Source: Christiangramia gaetbulicola (GTDB taxonomy: Bacteria > Bacteroidota > Bacteroidia > Flavobacteriales > Flavobacteriaceae). From it: a stretch of 64,000 nucleotides of DNA. Within the stretch, counting starts at the first letter, position 1. Each line of letters begins with the position of its first letter. Below, piece after piece: positions 1-64,000 of this stretch. The stretch spans positions 1,364,001-1,428,000 of the forward strand of contig NZ_QBKQ01000001.1 in the NCBI RefSeq assembly GCF_003054225.1, given 5' to 3'. Under the pieces are notes generated by a model. The model did no database searches. It worked only from the letters and a program-made list of their open reading frames with translations, and was not told the DNA's origin. A program made the position numbers and the translations under genes.

Positions 1-1835
1 TCCTGGTAGACCATAACACCATAAGTATCTTCCATGATCTTATACATGACGGGATGTGCCTGTTTTCTGAGTTCAGGATCACGATGCCTCTTTATAAATT
101 CTTCTTTCATCCCAGCGCTGGAAACGCCCGGCCTTATTACCGAGCTGGCCGCGACCAGGTTCATATAATTATCGGTTTGCAGCCTGGTGAGTAGTCCGCG
201 CATTGCCGGTGATTCTACATAAAAAACTCCCATACAGTCGCCAACCTTTAGAAGATCATTAATGGCTGGATCTTCCTTGAAGGTTTTTATGTTTTCAATG
301 TCTTCTATTTCCGCATCCGGCTGATTCTGTTTTATGATCTCGATGGCATCAGTGATCTTGGAGAGTCCACGCTGGGCCAGAATATCAAACTTATGGATAC
401 CTACATCCTCGGCGATGTTCATATCTATCTGGATCGTTTGAAAACCTTTGGGAGGCAGGAATGTACCGGCATAGTTGAAGACCGAATCGTTCAGAATAAG
501 GATTCCGCCGGAATGAACACTCAGGTAATTAGGGAAACCTTCAATAAGCCTGCTGTACCTGATCACCAGTTTTTCAAGATGATCCAGTTGTTTATATTCA
601 AAAAATCCCGAAGAAAGCTTATCGATATTTTCTTTAGGCAGACCAAAAACTTTTCCCAGTTCCCGGGCTACCGCTCTGCTTTTAAAAGTCACGTAAGTGC
701 CCATTAAAGCAGTGTTTTTATAGGTTCTGAAGATATAATCGGTCACATCGTTCCGGTCTTTCCAGGAAAAGTCGATATCAAAATCGGGAGGCGAGCTCCG
801 GTTAGGATTTATAAATCGTTCGAAATACAGGTCCAGTTCTATAGGGTCTACATTGGTGATGCCCAGAATATATGCAACGATGGAATTTGCCCCGCTGCCA
901 CGCCCTACAAAAGGATAATTCTTAGAGCGGGCATAATTAACGATGTCGAGATTGATCAAAAAGTATGAAACGAACCCGAGTTTTATAATGGTGTCGAGCT
1001 CTTTCTTTAATCTTAAATACACTTCCTCTTTTGTGTCCGGGTATTTTTCAGGTAGATTCTGATAACATAAATCAATAAGTTTTTTTTCATCTTCTTCCGG
1101 ACTTTCTCCTGCTACCAGTAGATTGCGATTCTGCCCACGGCCAAATTCGAAATCCACCTTACAGGAATCCATAAGGTCTTGAGTATTTTTCAGAATGTGG
1201 GGAAAATCTTCAAATTCTTTTCTGAGTTCGGTTTCCGGGATCATTTGATGAGAAAAAGAACCTTGCTGGGTTTCGGGAAGTTTACTTAGCAGAGTGTTAT
1301 TGTCAATTGCCCGCAGCAGGCGATGCGCGTTATAATCTTTTTTATTTCTGAAACTCACTGTTTGCAGAACCACCAGTTTATCTTCCAGTTTTCTATATGC
1401 CGAAAATTTTAATTTTCTCAGGTTGTCTATAGAAACCCCTATGAATTCATTGCTTCTGAAATCTGTCTTTTTCAGGGCTATTATTTTTTCAAACGGATAG
1501 ATAATAAAACAATCGGGCAGGAGCGGGGCTTCTGTTTCAAATTCTTTTTTTTGATGCAGGTGACTGGAAAGATGTGCATTGAGCTGTCGGAAACCATCAT
1601 TATTCCTGGCGATGCCAATATATTGCTGGGCTGCCCCATTTCTAAAATCGATCCCGACCAGTGTTTTGATATCGGTTTCCTTGTTTATTTTGATGAATTC
1701 CAGGCAGGCCGAGGTATTATTGATGTCGGTTACCGCGAGTCGTTTTACCCCGTTCTTTCGCGCAAGTTCACAGAGTTCCTGTACCGGAAATGTTCCGTAG
1801 CGTAAGGAGTAATATGTGTGACAGTTTAAGTACAA
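1..1835 (-). CDS. dnaE: DNA polymerase III alpha subunit, short DnaE of a mutagenesis cassette (partial)
   Basis: C-family DNA polymerase; its 3' end lies beyond the window, leaving about 611 codons. The N-terminus is a PHP domain (NCHTYYSLRYGTF near residues 3-16), and the catalytic motif PDFDIDF is at about residues 350-356. The last visible part, with TYGVMVYQE, matches the conserved palm/fingers region. There is no N-terminal exonuclease domain, unlike the second DnaE at 46023-50408. The start is TTG at 1835: no in-frame ATG precedes it and the PHP domain begins at once. It is the same-strand downstream neighbour of dinB, separated by 451 bp of repeats. DnaE plus DinB pairs without proofreading are typical of inducible translesion cassettes; that role is inferred here. 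Confidence 0.88.
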   Translation of the reverse strand, partial: MYLNCHTYYSLRYGTFPVQELCELARKNGVKRLAVTDINNTSACLEFIKINKETDIKTLVGIDFRNGAAQQYIGIARNNDGFRQLNAHLSSHLHQKKEFETEAPLLPDCFIIYPFEKIIALKKTDFRSNEFIGVSIDNLRKLKFSAYRKLEDKLVVLQTVSFRNKKDYNAHRLLRAIDNNTLLSKLPETQQGSFSHQMIPETELRKEFEDFPHILKNTQDLMDSCKVDFEFGRGQNRNLLVAGESPEEDEKKLIDLCYQNLPEKYPDTKEEVYLRLKKELDTIIKLGFVSYFLINLDIVNYARSKNYPFVGRGSGANSIVAYILGITNVDPIELDLYFERFINPNRSSPPDFDIDFSWKDRNDVTDYIFRTYKNTALMGTYVTFKSRAVARELGKVFGLPKENIDKLSSGFFEYKQLDHLEKLVIRYSRLIEGFPNYLSVHSGGILILNDSVFNYAGTFLPPKGFQTIQIDMNIAEDVGIHKFDILAQRGLSKITDAIEIIKQNQPDAEIEDIENIKTFKEDPAINDLLKVGDCMGVFYVESPAMRGLLTRLQTDNYMNLVAASSVIRPGVSSAGMKEEFIKRHRDPELRKQAHPVMYKIMEDTYGVMVYQ

Positions 1836-1889
1836 AGTTCAATTATCAATTTTTCATTCTTCATTTTTTACTTTTAATGAGGACGTCTG

Positions 1890-2205
1890 AAAAATTTTAT
1901 TCCGTCATGCTGAACTTGTTTAACTACGTTGAATCTTCGATTTCAGCATCTGTTGAGATCCTGAAACGAGTTTAGGGTAACGTCTCAGTTTTTTGTCATT
2001 GCGAACGTAGTGAAGCAATCTCTTTCGTTTCATATTTTAGTTTGAGGCTGCTTCTTTTCACCCTCAGTTATGTTTTTATTGTCATTCTGAACGCAGTAAG
2101 AATCTCTCTTAATCCGAATTTCTGTTATTTAGATTCTTCGCTTCATTGCATTCCGCTCTGAATGACAATGATATGTCATGCTGAGCGTAGTCGAAGCATC
2201 TCGTT
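1890..2205. repeat. cluster of intergenic palindromic repeats
   Basis: The 451-bp gap between dinB and the short dnaE holds no convincing gene. It carries at least four degenerate members of the dispersed repeat family seen elsewhere in this window: a CGTCATGCTGAACTTGTTT type near 1905, a GTCATTGCGAACGTAGTGAAG type near 1997, a GTCATTCTGAACGCAGT type near 2079, and a GTCATGCTGAGCGTAGTCG type near 2175. Each unit can fold back on its own complementary half. It is unclear whether the dinB transcript reads through to dnaE. Confidence 0.7.
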
Positions 2206-2286
2206 ATCCATTTTCAATTTTTCATTTTCAATTAAGCTTTCCGCTTCCCGCATCTGTTTATTGTTCATTGAGCATTTTTAATTGAT

Positions 2287-3507
2287 TTACAGTTTCCTAT
2301 GCGCCAGCACTACCGGAGGTTCTCCGTTGAACGGATTCCCCATTCTGCCGATCGTCTTTGCATCCATCGAAATGGCCCGCATCACACTATGTTCGCCAAA
2401 GCGCTTCTTGATCTTATCCAGCGAATTATAAAGATTCAGCATCTCTTCAGAATCATCAAAAAGGTTGATCTGGTAATGCCCGCCTACGAGTCCGCTGAAA
2501 CGAACGCCGATAAGCCTGATGAGTAATCGGCGGGTGTACAGCTGCCGGAATAACTCTTCAACTTTTGGAATAAGAATATGGTCGGCGCTGGTATAAGGGA
2601 TCTTCACCTGCTTGCTGTAAGTTTGAAAATCTGAATACCTGATCTTGACGCTTACATTAGAGGTAAGTTTATCTCCACGTCTTAATTGATAGGCGAGACT
2701 TTCGGCCATGGCAACGAGAGTACCGTGAAGTCTTATCATATCTATAGTATCCCGGTTAAAGGTACGCTCGGTAGAAATGGACTTTCGCTCGTGGAAAGGG
2801 ATGATGGGCGGATTATCAATTCCGTGGGCCCTTTTCCAGATGGTTCGCCCATTCTTGCCCAGAACGCTTTCCAGTACTTCTACGGGCATCTTTTGTATGG
2901 TCTCAATTCTTCGTACTCCCAGGTTAAGCAGTTTCTGAAAGGTCTTGTTCCCGATCATCGGGATCTTGTTAACCGCCAGTGGCGCCAGGAAGCTTTTTTC
3001 GGTACCGGCTTCTATGATCTTTTGTGCATAAGGTTTTCCCTCGCCGGTCGCGATCTTGGAAACCACTTTGTTTTGTGATAGTCCGAAAGAGATAGGCAAA
3101 TGTGTTTCTTTCAGAATGGTTTCCTGCAGTTCTTTCGCAAACTGGGTGATCCCGAAAAAACGATCCATCCCGGTGAGATCTGCGTAAAACTCATCTACAC
3201 TGGCCTTTTCAAAAGAGGGCACTTTACTACGAATGATCTCGGTGACTTCGTGAGAGAATTTGGTATAGGTGGAAGCATTCCCTTTGATAACCACAGACTG
3301 CGGACAAAGCTGCCTCGCTACTTTCATCGACATGCCCGAGTGTACGCCGAATTTCCGGGTTTCATAACTGCAGGCTGCTACCACACCACGGTCTCCCAGC
3401 CCGCCTACGATAAGCGGTTTGTTATTTAATTTTGAATCTAAACGTCTTTCTGCCGAAACAAAAAAGGTATCCAGATCCAGGTGAATAATAGACTTTACGT
3501 TTTTCAT
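2287..3507 (-). CDS. dinB: DNA polymerase IV (Y-family translesion polymerase)
   Basis: Y-family polymerase of 406 residues, a normal length for DinB. Catalytic acids are visible in HLDLDTFF (D11 and D13) and SVDEFYAD (D105, E106). The little-finger domain follows, with NRDTIDMIRLHGTL and NVSVKIRYSDF. The ATG at 3507 begins immediately before the conserved first strand (SIIHLDLD). It lies upstream of the short dnaE in the same direction, forming a probable translesion cassette. In many flavobacteria an XRE/S24 LexA-like regulator accompanies this pair, but none is present here. Regulation may instead act through the three phased palindromes that begin 6 bp upstream of the ATG. Confidence 0.93.
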   Translation of the reverse strand: MKNVKSIIHLDLDTFFVSAERRLDSKLNNKPLIVGGLGDRGVVAACSYETRKFGVHSGMSMKVARQLCPQSVVIKGNASTYTKFSHEVTEIIRSKVPSFEKASVDEFYADLTGMDRFFGITQFAKELQETILKETHLPISFGLSQNKVVSKIATGEGKPYAQKIIEAGTEKSFLAPLAVNKIPMIGNKTFQKLLNLGVRRIETIQKMPVEVLESVLGKNGRTIWKRAHGIDNPPIIPFHERKSISTERTFNRDTIDMIRLHGTLVAMAESLAYQLRRGDKLTSNVSVKIRYSDFQTYSKQVKIPYTSADHILIPKVEELFRQLYTRRLLIRLIGVRFSGLVGGHYQINLFDDSEEMLNLYNSLDKIKKRFGEHSVMRAISMDAKTIGRMGNPFNGEPPVVLAHRKL

Positions 3508-3512
3508 AAATA

Positions 3513-3561
3513 GGAATAATTCCTTTTAATTGGAAATATTCCAAAATTATGAAATTATTCC
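3513..3561. promoter_or_regulatory. three 11-bp palindromic boxes at exact 19-bp spacing
   Basis: In the dinB/NUDIX divergent gap, GGAATAATTCC (3513-3523), GGAAATATTCC (3532-3542) and GAAATTATTCC (3551-3561) start exactly 19 bp apart. The consensus is GGAAT-N-ATTCC: the first box is a perfect palindrome about its centre and the other two have one mismatch each. A weaker TGAAATATTCA lies at 3608-3618, also on the 19-bp grid (four steps after the second box). The first box is only 6 bp from the dinB ATG, so a bound protein would block initiation. The sequence shows the array; an operator role is inferred. Confidence 0.6.
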
Positions 3562-3659
3562 GGATGAAGATGTGGAGGGAGCGTTAAAAAGTAAATTAGA
3601 TTGGGAGTGAAATATTCAATTAAACATGTAATTTTATTAAGAACAATAATTTATATCAA

Positions 3660-4049
3660 TTGATTCAAGTTACATGTGCTCTTATTGAAAATAAGCAAAG
3701 AGTATTATGTGCTCAGCGGAGCGCAAAAATGAGCCTTCCTTTAAAATGGGAATTCCCTGGAGGGAAACTTGAAAAAGGAGAAACCCTGGAAGACTGTTTA
3801 AAAAGAGAAATAAAAGAGGAACTTGGATTAAGTATAGAAATCCTAGAGCGACTTCCCTCTAACACGCATAAATACTCCGATAAAAAAATTATTGAACTTA
3901 TTCCATTTCGTTGTTCCCTACAAACCTCAGAAATCGATTTAAAAGAACATTCTAAAATAGAATGGGCAAGTGTTTCCCAATTAGAAAGTTTTGATTGGGC
4001 AGAAGCCGATATTCCAATCGTACAACATTATATACAGAATTTTAAATGA
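3660..4049 (+). CDS. NUDIX hydrolase, MutT-type
   Basis: A 129-residue NUDIX protein with a perfect Nudix box, GKLEKGE then REIKEELGL (pattern Gx5Ex7REUxEExGU) at about residues 36-58. The family cleaves nucleoside diphosphate linkages, and the MutT branch removes 8-oxo-dGTP. The start is TTG at 3660, immediately before the first strand IQVTCALI; no ATG is available. Its stop overlaps the ATG of the helicase gene (ATGA at 4046-4049), so the two are translationally coupled. Pairing with a nuclease-helicase suggests nucleotide sanitation or a signal-nucleotide role inside that system, rather than stand-alone housekeeping MutT. Confidence 0.9.
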   Translation: MIQVTCALIENKQRVLCAQRSAKMSLPLKWEFPGGKLEKGETLEDCLKREIKEELGLSIEILERLPSNTHKYSDKKIIELIPFRCSLQTSEIDLKEHSKIEWASVSQLESFDWAEADIPIVQHYIQNFK

Positions 4050-7000
4050 GTTTTGAAACAGGTCTTTACGAACAGTTAATAAATAAACTTGTCACGAATA
4101 AACTAGATTCTCTTGATTGTCAAAAGTTTCATATTAGTGAAACCCCTTTAGATAAGGAAGAAGCATCTCAGTACTTAAGTCTTTATTTGGCAGAAACTAT
4201 TAAATATGCTTTAAATGAAATTAAAGAAAAAGATAGACCTATAAAGCAAATTGAAATTTCGAACAAGATTATTACGTTATTGGCCAAAGAGCTTAAAAAC
4301 TTAGATTTAACTGAAAATCTAATTGAAAACGAAGGTAGGATATTAGAAGCGGTCTTTTCTAAATCAAACTTTCCTTATTCAAATTTAAAAGATCGCTTAA
4401 AGGAAATAACACCTTATACTCGTCTTAGTCAAAGCGAACTATTTACTGGAAATAATACTGGGATTTCATTGGAGAGTGAGATTAAAAAGGAAATTCTTTC
4501 TGCCGATGAAATTTGTTGGCTTGTCTCTTTTATTAAATATTCTGGAATTCGAATATTTATAAAGGAATTAGAAGAATTTACTAAAAGTGGTAAGAAATTA
4601 AAAATCATCACCACTTCTTATATGGGAGCGACAGATGCTAAAGCTGTTGAATATTTAGCTTCCTTACCAAACACCGAAATCAAAGTTTCTTATAATGTAG
4701 AGCATGAAAGATTACATGCTAAAGCATATCTGTTCTTAAGAAATTCCGGATTTCATACTGGTTACATTGGCTCTTCCAACCTCTCTCGTTCAGCATTAAC
4801 TAATGGATTAGAATGGAATTTGAAAGTAACAACTCAAGAGATTGGCCATATCATAGATAAATTCCAAAAAACCTTTGAAACCTATTGGGAGGATCCCGAA
4901 TTTGAATATTACGAAAAGGGAAAAGATAGAGCTAAACTTATAAGCTCTTTGAAAAGGCAAAGCAGTCAAGGAATCAATCAAATTACTACCTTTTTTGACC
5001 TCAAACCATATCCATATCAGGAGGAAATTCTTTCTAAGCTAGATTCAGAAAGGATTATTCATAATCGAAATAAGAATTTATTGGTCGCTGCAACAGGAAC
5101 TGGTAAAACGGTGATATCAGCATTCGATTTTCAGCGTTTTAAAAAATCTAACCCCAGCCCAAAATTTTTGTTTGTTGCCCACAGAAAAGAAATTCTGGAA
5201 CAAGCACAAAAAACATTTCAACATGTTTTGCGTGACTCTAATTTTGGAGAACTTTGGGTTGGAGGTTATGAACCTGAAAAATATGACCAGCTTTTTGCCT
5301 CTGTTCAAACCTTGAATAATCGGCTTAAGAATTTACCATTAACGGAAGATTTTTTTGATTATATCATAGTAGATGAAGTTCATCATATAAAGGCCGATAG
5401 CTATAGGCCAATTTTGAAAAGATTCAATCCTAAAATTTTATTAGGCCTCACAGCAACTCCCGAAAGAATGGACGGTGGAGATATAACTGAAGATTTTCAT
5501 AATAAAATTGCTGCAGAAATAAGACTTCCTGAAGCCTTAAATCGTAAACTACTTTCTCCTTTTCAATATTTTGCTTTATCAGATTCTATTGATTTGACCA
5601 ATGTGAGTTGGAAAAATGGTAAATATGAGATTAAAGAATTAACCAAGCTATATACCGAAAATGATAGAAGAGTAGGAGATATACTTAAAAATTGTGAAGA
5701 TTATCTTACTGACGTGAATGATGTTCAGGCGTTAGGGTTTTGTGTGAGCCAAGAACATGCAAAATATATGGCAAGTAAATTTAATCTTGCTGGATTAAAA
5801 GCAGATTATCTAATTAGCGGGAACAGCTCTGACAGATCTATTTTGAGAAATCGTCTCGGTAAAAAAGATATCAATTATTTATTCGTTGTTGATATATTCA
5901 ACGAAGGCGTAGATATACCAGAAATAGACACTATTTTATTCCTTCGTCCAACAGAAAGTTTAACAATCTTTCTACAGCAACTCGGTAGAGGACTGCGTCT
6001 TGCTGAAAATAAAGATTGTTTAACCGTGCTTGATTTCGTAGGAAATGCAAGACCGGAATATGACTTTGAGCATAAATTCAGAGCTCTAATTGGAAAAACT
6101 CATACCTCTGTAATTAAAGAAATTGAAGATGAATTTCCTCACCTTCCACTAGGTTGTTCTATCGTATTAGAGAAAAAGGCCAAAGAAATAATTCTAAAAA
6201 ACATAAGAGAGGCGACTGAATTTAGGAGACCACAACTTGTCCAAAAGATTCAAAATTTCAAGCATTATTCTACTAGACCTCTAAACCTCGCTAACTTTTT
6301 GGAATTTCATCATTTGAATATTGAACAAGTTTATAAAAAAGGAAGTTGGAGTAGACTTTGTGCTGAAGCTGGGGTAATAGAGGATTTTTCAGAACCTAAT
6401 GAAAAGGAGCTGTCTAATTTTATAAGTAATAGGTTGATAAGTTGCAATTCTGTTAGCTATCTCAATTATATCAAACGCCTATGTGAAACCAATTTTGAAA
6501 TTTCTGAAAATTCAGATATTGGTAGGCTCAAAGCATTAATGTTTCATTATGATGTATGGCAAAAGTCAGGTCCAGATTGTGGATTTAAAAGTTTACAAGA
6601 AAGTTTAAAGCAAATTGCGAGGAATCCGGTGATGAGAAATGAAATAATGGAAGTGGTGAAGTATACAATTGAAGAAATTGACTTTGTGGAAAAATCTGTT
6701 GAGCTCGAGTTTGACTTTCCACTAAAAATCTATAGCCGATATAATCGAAATCAAATTCTTGTTGCGATTAGAAGACATAAATTTGAAAAGGCTAAGCCTA
6801 GTCGTGAGGGATCTTCTTATGAAAAATCTATAAATACTGAAGCCTTATTTGTGACATTGAAAAAATCTGATAAGGAATATTCTCCAACTACTATGTATGA
6901 AGATTATGCCTTAAATAAACATCTTTTTCATTGGCAAACTCAAAACAGCGCTTCCCCAAACACTCCAAAAGGACAGGCATATATAAATAGTGAAAAGAAT

Positions 7001-7183
7001 GTTTTGCTTTTTGTAAGAGAACAAAATAAAGATGAATACGGTTTTACGATGGGTTACGTATTTTTAGGTAAAGTCGAGTTTCAGAAATATTCGGGGGAAA
7101 AACCTATGAATATAGAATGGAAATTAAAAGAACCTATGCCACCCTATATCCTGAAGGAAAGTCAAAAATTGGCGGTTGGATAA
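4046..7183 (+). CDS. PLD-nuclease / DEAH-box helicase / DUF3427 protein
   Basis: A 1045-residue multidomain protein. Residues about 130-290 form a phospholipase D-like nuclease domain with HAK (H224, K226) and GSSNLS (242-247). A superfamily-2 helicase core follows, with Walker A GTGKT near 350, DEVH at 443-446, LTATPERMDG near 470 and motif VI QQLGRGLR at 644-651. The C-terminal part, ending LFVREQNKDEYGFTMGYVFLG, resembles DUF3427. Only one HxK is evident, so the PLD domain would have to dimerise, as single-motif PLD nucleases do. The gene is visibly more A+T-rich than the housekeeping genes around it, suggesting transfer. It is coupled to the NUDIX gene. The activity is expected to be ATP-driven DNA translocation with cleavage; a defence or repair role is inference. 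Confidence 0.9.
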   Translation: MSFETGLYEQLINKLVTNKLDSLDCQKFHISETPLDKEEASQYLSLYLAETIKYALNEIKEKDRPIKQIEISNKIITLLAKELKNLDLTENLIENEGRILEAVFSKSNFPYSNLKDRLKEITPYTRLSQSELFTGNNTGISLESEIKKEILSADEICWLVSFIKYSGIRIFIKELEEFTKSGKKLKIITTSYMGATDAKAVEYLASLPNTEIKVSYNVEHERLHAKAYLFLRNSGFHTGYIGSSNLSRSALTNGLEWNLKVTTQEIGHIIDKFQKTFETYWEDPEFEYYEKGKDRAKLISSLKRQSSQGINQITTFFDLKPYPYQEEILSKLDSERIIHNRNKNLLVAATGTGKTVISAFDFQRFKKSNPSPKFLFVAHRKEILEQAQKTFQHVLRDSNFGELWVGGYEPEKYDQLFASVQTLNNRLKNLPLTEDFFDYIIVDEVHHIKADSYRPILKRFNPKILLGLTATPERMDGGDITEDFHNKIAAEIRLPEALNRKLLSPFQYFALSDSIDLTNVSWKNGKYEIKELTKLYTENDRRVGDILKNCEDYLTDVNDVQALGFCVSQEHAKYMASKFNLAGLKADYLISGNSSDRSILRNRLGKKDINYLFVVDIFNEGVDIPEIDTILFLRPTESLTIFLQQLGRGLRLAENKDCLTVLDFVGNARPEYDFEHKFRALIGKTHTSVIKEIEDEFPHLPLGCSIVLEKKAKEIILKNIREATEFRRPQLVQKIQNFKHYSTRPLNLANFLEFHHLNIEQVYKKGSWSRLCAEAGVIEDFSEPNEKELSNFISNRLISCNSVSYLNYIKRLCETNFEISENSDIGRLKALMFHYDVWQKSGPDCGFKSLQESLKQIARNPVMRNEIMEVVKYTIEEIDFVEKSVELEFDFPLKIYSRYNRNQILVAIRRHKFEKAKPSREGSSYEKSINTEALFVTLKKSDKEYSPTTMYEDYALNKHLFHWQTQNSASPNTPKGQAYINSEKNVLLFVREQNKDEYGFTMGYVFLGKVEFQKYSGEKPMNIEWKLKEPMPPYILKESQKLAVG

Positions 7184-7249
7184 AAAAGAATAATATCACG
7201 ATAAGTTTTTTTTCGTACCTTAATTGTTCTAACCAAAAACCAAAATATT

Positions 7250-7483
7250 ATGAAAGGTTCTTCAGGTAAACGCAGGTTGGTAAAGAAATACGTATCAGAA
7301 TTTATATTTTCAGAAAAGACGAGGTTCGTGCTGGATGGCACTAATTATCAGTTTTCTACTGATGAACCCGCTGGAAAATTTATAAAATTTCGCTTCGAAA
7401 GAGGTCCGCGTAAGAAAAAACGGAAACTAGTTTTTAAATGTATCTATAAAATGATGAAGAACTTTCAAACTTCATTGAACTAA
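7250..7483 (+). CDS. small basic hypothetical protein
   Basis: A 77-residue, strongly basic protein (KRRLVKK near the start, RGPRKKKRK near residue 55) with no signal peptide or membrane segment. I do not recognise a family. It follows the helicase by 66 bp and is closed by a perfect palindromic terminator, so it could be the third cistron of the NUDIX-helicase operon or a separate small gene. A TACCTTAA sequence about 30 bp upstream is only a weak match to the flavobacterial -7 element. Base use is similar to the helicase. A nucleic-acid-binding role is possible from charge alone. Confidence 0.55.
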   Translation: MKGSSGKRRLVKKYVSEFIFSEKTRFVLDGTNYQFSTDEPAGKFIKFRFERGPRKKKRKLVFKCIYKMMKNFQTSLN

Positions 7484-7515
7484 AAAAAAGCTCTTTCGAT
7501 CGAAAGAGCTTTTTT
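7484..7515. terminator. bidirectional intrinsic terminator
   Basis: A 32-bp perfect palindrome whose core is AGCTCTTTCGATCGAAAGAGCT, flanked by A and T runs on both sides. It lies between the convergent ends of the small basic gene and the NTF2-like lipoprotein gene and can serve both. Confidence 0.9.
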
Positions 7516-7533
7516 ATTCCTCATAATATTATT

Positions 7534-8010
7534 TTATTCTGTAGCCGTCGTATCCGGCTCCTTATCTGTGATATTCATCACTTGCATTTTCCAGTCGTTG
7601 TTGGTTTTTTTCCAGATGAAGGTATAGGTGCCTTCATAGGTCGTATTTAAACTGTCATTTTTTATTCCATGACTGTAGGTGCCGGCTTCATAGGCGATAT
7701 CATTACTAGTATATTCAACTTTGGCGTTTGTTCTAAGGTCTTTCATCATTGGTGCCGCGTTGTTATACCAGGAACGGATGCTATCTGCATTCATACTCTG
7801 ACCCTGCATAAAAAGAACTGCATCTTTAGAAGTAAGTGTGTCTAATTCCTGTGGATTATTACGGTTCCAGGCATCGATCCACTGTTTGTTAGCTTCAGAT
7901 GGAGCACGAACTTCGGCCTGCTCAGTCGTCTCAACTGTTTCTTTTTTTCCTTCGTTACAACTACTAAAGAGAAGAAGGGCAAAAACGGGCAAAATTTTCA
8001 TTAATTTCAT
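7534..8010 (-). CDS. NTF2/SnoaL-like lipoprotein
   Basis: A lipoprotein of 158 residues from the ATG at 8010. An upstream in-frame ATG at 8046 would add 12 residues ahead of the signal peptide and is not preferred. The signal sequence MKLMKILPVFALLLFSSC ends in a lipobox with Cys18, followed by an acidic linker. The remainder (SEANKQWIDAWNRNNPQELDTL, then DAVLFMQGQ, and a final TFIWKKTNNDWKMQVMNIT) has the helix-then-curved-sheet pattern of DUF4440/SnoaL-like proteins. No catalytic role can be assigned. It is transcribed alone and converges on the terminator at 7484-7515. Confidence 0.8.
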   Translation of the reverse strand: MKLMKILPVFALLLFSSCNEGKKETVETTEQAEVRAPSEANKQWIDAWNRNNPQELDTLTSKDAVLFMQGQSMNADSIRSWYNNAAPMMKDLRTNAKVEYTSNDIAYEAGTYSHGIKNDSLNTTYEGTYTFIWKKTNNDWKMQVMNITDKEPDTTATE

Positions 8011-8164
8011 ACTGGTTGGTTTTAGATTATCTGATAATTTACTCAAAAACCTGTAATCCAGTAAAATATGTTCGATTTTTCAGGTTAAAGGAAAGTATTA
8101 GGGGTTTAATGGTTAACTGAATGACCATCAATTTTTAAGTAAATTTAGGTATAACAAATTAGTC

Positions 8165-8788
8165 ATGGATTTTAGAATTGTAGTCTTCGGAATTTCATTT
8201 TTACTTTTTTCATGTGTCCAATCCCAGGAACAAAATAAACCCAGACTGGTAGGAGGGCCTTGCGAAGGCTGTGAAGCAGTATTTGAATATGGAGACCGGG
8301 ATCTGAAACCGGTGGATACACTTCCGGAATTCGCTTCCGCAGAAAATAAACTGAAGATCACCGGAACTATTTATGAAGCTGATGGTGAAACGCCTGCTGA
8401 AAATGTGGTGCTGTATATTCATCATACCAATGCAGAGGGAATTTATCCAACCAAAGGCGATGAGAAAGGCTGGGCGAAACGGCATGGGTATTTAAGAGGC
8501 TGGATCAAAACGGGTAAGGATGGGCGCTATACTTTTTATACCCAGGTGCCGGGAAGCTACCCCGATGGAACAAATCCGGCGCATATCCACCCGATCATTA
8601 TGGAACCTTATGGGAAATATTATTATTTGTCTGCTTATTTTTTTAAAGGCGATCCATTGTTGACCGAAGATCATATGGAAGATCCTCCACGTGGAAGTGA
8701 TGGTGTTGTAAACCTAAAGGAGAACGATGGAATGGCTCTTATTGAAAGGGATTTTATTCTGGGTAAGGGAGTGCCTGATCATCAATAA
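8165..8788 (+). CDS. intradiol ring-cleavage dioxygenase-like lipoprotein
   Basis: A 207-residue protein with a lipoprotein signal (ISFLLFSC, Cys17). The fold is that of intradiol dioxygenases: GTIYEADGETPAENVVLYIHHTNAEG, then RGWIKTGKDGRYTFYTQVPGSY, then PAHIHPIIMEP. The HIH and the tyrosines near YTFYTQVPGSYP correspond to the iron-ligand region of protocatechuate 3,4-dioxygenase (two Tyr, two His). Cytoplasmic catechol enzymes lack a lipid anchor, so this envelope-located version may act on other aromatic substrates or be structural. It is monocistronic, divergent from the NTF2-like lipoprotein. Confidence 0.82.
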   Translation: MDFRIVVFGISFLLFSCVQSQEQNKPRLVGGPCEGCEAVFEYGDRDLKPVDTLPEFASAENKLKITGTIYEADGETPAENVVLYIHHTNAEGIYPTKGDEKGWAKRHGYLRGWIKTGKDGRYTFYTQVPGSYPDGTNPAHIHPIIMEPYGKYYYLSAYFFKGDPLLTEDHMEDPPRGSDGVVNLKENDGMALIERDFILGKGVPDHQ

Positions 8789-8810
8789 AAAATCCGTTTA
8801 AAATTTTCAA

Positions 8811-8880
8811 TTATCGTCATCCTGAACTTGATTCGGGATCTCTAAAGTAGCTGAATTAAGTTCAGCCTGGCGCTTAAACC
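8811..8880. repeat. intergenic palindromic repeat
   Basis: A member of the dispersed family (CGTCATCCTGAACTTGATTCGGGATCT) followed by a partial inverted half with AGTTCAGCCTGG. It lies between convergent genes and may end transcription from either side, although no T-run terminator is evident. Confidence 0.6.
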
Positions 8881-8909
8881 TTTCAAACGGACTTTATTAT
8901 ATTCAAAGC

Positions 8910-10706
8910 TTATTTCGCTTCCGCGATCCAGTTGTCGATCTTATTTTCCAGCAATTCCAACGGAACGCAACCGGTTTCCAGAACCTGTTTATGATATTCC
9001 CTGATATCAAAAGCTTCACCCATCTGCTGTTGGGCGCGATCTCTTAATTCCATGATCTTTAACTGGCCTATCTTATAAGAAAGAGCCTGCCCTGGATTAG
9101 CCATATAGCGTTCGATCTCAGAGATCACACTCGCTTTCGGCTCGGCTTCGTTCTCTAAAGAATACTGAATTGCTTCTTCGCGTGTCCATCCTTTAGAATG
9201 CAAACCGGTATCTACCACCAGACGGACCGCACGGTGCATTTCTGCTCCAAGCATCCCGAAGTATTGATAAGGATCTGTGAAAAGCCCCAGCTCTTCCCCC
9301 AGAGATTCTGAATAAAGCGCCCAGCCTTCACCATATCCACTGTACCATAGTGTTTTTCTGAAATCTGGTAACTCTTCATTTTCCTGGGTTAGAGAGATCT
9401 GATAATGATGTCCCGGAATGGCTTCATGCAGAAATAAAGATTCATCACTGTAAATATTATAACCCGAAGCATCAGGAATAGGTACGTAAAAGATACCTGG
9501 TCTGCTGCCATCCAGAGAACCCGGATTATACTGTGCGCTGGCAGATTTTTCGCGGAATTCCTCTGTTCTTCTTACCTCAAAAGCCGTTTCTGGAGTTTCG
9601 CTGAAAAGCTTGCTAATATTTGGTTTCATACGCTCATGAATCTTCTCGAAATTGGCGATTACTTCTTCTGGTTTGGTAAAAGGCATCAGGTCTTTGTTCT
9701 CACGCACATAATTGAAGAAAGATTTCAGATCTCCTTCATAACCAACTTCCTTCTTCACTTTTTCCATTTCCTTTGAAATGCGCGCCACTTCATCCAGCCC
9801 AAGCTGATGTATCTCCTCAGCGGTCATATCTGTAGTGGTGTAAAGCTTTATCTGGTGCTTGTAATATTCTTCACCCTCAGGGATGTCTGCTATTCCACTG
9901 GACTCCCGTCCCTTTGGTAAATATTCATCCTTCATGAAAGAATGCATTTTATTGTACTGTGGGATCACCTTTTCTCGGATCATTTTGGTGTATTCCTCAG
10001 TAAGTCGCTGTTTTTCTTCTTCGGAAAAACTATCTGGAAAATTCTTTACCGGGCTATAGAACAAATGATCTTCTACTTCAGGATTGGTCATGGATTTCAT
10101 TTGCGGAATCACTTTTTTTATCAGGGAGGCCGGTAAAACATATCCCAGTTCCATTCCTTTGCGCATGTTTTCTTCGGCAGAATCCATCCAGGTAAGAAAA
10201 CCATCCACACGTTTTAACCAGTTCTCATAATCCTCAACCGTTTTAAAAGGCTGCGCACTCGCGCCACTTGCCAACTGGCCCATAAAAAGATTCACAGACC
10301 ACATCTGGTCTATGGGCATATATTTATTCTTTTTGAATTCCAGGGTACCCAGGTTAAGGTCGCATTCCCACAACAGGATATCCTTGCTCAATTTCTCGGT
10401 AGCACTTAGATCTTCATCATTTATTTGTGAAACCACATCTCTGTATTTCGTGTAGTAATTTCTTAAACTGTCTTCATAGGCTGAAGATAGAAAGTTCGGA
10501 AACCGGTCATTATACCTCATGTCTCCAGACGTGGTGGCCGAAACCGGGTTTAACTTAAGGCCATCTTCATAATAGTTGTTCAGGATAGAATCGAGTTTAG
10601 TACTCACCTGATTTTCTTTATTTTCTACTGAAGAATCCTGGTTTTCATTTTTACAACCTATAAGGCTTAGAACCAGAACAAATGGAATTATAATTTTTTT
10701 GATCAT
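8910..10706 (-). CDS. DUF885 family lipoprotein, putative metallohydrolase
   Basis: A 598-residue protein with a lipoprotein signal (VLVLSLIGC, Cys18) and the DUF885 hallmark LHEAIPGHHYQ, a zinc-binding-like HExxxGHH motif, near residue 428. Further family features are PGIFYVPIPDASGYNIYSDES before it and EGWALYSESLGEELG after it. Members are about 550-620 residues and look like distant M3/M32-type metallopeptidases, although substrates are mostly unknown. The protein is predicted to be anchored to the outer membrane or periplasmic face. It is transcribed alone, with the TM2 gene terminator directly upstream. Confidence 0.88.
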   Translation of the reverse strand: MIKKIIIPFVLVLSLIGCKNENQDSSVENKENQVSTKLDSILNNYYEDGLKLNPVSATTSGDMRYNDRFPNFLSSAYEDSLRNYYTKYRDVVSQINDEDLSATEKLSKDILLWECDLNLGTLEFKKNKYMPIDQMWSVNLFMGQLASGASAQPFKTVEDYENWLKRVDGFLTWMDSAEENMRKGMELGYVLPASLIKKVIPQMKSMTNPEVEDHLFYSPVKNFPDSFSEEEKQRLTEEYTKMIREKVIPQYNKMHSFMKDEYLPKGRESSGIADIPEGEEYYKHQIKLYTTTDMTAEEIHQLGLDEVARISKEMEKVKKEVGYEGDLKSFFNYVRENKDLMPFTKPEEVIANFEKIHERMKPNISKLFSETPETAFEVRRTEEFREKSASAQYNPGSLDGSRPGIFYVPIPDASGYNIYSDESLFLHEAIPGHHYQISLTQENEELPDFRKTLWYSGYGEGWALYSESLGEELGLFTDPYQYFGMLGAEMHRAVRLVVDTGLHSKGWTREEAIQYSLENEAEPKASVISEIERYMANPGQALSYKIGQLKIMELRDRAQQQMGEAFDIREYHKQVLETGCVPLELLENKIDNWIAEAK

Positions 10707-10803
10707 TGTTGTTTTAATTTGGTTTTCCTAAGATAGAAAAAATCGCTATTGGATTTTCAGGTTTAAAAACCTGAGGTTTTTTGAGTAATTGAAAGTTGGA
10801 ATA

Positions 10804-10831
10804 AATAAAAAACCCGCTTGAGTGGCGGGTT
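10804..10831 (-). terminator. intrinsic terminator of the TM2 gene
   Basis: Read on the minus strand: AACCCGC, a 7-base loop, GCGGGTT, then a T run. It lies 31 bp past the stop of the TM2-domain gene. Confidence 0.85.
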
Positions 10832-10861
10832 CTAATAAGTAGCGTTAAATTTTTGATGTTT

Positions 10862-11230
10862 TTAAAAGAAACTGTCTTTGTAAGTTCCATTTTTAGGTGC
10901 ATAATCCTTGGTGATAATTCCAATAAGGTCAACAATCCACCAGATACCTAATCCTCCTGCAGTAATTATGAAAAGAATATTCCAGTACCATGGGCTTCCC
11001 AGATACCATCTGTGTCCTGCTGCAAACCCCAGAAAGACAAGCAATAAGATCGCAACTCCCTGACTCCTAGTTCCAGCCAGCGCAGCAGGAGAAAACAATT
11101 CTCCTTCTTCTTCAGCCTGAGCTGTAACAGTTTCAGATTCTACAAGAGTTCTTTGCACCGGAAATGAAGCGTAACTAAGGTTGGTAGCTAGCGCAAATGC
11201 GAAAATCGAAAGTAATAACTTTAGTTTCAT
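10862..11230 (-). CDS. TM2 domain-containing protein
   Basis: A 122-residue protein with a signal peptide (MKLKLLLSIFAFALATNLSYA). A TM2 domain covers about residues 58-112: two hydrophobic helices (GVAILLLVFLGFAAGHRWYLG and NILFIITAGGLGIWWIVDLIGI) joined by a short charged turn. The GxHRFYLG-like motif appears here as AGHRWYLG. The family is small inner-membrane proteins of unclear function. It is divergent from the gene at 11282, with only 51 A+T-rich bp between the two starts. Confidence 0.85.
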   Translation of the reverse strand: MKLKLLLSIFAFALATNLSYASFPVQRTLVESETVTAQAEEEGELFSPAALAGTRSQGVAILLLVFLGFAAGHRWYLGSPWYWNILFIITAGGLGIWWIVDLIGIITKDYAPKNGTYKDSFF

Positions 11231-11281
11231 AGTTAATAATTTAACGTTAAGTTTATTAAATTAAATAAAATAATTGTATTA

Positions 11282-12151
11282 ATGGTAAAGAATCTTATTC
11301 TATTAACATTTGTTCTAGGTTTTATTGGTCATTCACAGCAAAGTGCTGAGTATATGGGTACTATAAAATTAAATGACACTTCTTTCATCTCCTATAAGGT
11401 CGCTTTTGAGCTAAAAAAAGATAGTATTTCGGGGTATTCAATTACTGATCTTGGAGGTGCTCATGAAACCAAATCCAACTTAAAAGGGAACTATAATTCT
11501 AATACCAAAGAATTGAATTTTGAAGAGGCTGATATTATTTATACCAAATCTCCTATCACCCAGAATGACTTTTGTTTTGTTCACTTTACCGGCAGGGTAA
11601 AGGATATCCATGATATTGAGGAGATCGATGGAAAATTTCAGGGATTATATACCGATGGCAAAAAATGTCTAGATGGGGAAATAAGGATGGTGAGTATAGA
11701 AAAAATAATGAAGAAAGCTGAAAAAGTCGACAGGAAGATCCAGCGAACCGGTAGAATAGATGATGAGACAAAGAAAAATATAAGCGTTAAGAAAACCCTG
11801 GATACGCTTAGTATGAATATTATAGCAAGCAACGAAAACCTTAACATTTTAACTTCCGATCAAAAAGTAGAACTTACCATATATGATGCTGGAAAAGAAG
11901 ATGATGACCGTATCGATCTTTTTATCAATGGGGAGAAAGTACTTAACAATTATACGGTTACCAAGAAGCATAAGATAATTCACATTGACCTGAATCAGGA
12001 GCAAACTAGCATTGAGGTCGTGGCATTGAATGTTGGAACCTCTGCTCCCAATACGGTAAAGATACATTTTAAGGATACCAGGAATTATGTAACTACACTT
12101 ACCAATTTAAAAGAAGGTGAACGTGCCGGAGTCACCATCGTGAGAAGATAA
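11282..12151 (+). CDS. secreted hypothetical protein
   Basis: A 289-residue protein with a signal peptide (MVKNLILLTFVLGFIGHSQ). No known domain is recognised. The first part (residues 20-135) is strand-rich and ends with a cysteine-containing segment (DGKKCLDGEIRM). A charged helical linker lies near 140-170, and a second strand-rich part (VELTIYDAGKEDDDRIDLFINGEKVL) looks like a small beta-sandwich, as in many periplasmic proteins. It is followed by 293 bp containing a probable gene remnant and then a PEGA lipoprotein gene on the same strand. Confidence 0.75.
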   Translation: MVKNLILLTFVLGFIGHSQQSAEYMGTIKLNDTSFISYKVAFELKKDSISGYSITDLGGAHETKSNLKGNYNSNTKELNFEEADIIYTKSPITQNDFCFVHFTGRVKDIHDIEEIDGKFQGLYTDGKKCLDGEIRMVSIEKIMKKAEKVDRKIQRTGRIDDETKKNISVKKTLDTLSMNIIASNENLNILTSDQKVELTIYDAGKEDDDRIDLFINGEKVLNNYTVTKKHKIIHIDLNQEQTSIEVVALNVGTSAPNTVKIHFKDTRNYVTTLTNLKEGERAGVTIVRR

Positions 12152-12210
12152 TTCGGGTAGAAATTCAGGACGCAAAAAATTTTACAATTAAATTCACTCT
12201 TAGGTGTAAA

Positions 12211-12426
12211 ATGAAAGCTTTTTTTGAATAGATTCGTCTGGTTAATCCAGATATTTTTGTGAATAAGACGGGGTTATCGCTCAAGGTTAATGGAGCGAAT
12301 TATGTACAGCCTGTTGAAAAGAAAATAAAATTCATCTGGGGAACTAATTACAGACTGAAAATCGAATTCCAAAATTTTGATGGCAGGTTGTCGGGCCTGC
12401 CTCAATATCAACTAATCCCCGACTAA
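12211..12426 (+). pseudogene. probable gene remnant with in-frame TAG
   Basis: From ATG at 12211 a frame reads six codons, meets TAG at 12229-12231, then stays open to TAA at 12424-12426. It encodes protein-like sequence (IRLVNPDIFVNKTGLSLKV, then KIKFIWGTNYRLKIEFQNFDG). Codon use and composition look like real coding sequence rather than spacer. This could be a decayed lipoprotein or a real gene starting at GTG 12259 (55 codons). I do not recognise a family. Confidence 0.4.
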
Positions 12427-12444
12427 CCTAATCAACATCAATTA

Positions 12445-12921
12445 ATGAAAAACTCTTTTAAAATTATTTTTTTAAGCGGGCTTTTTGTATTTCAAAGCTG
12501 TGCTACTATTGTGTCTGGTTCCAGACAAACAATTAAATTCAATTCGGTTCCTGCATCTGCAACAGTATTTATCAACGAGGTGGAAATAGGTAAAACACCG
12601 GTCGAAAAAAATCTGAAGAGGAACCAAGAATACGAGGTTTTGATAAAATTGGATGGATATAAAACCTATAAGACTACTTTGTCAAAAAAATTCAATGAAT
12701 GGTATGTTGGAAATATTTTATTTGGAGGTATTATAGGTCTGGTTGTAGATCCAATCACTGGTGCGATTTATAAATTAAGCCCTAATGAATTAACTACAAG
12801 ATTGGAAAACGAAACTACAGATGTCGTTTTTAAGGATAAGGGTGATGATGTTCATATAAGCGTAAGTCTAAATATAGATCCGGAGTGGGAGAAAATAGGT
12901 CAGTTGGAAAAAACTGAATAA
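12445..12921 (+). CDS. PEGA-domain lipoprotein
   Basis: A 158-residue lipoprotein (signal ending LFVFQSC, Cys19). A PEGA domain spans about residues 32-75: TIKFNSVPASATVFINEVEIGKTP followed by YEVLIKLDGYKTYKTTL. A glycine-rich hydrophobic segment (GNILFGGIIGLVVDPITGAIYKL) follows, as in many flavobacterial PEGA lipoproteins. PEGA domains are carbohydrate- or surface-layer-associated beta modules; the exact role is unknown. It ends at a strong bidirectional terminator. Confidence 0.85.
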   Translation: MKNSFKIIFLSGLFVFQSCATIVSGSRQTIKFNSVPASATVFINEVEIGKTPVEKNLKRNQEYEVLIKLDGYKTYKTTLSKKFNEWYVGNILFGGIIGLVVDPITGAIYKLSPNELTTRLENETTDVVFKDKGDDVHISVSLNIDPEWEKIGQLEKTE

Positions 12922-12943
12922 ATCTCAAACCCAAATGACAGAA

Positions 12944-12976
12944 TTGAAAAGCCCCGCTAATTGCGGGGCTTTTCAA
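12944..12976. terminator. bidirectional intrinsic terminator
   Basis: A perfect 14-bp stem, TTGAAAAGCCCCGC / GCGGGGCTTTTCAA, with a 5-base loop. It lies between the convergent PEGA and ahcY genes. Confidence 0.95.
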
Positions 12977-13004
12977 TATCTAATTTCTCAGATCTAAAAT
13001 TTGA

Positions 13005-14321
13005 TTAGTATCTGTAGTATTCAGGTTTGTATGGTCCTTCAACCGTCACCCCGATATATTCAGCCTGGTCTGGTTTAAGCTCGGTAAGCTCCACACCAAT
13101 TCTTTCCAGGTGAAGTTTCGCTACCTTTTCATCTAAATGCTTAGGCAACATATATACTTCATTTTTATACTTATCGGTATTGTTCCAAAGTTCCATTTGT
13201 GCCAGGGTCTGGTTTGTGAATGAGTTACTCATCACAAAACTTGGGTGACCTGTAGCACATCCAAGGTTTACTAAACGACCTTCAGCAAGAAGGATGATAT
13301 CTTTCCCGTTGATGGTATATTTATCTACCTGTGGCTTGATCTCTACTTTAGAATCTCCGTGTTTTTCATTCAACCAGGCAACAGCGATCTCATTATCAAA
13401 GTGACCAATGTTAGCAACGATGGTTTTATCTTTCATTGCTTCGAAATGCTCTCCACGAACAATGTCTTTGTTTCCTGTGGTTGTGATCACGATATCTGCC
13501 TTAGGAAGTACAGTTTCCAGTTTCTTTACCTCAAAACCATCCATGGCAGCCTGTAGTGCACAGATAGGATCAATTTCAGTAACGGTTACGATAGAACCGG
13601 CACCTTTAAAAGATTGAGCCGTTCCTTTTCCAACGTCACCATATCCACAAACAACCACTCTTTTTCCTGCAAGCATCACATCTGTCGCACGACGAATCGC
13701 ATCTACCGCGCTCTCACGACATCCGTATTTATTGTCGAATTTAGACTTGGTCACAGAGTCGTTCACATTGATCGCAGGCATAGGAAGTGTTCCTTTTTTC
13801 ATACGCTCATAAAGTCTGTGAACTCCGGTTGTGGTTTCTTCTGAAAGTCCTTTGATACCTTCAGCAAGCTCAGGGTATTCATCAAGGACCATATTAGTAA
13901 GATCTCCACCATCATCAAGGATCATATTTAACGGCTTACGCTCTTCTCCAAAGAAAAGAGTTTGCTCGATACACCAGTTGAATTCCTCTTCAGTCATTCC
14001 TTTCCAGGCATAAACCGGGATTCCGGCAGCAGCAATTGCAGCAGCAGCGTGATCCTGAGTAGAGAAAATATTACAAGAGCTCCAGGTTACATCTGCACCA
14101 AGAGCAACAAGAGTTTCAATAAGAACAGCAGTCTGAATGGTCATATGTAAACAACCCGCAATTCTCGCTCCTTTAAGTGGCTTGGATTCTCCATACTCCT
14201 CACGAAGTGCCATTAAACCTGGCATTTCAGCTTCAGCAAGTTCTATTTCACGGCGTCCATATTCTGCAAGCGCAATATCTTTTACTTTATAGGCGGTATA
14301 CGGTACTGTTTTAGTTGACAT
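13005..14321 (-). CDS. ahcY: S-adenosylhomocysteine hydrolase
   Basis: Hydrolyses S-adenosylhomocysteine to adenosine and homocysteine, recycling the product of methyltransferases. It has 438 residues from the ATG at 14321 ([19 protein letters not shown]); the longer frame from 14360 adds 13 residues not expected in the family. Visible motifs are [33 protein letters not shown], the NAD-binding CGYGDVGKG at 225-233, and the C-terminal [13 protein letters not shown] and [10 protein letters not shown]. It is transcribed alone and divergent from the PPTase gene. Confidence 0.97.
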
Positions 14322-14326
14322 ATTAT

Positions 14327-14365
14327 TATATTTGAATATTAGCAATTTTTGTGCTTGCAAAAATA
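14327..14365. promoter_or_regulatory. divergent -7 elements for ahcY and the PPTase gene
   Basis: TATATTTG at 14327-14334 on the plus strand and TATTTTTG on the minus strand (14365-14358) both fit the flavobacterial TAnnTTTG -7 element. They point toward the PPTase and ahcY genes respectively. No convincing -33 TTG at the usual spacing accompanies either one, so support is partial. Confidence 0.4.
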
Positions 14366-14385
14366 AGGAAAAGCTTAGAAATTTT

Positions 14386-15033
14386 ATGCCTCTTTATAAA
14401 ACAATAACAGTTGATGAACTTACTAAAGTCTTCATTTGGAAGGTGGAAGAAACCTTTGAGTGGTTATCTGATGGTATCGAATTAACCGATCATTGCCAGA
14501 GAAGGGTTGACGGAATGAAGTCTGAAATTCACCGCCGTGGTTTTATGAGCATCAGGCATTTAATGGCTGAAGCCGGCTATGTAGATCATGATCTTTATTA
14601 TGACGATCACGGAAAACCTCACCTAAAGGACGATAAATATATTTCTATTACCCATTCCTTCAATTTCACCGCGATCATCATTAGCGATAAGGATGTGGGA
14701 ATAGACATTGAAAAACAGCGTGAAAAGATCCTGAAAATTGCTAATAAGTTCACTCCGCTGGATGAGTATCATACGCTTGCCAATGAGGACGCTTTGATAC
14801 GGAAACTTACCATCGTTTGGGGAGCTAAGGAATCGGTTTATAAGATTCTGGCAGAACCCGGTTGCGGATTCCTGCAACATATCAATGTGATCGATTTCGA
14901 TTTCGATGATTTTAAAACGACCACTCACGTGAGGTATAATGGGGTAGATAGGTGGTTCGATGTAAAATTTCTGGAATTTGAGAATTTTACCTGCGTGTAT
15001 GCCATGCCTTCCAATTCTAAAGCGAAAGGCTGA
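14386..15033 (+). CDS. 4'-phosphopantetheinyl transferase superfamily protein
   Basis: Transfers the phosphopantetheine arm from CoA to a carrier-protein serine. It has 215 residues from ATG 14386 ([12 protein letters not shown]); a longer frame from 14332 would run through the promoter region. Sfp-type motifs are present: GIDIE (magnesium-binding Asp and Glu) and WGAKESVYK (the W-x-x-KE-x-x-x-K signature), preceded by [11 protein letters not shown]. Its stop overlaps the start of the GGGPS gene (TGATG), so they are coupled. The carrier target is not encoded nearby. Confidence 0.9.
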
Positions 15034-15749
15034 TGATCGAAATTCAAAGTTATCTGGAAGAAATTGAACAGGCGGCTTATGAAAAACGGAAACTGCTGGC
15101 AGTTCTGATAGATCCCGATAAGTTTGAAGAAGCCACGGCTTCTCTATTTATCCGGAAATTACCGAAAGAAACAACCCATATTTTTGTAGGCGGAAGCACC
15201 GTGGAAGAGGGCAGAACCTGTGAGGTGGTGAAAGCTATAAAAAATCTCTGCGGATTGCCGGTAATTTTATTTCCCGGTGACCACAGCCAGATCTCTTCTC
15301 ATGCCGATGCCTTGCTTTTTTTAAGCCTTATTTCCGGAAGGAATCCGGAATTTTTGATCGAACAGCAGGTACGTTCTGTAGAAAAGATAAGAAATACGAA
15401 TCTGGAGATCATTCCCACGGGTTATATTTTGATAGATGGCGGAAGAGAAACTTCGGTTCAGAAGGTAAGCAATACAATTCCACTTGCTCAAAACGATATT
15501 CGGCAAATTGTGAATACGGCGCTAGCCGGGCAATATTCCGGAAAGAAACTCATCTATCTCGAAGCTGGAAGCGGAGCTGAAAAGCCTGTCTCTAGTGAAA
15601 TAATTAAAGCGGTTAAAAAGGCTTTAAATATTCCAGTGATCGTAGGCGGAGGTATCCGCAGCGCACAACAACTTCAGTTATCCTATGAGGCGGGAGCCGA
15701 TCTTGTAGTGATCGGGACTGCTTTTGAGGATGGATCATTTGATGCATAG
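15033..15749 (+). CDS. geranylgeranylglyceryl/heptaprenylglyceryl phosphate synthase (GGGPS/PcrB family)
   Basis: Joins sn-glycerol-1-phosphate to a polyprenyl diphosphate, forming an ether bond. It has 238 residues with a TIM-barrel prenyltransferase pattern: AVLIDPDKF at the start, FVGGSTVEEG, LFPGDHSQIS, IPTGYILIDGG, YLEAGSGA and the phosphate-binding VIVGGGIRSAQQ near the end. Enzymes of this branch are known in Bacteroidota, but the lipid made here cannot be told from sequence alone. It is translationally coupled to the PPTase gene; no functional link between the two is obvious. Confidence 0.92.
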   Translation: MIEIQSYLEEIEQAAYEKRKLLAVLIDPDKFEEATASLFIRKLPKETTHIFVGGSTVEEGRTCEVVKAIKNLCGLPVILFPGDHSQISSHADALLFLSLISGRNPEFLIEQQVRSVEKIRNTNLEIIPTGYILIDGGRETSVQKVSNTIPLAQNDIRQIVNTALAGQYSGKKLIYLEAGSGAEKPVSSEIIKAVKKALNIPVIVGGGIRSAQQLQLSYEAGADLVVIGTAFEDGSFDA

Positions 15750-15773
15750 CACTTCGACAGATCAATCTAGCAA

Positions 15774-16160
15774 TTTAATGTCATCCTGAGCGCAGTCGAA
15801 GGATGCATGCATAGAAGCCTTTTCTTTACTGTCATTCCGAGCGAAGCGAAGGAATCTCAACCTCGAGACTGCTTCACTTTGTTAGCAGTGATAATCAAAA
15901 GATTTCTCAGGCGCTTCACTCCTTCGAAATTACAGGCGAACAGAGCCACACTTCGACAGGCCCAGTGCAACAAAATTCCGTCACCCTGAATTTATTTCAG
16001 GGTCTCTACAGATGCTGAAACTCCCGATGCTTCGGGACAGCATGACGTGGTTTTAAAAAATGTCATCCTGAGCGCAGTCGAAGGATGGGTTCCTTATTGT
16101 CTTTCCGAGTGAAGCGAAGGAATCTCAACCTTGATACTACTTCACTTTGTTTGCAGTGAC
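15774..16160. repeat. mosaic of intergenic palindromic repeats, left flank of the VOC pair
   Basis: The 522-bp gap holds repeat units and no gene. GTCATCCTGAGCGCAGTCG occurs near 15780 and again near 16061; GTCATTCCGAGCGAAGCGAAG lies near 15831 with a variant near 16100. A 101-bp block at 15949-16049, starting CACTTCGACAGG and ending CATGACGTG, recurs at 17064-17164 with two differences. Within the block two hairpins are visible, around CACCCTGAATTTATTTCAGG and CTCCCGATGCTTCGGGA. Confidence 0.85.
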
Positions 16161-16271
16161 ATATACAAAAAATGCTGCTTTACTAATGACGAAAAATCAG
16201 CAGAAACTCTCCTATCAATTCTGGGAATAATAATCTTAAATTAGGAAAGTCTAACACCTAATCGATAAGTT

Positions 16272-16658
16272 ATGAAAATTGAAAATCCGGTGGTCTGGTT
16301 CGAGATCTACGTAGATGACATGGAGCGGGCTACATCCTTTTATGAAAAAGTGTTCAAAACAGAGTTATCTGAAATTGGCGATCCCACTAATGAAGGTTTA
16401 AAAATGATGGCCTTCCCTGGAAATATGGATTCCCAGGGGAAAGCGGGAGGAGCCCTGGCGAAAGCAGAGGGTATGCCTGCAGGGGGGAATAGTACGGTAG
16501 TTTATTTCCACAGCGAAGATTGCAATATAGAGGAAGCCCGGGTTAAAGATGCCGGCGGCGAGGTTCTAAGGTCAAAAATGTCTATTGGGGAGTTCGGTTT
16601 TGTATCTATTATAAAGGATACCGAAGGTAATATGATCGGAATTCATTCTATGAAATAA
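16272..16658 (+). CDS. VOC family protein (glyoxalase/bleomycin-resistance fold)
   Basis: A 128-residue VOC protein with paired beta-alpha-beta-beta-beta modules: VVWFEIYVDDMERATSFYEKVF at the start, VVYFHSEDCNIEEARVKDAGGEVL in the second half, ending FGFVSIIKDTEGNMIGIHSM. The layout matches the small predicted lactoylglutathione-lyase-like proteins common in Bacteroidota. Metal ligands (E17 region, H in VYFHSED, E near DTEGN) are plausible, but the substrate cannot be assigned. It is 16 bp upstream of a second VOC gene, and the pair is flanked by nearly identical repeats. Confidence 0.88.
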   Translation: MKIENPVVWFEIYVDDMERATSFYEKVFKTELSEIGDPTNEGLKMMAFPGNMDSQGKAGGALAKAEGMPAGGNSTVVYFHSEDCNIEEARVKDAGGEVLRSKMSIGEFGFVSIIKDTEGNMIGIHSMK

Positions 16659-16674
16659 TTAATCTGAAAAGTAA

Positions 16675-17040
16675 ATGGAATATAAAGTCAGGTCTGTCCG
16701 GCCTTTTATTGGGGCGAAGATTTTTGAATTATCACGACAGTTTTATCTCGACCTTGGATTTGAAGAAATCCCTACTTCCTTTAAAATGTCCTATTTTCAT
16801 TTAGGGGATTTCGGCTTTTATTTACAGGATGCATATGTAAAAGACTGGATTGATAATTCCATGATTTTTATGGAAGTTGAGGATCTTGAAAGGCATTTAG
16901 AAATAATCAGGGACAGGAACCTGCACGAGAAATATCCTGATATACGCCTATCAAAAATAAATTATAACGATTGGGGTAATGAGTTTTTTCTTTACGATCC
17001 TTCAGGGATTCTCTGGCATATTGGAGAGTTCGAAAAATAA
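16675..17040 (+). CDS. VOC family protein, bleomycin-resistance-like
   Basis: A 121-residue protein with the VOC pattern: VRPFIGAKIFELSRQFYLDLGFEEIP, then a second module ending WGNEFFLYDPSGILWHIGEFEK. The terminal DPSGxLWHIGE motif is typical of glyoxalase/bleomycin-resistance proteins. It resembles its upstream neighbour only in fold. A drug-binding or small-molecule role is possible, but the substrate is unknown. It is probably co-transcribed with the first VOC gene. Confidence 0.85.
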   Translation: MEYKVRSVRPFIGAKIFELSRQFYLDLGFEEIPTSFKMSYFHLGDFGFYLQDAYVKDWIDNSMIFMEVEDLERHLEIIRDRNLHEKYPDIRLSKINYNDWGNEFFLYDPSGILWHIGEFEK

Positions 17041-17063
17041 TCCTGAGTGGCCAGTTTTGAGCG

Positions 17064-17275
17064 CACTTCGACAGGCTCAGTGCAACAAAATTCCGTCACC
17101 CTGAACTTATTTCAGGGTCTCTACAGATGCTGAAACTCCCGATGCTTCGGGACAGCATGACGTGAATTTTAGAAATATCATCCTGAGCGCAGTCGAAGGA
17201 TGCTTCCCTTGTGTCATTCTGAGCAACGCGAAGGAATCTCCACCTGGAGACTACCTGAATTTCTGCACAGTGACT
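17064..17275. repeat. mosaic of intergenic repeats, right flank of the VOC pair
   Basis: Positions 17064-17164 match 15949-16049 at 99 of 101 bases in the same orientation. A less similar stretch follows, with CATCCTGAGCGCAGTCGAAGG and GTCATTCTGAGCAACGCGAAGG units to about 17275, parallel to the left-flank order. Nothing else is seen between 17041 and the promoter at 17323. Confidence 0.85.
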
Positions 17276-17332
17276 TTATTATCAATTTCCAATTATACAT
17301 TATCAATTATCAGAAATCCATTTAGTTTTGGC

Positions 17333-17340
17333 TAACTTTG
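17333..17340 (+). promoter_or_regulatory. -7 promoter element of the thiamine-binding/pnuC operon
   Basis: TAACTTTG matches TAnnTTTG; TAGTTTTG at 17323-17330 is a second match just upstream. A start of transcription about 6 bp downstream would place the TTG at 17338 inside the promoter, which supports translation from the ATG at 17359. No clear -33 TTG is seen. Confidence 0.5.
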
Positions 17341-17358
17341 GCTGGAAAACAGAACTCT

Positions 17359-17619
17359 ATGAACATTTCAGTAGAATTAACCCTGACGCCAATCCAGGAT
17401 GATTACGAACCTGCGATCATCAACTTCATTAAGAAAATGAGAGAATCTGGCCTTACGGTAAAGGAAAATCCGTTAAGCACCCAGGTTTATGGTGATTATG
17501 ATGAGGTGATGGGATTGCTAAATAAAGAGATCAGAAATACATTTGAAGCCATAGAGCGCGGACTCATGTATGTTAAGATCGTAAAATCTGACCGTAGCGA
17601 GTATGCAGCCGATTTTTGA
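17359..17619 (+). CDS. thiamine-binding (MTH1187/YkoF-like) protein
   Basis: An 86-residue protein from ATG 17359 (MNISVELTLTPIQDDYEPAI); a TTG at 17338 would add seven residues but overlaps the promoter. The ferredoxin-like fold pattern and the phrases NPLSTQVYGDYDEVMGLLN and KIVKSDRSEY match the thiamine-binding/YqgV family, which binds thiamine as an oligomer in the cytoplasm. It overlaps pnuC by 17 bp. This neighbour hints that the downstream transporter might handle thiamine rather than nicotinamide riboside. Confidence 0.8.
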   Translation: MNISVELTLTPIQDDYEPAIINFIKKMRESGLTVKENPLSTQVYGDYDEVMGLLNKEIRNTFEAIERGLMYVKIVKSDRSEYAADF

Positions 17620-18235
17620 TTTTTTCTTTGATCAGTATTCCGGGTATCCAACACTATTTATAATTCTCGAGATCATTGCCGTGATCTTCGGTTTCCTTTC
17701 GGTCTGGTATTCCAAGCAGAATAATATTCTGGTATACCCAACCGGTATTGTGAGCACCATGATCTTCGTTTACCTTCTATGGCAATGGCAATTGCTTGGC
17801 GATATGATGATCAATGCCTATTATTTCTCTATGAGTATTTATGGCTGGTATATCTGGACCAGGAAAGTGGATTCTGAACATTATACCCCCATCACGAGCA
17901 CTACCAGGAAGGAGCAATTTCAGTCGGTTTTTATTTTTCTGGGTACATTGCTCTTTGTCTTCGCGGTCTATGAGTACTTTGATAAATGGAATAACTGGAC
18001 GGCTTATGTTGATACCGTGACCACAGCTATTTTCTTTGTGGGAATGTGGCTTATGGCGAAGCGAAAGATCGAGAACTGGATCTACTGGATCATTGGTGAT
18101 ATAATTTCTGTACCGCTCTATTTTTACAAAGGCCTTACCTTTACCAGTCTGCAATACCTGGTATTTACCATAATTGCAATTTACGGTTATAAAGCATGGA
18201 AGAAAAACTTGCGCAACGACCTGCGTCCTGCATAA
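17603..18235 (+). CDS. pnuC: PnuC-family vitamin transporter
   Basis: A 210-residue inner-membrane protein with about seven hydrophobic segments. The PnuC signatures are YPTGIVSTMIFVYLLW, YYFSMSIYGWYIW and WIYWIIGDIISVPLYFYKGL. PnuC proteins move nicotinamide riboside by facilitated diffusion, trapped by phosphorylation; related PnuT proteins move thiamine. The gene overlaps the thiamine-binding gene upstream (17 bp) and the kinase downstream (40 bp), so the three are translated together. Substrate cannot be fixed from sequence by eye: the NadR-like kinase favours nicotinamide riboside, the thiamine-binding neighbour favours thiamine. Confidence 0.9.
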   Translation: MQPIFDFFFDQYSGYPTLFIILEIIAVIFGFLSVWYSKQNNILVYPTGIVSTMIFVYLLWQWQLLGDMMINAYYFSMSIYGWYIWTRKVDSEHYTPITSTTRKEQFQSVFIFLGTLLFVFAVYEYFDKWNNWTAYVDTVTTAIFFVGMWLMAKRKIENWIYWIIGDIISVPLYFYKGLTFTSLQYLVFTIIAIYGYKAWKKNLRNDLRPA

Positions 18236-18768
18236 AAATTGTCCTTTTCGGGCCTGAATCTACGGGTAAAACTACCTTGTCTGAAGACCTGGCAGAATAT
18301 TTCAATGTCCCAATGGTAAAGGAATATATGCGGGAATATCTTCAGGAAGTATGGAATGCTGAAAAACGTATCTGTGAACCTCGCGATATTATTCCCATTG
18401 CTGAAGGCCAGATAAAAACCGAAAACAAGCTGGCGCAACAAGCTGAAGATCTGCTTATTTGTGATACAGACCTGCTGGAACTTAAAGTGTATTCTGAAGC
18501 ATATTATGAGGGTTACTGCGACCCGCGACTTCTTAAACATGCGTTAAAGAATCACTACCATCTCTACTTTTTAACGTATATTGATGTTCCCTGGACTCCA
18601 GACGATCTAAGGGATAAACCTCACGATCGTGAGGGAATGTTTCAAAGATTTCAAAATGCTCTTGAGCAACATCAAAAACCTTATTTCATTTTGAAAGGAG
18701 ATCGGGAAAGGCGATTAGAGATCGCTGTGAAAAAAATCAATGAATTATTAAAAATTAGAAAAACGTGA
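18196..18768 (+). CDS. NadR-like AAA ATPase / nicotinamide riboside kinase-like protein
   Basis: A 190-residue P-loop kinase with Walker A GPESTGKTTL near residues 20-29, then MVKEYMREYL, EGQIKTENKL and ICDTDLLELKVYSEAYYEG, as in the kinase domain of NadR. The adenylyltransferase and HTH parts of enterobacterial NadR are absent. The enzyme would phosphorylate nicotinamide riboside (or another vitamin) as it enters through PnuC, trapping it. It overlaps pnuC by 40 bp and the DUF4301 gene by 4 bp. Confidence 0.87.
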   Translation: MEEKLAQRPASCIKIVLFGPESTGKTTLSEDLAEYFNVPMVKEYMREYLQEVWNAEKRICEPRDIIPIAEGQIKTENKLAQQAEDLLICDTDLLELKVYSEAYYEGYCDPRLLKHALKNHYHLYFLTYIDVPWTPDDLRDKPHDREGMFQRFQNALEQHQKPYFILKGDRERRLEIAVKKINELLKIRKT

Positions 18769-20303
18769 ATTTCAGCGAGAAGGACATACTTCAGATAGAG
18801 GAAAAAGGATTAACGACGCAGGAAGTAGAAGAACAGATAGATATTTTTAAACGTGGAAATATCAAAGTAAACATTACCGAGGCTGCTACCGTGGGAAATG
18901 GAATAAGCAAGGTAGAATCTACAGAAAAGCATGAGCTTATAGAATTTTACGATTCAGAAAAAGAAAAGCATAGCATTTTAAAATTTGTTCCTGCCTCTGG
19001 TGCTGCTACCAGGATGTTCAAGGCATTGCATAATTTTGCTGATGAATTCGATCCCGAAAATGATAATTTAAGAGGATACCTGGATAAAAAAGAAGATACC
19101 GATCTGCAAAGGTATTTCAATCACTACGATAAGCTTCCCTTTTATGAGCAGGCACTTAAAAAGGCCAAAAAAAGCCATCCAGATTATGAGGAGTTATCCC
19201 ATGACCATCAGCATAAGATCTTGGTGAAAACCATTCTGGAATCTGATGGATTATACCTGAGCAATCTGCCCAAGGGGCTGGTTCCGTTTCATAAATATGG
19301 ATCGCATACCGCTACAGCTTTTGAAGAGCATCTTTTTGAAGCTTCAAAATATATCGCCGTTAACGGAGTGGCAAAACTTCATTTTACTGTTGCTGAAGGG
19401 GATAAAGAAAAATTCCAGGGAGAATGGAAAGAAATTCAGCAAAGAGTAGAGGAGAAGACCGGAGTTAAATTCGAAATCGAGTATTCATATCAGGATCCAA
19501 AGACCGATACCATTGCGGTAGACAATGATTTTGAGCCTTTCAGAACCAAAGACGGAGATCTTTTCTTTAGACCCGGTGGTCATGGTGCCCTTATCGAGAA
19601 TATGAACCAGCTGGAAGAAGAGGTGGTCTTTGTTAAGAATATAGACAATGTGGTTACTGAAGACAACGTCCAGAACGTGGTGGATTTCAAAAAAATGCTT
19701 GGAGGTAAGCTTTTTAAAGTTCAGCAAAAAGTACATGGATATCTTGAGACCTTAGATAAAGGCAATGTGCCTTCAGAAAAACTGGATGAGATCCAGGAAT
19801 ATTTAAGGGAGGAACTTTTTATAAAAGATTCATCCAATCATGATTTGTTCATAGAGTATCTAAAAGAAAAATTACATCGCCCGATCAGGGTTTGTGGAAT
19901 GGTGAAAAATGAAGGTGAACCTGGTGGAGGTCCATTCCTGGTAAAAGATAAAAACGGGGAGATCTCGCTGCAGATCATTGAAGGTGCGCAAATAGATAAT
20001 GATAATCCCGAGCAGGCTAAAACCGCCAAGGAGTCGACCCATTTTAACCCGGTTGATATTGTATGCGGTTTAAGGGATCATAAAGGCGAATCTTATGATC
20101 TTAATGAATTTGTAGATGAAGAAATGAGCTTTATCGCAGATAAGACCAAGGACGGTAAGCCATTAAAGGCACTCGAACGTCCAGGATTATGGAACGGTGG
20201 TATGGCCAGGTGGAATACTATTTTCGTTGAGGTGCCTGTGGAAACCTTTAATCCCGTTAAAACTGTCTCAGACCTGTTGAAGGAATCGCACCAGCCTAGA
20301 TAG
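18765..20303 (+). CDS. DUF4301 family protein
   Basis: A 512-residue cytoplasmic protein starting at GTG 18765, which overlaps the stop of the kinase gene (GTGA). It is recognised as DUF4301 from the N-terminal region ending FVPASGAATRMFKAL, the central HFTVAEGDKEKF and FFRPGGHGALIENMNQL, and the C-terminal VCGMVKNEGEPGGGPF. The VPASGAATRMFK and PGGHGALI stretches resemble nucleotide-sugar pyrophosphorylase-like motifs, so a nucleotidyltransferase-type fold is plausible. No reaction is established. Its place in the vitamin/NAD operon is a clue but not proof of function. Confidence 0.85.
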   Translation: MNFSEKDILQIEEKGLTTQEVEEQIDIFKRGNIKVNITEAATVGNGISKVESTEKHELIEFYDSEKEKHSILKFVPASGAATRMFKALHNFADEFDPENDNLRGYLDKKEDTDLQRYFNHYDKLPFYEQALKKAKKSHPDYEELSHDHQHKILVKTILESDGLYLSNLPKGLVPFHKYGSHTATAFEEHLFEASKYIAVNGVAKLHFTVAEGDKEKFQGEWKEIQQRVEEKTGVKFEIEYSYQDPKTDTIAVDNDFEPFRTKDGDLFFRPGGHGALIENMNQLEEEVVFVKNIDNVVTEDNVQNVVDFKKMLGGKLFKVQQKVHGYLETLDKGNVPSEKLDEIQEYLREELFIKDSSNHDLFIEYLKEKLHRPIRVCGMVKNEGEPGGGPFLVKDKNGEISLQIIEGAQIDNDNPEQAKTAKESTHFNPVDIVCGLRDHKGESYDLNEFVDEEMSFIADKTKDGKPLKALERPGLWNGGMARWNTIFVEVPVETFNPVKTVSDLLKESHQPR

Positions 20304-20304
20304 T

Positions 20305-20706
20305 ATGGATAAGGATCTTATTCTTACTGAACTGGACTACAAGGCGGTTAGAAGTTCCGGTCCCGGTGGGCAGCACGCCAATAAAACCGCAACCAAAGTA
20401 GAGCTTGCTTTCGATATTTCTAATTCTGAAGCTTTATCAGATTATGAAAAGAGACGTATTTCCAGAAAGCTTTCGGGCAGGATCAATAAGGACGGTGTCT
20501 TGAAAATGTCTAGTGAAGATTCCAGAAGTCAGCATACGAATAAAGAGATCGTAACTCAAAATTTTCTTTTTGAGTTAAGAGAAGCTTTGAAAAAGCAGAA
20601 GCCTAGAAAGAAGACCAAACCAACGAAAGCTTCAAAGCTTAAAAGGCTAAAAGCGAAAAAGAAAAAGTCTGAAATTAAGGCCAATAGGAAAGATCCTTTA
20701 AAGTGA
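20305..20706 (+). CDS. arfB: ArfB-like peptidyl-tRNA hydrolase (stalled-ribosome rescue)
   Basis: A 133-residue protein with the release-factor GGQ motif at residues 21-23 (SSGPGGQHANKTATKVEL), which hydrolyses peptidyl-tRNA on ribosomes stalled without a stop codon. The C-terminal third is a lysine-rich tail (KKQKPRKKTKPTKASKLKR), the part that enters the empty mRNA channel in ArfB/YaeJ. The length is normal for the family. It begins 1 bp after DUF4301 ends, so it is the last gene of this apparent operon. Confidence 0.92.
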   Translation: MDKDLILTELDYKAVRSSGPGGQHANKTATKVELAFDISNSEALSDYEKRRISRKLSGRINKDGVLKMSSEDSRSQHTNKEIVTQNFLFELREALKKQKPRKKTKPTKASKLKRLKAKKKKSEIKANRKDPLK

Positions 20707-20869
20707 AAAACTGGGGAATTTTTACTCAATTGTGATGTCGTGTCTACAACTTTTCTGTGGAAATAAATGGGGCATATAAATGTTCATTTTTCATTAAAGC
20801 CTTGTTTTACAGTATAAACAGGTAATTTAATGCTTGATATTTCTTGTGGTACGATTTTTACAATGTAAT

Positions 20870-20971
20870 AAGTAGGTTAGTATTGGGAATGGAATAAATT
20901 ATCAACTAACTAATTTATTCTGTTTTATAATTTAGATTTTCGGATTGAAAAGGCTCCACTCGGAGCCTTTT
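20870..20971 (+). ncRNA. candidate small RNA with hairpin and terminator
   Basis: The 503-bp gap between arfB and the PepSY-like gene has no credible ORF. It contains a perfect 10-bp hairpin, GAATAAATTA (20892-20901) / TAATTTATTC (20911-20920). About 30 bp later comes an intrinsic terminator, AAAAGGCTCC (20948-20957), a 4-base loop, GGAGCCTTTT (20962-20971). The terminator lies about 240 bp after arfB, so it could end a long 3' tail or a separate short RNA. The boundaries given are approximate. Confidence 0.35.
20948..20971 (+). terminator. intrinsic terminator
   Basis: AAAAGGCTCC / GGAGCCTTTT with loop ACTC, followed by a pyrimidine-rich TCTATTTT. It is the only strong terminator after the arfB operon. 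Confidence 0.8.
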
Positions 20972-21209
20972 CTATTTTACAGTTTTTCGGGCATTAGAAA
21001 AGTAAGTTGATAAATAGGCTAAAATTCCCCGTAAGTGTTGAATTTTATGCAGGTTTCTACATAATATTATGTGAAATAAAAATAAGTTTGCTAATCAATC
21101 CCTTGTTCTGTAAGGCTTTGCGTTAAATCGTTGAAGATGGCACAATTATTCTATTACATAATGCATAATAAAATGATCACAACCAATTAGATCACAAAAA
21201 CCACAAATT

Positions 21210-21545
21210 ATGAAAAAGATTGCATTAAGTATTATGACCGTTGGAGCGTTGTTTTTTGGGACACAAAGTACATATGCTCAGGAAGAGGAAATGGAAGAAG
21301 TTGAAGCTATAGAAATGGAAGTGCAGGAGGAGACTTTTGCAAGTGTAGATGTAGCAGAATTGCCTCAGGCAGTTAAAGATGCTGTAGCTTTAGACTACGC
21401 AGGAGCAGAAACTTCTGAAGCATGGGTGAAAACTAAAGATGAAACAAAAATCTATAAGTTGAAACTTGATGTTAATGGTGAAACCAAAAAGGTCTATGTA
21501 GACCAGGATGGAAAATGGCTGGAAAAAGAAGATAAGGACAGCTAA
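21210..21545 (+). CDS. acidic periplasmic PepSY-like protein
   Basis: A 111-residue protein with a signal peptide (MKKIALSIMTVGALFFGTQSTYAQ) and a glutamate-rich linker (EEEMEEVEAIEMEVQEE). The PepSY-like/DUF2874 pattern follows: LPQAVKDAVALDYAGAETSEAWVKT, then YKLKLDVNGETKKVYVDQDGKWL. Such proteins are periplasmic and often lie beside two-component genes, as here (the NtrC-type regulator starts 343 bp later). Two GATCACAA direct repeats (21175 and 21190) lie just upstream and may be regulatory. Confidence 0.8.
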   Translation: MKKIALSIMTVGALFFGTQSTYAQEEEMEEVEAIEMEVQEETFASVDVAELPQAVKDAVALDYAGAETSEAWVKTKDETKIYKLKLDVNGETKKVYVDQDGKWLEKEDKDS

Positions 21546-21633
21546 ACAAAAATTGCCGGTCAAGGAGAAACCAACTCTGCGGCAACAGATCAATGAAATA
21601 GCTAAGTAGAAAGTATTCTACCCCGGCAGACTT

Positions 21634-21710
21634 GCAAAAAAGTGACTTTTTTTCGGATCTAAATCCGATTAAAACAACCAGAAAACTAACACTATTGGTC
21701 ACTTTTTTGC
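21634..21710. repeat. 13-bp perfect inverted repeat with nested hairpin
   Basis: GCAAAAAAGTGAC at 21634-21646 is the exact reverse complement of GTCACTTTTTTGC at 21698-21710. Between them lies a small hairpin, CGGAT-CTAA-ATCCG, at about 21654-21667. The 77-bp unit lies between the PepSY-like gene and the NtrC regulator, before the terminator at 21791. It may be an RNA structure in the 3' UTR or a tiny mobile-type element. Confidence 0.5.
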
Positions 21711-21790
21711 TTGTTTATCGAAGTGTAATCGGAAAATCTGTTAAATGGGAATTAGTTAAAGGCAATTATATACATACAGAATTGCCAGGA

Positions 21791-21822
21791 AAGAGAGGTT
21801 GTAGAGCAACCTCTCTTTTTTT
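21791..21822 (+). terminator. intrinsic terminator upstream of the NtrC regulator
   Basis: AAGAGAGGTTG (21791-21801), loop TAGAG, CAACCTCTCTT, then a T run. It probably ends the PepSY-like transcript, about 245 bp past its stop. Confidence 0.9.
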
Positions 21823-21888
21823 ATGGTTTCTTTTAAAAACTAATGATTTAAAGATTGTTACCTTTGTTAATCTTATTAAAATTAATCT

Positions 21889-23241
21889 ATGTCTAAAGTT
21901 TTGGTCGTTGAGGATGATGTGGCATTTGGAACCATGTTAAAAACCTTTCTGGAAAAAAGGGATTACAAGGTTGCCTTGGTTTATTCAGCAGCTGAAGCCT
22001 TCAAGAAAATATCATCAGATAAATATGACCTGGTGCTTACCGATGTAAGACTGCCAGATAATGATGGCCTCGAGATCCTTAAGAATGTTAAGAGTGAAAA
22101 TCCATTAACCCAGGTGATCGTTATGACCAGCTATGCCGAAATAAGTATGGCTGTAAACGCGATGAAAGAAGGAGCTTTCGATTATGTTTCAAAACCCTTC
22201 AGACCTGAGTCGATATTACAGACCATAGAAAACGCGCTTCATACCAATGAAGTTGCTCCGGTAGCTGAAAAGCCTAAACCGGCTAAAAAAAGCGAAGGAC
22301 CACTAACAGAAAATAAAGATCTTGTGCGAGGGGTAAGTGAACCTTCCAGAAGATTAAGCGATTATGTTGAGCTGGTAGCACCTACCAATATGTCGGTACT
22401 TATTACCGGGGAAAGTGGTACCGGAAAAGAACAGATCGCGAAAAGCATACATCTGCAAAGCAAAAGACATGCGGCGCCATTTATCGCTGTAGATTGCGGT
22501 GCTATACCTAAAGAAATAGCTTCTAGTGAATTCTTTGGACACCTAAAAGGATCATTTACCGGTGCCATCAACGATAAGACCGGACATTTCGCGGCCGCAA
22601 ACGGAGGAACCCTTTTTCTTGATGAAATTGGAAACCTCACTTACGAACTTCAGGTACAATTATTAAGAGCCCTACAGGAGCGAAGGATCAAACCTGTGGG
22701 TAGTAACAATGAAATAGAAGTTGATATCCGAGTGGTTACTGCAACCAATGAAGATCTTTCTGAAGCTGTTAAAGAAGGAGAGTTCAGGGAAGATCTGTAT
22801 CACAGGCTGAACGAATTCTCTATAAAAGTACCGGCTCTAAGAGAAAGAAAAGAAGATCTTATGCTTTTTGCTAACCAGTTCCTGGATGAGGCCAATGCAG
22901 ATCTTGAAAAAAACATCGTTGGCTTTACAGATGAGGCCATCCATGCCTTCAAGAACTATAACTGGCCTGGTAACCTCCGGGAGCTTAAGAATATGGTTAA
23001 AAGGGCAGTATTGCTTACCAAGGATGATCTAATTCCGCTTAAAGTGCTTCCACACGAGATCGCTACTTCCAGCCGTACCAACGAAAATGATTACGGTCTG
23101 TTTAAAAATAAGAATGAGGAGCAATTGATTCTTGATGCTTTAGAAAAGACAGGCGGGAATAAGAGTAAGGCGGCCAGGATGCTGTCTATAGATCGTAAAA
23201 CCCTTTATAATAAGCTGAAACAATACGGCATCAAACTGTAA
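21889..23241 (+). CDS. sigma-54-dependent NtrC-family response regulator
   Basis: A 450-residue regulator. The receiver domain (1-120) has phosphoacceptor D52 in TDVRLP and K in SKPF. An AAA+ sigma-54 activation domain (about 140-370) has Walker A GESGTGKE, a GAFTGA loop variant reading GSFTGA, Walker B GGTLFLDEIG and RALQERRIKPVG. A Fis-type HTH (GGNKSKAARMLSIDRKTLYNKLKQYG) ends the protein. GSFTGA keeps the FTGA core that contacts sigma-54. Its 3' end overlaps that of the convergent hybrid kinase by 11 bp, suggesting a cognate pair. Confidence 0.95.
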   Translation: MSKVLVVEDDVAFGTMLKTFLEKRDYKVALVYSAAEAFKKISSDKYDLVLTDVRLPDNDGLEILKNVKSENPLTQVIVMTSYAEISMAVNAMKEGAFDYVSKPFRPESILQTIENALHTNEVAPVAEKPKPAKKSEGPLTENKDLVRGVSEPSRRLSDYVELVAPTNMSVLITGESGTGKEQIAKSIHLQSKRHAAPFIAVDCGAIPKEIASSEFFGHLKGSFTGAINDKTGHFAAANGGTLFLDEIGNLTYELQVQLLRALQERRIKPVGSNNEIEVDIRVVTATNEDLSEAVKEGEFREDLYHRLNEFSIKVPALRERKEDLMLFANQFLDEANADLEKNIVGFTDEAIHAFKNYNWPGNLRELKNMVKRAVLLTKDDLIPLKVLPHEIATSSRTNENDYGLFKNKNEEQLILDALEKTGGNKSKAARMLSIDRKTLYNKLKQYGIKL

Positions 23242-25672
23242 TTTTTGTATCCAGGCTGGCCATTAATTCCTTGAACTTTCTCTCGAAATTATCAAATTCT
23301 GCTTTGCTAACGTCATCCCAGGATTCAAGTTTAATGAGTATCACGATCACCTCGTTGGCTTTCATCTGTCTTAGCATGGGTAACATGCGGTGAGCAAGTT
23401 TTCCCATCTTATCAACGTTCTTTTCCTGATAGGCTTTCTTTAGCTCTTGCATACTTTGCTGCGCACCTTCCAGGAAGGCCTGGATGATCGTTTGCATGGC
23501 ATCTTCATCTCTACCTGAAAATTCATAAATGTCGGTAAGATCATAATTGTCTGATCTTAGTCTCTCTTCATCTATAGCTTCATTGACCTCTTCTTCTTTA
23601 TAGTTCAAATGAAGCAGCTCCGCAATATTCTCTTTTAACTCAGAAGGCTTATAAGGCTTTAGTAGTTTATTGTTGAAACCAACTTCAGTATAAACCTCTT
23701 TTTCTATATCGGTTCTACCGGAAAGCGCGATCACTGGCAGGTCTTTATATTTTTCGTTAGAGCGGATGGTCGTGATGAGGTCAAAACCATCAAGAATAGG
23801 CATTTGAATATCGGTCAATATAATGTCATAATCACCGGAATATAGCTTTTCAAGCCCTAGCTTTCCGTTTTCGGCGGTGTCTATCTCAAATCCCATAGAC
23901 TGGGCCAGCTCTACGGTTAAGGATAGCTGTCCCGGCTCATCATCAATGACCAGGGCTTTCATTCCCGTGGCATCTATATTAGCTATTTCTGCATCTTCCA
24001 GTTCCTTTTTAGATCTTTCTGGCTCCTCCCTGGTTTCTGAAAGTTTTATGACCGGGATCATGATGGTGAATTCACTTCCTTTGCCCTGATCACTTTCCAG
24101 TTTTATTTCTCCTTCAAGAAGTTGGGTAAGTCTTTTGGTAATGGCCAGTCCAAGACCGGAGCCTCCAAATCTTTTCTCTATGCTGCTATTTTCCTGCGAA
24201 AATTCTTCAAAGATGTTTTCCTGCATTTCCTTGGAGATCCCGATTCCTGAATCCTTTACCCTGATCTCCAGGATATGATTTTCCCCGGAAACTTTCTTCA
24301 GTTCAGCAGCGATAACGATTTTACCTTTTTCAGTAAACTTCCAGGCATTGGAAATAAGGTTAGCCAGGATCTGTTTTATCCTGAAAGGATCACTTTGTAT
24401 CTGCACATTCGTGCCTTCAGAAACTTCGATAATGATCTCTACTTCCTTTTTCTTTTCCGCCGGAATGACATTATTCACGGTGTCATGAATAAGTTTCTTC
24501 GGGTTGAAGGAGAGATTCTCTATTAGCATTTTTCCCGCTTCCAGTTTCGAAAGGTCTAGCAGGTCGTTCACCAGTCTTAGAATGAATTCCGAAGATTTTT
24601 TTATCTGGGTGAGATAATGCTTTTGTTTTTCGCTGAGGTCTGTTTTCTGAATAAGATCTGTATACCCCATAACCGTAGTTAATGGACTCCGCAGGTCATG
24701 GGTGATAGCTGCCATAAATTGTTCGCGACTGGCCAGGAGGGATTCGGCAAAATCTTTCGCTTCTTCCAGTTCCACCCGGTATCGCTGGCTGCGGGTAATA
24801 TCACCAATAATATTGATGATGAAATACAGAATGGTTAGAAGGATAATGCAACTTCCAATAATGATGATATTGGAGGTTTTATTAAGCATGTTCTGGAAAG
24901 TTTCCGCCCTTTGTACCGTATTCTCCCGTTCTTTTTGTTCCAGGCCGGCCAGCAATCTTTGAAGTTGCTGGTTTAAGATCATGTCATTGTTCAGAAGTTC
25001 ATTTTCTTTCTGGTTCACCTCGTTCCTGAACTGCCGGTTCGCCATTTCCAGTTCATACAAAACCTTTTTCACCGAGCTTACCAGGGAATCCAGTCTTTGG
25101 TTCGTTAATTCCTGGGCATTATCTTCCTTGGCATATTCCAGTAATCTGATTAATACCCTACGCTGATGAGGTTCAAGATTGGCAAATCGTCTTTCGTAAT
25201 CATCATCGGCAAAAGATTCATCAACTTTTTTTAGTTCAGCTAAAACCCTGGAATAGTAGTTTGTATTACGGTCTGAATCTCTTAAAACAACCAGCTCCTT
25301 TAAGTTCTGCGTCTTCTGATCCAATAATTTGGAGATGGAATCCACCTCATTTTCAAGGTCTATTTCCTCATAGGTCTCTTCCAGTTCCCTTAATTTGAAT
25401 TCGATGCTATCTAATTGAGCATTATAAAGATCCAGGTCTTCCTTATCTCCTGTCTGGATAAGGCGTCGACTGGTATTCTCAGATTCGTTAAGGTCTGTAG
25501 TGATCTCACTTACCAGGATTAGCTGTCGGTTGTTTTCTGTATTGGATTGAGCGATCTCAGAATAGGAGATGACCTGGTTATAAACATACCAAACTGCGAG
25601 AGCGGCCAGAATTGCCACGATGACATATCCGGTAACTACTTTTACAGTGATGGAACGTTTAGCGCTAAACAT
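23231..25672 (-). CDS. hybrid sensor histidine kinase with receiver and Hpt domains
   Basis: A membrane phosphorelay kinase of 813 residues from ATG 25672 (MFSAKRSITVKVVTGYV); a TTG at 25720 would add 16 residues. TM1 is at about 11-30, a helical periplasmic sensor lies at about 35-265, and TM2 (IIIIGSCIILLTILYFIINIIG) is at about 268-290. The HisKA domain has phosphorylatable His326 in ITHDLRSPL, followed by HATPase_c (ANLISNAWKF, DSGIGISKE, FGGSGLGLAI). A receiver domain follows (DIILTDIQMPILDG), then a C-terminal Hpt domain with AHRMLPMLRQ. Hpt can pass phosphate to a separate regulator, and the convergent NtrC protein is the obvious candidate. Confidence 0.92.
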   Translation of the reverse strand: MFSAKRSITVKVVTGYVIVAILAALAVWYVYNQVISYSEIAQSNTENNRQLILVSEITTDLNESENTSRRLIQTGDKEDLDLYNAQLDSIEFKLRELEETYEEIDLENEVDSISKLLDQKTQNLKELVVLRDSDRNTNYYSRVLAELKKVDESFADDDYERRFANLEPHQRRVLIRLLEYAKEDNAQELTNQRLDSLVSSVKKVLYELEMANRQFRNEVNQKENELLNNDMILNQQLQRLLAGLEQKERENTVQRAETFQNMLNKTSNIIIIGSCIILLTILYFIINIIGDITRSQRYRVELEEAKDFAESLLASREQFMAAITHDLRSPLTTVMGYTDLIQKTDLSEKQKHYLTQIKKSSEFILRLVNDLLDLSKLEAGKMLIENLSFNPKKLIHDTVNNVIPAEKKKEVEIIIEVSEGTNVQIQSDPFRIKQILANLISNAWKFTEKGKIVIAAELKKVSGENHILEIRVKDSGIGISKEMQENIFEEFSQENSSIEKRFGGSGLGLAITKRLTQLLEGEIKLESDQGKGSEFTIMIPVIKLSETREEPERSKKELEDAEIANIDATGMKALVIDDEPGQLSLTVELAQSMGFEIDTAENGKLGLEKLYSGDYDIILTDIQMPILDGFDLITTIRSNEKYKDLPVIALSGRTDIEKEVYTEVGFNNKLLKPYKPSELKENIAELLHLNYKEEEVNEAIDEERLRSDNYDLTDIYEFSGRDEDAMQTIIQAFLEGAQQSMQELKKAYQEKNVDKMGKLAHRMLPMLRQMKANEVIVILIKLESWDDVSKAEFDNFERKFKELMASLDTKITV

Positions 25673-25759
25673 TACTGAGGTTTTATCTAAAATTAAGCCA
25701 ATTCTCTTAAATCTCCTCAAAAGTATTGTATTTCTAAAAAAGCGTATTACTTTTGCGCC

Positions 25760-25842
25760 ACAATCTCAAAGGGGTGCCATTTAAATTTGGCTGAGATCAT
25801 ACCCAACGAACCTGGGCAGGTAATGCTGCCAAGGGAATTGTG
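25760..25842 (+). promoter_or_regulatory. TPP riboswitch (THI element)
   Basis: The conserved core is intact: GGGGTGCC, GGCTGAGA, ATACCC, CGAACCTG and GGTAATGCTGCCAAGGGAA in the order expected for thiamine pyrophosphate aptamers. The closing stem P1 pairs CACAAT (25760-25765) with ATTGTG (25837-25842). It precedes a TonB-dependent receptor gene by about 115 bp, so the receptor is predicted to import thiamine or a precursor. Confidence 0.95.
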
Positions 25843-25863
25843 CGAAAGCACAGTGTATGTACT

Positions 25864-25898
25864 CCTGTTATTGCCAAAAGGCAGTTTCAGGATTTTTT
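25864..25898 (+). terminator. riboswitch expression-platform terminator
   Basis: CCTG...TTGCC, AAAA loop, GGCAG...CAGG, then TTTTTTATTTTT. It sits between the TPP aptamer and the receptor ATG, so ligand binding would favour premature termination. Confidence 0.8.
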
Positions 25899-25955
25899 AT
25901 TTTTAAACCAAATCAAAAAGAATAATCGCCCCTTTTATTCGTAAAATCATTACGA

Positions 25956-28337
25956 ATGAAAAATGTATTATTTTTTGCTGGTCTGCTTTTCTTCACCTTG
26001 CAGATGCATGCTCAAAAATTCACTGTTTCAGGAACCATTACAGAAAATGGAGACCCGCTGGAGGAAGCCACGGTCTACGTGAAAAGTACCGGTAAAGGTA
26101 CTGTGGCCGATGAAAATGGTTATTACAGTCTTACTCTTGAAGAAGGGAATTACACCCTTGTTTTTGCTTTCGGAAATCAGAAATCTAAGAAGCTTTTTTT
26201 AGATGCAGATACCCAATTGAATGTTGATCTGGCAGGGGCTGAAGAAACTCTGGATGAGGTTTTCCTGTCATCGGTAAGAGTCACTGATAAGTCGCCAATC
26301 ACTTACAGCAACTTAAGTAATGAGGAGATCGAAGATCGTAATCTTGGTCAGGATATTCCCGTTCTTATGAACTATATGCCGAATGTGGTGACCACCACAG
26401 ATGCTGGAAATGGAATTGGTTATACCGGAATTCGGGTTCGTGGGAGTGACGCGACCAGGGTGAATGTAACCATTAACGGAATTCCTTATAACGACTCCGA
26501 GAGTCAGGGAACTTTCTGGGTAAATCTGGGGGATTTTGCCTCATCTGTGGAAAATTTGCAACTACAACGCGGAGTAGGGACTTCTACGAACGGGGCAGGA
26601 GCTTTTGGTGCCAGTCTAAATATTCTTACAGATTCCTATAAAGAGAATGCTCAGGCTGAAGTTTCAAACAGTATAGGTTCTTTTAATACTTTTAAGCACA
26701 CGGTGAAATTCAGTACCGGACTCATCAATGATCATTTCTCTTTTGGCGGAAGAGCTTCAAAGATCCGCAGCGACGGGTATATAGACCGGGCTTCTACAGA
26801 TCTTAAATCCTATTTTATGCAGGGAGCTTATGTAGACGAGAATACGCTTATAAAAGCCATAACATTTGGAGGAAGCGAAAGGACTTACCAGGCGTGGTAT
26901 GGGATAGATAAGGAAACTCTGGAAAATGATCGCACCTTTAATCCGGCTGGTATTTATACCGATGAAGATGGAAATACCAGGTTCTATGAGGATCAAACCG
27001 ATAATTATTCTCAGGATCACTACCAGTTATTGTGGAACCAGGATTATAACAGCAACTGGTCTTCTAATATCGCCTTGCATTATACCTATGGTAGAGGTTT
27101 TTATGAGGAATATGAAGAAGATGCAGAGCTTTCAGAATTTGGCTTGACTTCTTTTATCGCAGATGGGGTAGAGGTAACCACTTCAGACCTTGTAGGTACC
27201 AAATGGCTGGATAACCATTTCTACGGAACGGTTTTCAGTTTTAATTATGAGAATGCTAACTGGGATATCACTCTTGGTGGTGGCTGGAATAAATATGAAG
27301 GAGATCATTTTGGGGAGGTTATTTATACCAGGTTTGCCAGAAATAATGATCCTTACGAACCTTATTATTTCAACCAGGCAGATAAGACCGATTTTAATAT
27401 CTATGGCAAAGCAAATTTCAAAATTACCGAAAAACTTGCTGGGTATGCAGATCTTCAGTTAAGAACAGTGAATTATGAAACCGATGGTTTACTGGACGAT
27501 CAAACCAGGTTCCTGAATGATGATAATTTCATCTTTTTTAATCCGAAGGCAGGATTAACCTATCAATTAGCACCTTCAGACCAGTTCTATCTTTCTTATG
27601 CCCGGGCACACAGAGAACCTAGCAGAAATGATTATGAAAACGGTGATCCTGAGCCAGAAGAATTGAACGATTTTGAACTCGGTTGGAGGCATGCTTCCAG
27701 TAAATTTCAGATGAATGCTAATCTCTATTTTATGGATTATCAGAATCAGCTGGTTTTAACCGGCGGTATAGACGATGTGGGGGCATTTGTTCGCCAGAAT
27801 AGCGGAAATAGCTATAGGTTAGGTCTTGAGTTAGATGCAACAGTTAGACTTCTGGAAACGCTAAGTATTCAATCCAATCTTTCGGTTAGCCGAAATAAAA
27901 ATGTGGATTTCGTTTCAACTTTTAATGGGGAACTTATAGAGTATGGAGATACCAATATTTCTTTCTCTCCGGAAGTGGTTGCTGGCGGATTCATAAACTA
28001 CGAGCCGGTTGATGGGCTTGAATTGAAATTGCTTTCAAAATATGTGGGTGAGCAGTTCATGAGCAATGTAGAAGCTGAAAATTCCAGGCTGGACAGCTAT
28101 TTCGTGAGTGATCTGAATGTGCAGTACAGCTGGGAAAAGCCATGGTTTTTTAGAGAGATCGTTATAACCGGATTGGTGAATAATATCTTCAATGAGAAAT
28201 ATGTCTCTAATGGCTATTATTATACTTATAACATACCAAACGAAGACCTGCCATCTGGGGAACAAACCTTTGATGGTGCTGGATATTACCCACAAGCCAC
28301 TACTAACTTTTTGCTGGGACTTACGCTTAAGTTCTAA
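25956..28337 (+). CDS. TonB-dependent outer-membrane receptor, probable thiamine transporter
   Basis: A 793-residue receptor. After a signal peptide (MKNVLFFAGLLFFTLQMHAQ) comes a carboxypeptidase-regulatory-like domain (VSGTITENGDPLEEATVYVKSTGKG). The plug domain follows (near residues 120-230, with IRVRGSDATRVNVTINGIPYNDSESQG and LQRGVGTSTNGAGAFGASLNI), and then a beta-barrel ending in the aromatic-terminated strand NFLLGLTLKF. The TPP riboswitch upstream identifies it as a thiamine-class outer-membrane receptor by regulatory context; the substrate itself is inferred. Confidence 0.92.
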   Translation: MKNVLFFAGLLFFTLQMHAQKFTVSGTITENGDPLEEATVYVKSTGKGTVADENGYYSLTLEEGNYTLVFAFGNQKSKKLFLDADTQLNVDLAGAEETLDEVFLSSVRVTDKSPITYSNLSNEEIEDRNLGQDIPVLMNYMPNVVTTTDAGNGIGYTGIRVRGSDATRVNVTINGIPYNDSESQGTFWVNLGDFASSVENLQLQRGVGTSTNGAGAFGASLNILTDSYKENAQAEVSNSIGSFNTFKHTVKFSTGLINDHFSFGGRASKIRSDGYIDRASTDLKSYFMQGAYVDENTLIKAITFGGSERTYQAWYGIDKETLENDRTFNPAGIYTDEDGNTRFYEDQTDNYSQDHYQLLWNQDYNSNWSSNIALHYTYGRGFYEEYEEDAELSEFGLTSFIADGVEVTTSDLVGTKWLDNHFYGTVFSFNYENANWDITLGGGWNKYEGDHFGEVIYTRFARNNDPYEPYYFNQADKTDFNIYGKANFKITEKLAGYADLQLRTVNYETDGLLDDQTRFLNDDNFIFFNPKAGLTYQLAPSDQFYLSYARAHREPSRNDYENGDPEPEELNDFELGWRHASSKFQMNANLYFMDYQNQLVLTGGIDDVGAFVRQNSGNSYRLGLELDATVRLLETLSIQSNLSVSRNKNVDFVSTFNGELIEYGDTNISFSPEVVAGGFINYEPVDGLELKLLSKYVGEQFMSNVEAENSRLDSYFVSDLNVQYSWEKPWFFREIVITGLVNNIFNEKYVSNGYYYTYNIPNEDLPSGEQTFDGAGYYPQATTNFLLGLTLKF

Positions 28338-28354
28338 CAGGATATTGTGATTTT

Positions 28355-28406
28355 AGCCGCCTCCTTTCCTTATTATTGGGGTAATGCTGGGGAAGGGGGC
28401 TTTTTT
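28355..28406 (+). terminator. probable terminator of the TonB receptor gene
   Basis: AGCCGCCTCCTTTCC and GGGGAAGGGGGCT form an imperfect stem with a loop of about 20 bases and a following T run. It overlaps the end of the convergent lipoprotein gene by 2 bp. Confidence 0.5.
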
Positions 28407-28833
28407 AATTAAAGACCTCGAGAACGTTGCCAGATCGCTGCACGCGGTATGGCTTCATGGTATACTGTCCTTCTCCTTCTGCCAGTTCACCGGTTATCAC
28501 GTTATATTTGTTGTCATCGCAACCACAGCTGGCAATAACACCATTAACGGTCATGCCAGAACAATTACTTGGTGGATGGTTGGGATCGCTAAGTTCAAAG
28601 GCCACATATTGTGAGTTGTTGATATTGTAGATGACCACTCCTCTAACCCCATGGTTATAGGTCGCATAAGAATTACCCGGGAACTGCAGATCGTTGTATT
28701 CCGGAAAACTTAAGTTAAGCTGAAACCGGAAATTTACATCGGGTAAATTGGGATTATTTCTGTAATTATCATCAGAACTCGAGCAAGCCAGGACAAGCAG
28801 GAATATTGGGAGAAAGAAGAGTATTTTTTTCAT
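28405..28833 (-). CDS. Rieske-like lipoprotein with degenerate ligand motif
   Basis: A 142-residue lipoprotein (signal MKKILFFLPIFLLVLAC, Cys17). The C-terminal half follows the Rieske ferredoxin order: a loop DPNHPPSNCSG, then SCGCDDNKYNVITGE, then YTMKPYRVQRSGNVLEV. The canonical pair is CxH and CxxH. Here the first motif is lost (NHPP), and the second is CGCD rather than CxxH, so a 2Fe-2S cluster is unlikely. The closing KPYRV resembles the Rieske PL..Y.V strand. It is convergent with the receptor gene, and its role is unknown. Confidence 0.7.
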   Translation of the reverse strand: MKKILFFLPIFLLVLACSSSDDNYRNNPNLPDVNFRFQLNLSFPEYNDLQFPGNSYATYNHGVRGVVIYNINNSQYVAFELSDPNHPPSNCSGMTVNGVIASCGCDDNKYNVITGELAEGEGQYTMKPYRVQRSGNVLEVFN

Positions 28834-28864
28834 AAATATTTGAGTTGCAACGAAAATAATATAA

Positions 28865-28895
28865 TTGTATCGAAAGATTAAATTTCTTACATTTG
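28865..28895 (+). promoter_or_regulatory. greA promoter
   Basis: TTG (28865-28867), 20 bp, TACATTTG (28888-28895) fit the flavobacterial consensus TTG-N(17-23)-TAnnTTTG very well. Transcription would begin near 28901, giving greA a leader of about 185 nt. Confidence 0.7.
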
Positions 28896-28902
28896 TTTAA
28901 AG

Positions 28903-29060
28903 AAATCCCGCTAAAAATGGGATTTTTTCTATTAATGATACAATAGTTTGAACCCGGAACGCTAAAACCTTTTAGATCCGGGCAATTCCACATCCAGGGA
29001 TTTGTTTTATTACTAAAATCATTATAAGGTATGTTTTCCGGTTTCAGGAGTAAATCCCTG
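28903..29060 (+). promoter_or_regulatory. structured 5' leader of greA
   Basis: Three perfect pairings follow the promoter. AATCCC (28904-28909) / GGGATT with a run of T ends near 28927 and is terminator-like. CCCGGA (28953-28958) / TCCGGG (28977-28982) encloses CTAAAA / TTTTAG. CAGGGATTT (28995-29003) / AAATCCCTG (29052-29060) closes just before greA. Such a leader suggests RNA-based control of greA. Confidence 0.5.
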
Positions 29061-29086
29061 TCCGCGATTAATTAAACGATAAAGTT

Positions 29087-29563
29087 ATGAGCAAAGTATC
29101 TTATTATACCCCAGAAGGTTTAAAAAAGCTTAGGGATGAGCTTAATCAACTCAAAGACGTAGAAAGACCAAAAGCTTCACAGGCAATTGCAGAGGCTAGA
29201 GATAAAGGAGATCTAAGTGAGAACGCTGAATATGATGCAGCGAAGGAAGCTCAGGGGCTGTTGGAAATGAAGATCTCAAAATTAGAAGAAGTAGTGGCTA
29301 ACGCCAGAGTAATAGATGAGTCTCAGCTGGATACTTCTAAAGTGCTTGTGCATTCTCATGTAAAGATCAAGAATAAAACCAACGGGGCCGAAATGAATTA
29401 TAAGCTGGTGGCCCAAAGTGAAGCCGATCTTAAATCGGGGAAGATATCTGTAGATTCACCAATTGGTAAAGGCCTGCTGGGTAAGAAGGTTGGAGATACG
29501 GCAGAAATTGAAGTTCCTAACGGAACCGTTAAATTTGAAGTTATCGAGATCTGGAGAGAATAA
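29087..29563 (+). CDS. greA: transcription elongation factor GreA
   Basis: A 158-residue protein, the family's usual length. It rescues backtracked RNA polymerase by stimulating transcript cleavage. The N-terminal coiled coil (LKKLRDELNQLKDVERPKA, then EARDKGDLSENAEYDAAKE) holds the acidic tip DLSENAEYD. The C-terminal globular domain (VKIKNKTNGAEMNYKL, SPIGKGLLGKKVGD) ends FEVIEIWRE. The long leader with three hairpins precedes it. Confidence 0.97.
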   Translation: MSKVSYYTPEGLKKLRDELNQLKDVERPKASQAIAEARDKGDLSENAEYDAAKEAQGLLEMKISKLEEVVANARVIDESQLDTSKVLVHSHVKIKNKTNGAEMNYKLVAQSEADLKSGKISVDSPIGKGLLGKKVGDTAEIEVPNGTVKFEVIEIWRE

Positions 29564-29587
29564 TCCTTTCTATTTCAGTTAAAATTT

Positions 29588-29640
29588 AATCCTTTTCTTT
29601 CATCTGTAATTTCGGATTTGAGTAAAGGATTCTTTATTTT
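29588..29640 (+). terminator. probable greA terminator
   Basis: AATCCTTT (29588-29595) and AAAGGATT (29624-29631) form an 8-bp stem with a 28-base loop, followed by CTTTATTTTT. Confidence 0.5.
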
Positions 29641-29660
29641 TATTAAAAACCAACTTAATC

Positions 29661-30056
29661 ATGTCAACACTATTTACCAAGATCATAAAAGGCGAAGTGC
29701 CGGCCTATAAAGTAGCTGAAAACAGCCAGTTTCTGGCGTTTTTGGATATCAGGCCAAATGCGAAAGGTCACGTTCTGTGCATCCCGAAGAAAGAGATCGA
29801 TAAGATCTGGGACCTGGAAGAGGAAATGTATCAGGAGTTGATGCGATTTACCAGAAGGGTTTCTATTGCGCTGGAAAAAACAGTTCCTTGTAAAAGGGTA
29901 GGAATGGCTGTTGTAGGCCTGGAAGTGCCGCATACTCACGTTCACCTTATTCCTTTGAATAATATGAAGGATATGGACTTTTCAAATAATGTAGAAATGA
30001 GCGATCAGGAGTTCAAGGATCTTGCCGCTGCGATAGAAGCCAACGTTGAATTGTGA
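29661..30056 (+). CDS. HIT family nucleotide-binding protein (HINT-like)
   Basis: A 131-residue HIT protein with the histidine triad HTHVHLIPL near residues 92-100. Upstream elements are FTKIIKGEVPAYKV and FLDIRPNAKGHVLCIPKK, as in HINT phosphoramidases. The family hydrolyses nucleoside phosphoramidates and related nucleotide conjugates. Its last codons overlap the GTG start of the thioesterase gene (GTGA), so the two are coupled. Confidence 0.93.
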   Translation: MSTLFTKIIKGEVPAYKVAENSQFLAFLDIRPNAKGHVLCIPKKEIDKIWDLEEEMYQELMRFTRRVSIALEKTVPCKRVGMAVVGLEVPHTHVHLIPLNNMKDMDFSNNVEMSDQEFKDLAAAIEANVEL

Positions 30057-30466
30057 CAGATTTTTCAGATTACAAGTTAAGTCTTGAATTGCGAATAGAC
30101 TGGGGCGACCTGGACATGTATGAGCATGTGAACAACGTCTCCTATATGAAATATTTGCAAAGCGGAAGGGTGAATTTCTGGGAAGCTTCCGGAATCCATG
30201 AATATTATCGCAATTCCAGCCAGGGGACGATGCTGGTCTCTACGAAATGCGATTTCAGGAAATCACTTCATTACCCTGGGAAAGCGATCATTAAAACCAA
30301 ACTTGATTTTATAGGAAATAAGAGTTTCGGGTTGAAACATGTGATCCTGAATGAAAAAGGAGAATTGTGTGCTGAAGGCACAGATGTGGTGGTTTGTTTC
30401 GATTTTCAAAAGAAGGAAACTATCCCGGTTCCCGACTGGATGCGAGAAAAGATCTCTGAATTTTAA
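30053..30466 (+). CDS. acyl-CoA thioesterase, hot-dog fold
   Basis: A 137-residue protein starting at GTG 30053, overlapping the HIT stop. It has the 4-hydroxybenzoyl-CoA thioesterase pattern LRIDWGDLDMYEHVNNVSYMKYLQSGR, with catalytic Asp (DLDMYEHVNN), followed by strands ending VVVCFDF. The family cleaves acyl-CoA thioesters; the chain specificity is unknown. It meets the convergent histidine kinase gene with a 4-bp overlap. Confidence 0.9.
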   Translation: MTDFSDYKLSLELRIDWGDLDMYEHVNNVSYMKYLQSGRVNFWEASGIHEYYRNSSQGTMLVSTKCDFRKSLHYPGKAIIKTKLDFIGNKSFGLKHVILNEKGELCAEGTDVVVCFDFQKKETIPVPDWMREKISEF

Positions 30467-31611
30467 ACCTTCTTCAGGCTTATCTGGAAAGTGGTTCCTT
30501 TGTTAATTTCACTTTGCGCGACCTTGATCTTTCCGCGGTGATATTCTTCAATGATCCTTTTAGCTAAAGATAGTCCGAGACCCCAACCTCGCTTTTTAGT
30601 GGTTTGCCCCGGTTCAAAAATAACCCTGAATCTATTCTTATCTATTCCCTTTCCCGTATCGGTAATGTAGATATGTGCCTGTCTAAGATCCTGCTTGATC
30701 TCAATTAGCAATTCTCCCTTACCACGCATGGCATCTATCGCATTTTTCACCAGGTTTTCTATGGTCCAGCTGTACAGCTGTTCGTTCAGCATCACATTGA
30801 TAGGCTGTCGTGGCGCCCTGATACTGAATTCGATAAGATTAGAGCTTCGGGCTTTTAAGTAATCATAACTTTCCTTGGTAGCAGCCACAATATCGGTCTG
30901 CTGTAAATTCGGGGAAGATCCTATTTTAGAAAAGCGTTCTGTGATCGTTCTTAATCGATCAATATCCTTCTCCATCTCTTCTACATAAGAAGGATTTACA
31001 TCTTCGGTCTTTAATATTTCAGCCCAGCCAATAAGGGAGCTCAGCGGAGTCCCAATTTGGTGGGCTGTTTCCTTGGCCATCCCCGCCCATAATTTATTCT
31101 GCTCGCTGCTTTTTGTCGTAGTATAGAAGAAGTATACCACGCCGATGAAAAGGAAGCCTATCAGGGTGAGGCCTATGGGATAATACTTGAGTTTATTCAG
31201 TGCTGGAGAGTTCCCATAGTATAAATACTGTATCTGGTTATCGCCTAGGTCTACAGCTATAGGCTCATTTTCTTCTTTCAGGTCGTCAAGATAATCTTTG
31301 ATACGCTCAGGATCTTCCTGTATGGTAGGATCAAGATTAGTGGTGTATACGATCGCACCATTTTCATCTGTATGAATTATGGGGATGGTTGTGTTATTAT
31401 TTAAGATCTCTAGAATAAGGGAAAGATCGGCATCTTCAGGGGCATTGCTTAGCTCTTCCTGAGCCTGGGCCCAGATATTCATTTTCGCCCGTTCGTCCTC
31501 TTTTAGTCGCTGGAAGAAAATACTCGTATTCCAGAGCACCAGCACGATGACCACCAGGCAGGAAATAATGATAAACCAGCGATTAAAGCTGCGTTCGTCG
31601 GGTAAATTCAT
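30463..31611 (-). CDS. membrane sensor histidine kinase
   Basis: A 382-residue kinase. TM1 is at about 11-32 (WFIIISCLVVIVLVLWNTSIFF), a periplasmic loop of about 115 residues follows, and TM2 is at about 146-165 (IGLTLIGFLFIGVVYFFY). The dimerisation/phosphorylation helix is AKETAHQIGTPLSSLIGWAE, with His in HQIGTPL. The ATPase domain has N box ENLVKNAIDAM, G1 DTGKGI and G2 GWGLGLSLAKRI. There is no receiver domain and no response regulator beside it, so the partner is elsewhere. The HQIGTPL variant is typical of Bacteroidota kinases. Confidence 0.92.
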   Translation of the reverse strand: MNLPDERSFNRWFIIISCLVVIVLVLWNTSIFFQRLKEDERAKMNIWAQAQEELSNAPEDADLSLILEILNNNTTIPIIHTDENGAIVYTTNLDPTIQEDPERIKDYLDDLKEENEPIAVDLGDNQIQYLYYGNSPALNKLKYYPIGLTLIGFLFIGVVYFFYTTTKSSEQNKLWAGMAKETAHQIGTPLSSLIGWAEILKTEDVNPSYVEEMEKDIDRLRTITERFSKIGSSPNLQQTDIVAATKESYDYLKARSSNLIEFSIRAPRQPINVMLNEQLYSWTIENLVKNAIDAMRGKGELLIEIKQDLRQAHIYITDTGKGIDKNRFRVIFEPGQTTKKRGWGLGLSLAKRIIEEYHRGKIKVAQSEINKGTTFQISLKKV

Positions 31612-31703
31612 GTATGTTTCCGGCTTTTAATCAAAAATAAATATAAGCGTTTTAAAACTATTTATATTGTAATGCATTGCTTTTCATTCCCTGTTCGATT
31701 CTT

Positions 31704-31711
31704 TATCTTTG
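31704..31711 (+). promoter_or_regulatory. -7 element of the flavin reductase gene
   Basis: TATCTTTG matches TAnnTTTG and lies 14 bp before the ATG at 31726. A TTG at 31677-31679 is 24 bp upstream, slightly longer spacing than usual. Confidence 0.5.
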
Positions 31712-31725
31712 GCAAAAATTAATCT

Positions 31726-32598
31726 ATGTTCAGTTTAGAACCCAAGGATGTAAGTGTCGGGAAATTACACCAGTATCTGCTTGGTGCGGTGGGTCCAAGG
31801 CCTATTGCTTTCGCGAGTACTATAGATGCAGAAGGAAATCCCAATCTTTCACCTTTTAGTTTTTTCAATGTTTTTGGCGCAAATCCGCCAGTTTTGATCT
31901 TTTCTCCAGCAAGGAGAGGAAGGGATAATACCACGAAACATACTTTTGAAAATGCTAAAAAGGTGGATGAGGTAGTGATCAACATTGTGAATTATGATAT
32001 AGTTCAGCAAATGTCACTTTCCAGCACCGAGTATGCTGAAGGGGTTAACGAATTTGAAAAGGCAGGGCTAACAATGCTTAAATCTGATTTAGTAAAGCCT
32101 TTTCGTGTAGCTGAATCTCCGGTTCAATTTGAATGTAAGATCCAGGATATTATTGAAACCGGGACCGAAGGTGGTGCAGGAAACCTGGTGATCTGCCACG
32201 TGGTGAAAATGCATATCAAGGAAGATATTCTTGATGAGAACGGATACATAGATCAATATAAAATAGACCAGGTCGCTCGTATGGGTGGTAATTGGTATAC
32301 CCGTGCGAGAACAGGAATGTTCGAAGTTCCTAAGCCACTTTCCACTTTAGGAATTGGTGTGGATGCTATGCCTGAAGAAGTTAGGGCCAGCAAGGTGCTT
32401 ACGGGAAATGATCTTGGAATATTGGGTAATGTGGAGTCACTGCCAGAGAATGGTGAGATAGAAGCATTTCTTAATGAGAATACAGAAGATGCCGGACTTG
32501 TAAAAAGCGGTGATACAGAAAAAATTCATAAACAGGCGAAGGTGTATCTTGAAAATGGAAAGCCAGAAGATGCCTGGAAAATATTACTAGCAAAATAA
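31726..32598 (+). CDS. flavin reductase family protein (FMN-binding split barrel)
   Basis: A 290-residue protein whose N-terminal 200 residues show the flavin-reductase/DIM6 pattern: YLLGAVGPRPIAFASTID, then LSPFSFFNVFGANPPVLIFSP, and later VKPFRVAESPVQFECKI and NLVICHVVKMHI. A C-terminal tail of about 80 residues beyond the split barrel includes a TPR-like end (AKVYLENGKPEDAWKIL). The family binds FMN and reduces flavin or acts as a flavoprotein oxidoreductase. It is probably co-transcribed with the DUF3127 gene 8 bp downstream. Confidence 0.88.
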   Translation: MFSLEPKDVSVGKLHQYLLGAVGPRPIAFASTIDAEGNPNLSPFSFFNVFGANPPVLIFSPARRGRDNTTKHTFENAKKVDEVVINIVNYDIVQQMSLSSTEYAEGVNEFEKAGLTMLKSDLVKPFRVAESPVQFECKIQDIIETGTEGGAGNLVICHVVKMHIKEDILDENGYIDQYKIDQVARMGGNWYTRARTGMFEVPKPLSTLGIGVDAMPEEVRASKVLTGNDLGILGNVESLPENGEIEAFLNENTEDAGLVKSGDTEKIHKQAKVYLENGKPEDAWKILLAK

Positions 32599-32606
32599 AG
32601 GAAACA

Positions 32607-32981
32607 ATGGAAGTACAGGGAAAAATTAAGCTTATTGGCGAAACTAAGACATTCGGTAGCAACGGATTTCAGAAGAGAGAAATGGTTGTTACTACAGAGG
32701 AGCAGTATCCTCAACATATTATGATCGAATTTGTGCAGGATAAATGCAGCTTACTGGACGCTTTCCAGGTAGGACAGCCGGTAAAGGTTGGAATCAACCT
32801 TAGAGGTCGCGAATGGGTAAGCCCACAGGGTGAAACAAAATATTTCAACTCTATCCAGGGATGGAGGATCGAGAATCTTGCTGCGCAACAGCCTTCAGGT
32901 GGTTCTAATGTACCGCCACCAGACCAGTTCGAGCCGGCAAATGATTTGAATGAAGAAGATTATGACGATCTTCCTTTCTAA
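32607..32981 (+). CDS. DUF3127 OB-fold protein with SSB-like C-terminal tip
   Basis: A 124-residue protein recognised as DUF3127 from EVQGKIKLIGETKTFGSNGFQKREMVV and GREWVSPQGETKYFNSIQGWRIE, a compact OB-type barrel. A proline- and glycine-containing linker leads to an acidic tail ending DLNEEDYDDLPF. The last residues mimic the acidic-aromatic tip (DDxPF) that SSB uses to recruit repair and replication proteins. A single-stranded DNA role is therefore plausible but inferred. It is 8 bp downstream of the flavin reductase gene, and a strong terminator follows. Confidence 0.82.
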   Translation: MEVQGKIKLIGETKTFGSNGFQKREMVVTTEEQYPQHIMIEFVQDKCSLLDAFQVGQPVKVGINLRGREWVSPQGETKYFNSIQGWRIENLAAQQPSGGSNVPPPDQFEPANDLNEEDYDDLPF

Positions 32982-33027
32982 GGATAATTGTTGAACTGAG
33001 CTTGTCGAAGTTCGAAATTAAAAAACT

Positions 33028-33060
33028 AAAGTCCGGTTAGAAATTTCACCGGACTTTTTT
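33028..33060 (+). terminator. intrinsic terminator after the DUF3127 gene
   Basis: AAAGTCCGGT (33028-33037), a 10-base loop, ACCGGACTTT (33048-33057), then T run. Confidence 0.93.
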
Positions 33061-33087
33061 ATTTTCAGACTTTAAACCATAACCGAT

Positions 33088-33726
33088 TTGTATTTCATTC
33101 AGCCATACGAGAAGCTTCCTCCTGTATCCTATGCCGATGCAGATGGCTTGCTTGCGGTTGGCCGGGATCTAAGCCCAGAGCGTCTTAAAGAGGCTTATTA
33201 TAATGGCATATTTCCATGGTATAACGAAGGGCAACCAGTGCTATGGTGGTCCCCAGATCCCAGGATGGTACTGTTCCCTGAAAATTTGAAGATCGCTAAA
33301 AGCATGAGGCCATTTCTCAATCAGGATAAGTTCCAGGTAACTTTTAACCAGGAATTTGAAAAGGTGATAGAGAACTGTGGAAATGTGCTTAGGAAAGGCC
33401 AGGATGGGACGTGGATCACTCAGGAGATAAAAGAGAATTATCTTCAGCTACACCATGAGGGAATTGCGATTTCTACTGAGGTCTGGGATAAAAAGGAATT
33501 GGTTGGAGGTTTATATGGGATCTATTTAAGGGATAAAAAAATGTTCTGTGGAGAAAGTATGTTCGCGAAGGCCAGCAATGCTTCCAAATTTGGTTTAATA
33601 AAACTGGTACAAAAGCTAGAACAAGAGGGTGTAAAATTGATCGATTGCCAGAGCTATACCAGTCACCTTGAAAGTCTGGGAGCTGAAGAGATTCCGAGAT
33701 CTGAATTTCTGGAATATCTTAAATAG
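33088..33726 (+). CDS. aat: leucyl/phenylalanyl-tRNA--protein transferase
   Basis: Adds Leu or Phe from aminoacyl-tRNA to the N-terminus of proteins bearing basic residues, marking them for ClpS/ClpAP-type degradation. It has 212 residues. The start is TTG at 33088 (MYFIQPYEKLPPVSYADADGLLAVG), the family's normal N-terminus, and no ATG is nearby. Motifs visible are GLLAVGRDLSPERLKEAYYNGIFPW, WWSPDPRMVLFP, GGLYGIYL and MFCGESMFAKASNASKFG. It converges with the tag gene by 8 bp. Confidence 0.95.
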   Translation: MYFIQPYEKLPPVSYADADGLLAVGRDLSPERLKEAYYNGIFPWYNEGQPVLWWSPDPRMVLFPENLKIAKSMRPFLNQDKFQVTFNQEFEKVIENCGNVLRKGQDGTWITQEIKENYLQLHHEGIAISTEVWDKKELVGGLYGIYLRDKKMFCGESMFAKASNASKFGLIKLVQKLEQEGVKLIDCQSYTSHLESLGAEEIPRSEFLEYLK

Positions 33727-34312
33727 AAACTTTACCTCCAAGTTTCTTTACCTCCTCATATCTAAAACAATCTACCTGATGATCGTTCACCATTCCGGTT
33801 GCTTGCATATGAGCATATATCACGGTAGAGCCCACGAATTTGAAACCTCTTTTCTTAAGATCTTTGCTTAGTTTATCACTAATATCTGTGGTTGCAGGTG
33901 CTTTCTTGTGATCCTCGATTTGATTCTGAATAGGCTCACCATCCACAAATTGCCAGATATACTTACTGAAACTGCCAAATTCGTCCTGGATCTTCATGAA
34001 TTCCCGGGCGTTAGTAACCGTCGCTCTAATTTTCATTTGATTCCTGATAATACCAGCATTCTGCATTAATTCGGTGATCTTGGCGTCTTTGTATTGTGCG
34101 ATCTTCCGGTAGTCGAAATTATCAAATGCCGCTCTGAAATTATTCCTTTTTCTAAGCACGGTGATCCAGCTGAGTCCTGCCTGGAATGTTTCAAGCGTAA
34201 GAAATTCGAAAAGCGTTTCATCATCCAGTACAGGAACTCCCCACTCATGGTCATGATAGGCCTCGTATAAAGGGTCGCCTTCGCACCATCCGCAACGTTT
34301 GATTTCAGCCAT
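33719..34312 (-). CDS. tag: DNA-3-methyladenine glycosylase I
   Basis: Removes 3-methyladenine from alkylated DNA. It has 197 residues, a normal length. The zinc-snap residues are visible: C7 and H20 near the start (RCGWCEGDPLYEAYHDHEWG) and H and C in VNDHQVDCF near the end. Substrate-pocket features FLTLETFQAGLSW and GFKFVGSTVIYAHMQATGMVNDH are intact. It is the first of a minus-strand group continuing the TonB-family gene 5 bp upstream. Confidence 0.96.
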   Translation of the reverse strand: MAEIKRCGWCEGDPLYEAYHDHEWGVPVLDDETLFEFLTLETFQAGLSWITVLRKRNNFRAAFDNFDYRKIAQYKDAKITELMQNAGIIRNQMKIRATVTNAREFMKIQDEFGSFSKYIWQFVDGEPIQNQIEDHKKAPATTDISDKLSKDLKKRGFKFVGSTVIYAHMQATGMVNDHQVDCFRYEEVKKLGGKVSI

Positions 34313-34317
34313 AATTC

Positions 34318-35046
34318 TTAAGATCTAAAATAATAAGTGATCGTTCCCGGTTGTGAATTTCTGCCTGCAAGCTTACTAAATCTGGCACCCGCAGAATATT
34401 CCAGGGCACGATCTGTTAAACACTCATTGGTTGAGGTTGAGCTGGCTTTATTTACTGAAGAATCTATCACATAACCGTTCGCATCCACACTGATATTGAT
34501 CACAATTTTACCCGCAGTATCACAGGTGTAGACCGGATTCGGAATTTTAACCGCGCGCCTTCCTTTTAGAGAAAAGGAAATAGAACTGTAATCGTAAACG
34601 GCAGATTTTTGAGATGCTTCCTCAGCCGAATCATTACCATCTGACCGATTTTTTTTGTCTTCAGAATTCTTCTTATTTACAGTATAGTTGCCTTCAGACC
34701 CATCTGTATCTTCATTTTCGGCCTCTTCCTGGTCAGCACTATTCTTTTCAAATATCTTGTCTAGTTGACTTTTAAAATCTGCCTCGCGAGTTTCTTTGTC
34801 CTGATTGTAGGCCTGGTGAGTTTGTACGTCTCTGGGATTTCTCTTTGGAGTTTCCTCCTGCTTCTCAGGTTCGGTCTCTTTCTTTTCTTCTACTTTGAAT
34901 TGTTCAAGGTCTACGAGCATTTCAGCTGTTTCCTTGTTTGCGTTGGCAAGATTGAAATTATACAATGCCAGCATAAGGACAGCAAATAAAAGCGTAGTAA
35001 TGATAAGCGCTTTATGCTTATCGAAAAATTCCTCGAAAAACTCCAT
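34318..35046 (-). CDS. TonB-family energy-transducer-like protein
   Basis: A 242-residue protein with one N-terminal transmembrane helix (ALIITTLLFAVLMLALYNFNLA at about 13-34). A long, highly charged and acidic central spacer (residues about 50-150) follows. The C-terminal domain has the TonB_C-like order GKIVINISVDANGYVIDSSVNKASST, then YSAGARFSKL and PGTITYYFRS. The spacer lacks the proline-rich repeats of enterobacterial TonB. It may couple proton motive force to receptors such as the one at 25956. Exact partners (ExbB/ExbD) are not in the window. Confidence 0.75.
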   Translation of the reverse strand: MEFFEEFFDKHKALIITTLLFAVLMLALYNFNLANANKETAEMLVDLEQFKVEEKKETEPEKQEETPKRNPRDVQTHQAYNQDKETREADFKSQLDKIFEKNSADQEEAENEDTDGSEGNYTVNKKNSEDKKNRSDGNDSAEEASQKSAVYDYSSISFSLKGRRAVKIPNPVYTCDTAGKIVINISVDANGYVIDSSVNKASSTSTNECLTDRALEYSAGARFSKLAGRNSQPGTITYYFRS

Positions 35047-35068
35047 ATTTAATTAAACGTCAGTAGAC

Positions 35069-35785
35069 TTACTTATTCTCCTGTGAAGGTAGTAAATTTT
35101 CAAAATACTCGAGGTCCATGGCTTTTTCTACAGAATATTCTCCAATTCCGGTACGTCTTAATTCAGAAAGATGCGCGCCACTATTCAATGCCTGCCCGTA
35201 TTCATGCGCAAGACTTCTAATGTAGGTTCCTTTGCTGCAAACTACTCTGAAATGAACTTTTGGAAATTCTTCCGTATCGATCTCGAATTCAGAAATTTCA
35301 ACCTTCCTTGACTTTACTTCAACTTCCTTGCCTTCTCTGGCATATTCGTAAAGTCTTTTTCCGTCTTTCTTTAAAGCTGAGAAAACTGGCGGGGTCTGGT
35401 CAATTTCGCCAAGAAATTTTTTTGTGGTCTCATGAAGCAATTCTTCTGTAATATGATCTGTGGGGAATTTTTCGTCAATTTCGGTCTCCAGGTCAAAAGA
35501 TGGAGTAGTGCTGCCTATAGTAAAAGTGCCTGTATATTCCTTGATCTGTCCCTGAAGCTCAGGAATGGTTTTAGTGAATTTTCCGGTGCAAATGATCAGA
35601 AGTCCTGTAGCAAGCGGATCTAAAGTTCCCGCATGACCAACCTTGATCTTTTTGATCTTGCAGCTTTTTCTTATTAGCCACCGCACTTTGTTGACTAACT
35701 GGAAAGAGGTCCAGTTCAGCGGTTTATCAAAGAGAAGTACCTGGCCTGTTTTGAATTCTTCTGGAGTAAATTCGTTATTGCGCAT
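35069..35785 (-). CDS. truB: tRNA pseudouridine(55) synthase
   Basis: Makes pseudouridine 55 in the T-loop of tRNAs. It has 238 residues from ATG 35785 (MRNNEFTPEEFKTGQVLLFDKP); the frame continues to 35833, but that adds 16 residues lying inside uppP. The catalytic motif GHAGTLDPLATGLL holds Asp56. Also visible are KPLNWTSFQLVNKVR, KKDGKRLYEYAR and CSKGTYIRSLAHEYG. It overlaps the end of uppP by 11 bp, indicating coupling within the ftsX-DUF3098-uppP-truB block. Confidence 0.96.
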   Translation of the reverse strand: MRNNEFTPEEFKTGQVLLFDKPLNWTSFQLVNKVRWLIRKSCKIKKIKVGHAGTLDPLATGLLIICTGKFTKTIPELQGQIKEYTGTFTIGSTTPSFDLETEIDEKFPTDHITEELLHETTKKFLGEIDQTPPVFSALKKDGKRLYEYAREGKEVEVKSRKVEISEFEIDTEEFPKVHFRVVCSKGTYIRSLAHEYGQALNSGAHLSELRRTGIGEYSVEKAMDLEYFENLLPSQENK

Positions 35786-36569
35786 ATGCAAAAGTAATAG
35801 CGGCAAGTCCCACCACAAAACAATAGACAGCAAACCATGAAAGTTTACTTTTCTTTACCAGGGCGATCATCCAGGTGCAGGCAACCAAACCTGCAATAAA
35901 TGCCGCGACAAAGCCTACTGCCAGGATCGAAAAATCTGCAGTGCTTTCCATTAGTTCTCCGCTTAAGAGATCTTTGGCGATCTTTCCGAAGATCAAAGGC
36001 ACGACCATTAAGAAAGAGAATCTCGCAGCTTTGGTCTTATCATTTCCTAATAGAACTGAAGTTGAAATGGTAGCTCCACTTCGAGAAATTCCGGGAAGCA
36101 TGGCTATCGCCTGAGAAATCCCGATAACGAATGCGTTGCTGTAACTAACCTTTTTTCCGGTATTCTTGGCTTTATCAGCAAGCCAGAGTAGTAAGGCGGT
36201 AATTAGAAGCATGAACCCGACGAAAAGAATATTTCCGCCAAATAATGCTTCGAGTTGTTCTTCAAAAAGCAATCCTACAATGACTGCGGGGATCATTGAA
36301 ACTATGATCTTTAAAGAGAACTGAGTCTCTTCATTCCATTTAAAGCTTAACAAGCCGCCAATGATCTCAAAAACATCTTTTCTGAAAACTACCAGCGTAC
36401 TCAAAGCTGTGGCAAAATGAAGTACTACGGTAAATAGCAGAGACTCTTCAGGAACACTGGTATCTCCTAAAATAGCTTTTCCTAATTCTAAATGTCCACT
36501 TGAAGAAACTGGTAAAAATTCGGTAAGTCCTTGGATGATACCAAGGATCACGGCGTCTAATACGTCCAA
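35775..36569 (-). CDS. uppP: undecaprenyl-diphosphatase
   Basis: A 264-residue integral membrane enzyme that removes phosphate from undecaprenyl diphosphate to recycle the peptidoglycan lipid carrier. Family motifs are GIIQGLTEFLPVSSSGHLELG near the start and LPGISRSGATISTSVLLG in the middle, the two conserved active-site segments. About eight hydrophobic helices are present. It lies 5 bp after the DUF3098 gene and overlaps truB. Confidence 0.96.
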   Translation of the reverse strand: MDVLDAVILGIIQGLTEFLPVSSSGHLELGKAILGDTSVPEESLLFTVVLHFATALSTLVVFRKDVFEIIGGLLSFKWNEETQFSLKIIVSMIPAVIVGLLFEEQLEALFGGNILFVGFMLLITALLLWLADKAKNTGKKVSYSNAFVIGISQAIAMLPGISRSGATISTSVLLGNDKTKAARFSFLMVVPLIFGKIAKDLLSGELMESTADFSILAVGFVAAFIAGLVACTWMIALVKKSKLSWFAVYCFVVGLAAITFAYAQ

Positions 36570-36574
36570 ACTTA

Positions 36575-36832
36575 TTATTTTTTATGGGGATTCAACAATA
36601 TGGCATATACCTCTATCGCAAAGCCAATCAGCACCAAAGCCGGTGCAAGTCGAATTCTTTGAAAGTTATAGATAGCGTCATTAAATTCATTTGGATCTTC
36701 GCTACCACCGCCAGACATCAAAATAAAGCCCAGAACGATCACGCCAATCCCAATAAACATGAAGGTGTAGTTCTTCTTCCCGAAAACAAACCCAGTGTTG
36801 AAGCTTCCTTTTATTTTATTCTTTTCATTCAT
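36575..36832 (-). CDS. DUF3098 small membrane protein
   Basis: An 85-residue protein from ATG 36832 (MNEKNKIKGSFNTGFVFGKKNY); the frame to 36859 would add nine residues. Two transmembrane helices are visible (YTFMFIGIGVIVLGFILMSGG and APALVLIGFAIEVYAILL) with the loop GGSEDPNEFNDAIYNFQRIR, the DUF3098 hallmark. It is normally found between ftsX and uppP in Bacteroidota, as it is here. Its function is unknown, but it is likely tied to envelope assembly by position. Confidence 0.85.
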   Translation of the reverse strand: MNEKNKIKGSFNTGFVFGKKNYTFMFIGIGVIVLGFILMSGGGSEDPNEFNDAIYNFQRIRLAPALVLIGFAIEVYAILLNPHKK

Positions 36833-36846
36833 CTTTAAATCTTTTT

Positions 36847-37364
36847 GCCACGAATGCACTAATGAATTACAAAACTATTCTTTGATGCATTAATTTATCC
36901 GGTTCAAAATTAGCCAATATTGCCAATTTATTTCCCGAAACCTTAAGATAATTAATACATTGAGCAATATGGCGATCATTAAGAGCTGCAACAGATTTTA
37001 TTTCCAAAATTATTTTATCGTAGATCACGAAATCTGCCACATATTGGTGAGGCAGAACCACCTCTTTATAGTTTACCTGATATCTTTTTTCCCTTTCGAA
37101 AGGAATGTTTCTGGCTTTCAATTCATATTCTATAGCATCTGAATAAACTGCCTCTAGAAAACCTCCCCCTAATTCATTATGAACATCAAATAAAACACCT
37201 ATTAACTCATAACTTTCCTGTTTATAGGTGAGATTTGCCATGTTTGAAGTTCTTTCTTTATTTCATTTCTCTAACGAATGCCCTTATACTTTTCAGCTGT
37301 TGATACAGAACTTTTTACCTTCTTTGATCCGAGCGAGATAAAAAATTATCCGTGCATTAGTGGC
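36847..37364. repeat. terminal inverted repeats bracketing the GxxExxY gene
   Basis: Positions 36847-36866 (starting GCCACGAATGCAC) and 37345-37364 (reverse complement starting GCCACTAATGCAC) match at 15 of 20 positions in inverted orientation. They enclose a 518-bp segment containing only the GxxExxY gene. The left repeat directly follows the GxxExxY stop; the right one lies 13 bp from the ftsX stop. Confidence 0.65.
36867..37241 (-). CDS. GxxExxY family protein
   Basis: A 124-residue protein of the GxxExxY family, named for its motif (here GGGFLEAVY, residues about 25-33). The acidic and lysine residues in VADFVIYDKIILEIKSV recall a PD-(D/E)xK nuclease core (D..E-K), so a nuclease-like fold is suggested. 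The role is unknown. It interrupts the otherwise conserved ftsX-DUF3098-uppP order and is bounded by inverted repeats, which points to insertion as a unit. Confidence 0.88.
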   Translation of the reverse strand: MANLTYKQESYELIGVLFDVHNELGGGFLEAVYSDAIEYELKARNIPFEREKRYQVNYKEVVLPHQYVADFVIYDKIILEIKSVAALNDRHIAQCINYLKVSGNKLAILANFEPDKLMHQRIVL

Positions 37365-37376
37365 TGAAAACAACTA

Positions 37377-38255
37377 CTAATAGTATAACTCGTCTGTTTT
37401 TAAATTTAGAAAACGCGAGGTCGCAAAATACGTACTAATCCATGTAATTACAATTCCCATCAGGAAAATTCCGGAGAATAGAATGACCAGCATTTTAATA
37501 TCACCTAAAAGATTGAGTTCAGTAAAACTATTGTTCAGGTAATAAAGTACTGCAGCCATCCCAATGAGTGCCAGGATAGCACCTATCAGTCCTAGTTTTA
37601 CACTTTGCCAGATAAAAGGTCTTCTAATAAAGCCTTTGGTGGCGCCCACCATCTGCATCGTCTTAATAATGAATCTTTTGGAGTATACTGCCAGTCTTAT
37701 GCTGCTATTGATAAGTAATACCGCGATAAACGTAAAAACAGAGCTCGCAATCAATACCCAGAAACTTATTTTTTTAACGTTGTCGTTCAGCAAGGCGATA
37801 AGAGGTTTGTCATAAACGACCTCGTCTACAAAATTCTTGGAAGTAAGATCATCAGCAATTTTGTCTACTTGCTCCGAGGAAACAAAATCTGCGTTCATAT
37901 AAACGTCTATAGAATTCTGAAGTGGGTTATATCCCAGGAATTCCATAAAATCTTCACCAATTTCTTCACTATGCGCCTCTGCGGCTTCCTCTTTGGAAAC
38001 AAAAGTGGTTGACTTGGTATAATCTGCCATAGCCAGGCTTTTCTTCAACTGCTCGATCTCAACCTCTTTGGCGTTATCCTTAAGATAAACCGTAAGGGCG
38101 ATCTGCTCTTTAAAATGATCGGCTACCTTTTTAGTATTTAAAACCAGAAGGCCAAGCATTCCTAAAAGGAATAATACCAGGGAAATACTGATAACTACTG
38201 AAAAATAGGAAGATATGAGTCGGCGTTTCTGATACCTTTCAAAAGATGTGGTCAT
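37377..38255 (-). CDS. ftsX: cell division protein FtsX
   Basis: A 292-residue membrane partner of the FtsE ATPase that controls peptidoglycan hydrolases at division. It has an N-terminal TM helix (VVISISLVLFLLGMLGLLVL), an extracytoplasmic domain at about 45-165, then three TM helices. The cytosolic loop has KRFIIKTMQMVGATKGFIRRPF, the family signature that contacts FtsE. FtsE is not encoded nearby. Transcription probably runs ftsX, then GxxExxY, DUF3098, uppP, truB. Confidence 0.94.
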   Translation of the reverse strand: MTTSFERYQKRRLISSYFSVVISISLVLFLLGMLGLLVLNTKKVADHFKEQIALTVYLKDNAKEVEIEQLKKSLAMADYTKSTTFVSKEEAAEAHSEEIGEDFMEFLGYNPLQNSIDVYMNADFVSSEQVDKIADDLTSKNFVDEVVYDKPLIALLNDNVKKISFWVLIASSVFTFIAVLLINSSIRLAVYSKRFIIKTMQMVGATKGFIRRPFIWQSVKLGLIGAILALIGMAAVLYYLNNSFTELNLLGDIKMLVILFSGIFLMGIVITWISTYFATSRFLNLKTDELYY

Positions 38256-38374
38256 AGAGTGACTTCAGATTTTTTGTAAAAATAAGAAAGTTAAGTTTTC
38301 CTAATCTTTAAAACGTTTAAACTTTTGAAAATATTGGGACTATCCTAATTAAGTTGCCTAACTATTGGTTTGGT

Positions 38375-38605
38375 ACGTCATGCTGAACTTGTTTCAGTAT
38401 CTTCAGATACCCGGAAGTAAATTCAAGGTGACGTCGAAGATTGGTTGGTCATGCTGAGCCTGTCGAAGCATGGTTTCTGGATAACACATTTCGACTGCGC
38501 TCAATGTGATATTCCCTTTGTCATTCCGAGCGTAGTCGAGGAATCTCTTTAGGTCAGATTTCTCAGTCGTTTCACTTCTTCGAAATGACACCACTGCGGA
38601 ATCTC
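38375..38605. repeat. intergenic palindromic repeats between ftsX and panE
   Basis: The 384-bp divergent gap contains at least three units: GTCATGCTGAACTTGTTTCAG near 38378, GGTCATGCTGAGCCTGTCGAAG near 38448, and GTCATTCCGAGCGTAGTCGAGG near 38520. No gene is seen apart from the panE promoter element TAAATTTG at 38618-38625. Confidence 0.75.
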
Positions 38606-38639
38606 TCATATCTTTCCTAAATTTGAGAAAATTCAATTT

Positions 38640-39572
38640 ATGGAAATTTTGGTTTATGGAATTGGCGGCGTTGGAGGCTATTTTGGTGGAAAACTAGCTA
38701 ATGCAGGATTCAATGTAAGTATGATCGCAAGAGGTGAACACCTTAAAGCTATACAGAAAAACGGACTAGAGGTGGAAAGTATCAAGGGTAATTTTAAAGT
38801 AAAACCAAAGATAGCTACTTCAGATGTTTCTGAAGTTCCAAAACCAGACCTTATTATTCTTGGAATTAAATCCTGGCAGATCCCATTGGTTGCTGCAGAA
38901 TTAAAACCCATAATTGGTGAAAATACCATAGTTCTTCCATTGCAGAACGGAGCCGATAACTATGAGAAACTAATTGAATTTCTTCCGAAGAAAAATGTGC
39001 TTGCCGGGCTTTGCTTTATTGTAAGTTTTTTAGAAGAACCGGGAAAAATAAAACATGCTTCTTATGAGCCGAAGATCGTTTTTGGAGAGGCAGATAATTC
39101 ACGATCAGAAAGGGTTTTAAAAATTCATGATATCCTTGATGAGGCGGGAATAGAAAATAATATCCCTGAAAACATCCAGTTAGAGATCTGGAAAAAGTTC
39201 CTGTTTATCTGTACCGTCAGCGGCATTGGCGGACTCACGAGAGTTCCAATAGACAAGATCAGAGATAGCAATTATCTTAAGGAAATGATGAGAAATTCCG
39301 CCAGGGAGATCATTGAAGTTGGAAAGGTTAAAGGAGTTCCTTTAACCGAAAAGCATCTGGAAATGGTCTTTGAGATAATCAATTCGCAACCTGAGGGGAC
39401 TACCGCTTCTACCCAGCGGGATATCATGAATGGCAAACCTTCAGAACTGGAAAATTTTAATGGCTTTATCGTTAAACAGGGAGAAAGGCTAGGGGTTAAA
39501 ACTCCCGTGAACAGGTATATCTATGAATGCCTGAAACCTATGGAAGAAGAAGCGAGAAAAAGCCGGGAATAG
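38640..39572 (+). CDS. panE: 2-dehydropantoate 2-reductase
   Basis: A 310-residue ketopantoate reductase that makes pantoate for CoA using NADPH. The dinucleotide motif GIGGVGGYFGGKLA opens the protein. Family features are LGIKSWQIPLVAAELKPIIGENTIVLPLQNGADN, EIWKKFLFICTVSGIGGLTR and the active-site region GKPSELENFNGFIVKQGERLGV. It is monocistronic with its own -7 element. The NADPH-binding GGxGG pattern is intact, and the length is normal. The paralogous ApbA/KPR-like oxidoreductases cannot be fully excluded. Confidence 0.9.
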   Translation: MEILVYGIGGVGGYFGGKLANAGFNVSMIARGEHLKAIQKNGLEVESIKGNFKVKPKIATSDVSEVPKPDLIILGIKSWQIPLVAAELKPIIGENTIVLPLQNGADNYEKLIEFLPKKNVLAGLCFIVSFLEEPGKIKHASYEPKIVFGEADNSRSERVLKIHDILDEAGIENNIPENIQLEIWKKFLFICTVSGIGGLTRVPIDKIRDSNYLKEMMRNSAREIIEVGKVKGVPLTEKHLEMVFEIINSQPEGTTASTQRDIMNGKPSELENFNGFIVKQGERLGVKTPVNRYIYECLKPMEEEARKSRE

Positions 39573-39624
39573 AACTTTCAATCATTCCGCATAAGTCCTT
39601 TAAAATTGTATTTTTGCGTTTCAG

Positions 39625-39702
39625 AAAATACCGTCAAGCTGAACTTGTTTCAGCTTCTCATTTTTTAGACCCTGAAACAAGTTCAGGGTGACGTAGATAA
39701 AT
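39625..39702. repeat. intergenic inverted repeat upstream of leuS
   Basis: CGTCAAGCTGAACTTGTTTCAG and CCTGAAACAAGTTCAGGGTGACG form a long imperfect hairpin. It falls after a TATTTTTG -7 element at 39609-39616, so it may be in the leuS leader. Confidence 0.7.
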
Positions 39703-39717
39703 AAGAAAGAGAAGAAG

Positions 39718-42531
39718 ATGAGTTACCACTTTAATAAGATCGAAGAGAAATGGCAGAAATACTGGGCCGAAAACCAGACTTTTAAAGCCAGCAACGATTC
39801 TGATAAACCAAAATATTATGTGCTGGACATGTTTCCTTATCCTTCGGGAGCGGGACTGCATGTAGGGCATCCACTGGGCTATATTGCCAGTGATATCTAT
39901 GCCCGCTTTAAAAGGCATAAAGGTTTTAACGTGTTGCATCCACAGGGATATGATAGTTTCGGGCTTCCGGCAGAGCAATATGCCATTCAAACCGGGCAGC
40001 ATCCTGCGGTAACAACTGAAAATAATATTGCCCGTTACAGGGAACAATTAGATAAGATCGGTTTTTCTTTCGACTGGAGTCGTGAGGTGAGAACCAGCGA
40101 GCCAGATTATTATAAGTGGACACAGTGGATCTTTATACAGCTTTTTGAAAGCTGGTACGACCAAGAGGCTGAAAAATCCCGTCCAATTTCAGAACTTGAA
40201 GAGATCTTTTCTTCTGAAGGGAATACCAGGGTGAATGCTGCCTGCGATAATGATACTGAAGAATTTTCAGCGGCAGAATGGAATAAATATTCTGCAGATG
40301 AAAAGGAGCAGGTTCTTTTAAAATATAGGCTTACTTATTTAGCGGAAGCAGAAGTTAACTGGTGTCCGCAACTTGGAACCGTTCTGGCAAACGACGAGAT
40401 CGTGAACGGAGTTTCTGAACGTGGAGGTTATCCCGTAATTAGAAAAAAAATGACCCAATGGAGCATGCGAATTTCAGCTTTTGCTGAAAGATTGCTTCAG
40501 GATCTTAATAAAATTGACTGGACCGAAAGCTTAAAGGAGAGTCAGCGTAACTGGATAGGGAAATCGGTTGGGGCGCATGTGGACTTTAAGATCAAGGATA
40601 CTGGACATACAGTTGGGGTTTTCACCACGCGACCTGATACCATTTTTGGCGTAAGCTTTATGACGCTTGCACCAGAACATGACCTGGTAAAGGAGATCAC
40701 TTCAGAAGCTCACCGTGAAGAAGTTGAGGCTTATATCGAAGCCAGTGCCAAGAGAAGTGAGCGCGAACGTATGGCAGATGTGAAAAGCATCACCGGTGTG
40801 TTTACCGGGGCATATGCCGAACATCCATTTACCGGGGAATCTATCCCGATCTGGATAGGAGATTATGTGCTTGCGGGTTACGGAACCGGCGCTGTTATGG
40901 CCGTACCATGTGGTGACCAGCGAGATCATGATTTCGCTAGGCATTTCGATCTTCCAATCCCTAATATTTTTGAAAATATAGATGTTTCCCAGGAAGCTTA
41001 TGCGGGGAAAGAAGGTACGGTGATCGCGAATTCAGAATTCCTTAGCGGACTGGAATATAAAGAGGCATTAAATAAAGTAATTCTGGAACTGGAGAAAACT
41101 GGTCAGGGTTATGGAAAGACAAATTACAGGCTTAGAGATGCGGTTTTCAGCCGTCAGAGATATTGGGGAGAGCCTTTCCCAGTTTATTACGTGAACGGTT
41201 TACCGAAAATGATAGACCTTGAGCATCTTCCTTTAAGATTACCTGAAGTAGAAAAATATCTCCCAACCGAAACCGGTGAGCCGCCATTAGGAAATGCTAC
41301 CGACTGGGCCTGGGATACAAAGAATAATAAAGTGGTTTCGAATTCTGAAATAGACGACGAAACTGTTTTTCCTTTAGAGCTTAATACCATGCCGGGATGG
41401 GCAGGAAGCAGCTGGTATCTTTTCAGGTATATGGATGCCGGGAACCCTGATCGCTTTGTTTCAGAAGAAGCCCAGAAATACTGGGAAAATGTAGATCTGT
41501 ATATTGGAGGTAGCGAGCATGCTACCGGGCACTTATTATATTCAAGATTCTGGACTAAGTTTTTACATGACCGCGGTTGGTTGACAGTTGAAGAACCATT
41601 CAAAAAGCTGATCAACCAGGGAATGATCCTTGGAACCAGTGCTTTCGTTTATAGATTGGAGGGAGAGAATGTATTTGTTTCTAAAAATCAGATCAAAGGC
41701 AATAATGTTCAGCCTATTCATGCTGATGTTTCTTTAGTTAATGCTTCAGATGAGTTGGATATTGAAGGCTTTAAAAAATGGCGTCCGGAATTTGCTGATG
41801 CTAAATTCCTAACCGAAGATGGGAAATACATTGTAGGTAGAGAAGTGGAGAAAATGTCCAAGTCCAAGTACAATGTGGTGAACCCAGATGAGATCTGTAA
41901 AGATTACGGGGCAGATACTTTAAGAATGTATGAAATGTTCCTTGGGCCTCTGGATCAGGCGAAACCATGGAATACTGCCGGGATCACCGGAGTGCATAAC
42001 TTTCTGAAGAAACTCTGGAAGCTTTACCATGACGGTGAGGAATTCTCTGTTTCAGATGAAAAACCTTCAGCAGATTCATTAAAGAGCTTGCATAAGACCA
42101 TTAAGAAAGTAACCGAGGATATTGAAGAATTCAGCTTTAATACTTCTGTATCGACTTTTATGATCTGTGTGAACGAGCTTACCGCTCAAAAATGCAATAG
42201 CCGTGAGATTCTTGAGCCATTAGCGGTGCTTATCGCTCCTTATGCTCCTCATATCGCTGAAGAGCTTTGGGAAAAGCTGGGGAATTCAGATTCTGTTACT
42301 ACCGCAAAATATCCTGAATTCGAAGAGAAGTATTTAGTAGAAAGCAAAAAGAACTATCCTGTTTCTTTTAATGGGAAAATGCGTTTTACGATGGAGCTTC
42401 CTTTGGATATGGGTAAAGATGAAATTGAGAAAAATGTTCTGGAAGATGAAAGAACAAAAAATCAATTAGACGGATCTACCCCTAAAAAAGTTATAGTTGT
42501 TCCGGGTAAAATTGTAAATATTGTAATTTAA
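39718..42531 (+). CDS. leuS: leucyl-tRNA synthetase
   Basis: A 937-residue class I synthetase charging tRNA-Leu. The HIGH motif appears as HVGH at 48-51, and the KMSKS loop is KMSKS at 712-716. The editing domain (near 250-430, with GVFTTRPDTIFGVSFMTLAPEHDL and GYGTGAVMAVPCGDQRDHDFA) is intact. The C-terminal anticodon-binding part has HNFLKKLWKLYHDG and APYAPHIAEELWE. It is monocistronic, with a very strong terminator. Confidence 0.97.
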   Translation: MSYHFNKIEEKWQKYWAENQTFKASNDSDKPKYYVLDMFPYPSGAGLHVGHPLGYIASDIYARFKRHKGFNVLHPQGYDSFGLPAEQYAIQTGQHPAVTTENNIARYREQLDKIGFSFDWSREVRTSEPDYYKWTQWIFIQLFESWYDQEAEKSRPISELEEIFSSEGNTRVNAACDNDTEEFSAAEWNKYSADEKEQVLLKYRLTYLAEAEVNWCPQLGTVLANDEIVNGVSERGGYPVIRKKMTQWSMRISAFAERLLQDLNKIDWTESLKESQRNWIGKSVGAHVDFKIKDTGHTVGVFTTRPDTIFGVSFMTLAPEHDLVKEITSEAHREEVEAYIEASAKRSERERMADVKSITGVFTGAYAEHPFTGESIPIWIGDYVLAGYGTGAVMAVPCGDQRDHDFARHFDLPIPNIFENIDVSQEAYAGKEGTVIANSEFLSGLEYKEALNKVILELEKTGQGYGKTNYRLRDAVFSRQRYWGEPFPVYYVNGLPKMIDLEHLPLRLPEVEKYLPTETGEPPLGNATDWAWDTKNNKVVSNSEIDDETVFPLELNTMPGWAGSSWYLFRYMDAGNPDRFVSEEAQKYWENVDLYIGGSEHATGHLLYSRFWTKFLHDRGWLTVEEPFKKLINQGMILGTSAFVYRLEGENVFVSKNQIKGNNVQPIHADVSLVNASDELDIEGFKKWRPEFADAKFLTEDGKYIVGREVEKMSKSKYNVVNPDEICKDYGADTLRMYEMFLGPLDQAKPWNTAGITGVHNFLKKLWKLYHDGEEFSVSDEKPSADSLKSLHKTIKKVTEDIEEFSFNTSVSTFMICVNELTAQKCNSREILEPLAVLIAPYAPHIAEELWEKLGNSDSVTTAKYPEFEEKYLVESKKNYPVSFNGKMRFTMELPLDMGKDEIEKNVLEDERTKNQLDGSTPKKVIVVPGKIVNIVI

Positions 42532-42547
42532 CCCCCTTAAAAATATC

Positions 42548-42597
42548 AAATAGGGGTGTCAAATGTTATTTTTTACATTTGACACCCCTATTTTTAT
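42548..42597. terminator. very strong intrinsic terminator of leuS
   Basis: A 19-bp perfect stem (AAATAGGGGTGTCAAATGT at 42548-42566 with its complement at 42575-42593), an 8-base loop and a following T-rich tract. Confidence 0.97.
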
Positions 42598-42633
42598 TTT
42601 CTTTACTATTTTTCGGAATCTAAAACTTCTACT

Positions 42634-43734
42634 ATGATAATCGGGATTCCAAAAGAGATCAAAAACAATGAAAACAGGGTGGGAATGACTCCCGCCGGAG
42701 TGCTTGAACTTTCCAAATTAGGTCATCAGGTTCTGGTTCAATCTACCGCTGGTGACTGCAGTGGTTTCGATGATAAAGATTACCATGCTGCCGGAGCTAC
42801 CATTTTACCTTCCATAGACCGGGTTTATCAGCAAAGTGATATGATCGTAAAGGTTAAAGAACCTATCGAGCAGGAATATGATCTTATTAAAGAGGATCAG
42901 ATCGTGTTTACCTATTTTCATTTTGCTTCCAATCAAAATCTTACGGAAGCCATGATGAAGAGTAAATCTGTTTGTATTGCGTATGAAACGGTAGAAGATG
43001 AGGATGGTACCTTGCCTTTGCTAACTCCTATGAGTGAAGTTGCCGGAAGAATGGCTATTCAGCAGGGGGCGAAATATCTGGAGAAACCGGTTAAGGGGAA
43101 AGGCCTTCTATTAGGCGGTGTTCCCGGCGTACCTCCGGGTAAAGTGCTTGTGTTAGGTGCAGGTACAGTTGGGATCCAGGCCGCGAAAATGGCTGCAGGT
43201 CTTGGGGCGCAGGTTACGGTTCTTGATGTGAACATGAATAAGTTGCGTTACGTGAATGACATTATGCCGAGTCATGTGGTGACCGAATTTTCCAATGAAT
43301 ACAATATTAGAAAGCATCTACAGACCACAGATCTTGTGGTGGGTGGTATTCTTATAACCGGCGCAAAAGCACCAAAATTAATTACTCGTGATATGCTGAA
43401 ATTGATGCAGCCGGGTGCGGTGATCGTGGATGTGGCAGTAGATCAGGGTGGTTGTGTTGAGACTACCAGGCCTACGACTCATGAAGATCCTGCTTATATT
43501 ATAGATGGCGTGGTGCATTATTGTGTGGCTAACATGCCTGGTGCAGTGCCTTATACTTCAACTCTTGCGCTTACCAATGTGACCTTGCCTTATGTATTGA
43601 AACTTGCCGAGCATGGCTGGGAGAAGGCATGTGAAAAGGATAGTTCTTTGGCTAAAGGACTTAATATTATAAACGGAAAAGTTGTTTTTGAGCCAATTCT
43701 GGAGGCTTTCGACTGGAATAAATCTTTTGCCTAA
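42634..43734 (+). CDS. ald: alanine dehydrogenase
   Basis: A 366-residue enzyme that interconverts alanine and pyruvate plus ammonia with NAD. The N-terminal substrate domain opens MIIGIPKEIKNNENRVGMTP, and the NAD-binding motif LGAGTVGIQAAKMAAGLGA is at about 175-193. MSEVAGRMA, GVPGVPPG and the active-site VDVAVDQGGCVETTRPTTHEDP are all present. Its 3' end overlaps the convergent rimM by 4 bp. Confidence 0.97.
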   Translation: MIIGIPKEIKNNENRVGMTPAGVLELSKLGHQVLVQSTAGDCSGFDDKDYHAAGATILPSIDRVYQQSDMIVKVKEPIEQEYDLIKEDQIVFTYFHFASNQNLTEAMMKSKSVCIAYETVEDEDGTLPLLTPMSEVAGRMAIQQGAKYLEKPVKGKGLLLGGVPGVPPGKVLVLGAGTVGIQAAKMAAGLGAQVTVLDVNMNKLRYVNDIMPSHVVTEFSNEYNIRKHLQTTDLVVGGILITGAKAPKLITRDMLKLMQPGAVIVDVAVDQGGCVETTRPTTHEDPAYIIDGVVHYCVANMPGAVPYTSTLALTNVTLPYVLKLAEHGWEKACEKDSSLAKGLNIINGKVVFEPILEAFDWNKSFA

Positions 43735-44258
43735 CCTAAGTAAAGATCTACAAGGCCTTCAGGAGTAATTACCTTTACGGTCTTGTTTTTCTTATCCACT
43801 TTTTCAATGAATTCATCATTCATAGGGATAAGGATCTGTTTGCCGTCTTTTTCTATTTCGAAAAGGGCTTGTGAAGTGGTATCGTTGATGGAGACTATTT
43901 TACCGATATTTCCATGTTCGGCATCCATAACATCGAAACCTATGATCTCGTGAAAGTAGAATTTGTCTTCCGGTAGTTCCGGAAGCATGCTTAGTGGAAG
44001 ATAAACCTCGGTGCCTATCATATCTTCGGCATTATCCTCGGTGTCTATATCTTCAAATTTCACCCTGAGCAGAGTGCTTTTGTGCAGGTAGGAGCGTTCA
44101 ATAAAAAATGGAACCAGATTATCGTTGTATTCAACGAGAACTGATTCCATTTCTGTGTAAGTTTCAGGTTCATCGGTGTCAAGTTTTATGAGCACCTCAC
44201 CTTTAAAGCTAAATTTCGCAACGATTTTTCCAAGATAGAAACATTCTTCCTTAGTCAT
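43731..44258 (-). CDS. rimM: ribosome maturation factor RimM
   Basis: A 175-residue 16S rRNA-processing factor that binds S19 in 30S assembly. The start is ATG 44258 (MTKEECFYLGKIVAKFSFKGEVLIKL); the frame stays open to 44441, but that part is a Lys/Leu-rich shadow of the rpsP tail. The PRC-barrel half (YFHEIIGFDVMDAEHGNIGKIVSI, ILIPMNDEFIEKVDKKNK, GLVDLYL) is complete. It follows rpsP by 13 bp, the classical S16-RimM order. Confidence 0.95.
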   Translation of the reverse strand: MTKEECFYLGKIVAKFSFKGEVLIKLDTDEPETYTEMESVLVEYNDNLVPFFIERSYLHKSTLLRVKFEDIDTEDNAEDMIGTEVYLPLSMLPELPEDKFYFHEIIGFDVMDAEHGNIGKIVSINDTTSQALFEIEKDGKQILIPMNDEFIEKVDKKNKTVKVITPEGLVDLYLG

Positions 44259-44271
44259 TGCAGGTTGCTGT

Positions 44272-44868
44272 TTAAGCGTCTTTTTTGTCTTCAGTTTTAG
44301 CTTCTTCTGCAGTTGCAGCGCCCACCTCTTCTTCAGCATTTTCAACGGTAGCCTCGTCTGTAGCTTCTGCAGTTGCAGCAGCTTCAGCCTCAGCAGCAGC
44401 TTTCGCCTCAGCTTCTTCAGCTTCTTTGAATTCAGCTTCACGCTTAGCGTTAGCTTCTTTCTCAGCTTCCAGAGCTTTAGCTTTTTCAGCTTCCTGAGCT
44501 TTGCTCAAAGATTCTTTTTTAGCTCCGATCTTTCCTTCTTTTTCTTCTAACCATGCTTTGAATTTCTCCTCAGCCTGCTCTTCAGTTAAAGCTCCTTTTT
44601 TTACACCTACTGCTAAGTGTTTCTTAAGTAAAGCTCCTTTGTAAGAAAGGATAGCACGAGCGGTATCTGTTGGTTGAGCACCGTTTTGTAACCACTTTAC
44701 AGCTCCGTCTACATCAAGTTCGATAGTAGCAGGATTTGTGTTAGGGTTATAGATTCCCAATTTATCCAAAAATTTACCGTCTCTTTTTGCGCGGGTATCC
44801 GCAGCAACAATCCAGAAAAAAGGTTTTCCTTTTTTACCGTGTCTTTGTAATCTTATTTTTACTGGCAT
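44272..44868 (-). CDS. rpsP: 30S ribosomal protein S16 with long acidic tail
   Basis: The first 80 residues are canonical S16 ([55 protein letters not shown]). About 118 more residues follow, almost entirely Ala, Glu and Lys, likely a long helix or coiled coil followed by a disordered acidic end. Bacterial S16 is typically about 80-100 residues; extended versions are known in Bacteroidota, and this one has 198. The opposite-strand alanine/serine-rich ORF at 44285-44497 is only a shadow. It is co-transcribed with rimM. Confidence 0.96.
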
Positions 44869-44883
44869 AAAAATTAAATTTTG

Positions 44884-44943
44884 GGGTTCTCGACCCCGGT
44901 TATTAATAAGTGCGCAAAGATACTACATTTTTCTAATTTTCAA
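44884..44943 (-). promoter_or_regulatory. rpsP-rimM promoter and leader hairpin
   Basis: On the minus strand, TTG (44943-44941), 18 bp, TATCTTTG (44922-44915) fit the flavobacterial promoter. The transcript would start near 44908. A hairpin GGGGT-TCTCG-ACCCC (44884-44898) lies in the leader, 15 bp before the ATG, a suitable spot for control of S16 synthesis. Confidence 0.65.
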
Positions 44944-45040
44944 GTATTTCTGGTTCGATTTTACAAATCTTCCTGAAAAGGGAATTTGCCACAGTCAAAT
45001 TTTAATTTAGGAAGAATTTTAGTTAAAAAATGGCCCTGCT

Positions 45041-45111
45041 GTTAAAAGAGGTTAATTAGTGCTAAACCCTGTTAAAGAGGTTGTTGGGGCGGTCCTCTGA
45101 CCTTATCTTTA
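45041..45111 (+). promoter_or_regulatory. promoter with tandem operator-like repeats
   Basis: GTTAAAAGAGGTT (45041-45053) and GTTAAAGAGGTT (45071-45082) are near-identical direct repeats 30 bp apart. The second overlaps TTG -33 candidates (45081, 45084) that precede TATCTTTA (45104-45111) by 20 or 17 bp. An activator or stress regulator could bind the pair. Confidence 0.5.
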
Positions 45112-45142
45112 CTCGAAAGAAAAATTGAAAAAAATATAAGCT

Positions 45143-45589
45143 ATGAGTTATTCAAGTGAGGTTTCTAAGAAACTGAATGAATTGTTAGAAAAGAATTATG
45201 ATGCTGAAAAAGGATATAAACTGGCAGCAGAAAAAGTAAAAAATGAGCGTTTGAAGAATTTCTTCTCAGAACGTGCGCAGGAAAGATATGATTTTGGTCA
45301 TGAATTAAAATCTGAGATCAGGAATTTTGGGGAAAACCCAGATAAAGGAACCAGCATTGCTGGAGATGTGCACAGATCCTGGATGAATTTAAAAGCTAGT
45401 GTGTCTAATGATAAAGACGAAGCAGTTCTTGAGGAAGCGATTAGAGGAGAGAAAGCTGCTGTTGAAGAATATGAAGCTATAATAAAAGAGTCAGATATTC
45501 CTGCATCGACAGGAAATATCCTGATCAAGCAGAAAAATGCGATCGTAGCTTCGCTTAATGAAGTAAAAACCCTGGAAAAACAGGCATAG
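45143..45589 (+). CDS. PA2169-family four-helix-bundle protein
   Basis: A 148-residue cytoplasmic protein of the DUF2383/PA2169 type. Four long helices carry ferritin-like spacing: VSKKLNELLEKNYDAEKGYKLAAE, RLKNFFSERAQERYDFGHELKSEIR, then EAVLEEAIRGEKAAVEEYEAIIKES and a final helix. The GEKAAVEEYEAIIK helix is the family signature. Members are stress-induced in several bacteria; the metal-binding and the reaction are unproven. Its promoter carries tandem GTTAAAAGAGGTT-type repeats. Confidence 0.85.
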   Translation: MSYSSEVSKKLNELLEKNYDAEKGYKLAAEKVKNERLKNFFSERAQERYDFGHELKSEIRNFGENPDKGTSIAGDVHRSWMNLKASVSNDKDEAVLEEAIRGEKAAVEEYEAIIKESDIPASTGNILIKQKNAIVASLNEVKTLEKQA

Positions 45590-45711
45590 TTTACTACTAT
45601 TTAAAGTCTTTCGGGAAAATCACCCCAATGACAATATACTGAAGGATTGTAAACCCAAAGATGCGAGCAATGTTTGATTGAAGTAGTAGTAGTTTTTAGT
45701 GTTCGTATCAG

Positions 45712-45758
45712 GCCTCACAAATCATCTGAATTTTCAGGTTTTTGTGAGGCTTTTTTTT
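45712..45758 (+). terminator. intrinsic terminator
   Basis: GCCTCACAAA (45712-45721) / TTTGTGAGGC (45741-45750) with an inner CTGAA/TTCAG stem and an 8-T run. It is 120 bp after the PA2169-like stop. The rest of the 433-bp gap up to dnaE has no credible gene; an imperfect GC-rich repeat (CACCTCTCCCTGGGGAGAGGT) lies near 45794. Confidence 0.9.
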
Positions 45759-46022
45759 GCGAAAATTTCAAATAATAATATAGGTGTGATTCACCTCTCC
45801 CTGGGGAGAGGTCGGAACTGATTTTTTCATTTCCGTGGGAGGGGCAATAAAAAATTCAACTATAGAATGAAGTCAAAATAGTGGATTACACGTAATTTTT
45901 TATTGGTTAATAATTCCTGAAAACAAAGTTTTATTTCAGGGATAAAGTTCCTTATTTTAGCCCGGATGGTTTAATTTTGCGAACCATAAATTTTTCTTCA
46001 TTAAGGCTTAAAATACTAAGGA

Positions 46023-49000
46023 ATGTACTTCATTTTTGATACCGAAACCACCGGTCTTCCCAAGCGCTGGGACGCCCCGCTAACCGATTCAGACAACTGG
46101 CCGCGATGTATACAGATCGCCTGGCAGTTGCATGATGAGATGGGGAATCTTGTAGAAAACCAGGATTACCTTGTACAGCCAGAAGGTTTCGATATTCCTT
46201 ATGATTCAGAGCGTATTCACGGTATCTCTACAGATCTTGCAAAAGAGCAAGGGATCCCGCTGGATGAGGTGCTGGAAAAATTCAATGAGGCTTTAAAAAG
46301 ATCCAAGTTCGTAGTAGGACAGAATGTTGGATTCGACCTTAATATCATGGGGGCCGAATTCATAAGAAGGGATTTTGATAATTCCCTGCAGGAAATGCCT
46401 GTTTTGGATACCTGTACCGAAAAAACGGCCGAGCTTTGTAAAATTCCCGGAGGTAGAGGAGGAAAGTTTAAGTTGCCTACGCTTACAGAATTACACGAAT
46501 TTTTATTTGATGAGGCTTTCGCGGAAGCACACAATGCGACTGCCGATGTGGAAGCTACCACGCGTTGTTTTCTTGAGTTGATCCGTCAAAGAATTTATAC
46601 CGTGGAGGAGCTTGATGTTCCTTCAGATTATTTTGAAAACTTTTCTGAAGAGAATCCGCAAAGGATAGAATTGATAGGACTGAAGCATATCAACCTTAAA
46701 AAGGCTTCAGATAAGATAAGAAAGAGGCTGGAAAAGCAACAGCCTTCAGATGATATTTCTCATGAAGAGATCCAGGAAAACCTGGAGATGCTGGATGAGG
46801 TTCCTTTCGCTCACCTGCATAATCATTCGCAGTTTTCGGTATTACAGTCTACCATAAGTATTCCAGATCTTGTGGCTGCAGCTGCTGAAGAAGAAATGAG
46901 TGCGGTGGCACTGACCGATCATGCGAATATGATGGGTGCCTTTCACTTTGTAAAGGAAGTGGGAACCTATAATAAGAGTGTAAAGGAGCATAATGCAACT
47001 GCCGAGGAAAATGGAGAAGACCTGAAAAAACCTTTAAAGGCAATTGTGGGTTGTGAATTCTTTGTTTGTGAGAATCATGCCGATAAAAGCCGGAAAGATA
47101 ATGGTTACCAGGTGGTGATGCTGGCTAAGAATAAGAAGGGTTACCATAACCTGGCAAAAATGTCTTCCAAGGCCTATACAGATGGGTTCTATTATGTGCC
47201 TCGTATAGATAAGCAAGTTATTAAACAATATAAAGAAGACATTATCGTGCTTACCGGAAACCTCTATGGAGAGGTTCCAAGTAAGATCCTGAATGTAGGT
47301 GAAAAGCAAGCAGAAGAAGCTTTGCTTTGGTGGAAAGAAGAGTTTGGTGAGGATCTTTACATCGAACTAATGCGTCACAACCAGGAAGATGAAAACAGGG
47401 TGAATCCTGTTCTGGTGGAGTTTTCTAAAAAACATGATATAAAACTGATCGCTACCAATAATACCTATTACTGGAAGCAGGAGGATGCCAATGCCCACGA
47501 TATTTTATTGTGTGTAAAAGACGGTGAGAAGCAGGCGACGCCAATAGGGCGTGGTCGTGGTTACCGTTATGGGTTGCCAAATGATGAATACTACTTCAAG
47601 TCTGGTAGCCAGATGAAGAAGCTTTTCAAGGATCTGCCTGAAGCTATTAGCAATATCCAGGAGATCGTAGATAAAATTGAGCCTTTTGAACTGGCCCGGG
47701 ATGTATTACTTCCGGCCTTTGGGATCCCTGATGAGTTTTTAAGCGAGGAAGATAAAGTAGACGGTGGGAAAAGAGGTGAAAATGCCTATTTAAAACATAT
47801 CACTTTTGAAGGCGCTAAGAAACGTTATCCTGAAATTACTCCGGAAATAGAAGAACGTCTGAATTTCGAATTATCGGTTATTGAAAATACCGGTTATCCC
47901 GGATACTTCCTTATCGTGGAAGATTTTATTCGCGCCGCAAGAGAAATGGGAGTTTCGGTAGGGCCGGGTCGTGGTTCGGCTGCAGGATCTGTGGTAGCAT
48001 ATTGCCTTTGGATCACGAATATTGATCCTATTAAGTATGATCTGCTTTTTGAGAGATTCCTGAATCCGGATCGTGTGAGTATGCCCGATATTGATATCGA
48101 CTTTGATGATGAAGGCCGAAGCCGGGTGATGGATTACGTGATCGAGAAATACGGAGCAAACCAGGTGGCGCAGATCATTACTTATGGTACCATGGCTGCG
48201 AAATCATCTATTCGTGATACGGCAAGGGTATTAGACCTGCCTTTAATGGATTCTGATAGGATCGCGAAGCTCATCCCGAATACTAAATTAGGTAAGCTGT
48301 TCGCTATGGATGACAAGACCATAAAGTCTAAATTCCGTAGTGAAGAAATTGAAAAAATAAACGAACTCTTTAATATTGCTGAAGGAGATGACCTGGAAGC
48401 CGAAACGGTGAACCAGGCGCGAATCCTTGAAGGATCGGTTAGAAATACGGGTATTCACGCCTGTGGGGTCATCATTACTCCCGGTGATATTACCAATTAT
48501 GTACCGGTATCGGTGGCTAAGGATTCAGATCTTTATGTGACCCAGTTCGATAACTCGGTCGTGGAAAGTGCGGGTCTGCTAAAAATGGACTTCCTGGGTC
48601 TTAAAACGCTAACCTTAATTAAGGACACTGTAAAAATTGTAAAGGGAAGACATGATATAGACCTGGACCCTGATAATTTCCCGCTGGATGATGAGGAAAC
48701 TTATAAGTTGTTCCAGCGAGGTGAAACAATCGGGATCTTCCAATATGAATCACCGGGGATGCAAAAGCACATGCAGGCATTAAAACCTACGGTTTTCGAT
48801 GATCTTATTGCCATGAACGCTCTCTATCGTCCCGGACCAATGGAATACATTCCAAGTTTCATTGCCCGTAAGCATGGTGATGAAGAGATCGCCTATGACC
48901 TTCCGGAAATGGAAGAATACCTGGAAGAAACTTACGGAATTACGGTTTACCAGGAGCAGGTGATGCTCTTGTCGCAAAAACTGGCAGGATTCACCAAGGG

Positions 49001-50408
49001 TGAAGCGGATATGCTTCGTAAAGCGATGGGTAAAAAGATCGCTTCTTTACTGGCAGAATTAAAACCGAAATTCATTGGTGGTGGAGAAGCCAAAGGGCAT
49101 CCAACCGAAGTCCTGGAAAAGATCTGGAAAGACTGGGAAGCCTTTGCATCCTATGCTTTTAACAAATCTCACTCTACCTGTTATGCCTGGATCGCCTACC
49201 AAACAGCCTATTTAAAAGCGCATTATCCTGCGGAATATATGGCGGCGGTACTTTCTAATAACATGAACGACATTAAGCAGGTTACTTTCTTTATGGAAGA
49301 ATGTAAGCGCATGAAGTTGAATGTTCTTGGGCCAGATGTAAATGAATCTTACTATAAGTTCTCGGTAAATAAAGATAACGCGGTTCGTTTTGGAATGGGA
49401 GCGATCAAAGGGGTTGGAGCCGGAGCAGTGGCCACCATCGTTGAGAATAGAAAAACAAAAGAAGGACCATATCGATCTATATTTGATATGGCCAAAAGAA
49501 TAGACCTTAGAGCAGCCAATAAAAAGGCATTTGAGAATCTCGCCCTTGCCGGCGGTTTCGACGGATTTGGAACCACTCACCGTGCGCAGTATTTCCACGA
49601 TGATGGGAACGGAATGAGTTTCCTGGAAAAGGTGGTAAAATATGCGCAGAAGTTCCAGGAGAGTCAGAATTCCTCACAGGTAAGCCTCTTTGGCGAAGCC
49701 AGCGATGTGCAGATCCCGGAGCCTGAAATTCCCGGTTGTGAGGAGTGGGGAACCATGGAGAAACTACGCCGTGAAAAAGAAGTGGTAGGGATCTATATTT
49801 CGGGTCACCCACTGGATGATTTTAAGATAGAAATGAATTATTTCTGTAACGGGAAATTATCAGATTGCAGGAATCTAGAGTCCATCGTGAACAGGGAACT
49901 TACCATGGGATGCGTGGTAGTAGATGTACAGCATCGTGTTTCCAAGAATGGTAAAGGCTGGGCGATATTTACAGTAGAGGATTACGATGAATCCTATGAG
50001 TTCAAGATCTTTGGAGAGGAGTATTTGAGAATGAAACATTTCTTCGTTCCGAATAATTTTATACACATGAAGATCTTTGTGAAAGAAGGTTGGACCAATA
50101 AGGATACCGGCAAAAAAGGAGAGCCTAGAATACAGTTCAGGGAGATTGGTCTTTTACATGATGTGATGGACAAAAATGCCAAGAAACTTACCATTCAGTT
50201 GAATATTGATGATCTTAAGAATGAAAAGATAGAGTGGTTAAAGGATACTTTTATGTCTCATAAGGGAGATTGCCATTTGAACTTCGTGGTCTATGAAATG
50301 AAAGAGCAGGTAAAGCTGCGTATGCCTAGTAGAAAGCATAAGATCAAGATTTCACAGGAATTGATCGAAGCCCTGGAGGCCGAGCAGTTCATGTATAAGT
50401 TGAACTAG
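46023..50408 (+). CDS. dnaE: replicative DNA polymerase III alpha subunit with built-in proofreading exonuclease
   Basis: A 1461-residue replicative polymerase. Residues about 1-190 are a DnaQ-type 3'-5' exonuclease with ExoI FDTETTG and ExoIII HNATADVEAT. The PHP domain begins at LHNHS (264-268), and the catalytic palm motif PDIDIDF is at 688-694. GIHACGVIITPGDI and YQEQVMLLSQKLAGFT follow, then an OB fold and tail. Exonuclease-DnaE fusions are characteristic of Bacteroidota. The second DnaE at 1-1835 lacks the exonuclease. Confidence 0.96.
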   Translation: MYFIFDTETTGLPKRWDAPLTDSDNWPRCIQIAWQLHDEMGNLVENQDYLVQPEGFDIPYDSERIHGISTDLAKEQGIPLDEVLEKFNEALKRSKFVVGQNVGFDLNIMGAEFIRRDFDNSLQEMPVLDTCTEKTAELCKIPGGRGGKFKLPTLTELHEFLFDEAFAEAHNATADVEATTRCFLELIRQRIYTVEELDVPSDYFENFSEENPQRIELIGLKHINLKKASDKIRKRLEKQQPSDDISHEEIQENLEMLDEVPFAHLHNHSQFSVLQSTISIPDLVAAAAEEEMSAVALTDHANMMGAFHFVKEVGTYNKSVKEHNATAEENGEDLKKPLKAIVGCEFFVCENHADKSRKDNGYQVVMLAKNKKGYHNLAKMSSKAYTDGFYYVPRIDKQVIKQYKEDIIVLTGNLYGEVPSKILNVGEKQAEEALLWWKEEFGEDLYIELMRHNQEDENRVNPVLVEFSKKHDIKLIATNNTYYWKQEDANAHDILLCVKDGEKQATPIGRGRGYRYGLPNDEYYFKSGSQMKKLFKDLPEAISNIQEIVDKIEPFELARDVLLPAFGIPDEFLSEEDKVDGGKRGENAYLKHITFEGAKKRYPEITPEIEERLNFELSVIENTGYPGYFLIVEDFIRAAREMGVSVGPGRGSAAGSVVAYCLWITNIDPIKYDLLFERFLNPDRVSMPDIDIDFDDEGRSRVMDYVIEKYGANQVAQIITYGTMAAKSSIRDTARVLDLPLMDSDRIAKLIPNTKLGKLFAMDDKTIKSKFRSEEIEKINELFNIAEGDDLEAETVNQARILEGSVRNTGIHACGVIITPGDITNYVPVSVAKDSDLYVTQFDNSVVESAGLLKMDFLGLKTLTLIKDTVKIVKGRHDIDLDPDNFPLDDEETYKLFQRGETIGIFQYESPGMQKHMQALKPTVFDDLIAMNALYRPGPMEYIPSFIARKHGDEEIAYDLPEMEEYLEETYGITVYQEQVMLLSQKLAGFTKGEADMLRKAMGKKIASLLAELKPKFIGGGEAKGHPTEVLEKIWKDWEAFASYAFNKSHSTCYAWIAYQTAYLKAHYPAEYMAAVLSNNMNDIKQVTFFMEECKRMKLNVLGPDVNESYYKFSVNKDNAVRFGMGAIKGVGAGAVATIVENRKTKEGPYRSIFDMAKRIDLRAANKKAFENLALAGGFDGFGTTHRAQYFHDDGNGMSFLEKVVKYAQKFQESQNSSQVSLFGEASDVQIPEPEIPGCEEWGTMEKLRREKEVVGIYISGHPLDDFKIEMNYFCNGKLSDCRNLESIVNRELTMGCVVVDVQHRVSKNGKGWAIFTVEDYDESYEFKIFGEEYLRMKHFFVPNNFIHMKIFVKEGWTNKDTGKKGEPRIQFREIGLLHDVMDKNAKKLTIQLNIDDLKNEKIEWLKDTFMSHKGDCHLNFVVYEMKEQVKLRMPSRKHKIKISQELIEALEAEQFMYKLN

Positions 50409-50411
50409 CTC

Positions 50412-50490
50412 TATTTCGTCATCCTGAACTAGTTTCAGGATCTTTTTGCTTGAGAAGCTGAAACTCCCGAATCGTCGGGACAGCTTGACG
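50412..50490. repeat. intergenic inverted repeat after dnaE
   Basis: CGTCATCCTGAACTAGTTTCAG leads to GCTGAAACTCCCGAATCGTCGGGACAGCTTGACG, a complete member of the dispersed palindromic family. It may act as a weak terminator for dnaE. Confidence 0.8.
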
Positions 50491-50509
50491 GAATTTCTCG
50501 TAAAAAGGA

Positions 50510-50595
50510 GAGGGCTTAGGCCAGGGATTGAGGCGAGCTACCGCGTAGCGCCGAAAGCCCGGTCACCCGGAGCGGAAGCGCAGGGTGGGGACCTC
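50510..50595. other. GC-rich structured element
   Basis: Clearly GC-richer than all surrounding DNA, with nested pairings. GGGCTT (50512-50517) pairs with AAGCCC (50555-50560) and encloses the hairpin GGC-GA-GCTAC-CGC-GTAGC-GCC (50532-50552). A second hairpin is CACCC (50564-50568) / GGGTG (50583-50587) around GGAGCGGAAGCGCA. No ORF is present. It looks like a conserved RNA or a repeat element between dnaE and trxA. Confidence 0.5.
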
Positions 50596-50710
50596 AAATA
50601 AAACTAACCAATATGCTCATAGTCAAATGCAATATTGGTAGTGTAAGGAATATTTATTTTATTGACTACTTTTACGAATCAAATTAGAAACATTAAAAAA
50701 ATAACATATT

Positions 50711-51028
50711 ATGGCTGTTGAAATAACTGACGCGAATTTTGAAGAACAGGTACTTAAAAGTGATAAGCCTGTAATGGTAGATTTTTGGGCTGCATGGTGC
50801 GGACCTTGTAGAATGGTTGGACCGATCATCGATGAAATTAGTACTGAATATGACGGGAAAGCCGTTGTAGGGAAACTAGACGTTGATGCGAACCAGGAAT
50901 TTGCTGCAAAATACGGCGTTAGAAACATTCCTACCGTACTTATCTTCCAGAACGGAGAAGTTGTAGGACGTCAGGTTGGAGTAGCTCCAAAACAAACTTA
51001 TGCAGATGCAATTGATCAGTTATTGTAA
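50711..51028 (+). CDS. trxA: thioredoxin
   Basis: A 105-residue cytoplasmic disulfide reductase with active site WCGPC at 29-33 and the cis-proline region NIPTVLIFQNGEVVGRQVG. The length is normal for thioredoxin 1. It is probably reduced by thioredoxin reductase elsewhere. It ends at its own terminator. A near-match -7 element (TACTTTTA) lies upstream, but the promoter is uncertain. Confidence 0.97.
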   Translation: MAVEITDANFEEQVLKSDKPVMVDFWAAWCGPCRMVGPIIDEISTEYDGKAVVGKLDVDANQEFAAKYGVRNIPTVLIFQNGEVVGRQVGVAPKQTYADAIDQLL

Positions 51029-51050
51029 GAACTGATTTCATATAATATTG

Positions 51051-51077
51051 AGCCTCGCTTTTAGCGGGGCTTTTTTT
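51051..51077 (+). terminator. intrinsic terminator of trxA
   Basis: AGCCTCGC, a 5-base loop, GCGGGGCT with one G-T pair, then a T run. Confidence 0.93.
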
Positions 51078-51109
51078 ATTCATAAAGTATCGGTAATTTC
51101 ATACGAACT

Positions 51110-52039
51110 ATGAATATTGAAAAAGAACTTCACGAAACCGGCGGATTTTTGAACCTCGACCTCCTGGCGAAACAGGTGGTGGAAGGTTATATTTCAGGAA
51201 TTCATAAGAGTCCGTTTCACGGATTTTCTGCGGAATTCGCCGAGCATAAGATCTACAACAATGGGGAGAGCACCCGGCATATCGACTGGAAGCTTTTTGC
51301 CAAGACCGATAAGCTGTATACCCGCAGGTATGAGGAGGAGACTAATTTAAGGTGTCATTTGATCCTGGATAACTCGGCTTCCATGCATTATCCTGCCATG
51401 AAGGATCAAAATTTAGGTGCTTTGAACAAGATCGGGTTTTCTGTGCTGGCTTCGGCCTGCCTGATGGAGATCTTAAAGCGACAGAGAGACGCTGTGGGAG
51501 TTAGCATATATAGTGATGAATTTGAGTTTTACGCGCCAGAGAAGTCCAGTGAGCGCCATCATCACATGCTTTTGCATAAACTGAACGAGCTATTAAGCAG
51601 TTCTGCGAAAAGAAAGAATACAGATACCTATACTTATTTGCATCAGATCGCCGAGAAATTAAAACGACGTTCGCTGATATTCCTTTTTACAGATATGTTC
51701 CAGGCCGATGCCGAAGAGGAAAAATTGTTCGAGGCTTTAAGGCATTTAAAATATAACCGGCACGAAGTCATCCTTTTTCATGTGATGGATGAAAAAAGGG
51801 AACTGGAATTTAATTTTGAGAACACTCCTCGACGATTTACAGATGTTGAAACCGGGGCTGAGGTGGATCTATATTCAGATAATATCAGGGAGAATTACAA
51901 AAAAGCCATAGAGGAATACCTCGCAAATCTTAAAATGCAATGCGCGAAGTACCGGATTAAATATGTCGAGGCAGATATCAATAAAAATTTTGAAAAAATA
52001 TTGACGGCTTATTTACTTGAAAAACAAAAGTTTGGCTAG
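51110..52039 (+). CDS. DUF58 domain-containing protein
   Basis: A 309-residue protein. Residues about 1-80 form the DUF58 core (GFSAEFAEHKIYNNGESTRHIDWKLFAKTDKLYTRRYEEE), followed by a von Willebrand A-like domain opening HLILDNSASMHYP, in which DNSAS stands for a MIDAS DxSxS motif. Later segments include SLIFLFTDMFQ. DUF58 proteins usually accompany a MoxR AAA ATPase, but none is adjacent here. It may help assemble metal- or envelope-related complexes; the role is unproven. Confidence 0.9.
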   Translation: MNIEKELHETGGFLNLDLLAKQVVEGYISGIHKSPFHGFSAEFAEHKIYNNGESTRHIDWKLFAKTDKLYTRRYEEETNLRCHLILDNSASMHYPAMKDQNLGALNKIGFSVLASACLMEILKRQRDAVGVSIYSDEFEFYAPEKSSERHHHMLLHKLNELLSSSAKRKNTDTYTYLHQIAEKLKRRSLIFLFTDMFQADAEEEKLFEALRHLKYNRHEVILFHVMDEKRELEFNFENTPRRFTDVETGAEVDLYSDNIRENYKKAIEEYLANLKMQCAKYRIKYVEADINKNFEKILTAYLLEKQKFG

Positions 52040-52077
52040 AGGGGAGAAAATTAGTTTGAAAAATTTTAAAAAAAGGT

Positions 52078-52107
52078 TTGGTGAATCTAAAAAGGGACGT
52101 ATATTTG
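52078..52107 (+). promoter_or_regulatory. tRNA-Asp promoter
   Basis: TTG (52078-52080), 19 bp, TATATTTG (52100-52107), then the tRNA starts 18 bp on. This is a textbook flavobacterial promoter spacing. Confidence 0.85.
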
Positions 52108-52125
52108 CCCTCGCAATAACGCAAC

Positions 52126-52199
52126 GGTCTGGTAGTTCAGTTGGTTAGAATACCTGCCTGTCACGCAGGGGGTCGCGAGTTCGAGTCTCGTCCAGACCG
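52126..52199 (+). tRNA. tRNA-Asp (GTC)
   Basis: A complete cloverleaf of 74 nt: acceptor GGTCTGG / CCAGACC with discriminator G73, D arm with GTTCAGTTGGTTAGAA, anticodon stem CCTGC / GCAGG with loop CTGTCAC (anticodon GTC), and T arm with GTTCGAGTC. CCA is not encoded. Confidence 0.98.
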
Positions 52200-52214
52200 C
52201 AAAATTGCAAAAAG

Positions 52215-52242
52215 AAGCTCCTCAAATCGGGGGGCTTTTTTT
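52215..52242 (+). terminator. intrinsic terminator after tRNA-Asp
   Basis: AAGCTCC, a loop, GGGGCTT with a G-T pair, and a T run, 15 bp after the tRNA. Confidence 0.8.
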
Positions 52243-52291
52243 GGCGCTAATGATTAGTTGTGTTGTTTGTCCCGACTTGTCGGGATGTGTA

Positions 52292-52376
52292 GTTAACCGA
52301 ATTATAATCCTATGTTGTGAGGATTTTGGTTAACCAATGAAAAGCTTTTTTCCATTTGATGGAAGAAGGCTTTTTT
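52292..52376. other. two stacked hairpins after tRNA-Asp
   Basis: GTTAACC...AATCCT (about 52293-52313) pairs with AGGATT..GGTTAAC (52319-52334). It is followed by AAAAGCTTTTTTCCAT / ATGGAAGAAGGCTTTTTT (52340-52376), a good bidirectional terminator-like hairpin. A TCCCGACTTGTCGGGA hairpin also lies near 52270. Confidence 0.5.
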
Positions 52377-52395
52377 GTTTATATAGGCTGGACGT

Positions 52396-52584
52396 TTATT
52401 CAGTTTCCAATCTAACCATTCTTTTTTCCTGCTTTTCCAGTCGGGTATTTAAATAATTCTCAATTGCATTTGTATTCAACTTGAATGAACCAACCGTCCC
52501 AGGTTTCCTGACATAAAAATTATGCTCTCTGGTTATCAAGGTTACAATGGCTTTTAGAACTGGTTTTTCAGATTCGATAGTCAA
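52396..52584 (-). CDS. small hypothetical protein
   Basis: A 62-residue ORF (MTIESEKPVLKAIVTLITREH..., then NFYVRKPGTVGSFKLNTNAIENYL) with protein-like composition and no membrane segment. I do not recognise a family. It has a terminator-like hairpin just downstream on its strand (52376-52340). A genuine gene is possible, but support is only composition and context. Confidence 0.4.
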   Translation of the reverse strand: MTIESEKPVLKAIVTLITREHNFYVRKPGTVGSFKLNTNAIENYLNTRLEKQEKRMVRLETE

Positions 52585-52698
52585 TAGATTGTGCCTTTAA
52601 TCTTTAAAAAGGGTATAATTAACTAGTATTCAGTAATTTGTGTGTTTTTCATTGTATTTATTCTTAATTTATAAGATTCAATCAACATTATAAGAATT

Positions 52699-53433
52699 AT
52701 GAAAAACTACATTATTTATTTTTTAGCCTGTTTCTTATTTTATACAACAGCTAATTCACAGGAAAACAGCGAGCCCAAATCCCTTTATGAAACTCTTTAT
52801 CTTGTACCGAAGCCTGGTATGAACAAACAGTTCGAAGCGGGTGTTGCAGCTCACAACAAAAAATTCCATGCGCCTGGGAAAGACAACCAGGCCATGCTTA
52901 GAAGAGTGGAATACGGTAATAAGGCGGGATGGTATGTATGGGTCATGAATGGTAGCTATGCCTCTTTAGATAGTAGACCAGTGGATGATGCTCATTCCAA
53001 AGACTGGGAAGAGCAGGTAGGGCAATATGTGGAGGAGTATGGGACAACAGATCTCTGGTCCCTTAATAAGGAAATGTCCTCTGGAATGGACCAATTCAGA
53101 AATAAGAAAAGATATGAGACCTGGGCAGTTTATTTAAAACCTTGGGAAGGTTACAGGTTCGATGATTCCATGAAAAAGCTTCAGAAAGCCTTTGCGAAAA
53201 TGAGTGACCGTAATATGCTGGTCTTCGAATCTGAGGTGAGCCGTAAGGGCGGACCCGATGTTGGACTTGTATGGGGATACGATAAATTTGCCGATATGGA
53301 AAATGACAGTAAACTCGTGGATACCTATGAGGAAGTACACGGGAAAGGGTCATGGAGATTGTTCCTGGAAGAATGGAAAGATGTAGTGGAAGATGTAGAT
53401 ATGGAACACCGCGTGAAGGTGGGTGATATGTAA
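52699..53433 (+). CDS. secreted hypothetical protein, NIPSNAP/dimeric alpha-beta barrel-like
   Basis: A 244-residue protein with a signal peptide (MKNYIIYFLACFLFYTTANSQ). It contains two halves that look alike. The first is SLYETLYLVPKPGMNKQFEAGVAAHNKKFH, ending VWVMNGSYASLDSRPVDDAHSKDW. The second is RYETWAVYLKPWEGYRFDDSMKKLQKAF, ending GLVWGYDKFADMENDSKLVDTYEEVHGKG. This suggests a duplicated ferredoxin-like (dimeric alpha-beta barrel) module. The role is unknown. It is monocistronic and closed by a strong terminator. Confidence 0.75.
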   Translation: MKNYIIYFLACFLFYTTANSQENSEPKSLYETLYLVPKPGMNKQFEAGVAAHNKKFHAPGKDNQAMLRRVEYGNKAGWYVWVMNGSYASLDSRPVDDAHSKDWEEQVGQYVEEYGTTDLWSLNKEMSSGMDQFRNKKRYETWAVYLKPWEGYRFDDSMKKLQKAFAKMSDRNMLVFESEVSRKGGPDVGLVWGYDKFADMENDSKLVDTYEEVHGKGSWRLFLEEWKDVVEDVDMEHRVKVGDM

Positions 53434-53457
53434 GCTTTATTAGATCCTATTTAATAT

Positions 53458-53487
53458 AAGCCTCTGATTTTTTTCAGGGGCTTTTTT
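53458..53487 (+). terminator. intrinsic terminator of the secreted barrel protein gene
   Basis: AAGCCTCTGA / TCAGGGGCTT with a short T loop and T run. The rest of the 375-bp gap to 53809 holds no visible gene; a TATTTTTG -7 element lies at 53740-53747. Confidence 0.9.
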
Positions 53488-53808
53488 GTTTCTATTTTTA
53501 ACTGAAATGTGAAATTCAAGATGGAGTTTTATAGGTTTCTAAGGAAGTTGGAAATGTCCTTGAAGTCCTAACCTAAAGAATTTTCTTACTTCATAATCTT
53601 TAATCTGAAAACCAATACTCCTTGCTCTCATCATCTTCTTTTCCTTTTATTTATATACATGCCTGGTAAACTAGCATCTCGAGCATAAAAGTTTACAGAA
53701 AAAACCTATTTGAAAATCAGGTTAATACACTTAAAATTATATTTTTGCGGACCTGAAATGTTAAGAAAAACTAAAGTTGTTTTTAATAAGCCTACTAGAT
53801 TTTAAACA

Positions 53809-55398
53809 ATGAAGAAGATTATTCCCTTACTAATCTTTATAAGTGTTTATGGAATGGCTCAAGGTCAGAAAATGACCTCTGCAGATAGCCTGTTCTATTC
53901 TGAAATTTATAAAAAGGCCACTGACCTTCGGGAAACCAACCTCGACTCGGCATTTTACTACTACCAGCGACTTGAAGCCTTCCTGGCAGATAAGGGTTAC
54001 TCCAAACAGAGATATCGTATTTTACTTGATATGGGAAATACCTATCTCACCCAGGGACAATCAGACAGGGCTATGGAGACCTATCTCGAAATTGCAGAAG
54101 CTTCTGAGCTTGATGAGGATGCCCAGTATAGGTTTTATGCAGATATAAGCATAGCTGGAATTTACCTGGATTCTGAAGATTATGAGAAGGCACTTAAGCG
54201 TTTTCAAAAGATCAGGGAGCAATATACTGTTAAAGACTCCACGAGGATCGAACTATTGCCCTATTGTGTTATATACAATAACGAGGGTATTGCCAATGAG
54301 AATATCGGTAAGTTAAAGGAGGCCGAAGAATTATATAGAAAGGCCATAAAACTTTCTGAAGAGCTTGATGAGCCATACTACCTTGCCAATGCATACAGTA
54401 ATATGGGCTCCCTGGAAGTAAAACGGGAGAACTTTAATAAAGCGCTTGTTTGGCACAAAAAGGCTCTGGAGATAAGAAAGGAGAGCAATTATACCCTGGG
54501 CATCTGCCAGTCTCAAACACATATTGGTATCATTTATTTGAAGCTTGACCAGGTTAAGGAGGGAGAAGAGTATCTGCAGGCATCCTTGGAAAGTGCAATG
54601 CAAATGGGTTACGAGAAGCAGGTAATAGAAAATTCTGAAGCTCTGAAAACAGTTTATGAGAACAGAGAAGATTTCGAGAAAGCTTACCAGATGCAGAAAC
54701 TCGAGATGGAATCCAGGAATAATGTGTTTAATGAGGAAAGCATAAAAAACCAGGAGCGGCTAAAAGCGAAATATGAATATCAACTACAAAAGCAGATAGA
54801 AGAAAAGAAAAGGGAATTCAGGGAGACGGTTTATAAATTCATCTTCGGGATACTTTTGCTTTTATTGATCATTGCTTTTATACTCTTCCGTCTTCAAAAG
54901 ATCAAGACCAGGCAAACCAGGCTTCAGAACGAGAACATTAAAAAGGAGAAGCACTTATTACACCAGGAACTGGACTATAAGAATAAAAAGCTGATGTCTA
55001 ACCTGATGTTCCTGCTGCAAAAGAACGAGATGATCTCTGGTCTTATCGAAAAACTTCGAGAGGCAAAAAAACTAACTAAGGCTCAATGCGATAAAGCTCT
55101 TTCAGAAATGATACGGCAACTAAAGTATAGCCATAACAACGAATCCTGGGAAGAATTTGATCTTTATTTCCAGGAAGTACATTCAGAATTCTACGAAAAG
55201 CTGTCTTCAAATTACCAGCTAACCCCAAATGAAATGAAGTTGGCAGCCTTCACCAAACTCAAACTTTCTTCAAAAGAGATCTCTTCCCTAACCGGGCAAA
55301 GCATCCGTACAATTGATGTGGGAAGATACCGGTTACGTAAAAAATTGGGTATAACTAACTCTGAAGTCAATCTTACTACCTTTTTAAATAGTATTTAG
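53809..55398 (+). CDS. TPR-repeat membrane protein with LuxR-type HTH
   Basis: A 529-residue regulator. A signal peptide (MKKIIPLLIFISVYGMAQGQ) is followed by about six TPR repeats (residues 60-310), with typical units such as YLTQGQSDRAMETYLEIAE and NAYSNMGSLEVKRENFNKALVWHKKALEIRK. After a TM helix near 344-362 (FIFGILLLLLIIAFILF) come a coiled coil and a C-terminal LuxR/GerE HTH (LTPNEMKLAAFTKLKLSSKEISSLTGQSIRTIDVGRYRLRKKLG). Proteins of this layout sense envelope state by TPR and act on DNA from the membrane. It may regulate the adjacent porV-protease pair. Confidence 0.9.
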   Translation: MKKIIPLLIFISVYGMAQGQKMTSADSLFYSEIYKKATDLRETNLDSAFYYYQRLEAFLADKGYSKQRYRILLDMGNTYLTQGQSDRAMETYLEIAEASELDEDAQYRFYADISIAGIYLDSEDYEKALKRFQKIREQYTVKDSTRIELLPYCVIYNNEGIANENIGKLKEAEELYRKAIKLSEELDEPYYLANAYSNMGSLEVKRENFNKALVWHKKALEIRKESNYTLGICQSQTHIGIIYLKLDQVKEGEEYLQASLESAMQMGYEKQVIENSEALKTVYENREDFEKAYQMQKLEMESRNNVFNEESIKNQERLKAKYEYQLQKQIEEKKREFRETVYKFIFGILLLLLIIAFILFRLQKIKTRQTRLQNENIKKEKHLLHQELDYKNKKLMSNLMFLLQKNEMISGLIEKLREAKKLTKAQCDKALSEMIRQLKYSHNNESWEEFDLYFQEVHSEFYEKLSSNYQLTPNEMKLAAFTKLKLSSKEISSLTGQSIRTIDVGRYRLRKKLGITNSEVNLTTFLNSI

Positions 55399-55461
55399 TT
55401 TAAGTGTCTTATAATTAGGTTTTTAAGACCTTTTGTATAGGTATTGTAACCTTAAATAACT

Positions 55462-55485
55462 GGCGTGTATAGATTTTGTCACGCC
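55462..55485 (+). terminator. hairpin between the TPR regulator and porV
   Basis: GGCGTG (55462-55467) / CACGCC (55480-55485) with a 12-base loop, followed by TAATTTTG. A weak terminator or leader hairpin. Confidence 0.4.
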
Positions 55486-55571
55486 TAATTTTGATCCCGT
55501 CTTAACAAAATTTTTTCATTTGAAGAATCATTAATCGGTGCACTAACTAATGCACCAAAAACTTAATTCAA

Positions 55572-56642
55572 ATGAAAAAATTATTGTTCTGGTTGCTCCT
55601 GATACCTTTATCGGTAAAGGTAGGTTTTGCACAGGAGGACTCAGGGGTGCAAAATACCGCTGCACCTTTTCTTTTAATTGTACCCGATGCACGAAGCGGG
55701 GGAATGGCAGATATGGGGGTTGCTACCTCTGCAGATGCCTATTCGCAATTCTTCAATGCTTCGAAATATGCCTTCATGGAAGGAGAAATGCTTCTTGGGC
55801 TGAACTACACCCCATGGCTAAGAAACATTTCTAACGATGTTTTTCTGGGTAGTTTTTCTTTCGCACGAAGAATAAACGAAAGAAGTACCTGGGGAGTGGG
55901 AATGCGCTATTTTTCGCTGGGAGCCATAGAGCTTTCTGATGCTTCTGGAAACGGCACCGGTAGTGCAAATCCTTACGAAGCTGCCCTTGAAGGTTCATAT
56001 TCTTTGAAACTAGGTAAAAATTTCTCTACTGCCGTTACGGGAAGATATGTACGTTCAGATTATGCTTTAGATGGCAATAATTCTAACATAAATACCTTCG
56101 TGGCCGATGTTGGAGCATACTATCAGTCAGACCTTATGAAACTCGGAAAAAATCAGGGTATCTGGCGTGCTGGGATGTCTTTGAGTAATATCGGTTTTAA
56201 TGTAGAACTGGTAGAAGGAGGTCCAAAATCCCAGATGCCCACCAACCTAAAACTGGGAACGGGTTATGAACTTTTAATGGATCCTAAGAATTCTATCACG
56301 GCAAACCTTGAACTGAATTCTCTATTAGTTTCAGATACCGAGTTTGGTAGCCTGGTTTATGCGCTTGGAGCAGAATATAAATATAAAGATGTCTTCGCTT
56401 TACGTACCGGATATTTTCATGAAGCTGAAGATGCTGGTAACAGGCAATTCGCCACTGTAGGTGGAGGAGTTAATTTCAGAAACGCCAGACTTGACCTTTC
56501 TTACCTGTTCAATACTTCAGATGTGGTGAGCCCACTGGAGAATACACTTAGATTTTCCGTGAGTTTTGCTTTTGGTAATGGCAATAAGGCATCGAATAAT
56601 GAACCTCTGGAAGAAAAAGTAGAAGTAGCTCAAACTAAATAG
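55572..56642 (+). CDS. porV: PorV/LptO-type type IX secretion outer-membrane protein
   Basis: A 356-residue outer-membrane barrel. A signal peptide (MKKLLFWLLLIPLSVKVGFAQ) is followed by the family opening QNTAAPFLLIVPDARSGGMADMGVATSADAYSQFFNASKYAF, which is characteristic of PorV. The barrel continues with GVGMRYFSLGAIEL, GRYVRSDYALDG and a final FSVSFAFG strand. PorV shuttles T9SS cargo from the translocon to the attachment complex. It sits 5 bp before a giant secreted protease gene that may be its cargo; whether it is the general PorV or a dedicated paralogue cannot be told here. Confidence 0.9.
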   Translation: MKKLLFWLLLIPLSVKVGFAQEDSGVQNTAAPFLLIVPDARSGGMADMGVATSADAYSQFFNASKYAFMEGEMLLGLNYTPWLRNISNDVFLGSFSFARRINERSTWGVGMRYFSLGAIELSDASGNGTGSANPYEAALEGSYSLKLGKNFSTAVTGRYVRSDYALDGNNSNINTFVADVGAYYQSDLMKLGKNQGIWRAGMSLSNIGFNVELVEGGPKSQMPTNLKLGTGYELLMDPKNSITANLELNSLLVSDTEFGSLVYALGAEYKYKDVFALRTGYFHEAEDAGNRQFATVGGGVNFRNARLDLSYLFNTSDVVSPLENTLRFSVSFAFGNGNKASNNEPLEEKVEVAQTK

Positions 56643-56647
56643 AAAAC

Positions 56648-59600
56648 ATGAAGGAGCAGGATGACGAAAGTGTCGACCACTGGCTCAATAGAAATGCCTC
56701 ACAAAGAAAGGCACTTCGCTCCATGTTAAACGTATTGAAGAGCAGGGAGGTGAAGGAATTCGATACTGAGATTAATCAAGAAAAAAATAACGATAGCAAA
56801 AATAGAATTATGAATAAAATTACACAGTTATTTAAAAAGCTGGGAATCCTGACGATCATGTTATGGATGGCCGGTTCTTTAAATCTTATGGCCCAAAATT
56901 CCGATTTTGTGCCGGGTAAGGTTCGGATAAAGATCAAGCCGGACAAATTAGAATTAGTTGTAAAGGACCTTAATAAGGCATCAACCAGTGGTGTTCTAAA
57001 AACAGGACTTAGCAGCTTTGATAAAATCAGCGCGAGGTATGCAGCCTCTAAAATGCGCCGCCTTTTTCCAGATGCAGGAAAGAACGAGGCAAAACACATT
57101 AAGCATGGTCTTCATCTTTGGTATGAAATAAATGTTGAGAACGAGGCAGATATCAAGGCAGTTGCCAATGAATATGGAGGGAATGAATATATTTCCTGGG
57201 CAGAGCCAATTCGTCAGAAATCTTTGAACTATTCTGGAAGCAGTGTAGTAGAAAGACCAAGCGCTGCTGCCATGGAAACTACTACCAACGATCCTTATCT
57301 AAGCGATCAATGGCATCTTTCCAATGACGGAAGTCTTGAAGGATCGGTTGCAGGATCAGATATCAATGCTCCAAAAGCATGGGACATAAGCATGGGGAAA
57401 TCCAATGTGATCGTTGCCGTGGTTGATGGTGGTGTAGATACAGATCACGAAGACCTAAAAGATAATATGTGGATAAATACCGCAGAATTAAACGGTACAC
57501 CCGGAGAAGATGATGACTTTAACGGGTATGTAGATGATGTGTATGGATATAACTTCGCTGAGAACCAGGGTGAGATCACAGATCAGGACCATGGAACTCA
57601 CGTTGCCGGAACAGTAGCAGCCACCAGCAACAACGGTAAAGGGGTAGCCGGCGTTGCAGGTGGATCCGGTAATGGCGACGGAGTAAAGATCATTTCAGCC
57701 CAGGTATTTAGCGATAACGGTTCCGGAAGCTTTGCTCCTGCAATCGTTTATGGTGCAGATAATGGTGCGGTGATCTCTCAGAACTCCTGGGGTTACCAGT
57801 CTGCTGGTGCATTTGAGCAGGCAGTACTGGATGCGATCGATTATTTTATCGAGGAAGCAGGAAACTATCCTGGAAGCCCGATGAAGGGTGGAGTAGTATT
57901 ATTCGCTGCCGGAAATAATGGAAGAGACGAAATTCACTACCCAAGTTATTATGACCAGACCATCGCTATCGCTTCTACCGGAACCGATTATAAAAAAGCG
58001 AATTACTCAAACTATGGAACCTGGGTAGACCTAACTACTACCGGTGGAAGTTTGAGACAGGGAAATAAAAGCCAGGTGTTAAGTACACTTCCAGATAACC
58101 GTTACGGTTATATGCAGGGAACTTCCATGGCGACTCCTCATGCTTCAGGTATCGCAGCACTTGTGATCTCTAAATATGGATCTGAAACTTTTACTAGCGA
58201 AGACCTTAAAAAGCGTTTGTTCCGTGGGATCAGGGAGATCGATTCTCATAACCCGGAGTTCGAAGGAAAACTAGGGCTAGGATTTATGGATGCTTACCTG
58301 GCACTTGCGCCAGATGATGAGCAGGCACCTGAAACCATCTCTGACCTAACTCTATTGGGAACATCAGAAGATTTCGCAACGCTGAGCTTCACGGTTCCTT
58401 CAGATGCTGGAGATACGACTCCTTACGAATATAAACTTCAGTGGTCCAAAAACATGGATATGAGCGAAGCTTCAGAAATGATGGTCGCTAATGATTTCAG
58501 CAACGTGGGAGATCTTATCGAAACTACCGTTGAAGGCCTTGATTTCGAGACTACCTATTACTTCACCGTAACGGCTATAGATCGTTGGGGTAATGCTGCT
58601 GAAGCTTCCAACCAGGTTGAAGCAACTACCAACCAGGGGCCAGATATCGCTACAGATGTGGCTAACATCAATGTGAATATCGATACCCAGGTAGATGAAA
58701 ATGCTCTTGAGAACTTCAAGATCCTTAACCAACAGGATGGAATTCTTAACTGGGATTCAGAAATTCGTCAGGTTTCCAATTTCCAGTCATACACCAGGGC
58801 TGCATTACCAGCTAGAGGAACTACGGTTAGTGCAAACCAGCTTACTGTAAAGCAGGAACCGGTTGAATTTGTCCAGAAATTCGAAACCAGGAACGCGGTT
58901 CAGAATGCATGGGAATCTTCAGAGAAAAAATATCATGGTATCAATCCAATTTATATTATTGGAGAGACCGATACCACAGCGACCAACTCTTCTGCCACCA
59001 GGTTTAGAGTAGATGAGGCTGACGGCTTCAACCTTACTTATGTTAAGGCTTATTTGAACCTTGACCAGGAAGATGGTCCTGCCATCCTGGAGATCTATAA
59101 AGGAGAAGAGCTGCTTGAGGATAATCTTATCTATTCAGACGACCAGTTCGTAGGTCGCAGCGAGAACGATTCCAGATATCATGGGTATAACCTGAAAGAA
59201 CAATTGTTCTTTGAGCAGGGAACTACTTTCTGGATCGTATTCCATATTCCTGCCGGGAACCTTTACCCGCTTGGAGTTGGGCCGGAGCAAAGCCCGGAGC
59301 AATCAGATAATGCTTTGATGAGTTTTGACCTTGGGGAAACCTGGGTGCCGCTTGCAGGGGCCATGAACAACGATCAGTTCGTTTGGGCCGTTACTGCTGC
59401 AAGCAATGTGGAGCCTCTTCATAATTATATGACGCTAAACCCAACGGAGGGTCAGATACTTGGGGTAGGTGAACAGGATATGGAAGTTGCTATTGACGCC
59501 AGCCAGCTGATCAATGGTAACTACAAGTCTAATATCGTTATTAATTCTAACGATTCAGACACACCAATTCACAGGGTAGCTGCAGATGTGACCGTTACTG

Positions 59601-62600
59601 GTCATAAGCCGGCGCTTGCTACCAATAATATCCTTGACTTCGGAAGCGTTTTCAACGGGCTTTCAGCAACCAGGGAAATGACTATTCAGAACACAGGTTT
59701 TGGAAGATTCAGAACCCGTACGGTAACTTCTTCAAGTCCAAGTTTTAAGGTGAATACTTCTACTTTTTCCTTGAATGTTGCCGCCAAATCTGAAACTACG
59801 ATGTCTATTACCTATACACCATCTGGGGTAGGTAACGAAAATGCTGAGATCACACTTACCAGCTGGAATGGTGATGTTCATACTTTCAACGTATTTGGTG
59901 TTGGAACTGAATCAGCGCATATCGAGGCCGATCCTGCGGTAGTGAACTTCGAAAACATCAATGTTGGAGATAACGCCCAGGCAAGTTTCACTTTGAAGAA
60001 TACAGGAGAATATCCACTTCAATACGGATTCCCTGCATTTACTGAAGATGTAAGTCATATCGAGAATCTTCCGGAGAGTGTTCAGCGTTATCCATACGTG
60101 ATGGAAAGAACACCCTATAATGGTTATGAATTCAATGATATCTCTACTTCCGGGACAGATATTACCGAATTCTTTAAATCCAACCCGATGAACAACTATT
60201 ATAATGTTGATCTTGGGTTTGACTTCCCATTCTTCGGAAAAGCGGTAGACCACATGTATATCACTAAATATGGTGTGCTTACTCTAGGAAAAAACGGGAA
60301 TTTTAATTCCACTTCTAAGTTCCATAGCGCTCAATTGCCAGATGGATACATATCAGGATTGTTAAAAGAATGGGCTCTTTCCAAAGCTGGAAGCATCCAT
60401 TTGAAGAGAGAAGTTGGTAAACTGATCGTTCAGTATACCGATGTTAGACACTCAAATGACAGGGATAATGTTGCGATTACCTTCCAGATCGAGCTTTACA
60501 GCGATGGAGACATCAAATTGATCTATGATAAGTTCGACGGATTATTTTCTTACCAGTTGAGAAGTTTCTATAGCGCTATTGAAAATGAGGCTAAGAATGA
60601 TGGTGTCCTGGTTAATTCCAGCTCTGATAAGGTAGAATTACCAATGATGCCTCAGCAGATCGTTCATATCCACAGCCCAGGACTTGGTCTTATCAAAGAA
60701 GTTACCGAGGCCAAAGGAATGATACAGCCAGGTGAATCGAAAGAGGTCATGATCACTCTTGATGGTGAAAAACTTATCGAGGGAACGCATAAGGAATATA
60801 TTTCAGTTCTTTCCAATGATCCTTTTAATAGCTCTATTCCGCTAGAAGTGAATATCGATGTAGTTGGTGGAGGAGAATCTGAACTGATTCTTAGTGAGAC
60901 CGAAGTGGACCTTGGTGATAATTTTCAGCAGGCAGAAGTTAGAGGAATAATTGGTGCCAAGAACGAAGGTTCGAAGCAGATAGAAATTACTGATATCAAC
61001 TTTGCTAACGCGAGTCTTCGTTTTGAAGGAGAGAGCAGTGTGGTGATCGAGCCAAACCAGACCCTGTTCATTGAATATACGCTGAACACTTCTGAGGTTG
61101 GTGCAGTGAACAATACACTTACTTTAACCGATAGTGAAGGCGCAACTTACGAAGTAGCCTTTACAGGAAATGTGATCGATGCTCCAGGTATTGAAGTAAT
61201 GGAGACTGAATATTCAGTTTCTATGAACCCTGATGAGGAAATGACGAAAAGTTTCAAAGTTACTAACACCGGGAAGTCAACCTTGGAATATGCGATCGCA
61301 GCTACAGAGCACGTGACCGTTCAGCAGCCAGCAGCTCAGAATTCGGTTCCTGAATTTACTTATGTACATCGTTCTACTTATGACGAGACCATGCAGCCGA
61401 ATGCGCAGTGGATAAAACTCAACGAGGAGGACAAAGTTCAATTCTACCTGGCTGATGGAGATCTTTGGGAGGTACTTGACCTGCCTTTCGAATTCGAATT
61501 CTACGAGGAAAAATATGATAAAGTCTGGATGAGTAGCCAGGGTGTTTTAAGCTTTGATGAGATCGAGGATGAGTCATTATCTTACTTTGTACCTCCATCT
61601 GTTCCTAACGATGATGAGTTAAACAATATAATTTCTCCATATTTTGCGGCTGGTGGACCAAATACTAACCTTGCTGAAGATCAGTGGGGAAGATATATGA
61701 AAGCCTTTGATGATAAAGTGGTTTTCGAATGGAGAGGTTACAACAACCTGTTCTATATTGGAGGAGAATTTAGCATACAGGCCATACTATACAAAAATGG
61801 AAAGATCAAGTTCCAGTATAAGAACGATCCTTCCAAGCCAATTAGAGCCTTCTACGGACTTATAGGTATCGAAAACAAAGATGGATCTGATGGAACCCAG
61901 ATCGCTTACTACCAGGATTACCTGGCGAACGAGGTAGCTGTAGAATTTAACCCTGCAACCAAGGAAACTCTTGAGGCCGGCGCCAGCAGGGAATATGATC
62001 TTACTTTCAATACGAATGGAGCCAATGCTGGAACTTATGAGGAATCCTTAAAAGTGATCAATAATACTCCGTTAACTCCTGAAGTTGTAGTACCAATTAA
62101 CCTTGAGGTTTCGGGTGATGCGGAATTAACATTCATTCCTGAAACAGTGGATCTTGGAGAAGAAATGGTAGGTCCAGATGCAGCATATATGCACGACGTT
62201 GCTTTCAAGAACACAGGTAAAAAGACCATGACGGTTAATAATATTCGTGTTGAAGATGCATCTACTGCAACTATAGAGCACCTCGTGTGGCACTTTAGAT
62301 GGGGATGGAGCTGGCAACCAATTGGAGCAACAGATTCATTTACGGTCGAACCAGGTTTTGAATCTAAAACTTTCAGGCTTACGGTAAGTCCTCAAACTCC
62401 AAATGATGCTTATACTAACAAAGTGTTGGTTGATACCGATTTTGGGACTACTGAAGAGTTGCTTATAAAAGCTGCCTTCAAACTGCCACCATCGTTTACT
62501 GTTAACAATGAAGAGATCTATCACCTTGCTTTTAACGATGATGTATACACACATACTCTGAATATGGGGAATGTTGATGGAGAGTCTCCATTGAACTATA

Positions 62601-64000
62601 CCATCGGGATGAACTATATGAGAACTGATGTAAGCCCGGCAGCGGCTCCACTGAATTCTGATGTAGATGCAACCCTATTGAGAAATGACGTGAGCTTTGA
62701 ACCGAATTACTCGATCGTTCAGAACAACGAGGAATTCGCAAACATCCTGGCTCATGAAGATACTCAAAGTCCATGGACTTCTGTTGGATTCAACGGAGAT
62801 CTTGTATTCGCGAGTTCAACGAGATTCATTGCACCGGAAAGTGGTTTCAATCTATCTCATATTCAAACCTGGTATGCATGGGGTGACTGGTTAAATTCAG
62901 ACCTTACTGTAGAGATCAGGGTTGGAAACCAGCTGGAAGATTCAGATGTACTTTATAAAGAAACTTTGAACTATGTAGCAGAAACTGCAAATGTTGATGG
63001 AGAGCTTATCACTCTTGCCCTTGGTGAGACGGTAGATCTTCAGCCATATGAGAAGTTCTTTGTGGTGATCACTTATCCGCTTGGTGCTAACTATCCACAG
63101 GGTCTTGGTTATGTCGACGCTCACGAAAGCAACAGGTATAAGTTCTACAATGCAGGTTTCTGGTGGGATATCGCCGATGCAGGATTGTCCAATTCAGGAT
63201 GGATCGTACGTGCCGGGGAAGTAGAGGCAGCTCAGAAGAACTGGCTTACTTTAACTGGAAATACCACTGGAGATGTTGCCGCAGGAGCGACTATGGATAT
63301 GAATGTTGAATTAAATCCAGCCAGAGCTTCCAAGGCAAGTAATTTCGCGATGCTTAATATTGAAACCAATGATCCAGAGATGGAACTGGTAAGTATCCCG
63401 GTTACCCTTGATATTAACCAGGCGCCAGATCTAGTTGCTGATGAGATGTATTATGTTAATGAGAACGAAACGCTTAATATAAGCTTAGGTACTTCAGATC
63501 TTGAAGGAGACCTGGTTGCAGGAGCGAGAATGGCAGAGGCTAATCCTAAGACCGAACTTAACTTCGCTGAAGGAATGGTAGACTTCTCATTCAGTCCAGA
63601 CTTTGAGGATGCGGGAATTCATACTTTCGACGTGATCCTTGAAGATGAAAATGGAATCGAAGGAACTTCTACTATCAAAGTTGAGGTTGTAGATGTGAAC
63701 AGAGCTCCTGAAGCAAACCTTTTAGATAACCAGACCTTGAATCTTTATACAGGTGAATATCGTCTGGACTTGAGTTCAGTGTTTACCGATCCCGATGGTG
63801 ACCAGGTAAGTTCATTGACTCCAACTTCGAGTAGTGAGGTAGTGGAGATATTTGTGAACGATAACAATATGCTGGTTACCCCATCTACTTTGGGTACTTC
63901 TACTATCACCCTTAAAGGAGTTGATGGTAGAGGCGGAGAGATCACAACAACATTTGATGTGGTTGTAGTAGACAAGGTTACCAATGACAGCGACTTAGAA
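56648..64000 (+). CDS. giant secreted S8 subtilisin-like protease (partial, 3' end beyond window)
   Basis: An uninterrupted frame of 2451 codons runs off the window. From ATG 56648 (5 bp after porV) the first 54 residues are hydrophilic, followed by MNKITQLFKKLGILTIMLWMAG, a normal signal peptide starting at 56810, so the true start is uncertain. Numbered from 56810, the subtilase triad is Asp206 (VVDGGVD), His264 (DHGTHVAG) and Ser439 (GTSMATPHA). FN3-like and repeated choice-of-anchor/Hydin-like beta modules follow (for example NLDFGSVFNGLSATREMTI, PAVVNFENINVGDNAQAS, then cadherin-like NENETLNISLGTSDLEGD). A T9SS C-terminal sorting domain would be expected beyond the window. Confidence 0.93.
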   Translation, partial: MKEQDDESVDHWLNRNASQRKALRSMLNVLKSREVKEFDTEINQEKNNDSKNRIMNKITQLFKKLGILTIMLWMAGSLNLMAQNSDFVPGKVRIKIKPDKLELVVKDLNKASTSGVLKTGLSSFDKISARYAASKMRRLFPDAGKNEAKHIKHGLHLWYEINVENEADIKAVANEYGGNEYISWAEPIRQKSLNYSGSSVVERPSAAAMETTTNDPYLSDQWHLSNDGSLEGSVAGSDINAPKAWDISMGKSNVIVAVVDGGVDTDHEDLKDNMWINTAELNGTPGEDDDFNGYVDDVYGYNFAENQGEITDQDHGTHVAGTVAATSNNGKGVAGVAGGSGNGDGVKIISAQVFSDNGSGSFAPAIVYGADNGAVISQNSWGYQSAGAFEQAVLDAIDYFIEEAGNYPGSPMKGGVVLFAAGNNGRDEIHYPSYYDQTIAIASTGTDYKKANYSNYGTWVDLTTTGGSLRQGNKSQVLSTLPDNRYGYMQGTSMATPHASGIAALVISKYGSETFTSEDLKKRLFRGIREIDSHNPEFEGKLGLGFMDAYLALAPDDEQAPETISDLTLLGTSEDFATLSFTVPSDAGDTTPYEYKLQWSKNMDMSEASEMMVANDFSNVGDLIETTVEGLDFETTYYFTVTAIDRWGNAAEASNQVEATTNQGPDIATDVANINVNIDTQVDENALENFKILNQQDGILNWDSEIRQVSNFQSYTRAALPARGTTVSANQLTVKQEPVEFVQKFETRNAVQNAWESSEKKYHGINPIYIIGETDTTATNSSATRFRVDEADGFNLTYVKAYLNLDQEDGPAILEIYKGEELLEDNLIYSDDQFVGRSENDSRYHGYNLKEQLFFEQGTTFWIVFHIPAGNLYPLGVGPEQSPEQSDNALMSFDLGETWVPLAGAMNNDQFVWAVTAASNVEPLHNYMTLNPTEGQILGVGEQDMEVAIDASQLINGNYKSNIVINSNDSDTPIHRVAADVTVTGHKPALATNNILDFGSVFNGLSATREMTIQNTGFGRFRTRTVTSSSPSFKVNTSTFSLNVAAKSETTMSITYTPSGVGNENAEITLTSWNGDVHTFNVFGVGTESAHIEADPAVVNFENINVGDNAQASFTLKNTGEYPLQYGFPAFTEDVSHIENLPESVQRYPYVMERTPYNGYEFNDISTSGTDITEFFKSNPMNNYYNVDLGFDFPFFGKAVDHMYITKYGVLTLGKNGNFNSTSKFHSAQLPDGYISGLLKEWALSKAGSIHLKREVGKLIVQYTDVRHSNDRDNVAITFQIELYSDGDIKLIYDKFDGLFSYQLRSFYSAIENEAKNDGVLVNSSSDKVELPMMPQQIVHIHSPGLGLIKEVTEAKGMIQPGESKEVMITLDGEKLIEGTHKEYISVLSNDPFNSSIPLEVNIDVVGGGESELILSETEVDLGDNFQQAEVRGIIGAKNEGSKQIEITDINFANASLRFEGESSVVIEPNQTLFIEYTLNTSEVGAVNNTLTLTDSEGATYEVAFTGNVIDAPGIEVMETEYSVSMNPDEEMTKSFKVTNTGKSTLEYAIAATEHVTVQQPAAQNSVPEFTYVHRSTYDETMQPNAQWIKLNEEDKVQFYLADGDLWEVLDLPFEFEFYEEKYDKVWMSSQGVLSFDEIEDESLSYFVPPSVPNDDELNNIISPYFAAGGPNTNLAEDQWGRYMKAFDDKVVFEWRGYNNLFYIGGEFSIQAILYKNGKIKFQYKNDPSKPIRAFYGLIGIENKDGSDGTQIAYYQDYLANEVAVEFNPATKETLEAGASREYDLTFNTNGANAGTYEESLKVINNTPLTPEVVVPINLEVSGDAELTFIPETVDLGEEMVGPDAAYMHDVAFKNTGKKTMTVNNIRVEDASTATIEHLVWHFRWGWSWQPIGATDSFTVEPGFESKTFRLTVSPQTPNDAYTNKVLVDTDFGTTEELLIKAAFKLPPSFTVNNEEIYHLAFNDDVYTHTLNMGNVDGESPLNYTIGMNYMRTDVSPAAAPLNSDVDATLLRNDVSFEPNYSIVQNNEEFANILAHEDTQSPWTSVGFNGDLVFASSTRFIAPESGFNLSHIQTWYAWGDWLNSDLTVEIRVGNQLEDSDVLYKETLNYVAETANVDGELITLALGETVDLQPYEKFFVVITYPLGANYPQGLGYVDAHESNRYKFYNAGFWWDIADAGLSNSGWIVRAGEVEAAQKNWLTLTGNTTGDVAAGATMDMNVELNPARASKASNFAMLNIETNDPEMELVSIPVTLDINQAPDLVADEMYYVNENETLNISLGTSDLEGDLVAGARMAEANPKTELNFAEGMVDFSFSPDFEDAGIHTFDVILEDENGIEGTSTIKVEVVDVNRAPEANLLDNQTLNLYTGEYRLDLSSVFTDPDGDQVSSLTPTSSSEVVEIFVNDNNMLVTPSTLGTSTITLKGVDGRGGEITTTFDVVVVDKVTNDSDLE

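Follow-up and report, generated by a model that had tools for sequence, protein, structure and literature searches.

A NUDIX hydrolase gene overlapping a SauUSI-like enzyme gene in Christiangramia gaetbulicola: a possible two-level exclusion of modified cytosine

Genes at the locus

The window analysed here is a stretch of 64,000 nt of the Christiangramia gaetbulicola contig NZ_QBKQ01000001.1 (positions 1,364,001 to 1,428,000, forward strand); coordinates below are those of the window. On the minus strand, dinB, the gene of DNA polymerase IV (2287-3507, Pfam IMS/IMS_C), faces a pair of plus strand genes across a divergent intergenic region of 152 bp (3508-3659), as the original prediction had it. 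The first gene of the pair codes for a NUDIX hydrolase of 129 aa with a TTG start (3660-4049; Pfam NUDIX 1.1e-20, PADLOC PDC-S07 2.6e-49). The second gene codes for a protein of 1045 aa, initially described as a helicase (4046-7183; PADLOC mREase_IV 6.1e-222, PDB 7clg 5e-79). The stop codon of the former and the start codon of the latter overlap by four bases, ATGA (4046-4049), from which we infer translational coupling of the two genes. An ORF of 77 aa (7250-7483) had no Pfam match. While dinB and the pair do lie within the range 2287-7483 initially given for the whole set, DnaE, cut by the window edge, falls outside of it (about 1-1835, minus strand).

The G+C content of the NUDIX gene (34.6%) and of the enzyme gene (32.8%) is below that of dinB (46.4%) and of the window (40.1%); the A+T bias predicted for the pair is therefore real. 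No promoter-like or terminator-like sites above the chance level were found in 3400-7600. We did not find a larger defence island adjoining the pair: the Pfam matches of seven neighbour genes, up to 15.7 kb, were to ordinary families, and PADLOC gave no match for two of these genes.

A functional link between the pair and dinB-dnaE, also proposed initially, did not hold up. Both dinB and an adjoining dnaE were present in 24 of 24 genomes of the genus, the pair abutting dinB in only four of them; such a neighbourhood is therefore no ground for assuming a damage response, and dinB was rejected as a part of the system. The pair is placed independently of dinB, which, as regards dinB, is the outcome named beforehand as refuting the original prediction. 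For example, it is situated about 5 kb from dinB in one genome (G010), while in another one (G006) a helicase remnant adjoins dinB. At one more locus (L208 in G017), a 32%-identical NUDIX stretch was seen near dinB, with no enzyme within the short flank. The tblastn searches with DinB and DnaE of the window against the locus flanks (at most about 6 kb long, in part far shorter) returned loci of the genus only. The full-length DnaE orthologue in G003 keeps the PHP domain.

The SauUSI-like enzyme and the NUDIX hydrolase

The protein described as a helicase is homologous to the type IV (modification-dependent) restriction enzyme SauUSI; this homology was not recognised in the original prediction. 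Its Pfam domains are PLDc_2, ResIII, Helicase_C and DUF3427, all on the plus strand. A PLD-type nuclease domain (4484-4888, PLDc_2 6.5e-13) holds the HxK motif at residues 224-226 (4715-4723), and residues H224, K226, G242, S243 and N245 were invariant across 59 sequences. It is followed by an SF2 ATPase/translocase motor (5000-6061; ResIII 1.1e-41, Helicase_C 5.5e-9) with the motifs GTGKT (at 351), DEVHH (at 443) and GRGLR, and by DUF3427 (6407-7156, 2.4e-28), the last part of which (residues 878-1045, 6677-7183) models as an SRA reader of modified cytosine with pLDDT of 85. The order of nuclease, motor and DUF3427/SRA reader is the same as in SauUSI (PDB 7clg), which was the best PDB match (residues 136-1009). 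The AF2 model, in the range 129-1031, aligned to 7clg_B with Z of 32.1 and rmsd of 11.9 over 715 residues. For the model of the C-terminal domain, the top structural match was the reader of SauUSI (7clg_A, Z of 12.9), with AbaSI, SUVH5/6, AspBHI, LpnPI, PvuRts1I and MspJI among the further ones; modified-base readers occupied ranks 1-46 of the best 50 matches. Foldseek alone gave no match below 0.001 for this model.

The enzyme of the window differs from SauUSI in having about 100 extra N-terminal residues, and the two are 28% identical in the structural alignment. Its HxK site reads HAKAYLFL, with L at the position of E in the SauUSI motif HxKx4E (given in the available sections of PMC7913695), so that the HxK is kept without the following E, and we therefore classify the protein as a SauUSI homologue rather than as SauUSI. 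The SRA-HNH endonucleases (TagI, ScoA3IV) have an SRA reader of modified cytosine as well; unlike the window enzyme, they have an HNH nuclease, no motor and an unrelated architecture. An SRA-HNH identity was rejected, as the PLD and SF2 domains are present and an HNH Pfam match is absent. Others have shown that SauUSI cleaves DNA with 5mC or 5hmC. According to the available text of PMC3874153, SauUSI by itself is active both in vitro and when cloned in E. coli, a single polypeptide being sufficient; cleavage therefore does not require the NUDIX hydrolase, although a NudG is present in E. coli as well.

The NUDIX hydrolase has an intact Nudix box GX5EX7REUXEEXGU at residues 35-57 (3762-3830, plus strand) and is of the PDC-S07 type, a predicted pyrophosphatase of 5-modified dCTP; the nucleotide cleanup proposed initially was right in direction. 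D117 and H97 align with the same residues in NudG, and with N and G in MutT. D117 is the equivalent of Asp118, a specificity residue of NudG. Both residues were also found in 10 of 10 NUDIX relatives located away from SauUSI-like enzymes and therefore mark the subfamily, not the partnership; as a proof of partnership this signature is weak. Among the NCBIfam models, the second-best match was NudG (PRK10546, 86.8 bits), MutT reached 77 bits, and no model was matched above its cut-off. Since the curated cut-off of PRK10546 is 156 bits, the protein is not classified as NudG itself. E. coli NudG (Orf135) is a CTP/5-methyl-dCTP pyrophosphohydrolase and differs further in that one record showed no restriction gene adjoining it.

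The best PDB matches of the NUDIX hydrolase were 5x1x (1.8e-31) and then 3gwy of B. fragilis (Q5LBB1, 2.5e-22), the latter with 41% identity over 123 residues. Activity was assayed for Q5LBB1 and is predicted for the window protein. According to the available sections of PMC5158307, Q5LBB1 is most active on 5-methyl- and 5-hydroxymethyl-(d)CTP, with kcat/Km of 4.8e6 for 5-Me-dCTP, 4.4e6 for 5-MeOH-dCTP and 8.5e4 for 5-OH-dCTP, and a much lower activity on canonical NTPs.

A search with PF00293 found six NUDIX places in the genome of the window. The NUDIX tree (123 columns) was poorly resolved, and the enzyme partners did not form one clade. Some NUDIX relatives stood in seemingly housekeeping contexts, e.g., adjoining Sua5/clpC-like genes (named by reading the sequences).

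Recurrence of the pair

The best PDB relatives of the two window proteins, found in separate searches, are neighbours in S. aureus. The 5x1x protein is identical in 130 of 130 residues to the NUDIX hydrolase annotated in an S. aureus record, and the enzyme encoded in an S. aureus-derived record matched all 953 residues of 7clg (2065.7 bits); in this record a near-identical NUDIX gene precedes the SauUSI gene, ending 1 bp before it. The S. aureus proteins also match PDC-S07 and mREase_IV, separate entries in the PADLOC library, each of which is matched by one protein of the window pair.

Elsewhere, the NUDIX gene was seen upstream of the enzyme gene, downstream on the same strand, or downstream and convergent. 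In Bacteroidota it was located upstream, while all three arrangements occurred in Bacillota. An ATGA overlap or a spacing of about 0-10 bp was observed in several lineages, opposite-strand convergent NUDIX genes were observed in five loci, and the pair was also found on plasmids. As to whether a NUDIX gene always precedes the DUF3427 helicase, the answer is negative, given the other orders and given that, of the 140 distinct DUF3427-type enzymes on the tree, 62 have a NUDIX gene next to them and 78 do not. When 3gwy (Q5LBB1) was compared with all ORFs of the loci, the best 20 rows represented 14 distinct places with 50-55% identity, and all of these were enzyme-adjacent NUDIX genes. Of 73 genomes searched for 3gwy-like NUDIX proteins, all from one family, 15 gave a match; the sole close match (53%) was a known neighbour of the enzyme and the other matches had 40% identity or less.

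The frequency of pairing varied among clades. The enzyme was present in 7 of 24 genomes of the genus, with an adjoining NUDIX gene in six of the seven (absent in G004). For the family of the window in the phylum sample, a strict NUDIX match was found in 7 of 7 enzyme carriers, compared to 1 of 21 genomes without the enzyme among those listed. NUDIX genes took 23 of 152 enzyme-flanking slots compared to 5 of 518 other ORFs of at least 100 aa, in 76 named loci (80 minus 4 with short flanks) and with kinship ignored. No adjacent NUDIX gene was found at 26 Pseudomonadota loci.

For Bacillota, the NUDIX gene accompanied 18 of the 32 enzymes that have a DUF3427-type C-terminus (17 of 31 when the centre genome G500, chosen because it carried the pair, is left aside), while none of 27 PLD-helicases without this C-terminus had it. 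The 70 loci of this sample contained 69 PLD-helicase frames; 10 were dropped (6 with a short flank, 3 fragments, 1 duplicate) and G500 was kept. The Fisher p of this contrast, about 1e-6, is not independent evidence, since there are only three phylogenetically independent comparisons, on average 0.9 agreeing, 0 disagreeing and 2.1 tied; as support, the contrast is weak.

When the four states of NUDIX arrangement were mapped on the tree of the enzymes, 24 changes were required; the starred branches alone forced 14 changes for the state "none" and 12 for "upstream". The tree has 169 rows, two genomes appearing twice (L132/L302 and L135/L295), which leaves 140 distinct DUF3427-type rows. A reader was assumed to be present in the rows outside of the Bacillota sample; DUF3427 was confirmed by Pfam in the window enzyme, in 5 of 9 enzymes of the second subfamily and in L198. 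Fragments and broken, odd or duplicate sequences were left out of the tree (L037, L055-L057, L059, L060, L095, L101, L139, L193, L194, L197 and L201), as were rows without a NUDIX gene whose flank was too short. Among the excluded loci, L060, L197 and L201 have a NUDIX gene and L193 does not. Loci with a NUDIX gene at 272 bp (L136), 2.2 kb (L124) and 2.3 kb (L297) were counted as non-adjacent.

In a genome-wide search, a PDC-S07 match with E <= 1e-12 was found anywhere in 16 of 20 enzyme-carrying genomes, two of which were known to have the pair; the 18 genomes without it gave 14 matches, including 11 of 11 in Pseudomonadota. This search does not discriminate because a housekeeping MutT would match too.

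A PDC-S07-type NUDIX gene was also found overlapping an SRA-HNH enzyme gene (L183); the second PDB match of this NUDIX protein was 2rrk, the CTP pyrophosphohydrolase of E. coli. The SRA search matched 6 of 296 Bacteroidota genomes, two of them with SRA-HNH enzymes, so that one of the two SRA-HNH loci has the NUDIX gene. In Bacillota, 0 of 348 genomes matched, with controls also giving no match, so that this zero carries no information. A plasmid search with the SRA-HNH protein returned one record.

A two-level reading and its alternatives

To our knowledge, type IV restriction is generally held to need no immunity partner, as the base it targets is absent from the host DNA. Our analysis showed the homology of the two proteins, their domain folds, the coupling of the genes and the recurrence of the pair. 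In terms of biochemistry, the pair is likely to be one module excluding C5-modified cytosine at two levels, DNA and dNTP; we are less sure of its purpose. The C-terminal SRA domain of the enzyme would find 5mC or 5hmC in DNA, the SF2 motor would translocate and the PLD nuclease would cut, while the NUDIX hydrolase would destroy modified dCTP. The favoured substrates of Q5LBB1, 5-methyl- and 5-hydroxymethyl-dCTP, are precursors of the very bases that SauUSI cuts, and by analogy the window proteins may share the activities of Q5LBB1 and SauUSI. Modified nucleotides coming from restricted DNA or from phage synthesis would thus be barred from the host DNA, which would never become a target. The outcome would be unmodified host DNA, or phages starved of modified dCTP. 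Self-protection is the presumed reason for pairing. Our tentative proposal, with a chance somewhat short of even, is that type IV restriction has a metabolic immunity partner, a coupled NUDIX hydrolase clearing 5-methyl- and 5-hydroxymethyl-dCTP, and that in S. aureus SauUSI would be one half of such a two-gene system, with the neighbouring 5x1x NUDIX protein as its hitherto unrecognised counterpart.

The same biochemistry may serve an offensive purpose, which we find possible and rather unlikely: the NUDIX hydrolase would attack the 5-hydroxymethyl-dCTP pool of a phage, forcing plain cytosine or a stall, and the enzyme would cut modified DNA. The dCTPase gp56 of phage T4 is the mirror image of such an attack. 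The patchy presence of the pair within the genus and its presence on plasmids fit this purpose, as do the equal action of Q5LBB1 on 5-Me and 5-MeOH (hydroxymethyl) substrates (available text of PMC5158307) and the listing of the NUDIX protein by itself in PADLOC as a phage-defence candidate (PDC, a term as in the available part of PMC11514479). The housekeeping-like surroundings of some NUDIX relatives, such as Sua5/clpC-like neighbours, and the many enzymes without an adjacent NUDIX gene fit it poorly. The phage-defence role initially suggested for the pair agrees with its PADLOC matches (6e-222 for mREase_IV, 2.6e-49 for PDC-S07) and its patchiness in the genus, and the pair probably acts against phages or foreign DNA.

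Tight coupling in several lineages could also mean that the NUDIX protein is a regulator binding the enzyme, or a hydrolase clearing an activating signal nucleotide, rather than a pool sanitiser. We consider this improbable, as the five convergent loci speak against co-translation being obligatory, a single polypeptide is enough for SauUSI to work (PMC3874153, available text), and kcat/Km of the relative Q5LBB1 is above 1e6 on modified dCTP (PMC5158307, available sections). Just as improbable is a chance association of defence genes with common NUDIX genes having no functional link: the association is indeed incomplete, with none of the 26 Pseudomonadota loci showing it, but the excess of NUDIX genes in the flanking slots, the repeated changes of order and strand on the enzyme tree, and the contrast of 7 of 7 family carriers with 1 of 21 listed non-carriers speak against it. 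Slightly less credible still is a MutT-type sanitiser of 8-oxo-dGTP or 2-OH-dATP tied to repair and mutagenesis with dinB-dnaE, along the lines of the original prediction. Here dinB does adjoin the pair, the MutT score is not far below that of NudG, with neither over the cut-off, and E. coli NudG acts on 2-OH-dATP too (PMC5158307, available sections). However, D117 and H97 are those of NudG rather than MutT, the assayed relative Q5LBB1 prefers 5-modified dCTP (same sections), and dinB adjoins the pair in just 4 of 24 genomes of the genus and was not found in the flanks covered for loci outside of it.

SauUSI is usually treated as a single-polypeptide enzyme. A recurrent partner with the same chemical specificity, acting on dNTPs instead of DNA, would explain how modification-dependent restriction avoids harming its own host when modified nucleotides are salvaged or made by a phage; alternatively, it would reveal a new anti-phage step against phage nucleotide pools. 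It also offers a possible physiological role for the published hydrolysis of 5-methyl- and 5-hydroxymethyl-dCTP. With PDB structures at hand for both SauUSI and its NUDIX neighbour, the idea lends itself to immediate testing. In the literature searched, with few subscription journals included, we found no publication linking Nudix to type IV restriction or SauUSI to Nudix, no source stating that PDC-S07 and mREase_IV are paired, and nothing relevant on 5X1X; the words "mutT" and "nudix" are absent from PMC7913695. The title of the latter presents SauUSI as a major obstacle to the transfer of genes into S. aureus, and in the available part of PMC11514479 a table gives PDC-S07 for two S. thermophilus strains.

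The pair beside dinB and its restriction enzyme homologue

In the window, a NUDIX gene (3660-4049) and a gene for a 1045-aa enzyme (4046-7183), overlapping by ATGA, stand divergently from dinB (2287-3507, minus strand), which is preceded by a truncated dnaE. The original prediction had described dinB facing a coupled NUDIX and helicase-type gene, as well as an A+T-rich pair; both descriptions were confirmed, with G+C of 34.6% in the NUDIX gene and 32.8% in the enzyme gene against 40.1% in the window. The further proposal of a functional link between dinB-dnaE and the pair was not supported. We found dinB with an adjoining dnaE in all 24 genomes of the genus, while the pair adjoins dinB in only 4 (one more, G006, retains just the end of the enzyme there). 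The dinB neighbourhood looks like a landing place rather than a cassette.

The 451 bp separating dnaE from dinB (1836-2286) contain stretches that appear repeat-like by eye, and the dnaE-dinB spacing differs from genome to genome within the genus. A basic 77-aa ORF 3' of the enzyme (7250-7483), which had no match in a Pfam search, also lies behind the enzyme in another genome (G003, locus L199).

By sequence and predicted fold, the 'helicase' is a homologue of a restriction enzyme. Its Pfam domains are PLDc_2, ResIII, Helicase_C and DUF3427, PADLOC assigned it to mREase_IV (6e-222), and the top PDB chain was SauUSI of S. aureus (7clg, 5e-79). An AlphaFold2 model built from 59 sequences (pLDDT 80) resembled this structure most closely (Z 32.1 over 715 aligned residues, with an rmsd of 11.9; Foldseek 1.7e-42). 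In the enzyme tree, the closest named relative of the window was C. sediminis. SauUSI is reported to cut at S-5mC-NGS, with the cytosine as 5mC or 5hmC, via an SRA-type reader (PMC7913695, PMC3874153).

As a test for such a reader, residues 878-1045 were modelled separately (pLDDT 85). SauUSI's own C-terminus ranked first among the structural matches (Z 12.9). Next came AbaSI, SUVH5/6, AspBHI, LpnPI, PvuRts1I, MspJI, ScoMcrA, UHRF1/2 and TagI, with Z falling from 8.5 to about 5. Modified-base readers occupied ranks 1-46 among the 50 matches listed, some of them being UHRF1 in larger complexes. Foldseek alone gave nothing below 0.001 for this model, with AbaSI at the top (2.2e-3). Because of the structural matches to SauUSI's C-terminus and to modified-base readers, an SRA-type reader fold is well indicated for the modelled C-terminus, and modified cytosine is its predicted target.

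The NUDIX partner and its assayed relatives

The window NUDIX has an intact Nudix box and falls into PADLOC class PDC-S07. Its best NCBIfam models were PRK08999 ('Nudix family hydrolase', 94.1 bits), PRK10546 (NudG, pyrimidine NTP diphosphatase, 86.8 bits) and MutT (77.0 bits), all below cut-off. The PDB search ranked 5x1x, a NUDIX of S. aureus, first and 3gwy second.

The 3gwy protein is B. fragilis Q5LBB1, for which a screen on 74 compounds is reported (PMC5158307). The kcat/Km values given there are 6.7e6 for 5-Me-CTP, 4.8e6 for 5-Me-dCTP, 4.4e6 for 5-MeOH-dCTP (read here as 5-hydroxymethyl-dCTP) and 8.5e4 for 5-OH-dCTP, with much lower activity on canonical NTPs; the value for E. coli NudG on 5-methyl-dCTP is 1.3e6. 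5-Me-dCTP and 5-MeOH-dCTP carry the two bases attacked by SauUSI. When the 3gwy stretch was compared with all ORFs of all loci, the best 20 rows were NUDIX genes adjoining SauUSI-like enzymes, at 14 distinct places and with 50-55% identity (41% for the window NUDIX).

With tblastn, we detected S. aureus-derived records with a NUDIX gene adjoining a SauUSI-like gene. One of them is deposited as an unverified phage sequence, although it may be host DNA; its NUDIX gene runs to 3900, and the enzyme, which starts at 3902, has 953 aa and matches 7clg over 953/953 residues (2065.7 bits). An S. aureus plasmid record has a broken enzyme gene and, at the same spacing, NUDIX WP_000755954.1, annotated '(deoxy)nucleoside triphosphate pyrophosphohydrolase' and identical to 5x1x at 130/130 positions. 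The separate PDB searches with the two window proteins therefore converge on neighbouring S. aureus genes. Among the 20 of 531 records listed, NUDIX was matched in 6 phage records, at least 5 of which also had a SauUSI-like match.

PADLOC keeps the two models matched by the window proteins as separate entries. In the literature searched, with incomplete coverage, we found no paper that connects Nudix proteins with restriction of the type IV or modification-dependent kind, and the text of the SauUSI structure paper (PMC7913695) has neither 'mutT' nor 'nudix'.

Recurrence and possible purpose of the pairing

Within the genus, the enzyme occurs in 7 of 24 genomes, with NUDIX immediately upstream in 6. 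Among named genomes, where 76 of the best 80 loci from one scan had sufficient flank, NUDIX stood beside the enzyme in 18/33 loci of Bacteroidota, 5/16 of Bacillota, 0/26 of Pseudomonadota and 0/1 of Campylobacterota; it filled 23 of 152 enzyme-flanking slots compared to 5 of 518 other ORFs. The NUDIX lay ahead of the enzyme in all Bacteroidota pairs of this set and downstream of it in all five of Bacillota. In the phylum sample, all seven enzyme carriers of the window's family had a strict NUDIX match, adjacent each time; among enzyme-less members listed or matched, 1 of 21 had such a match, in a fusion to a Schlafen-type helicase. A second subfamily (971-1155 aa; all 8 full-length places from the phylum sample and one from the genus scan) had an upstream NUDIX in 9/9, and for two of its NUDIX proteins 3gwy was the top PDB match.

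A sample of 348 Bacillota genomes gave 64 with a match and 59 countable enzymes. NUDIX accompanied 18 of 32 enzymes with a DUF3427-type C-terminus (17/31 excluding the centre genome, chosen for having the pair) compared to 0 of 27 without it, a contrast that is not statistically independent since the reader trait required just 3 changes on the enzyme tree (FastTree, 169 enzymes). The 18 comprised 6 upstream, 7 downstream on the same strand and 5 downstream convergent; absence of DUF3427 was seen by Pfam in the 7 checked of the 27. On the same tree, the four NUDIX states required 24 changes, and from starred branches alone the minimum was 14 changes for 'none', 12 for the upstream state, 5 for the downstream state and 3 for the convergent state.

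A different partner was observed once. Besides an upstream-NUDIX SauUSI-like locus (L043), genome G177 carries a second NUDIX overlapping an SRA-HNH gene (Pfam SAD_SRA 1.2e-40, HNH_2 1.1e-12); the top PDB matches of this NUDIX were 5x1x and then 2rrk (E. coli CTP pyrophosphohydrolase). SRA-HNH enzymes are said to cleave cytosine-modified or phosphorothioated DNA (PMC7461809). In this single case, the reader is the sole part shared with SauUSI. The other SRA-HNH locus found (G100) had no NUDIX in its 1.5-kb flanks.

From homology, domain order and fold, the enzyme would cut modified-cytosine DNA; by analogy with its assayed relative, the NUDIX would hydrolyse modified dCTP. Restriction of modified DNA may then set free modified monophosphates, which, once re-phosphorylated, would enter host DNA and turn it into a target, and the NUDIX would interrupt this loop. 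Alternatively, the NUDIX may attack phage nucleotide pools; the present data are compatible with both readings. Enzymes without an adjacent NUDIX fit either of two explanations: a housekeeping NudG or MutT acting in trans, or a non-essential partner.

Observations at related loci

In three of five second-subfamily enzymes checked, all with NUDIX upstream (L195:3732-7064, L190:5420-8887, L191:3364-6771), a C-terminal LexA/UmuD-like Peptidase_S24 domain follows DUF3427 (Pfam 1.2e-7 to 4.1e-6), a fusion of a restriction enzyme with a possibly self-cleaving, damage-sensing domain. At L122:9092-9958, a GNAT acetyltransferase domain is fused to a downstream NUDIX. At L171:4125-6497 (G226), a NUDIX of the window's type forms a fusion with a helicase domain of Schlafen group 3, with HIT and HNH_4 genes nearby, and an HNH and HIT pair lies near the NUDIX-enzyme pair of a Hymenobacter plasmid (L236).

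One protein family recurs near the enzyme at 11 loci, two from the same genome (L200:11760-12740; L061, L062, L063, L079, L086, L088, L185, L186, L188, L197); six members are downstream on the same strand, that of L061 only 10 bp behind the enzyme. Both members checked had HNH_2 by Pfam, and none stands beside the window enzyme. A HipA-like family was seen close to the enzyme at 10 loci (L071, with HipA_C by Pfam, L089, L090, L092, L102, L105, L113, L117, L139, L187), alongside a small HTH-like gene in five. Genes read from their sequences as yicC/rph-like flank other Pseudomonadota enzyme loci, suggesting a landing site. Finally, Bacillota loci L257-L273 and others encode a PLD-SF2 family of ~800 aa that lacked DUF3427 in the seven checked; PADLOC still assigned mREase_IV to the one checked with it (L258).
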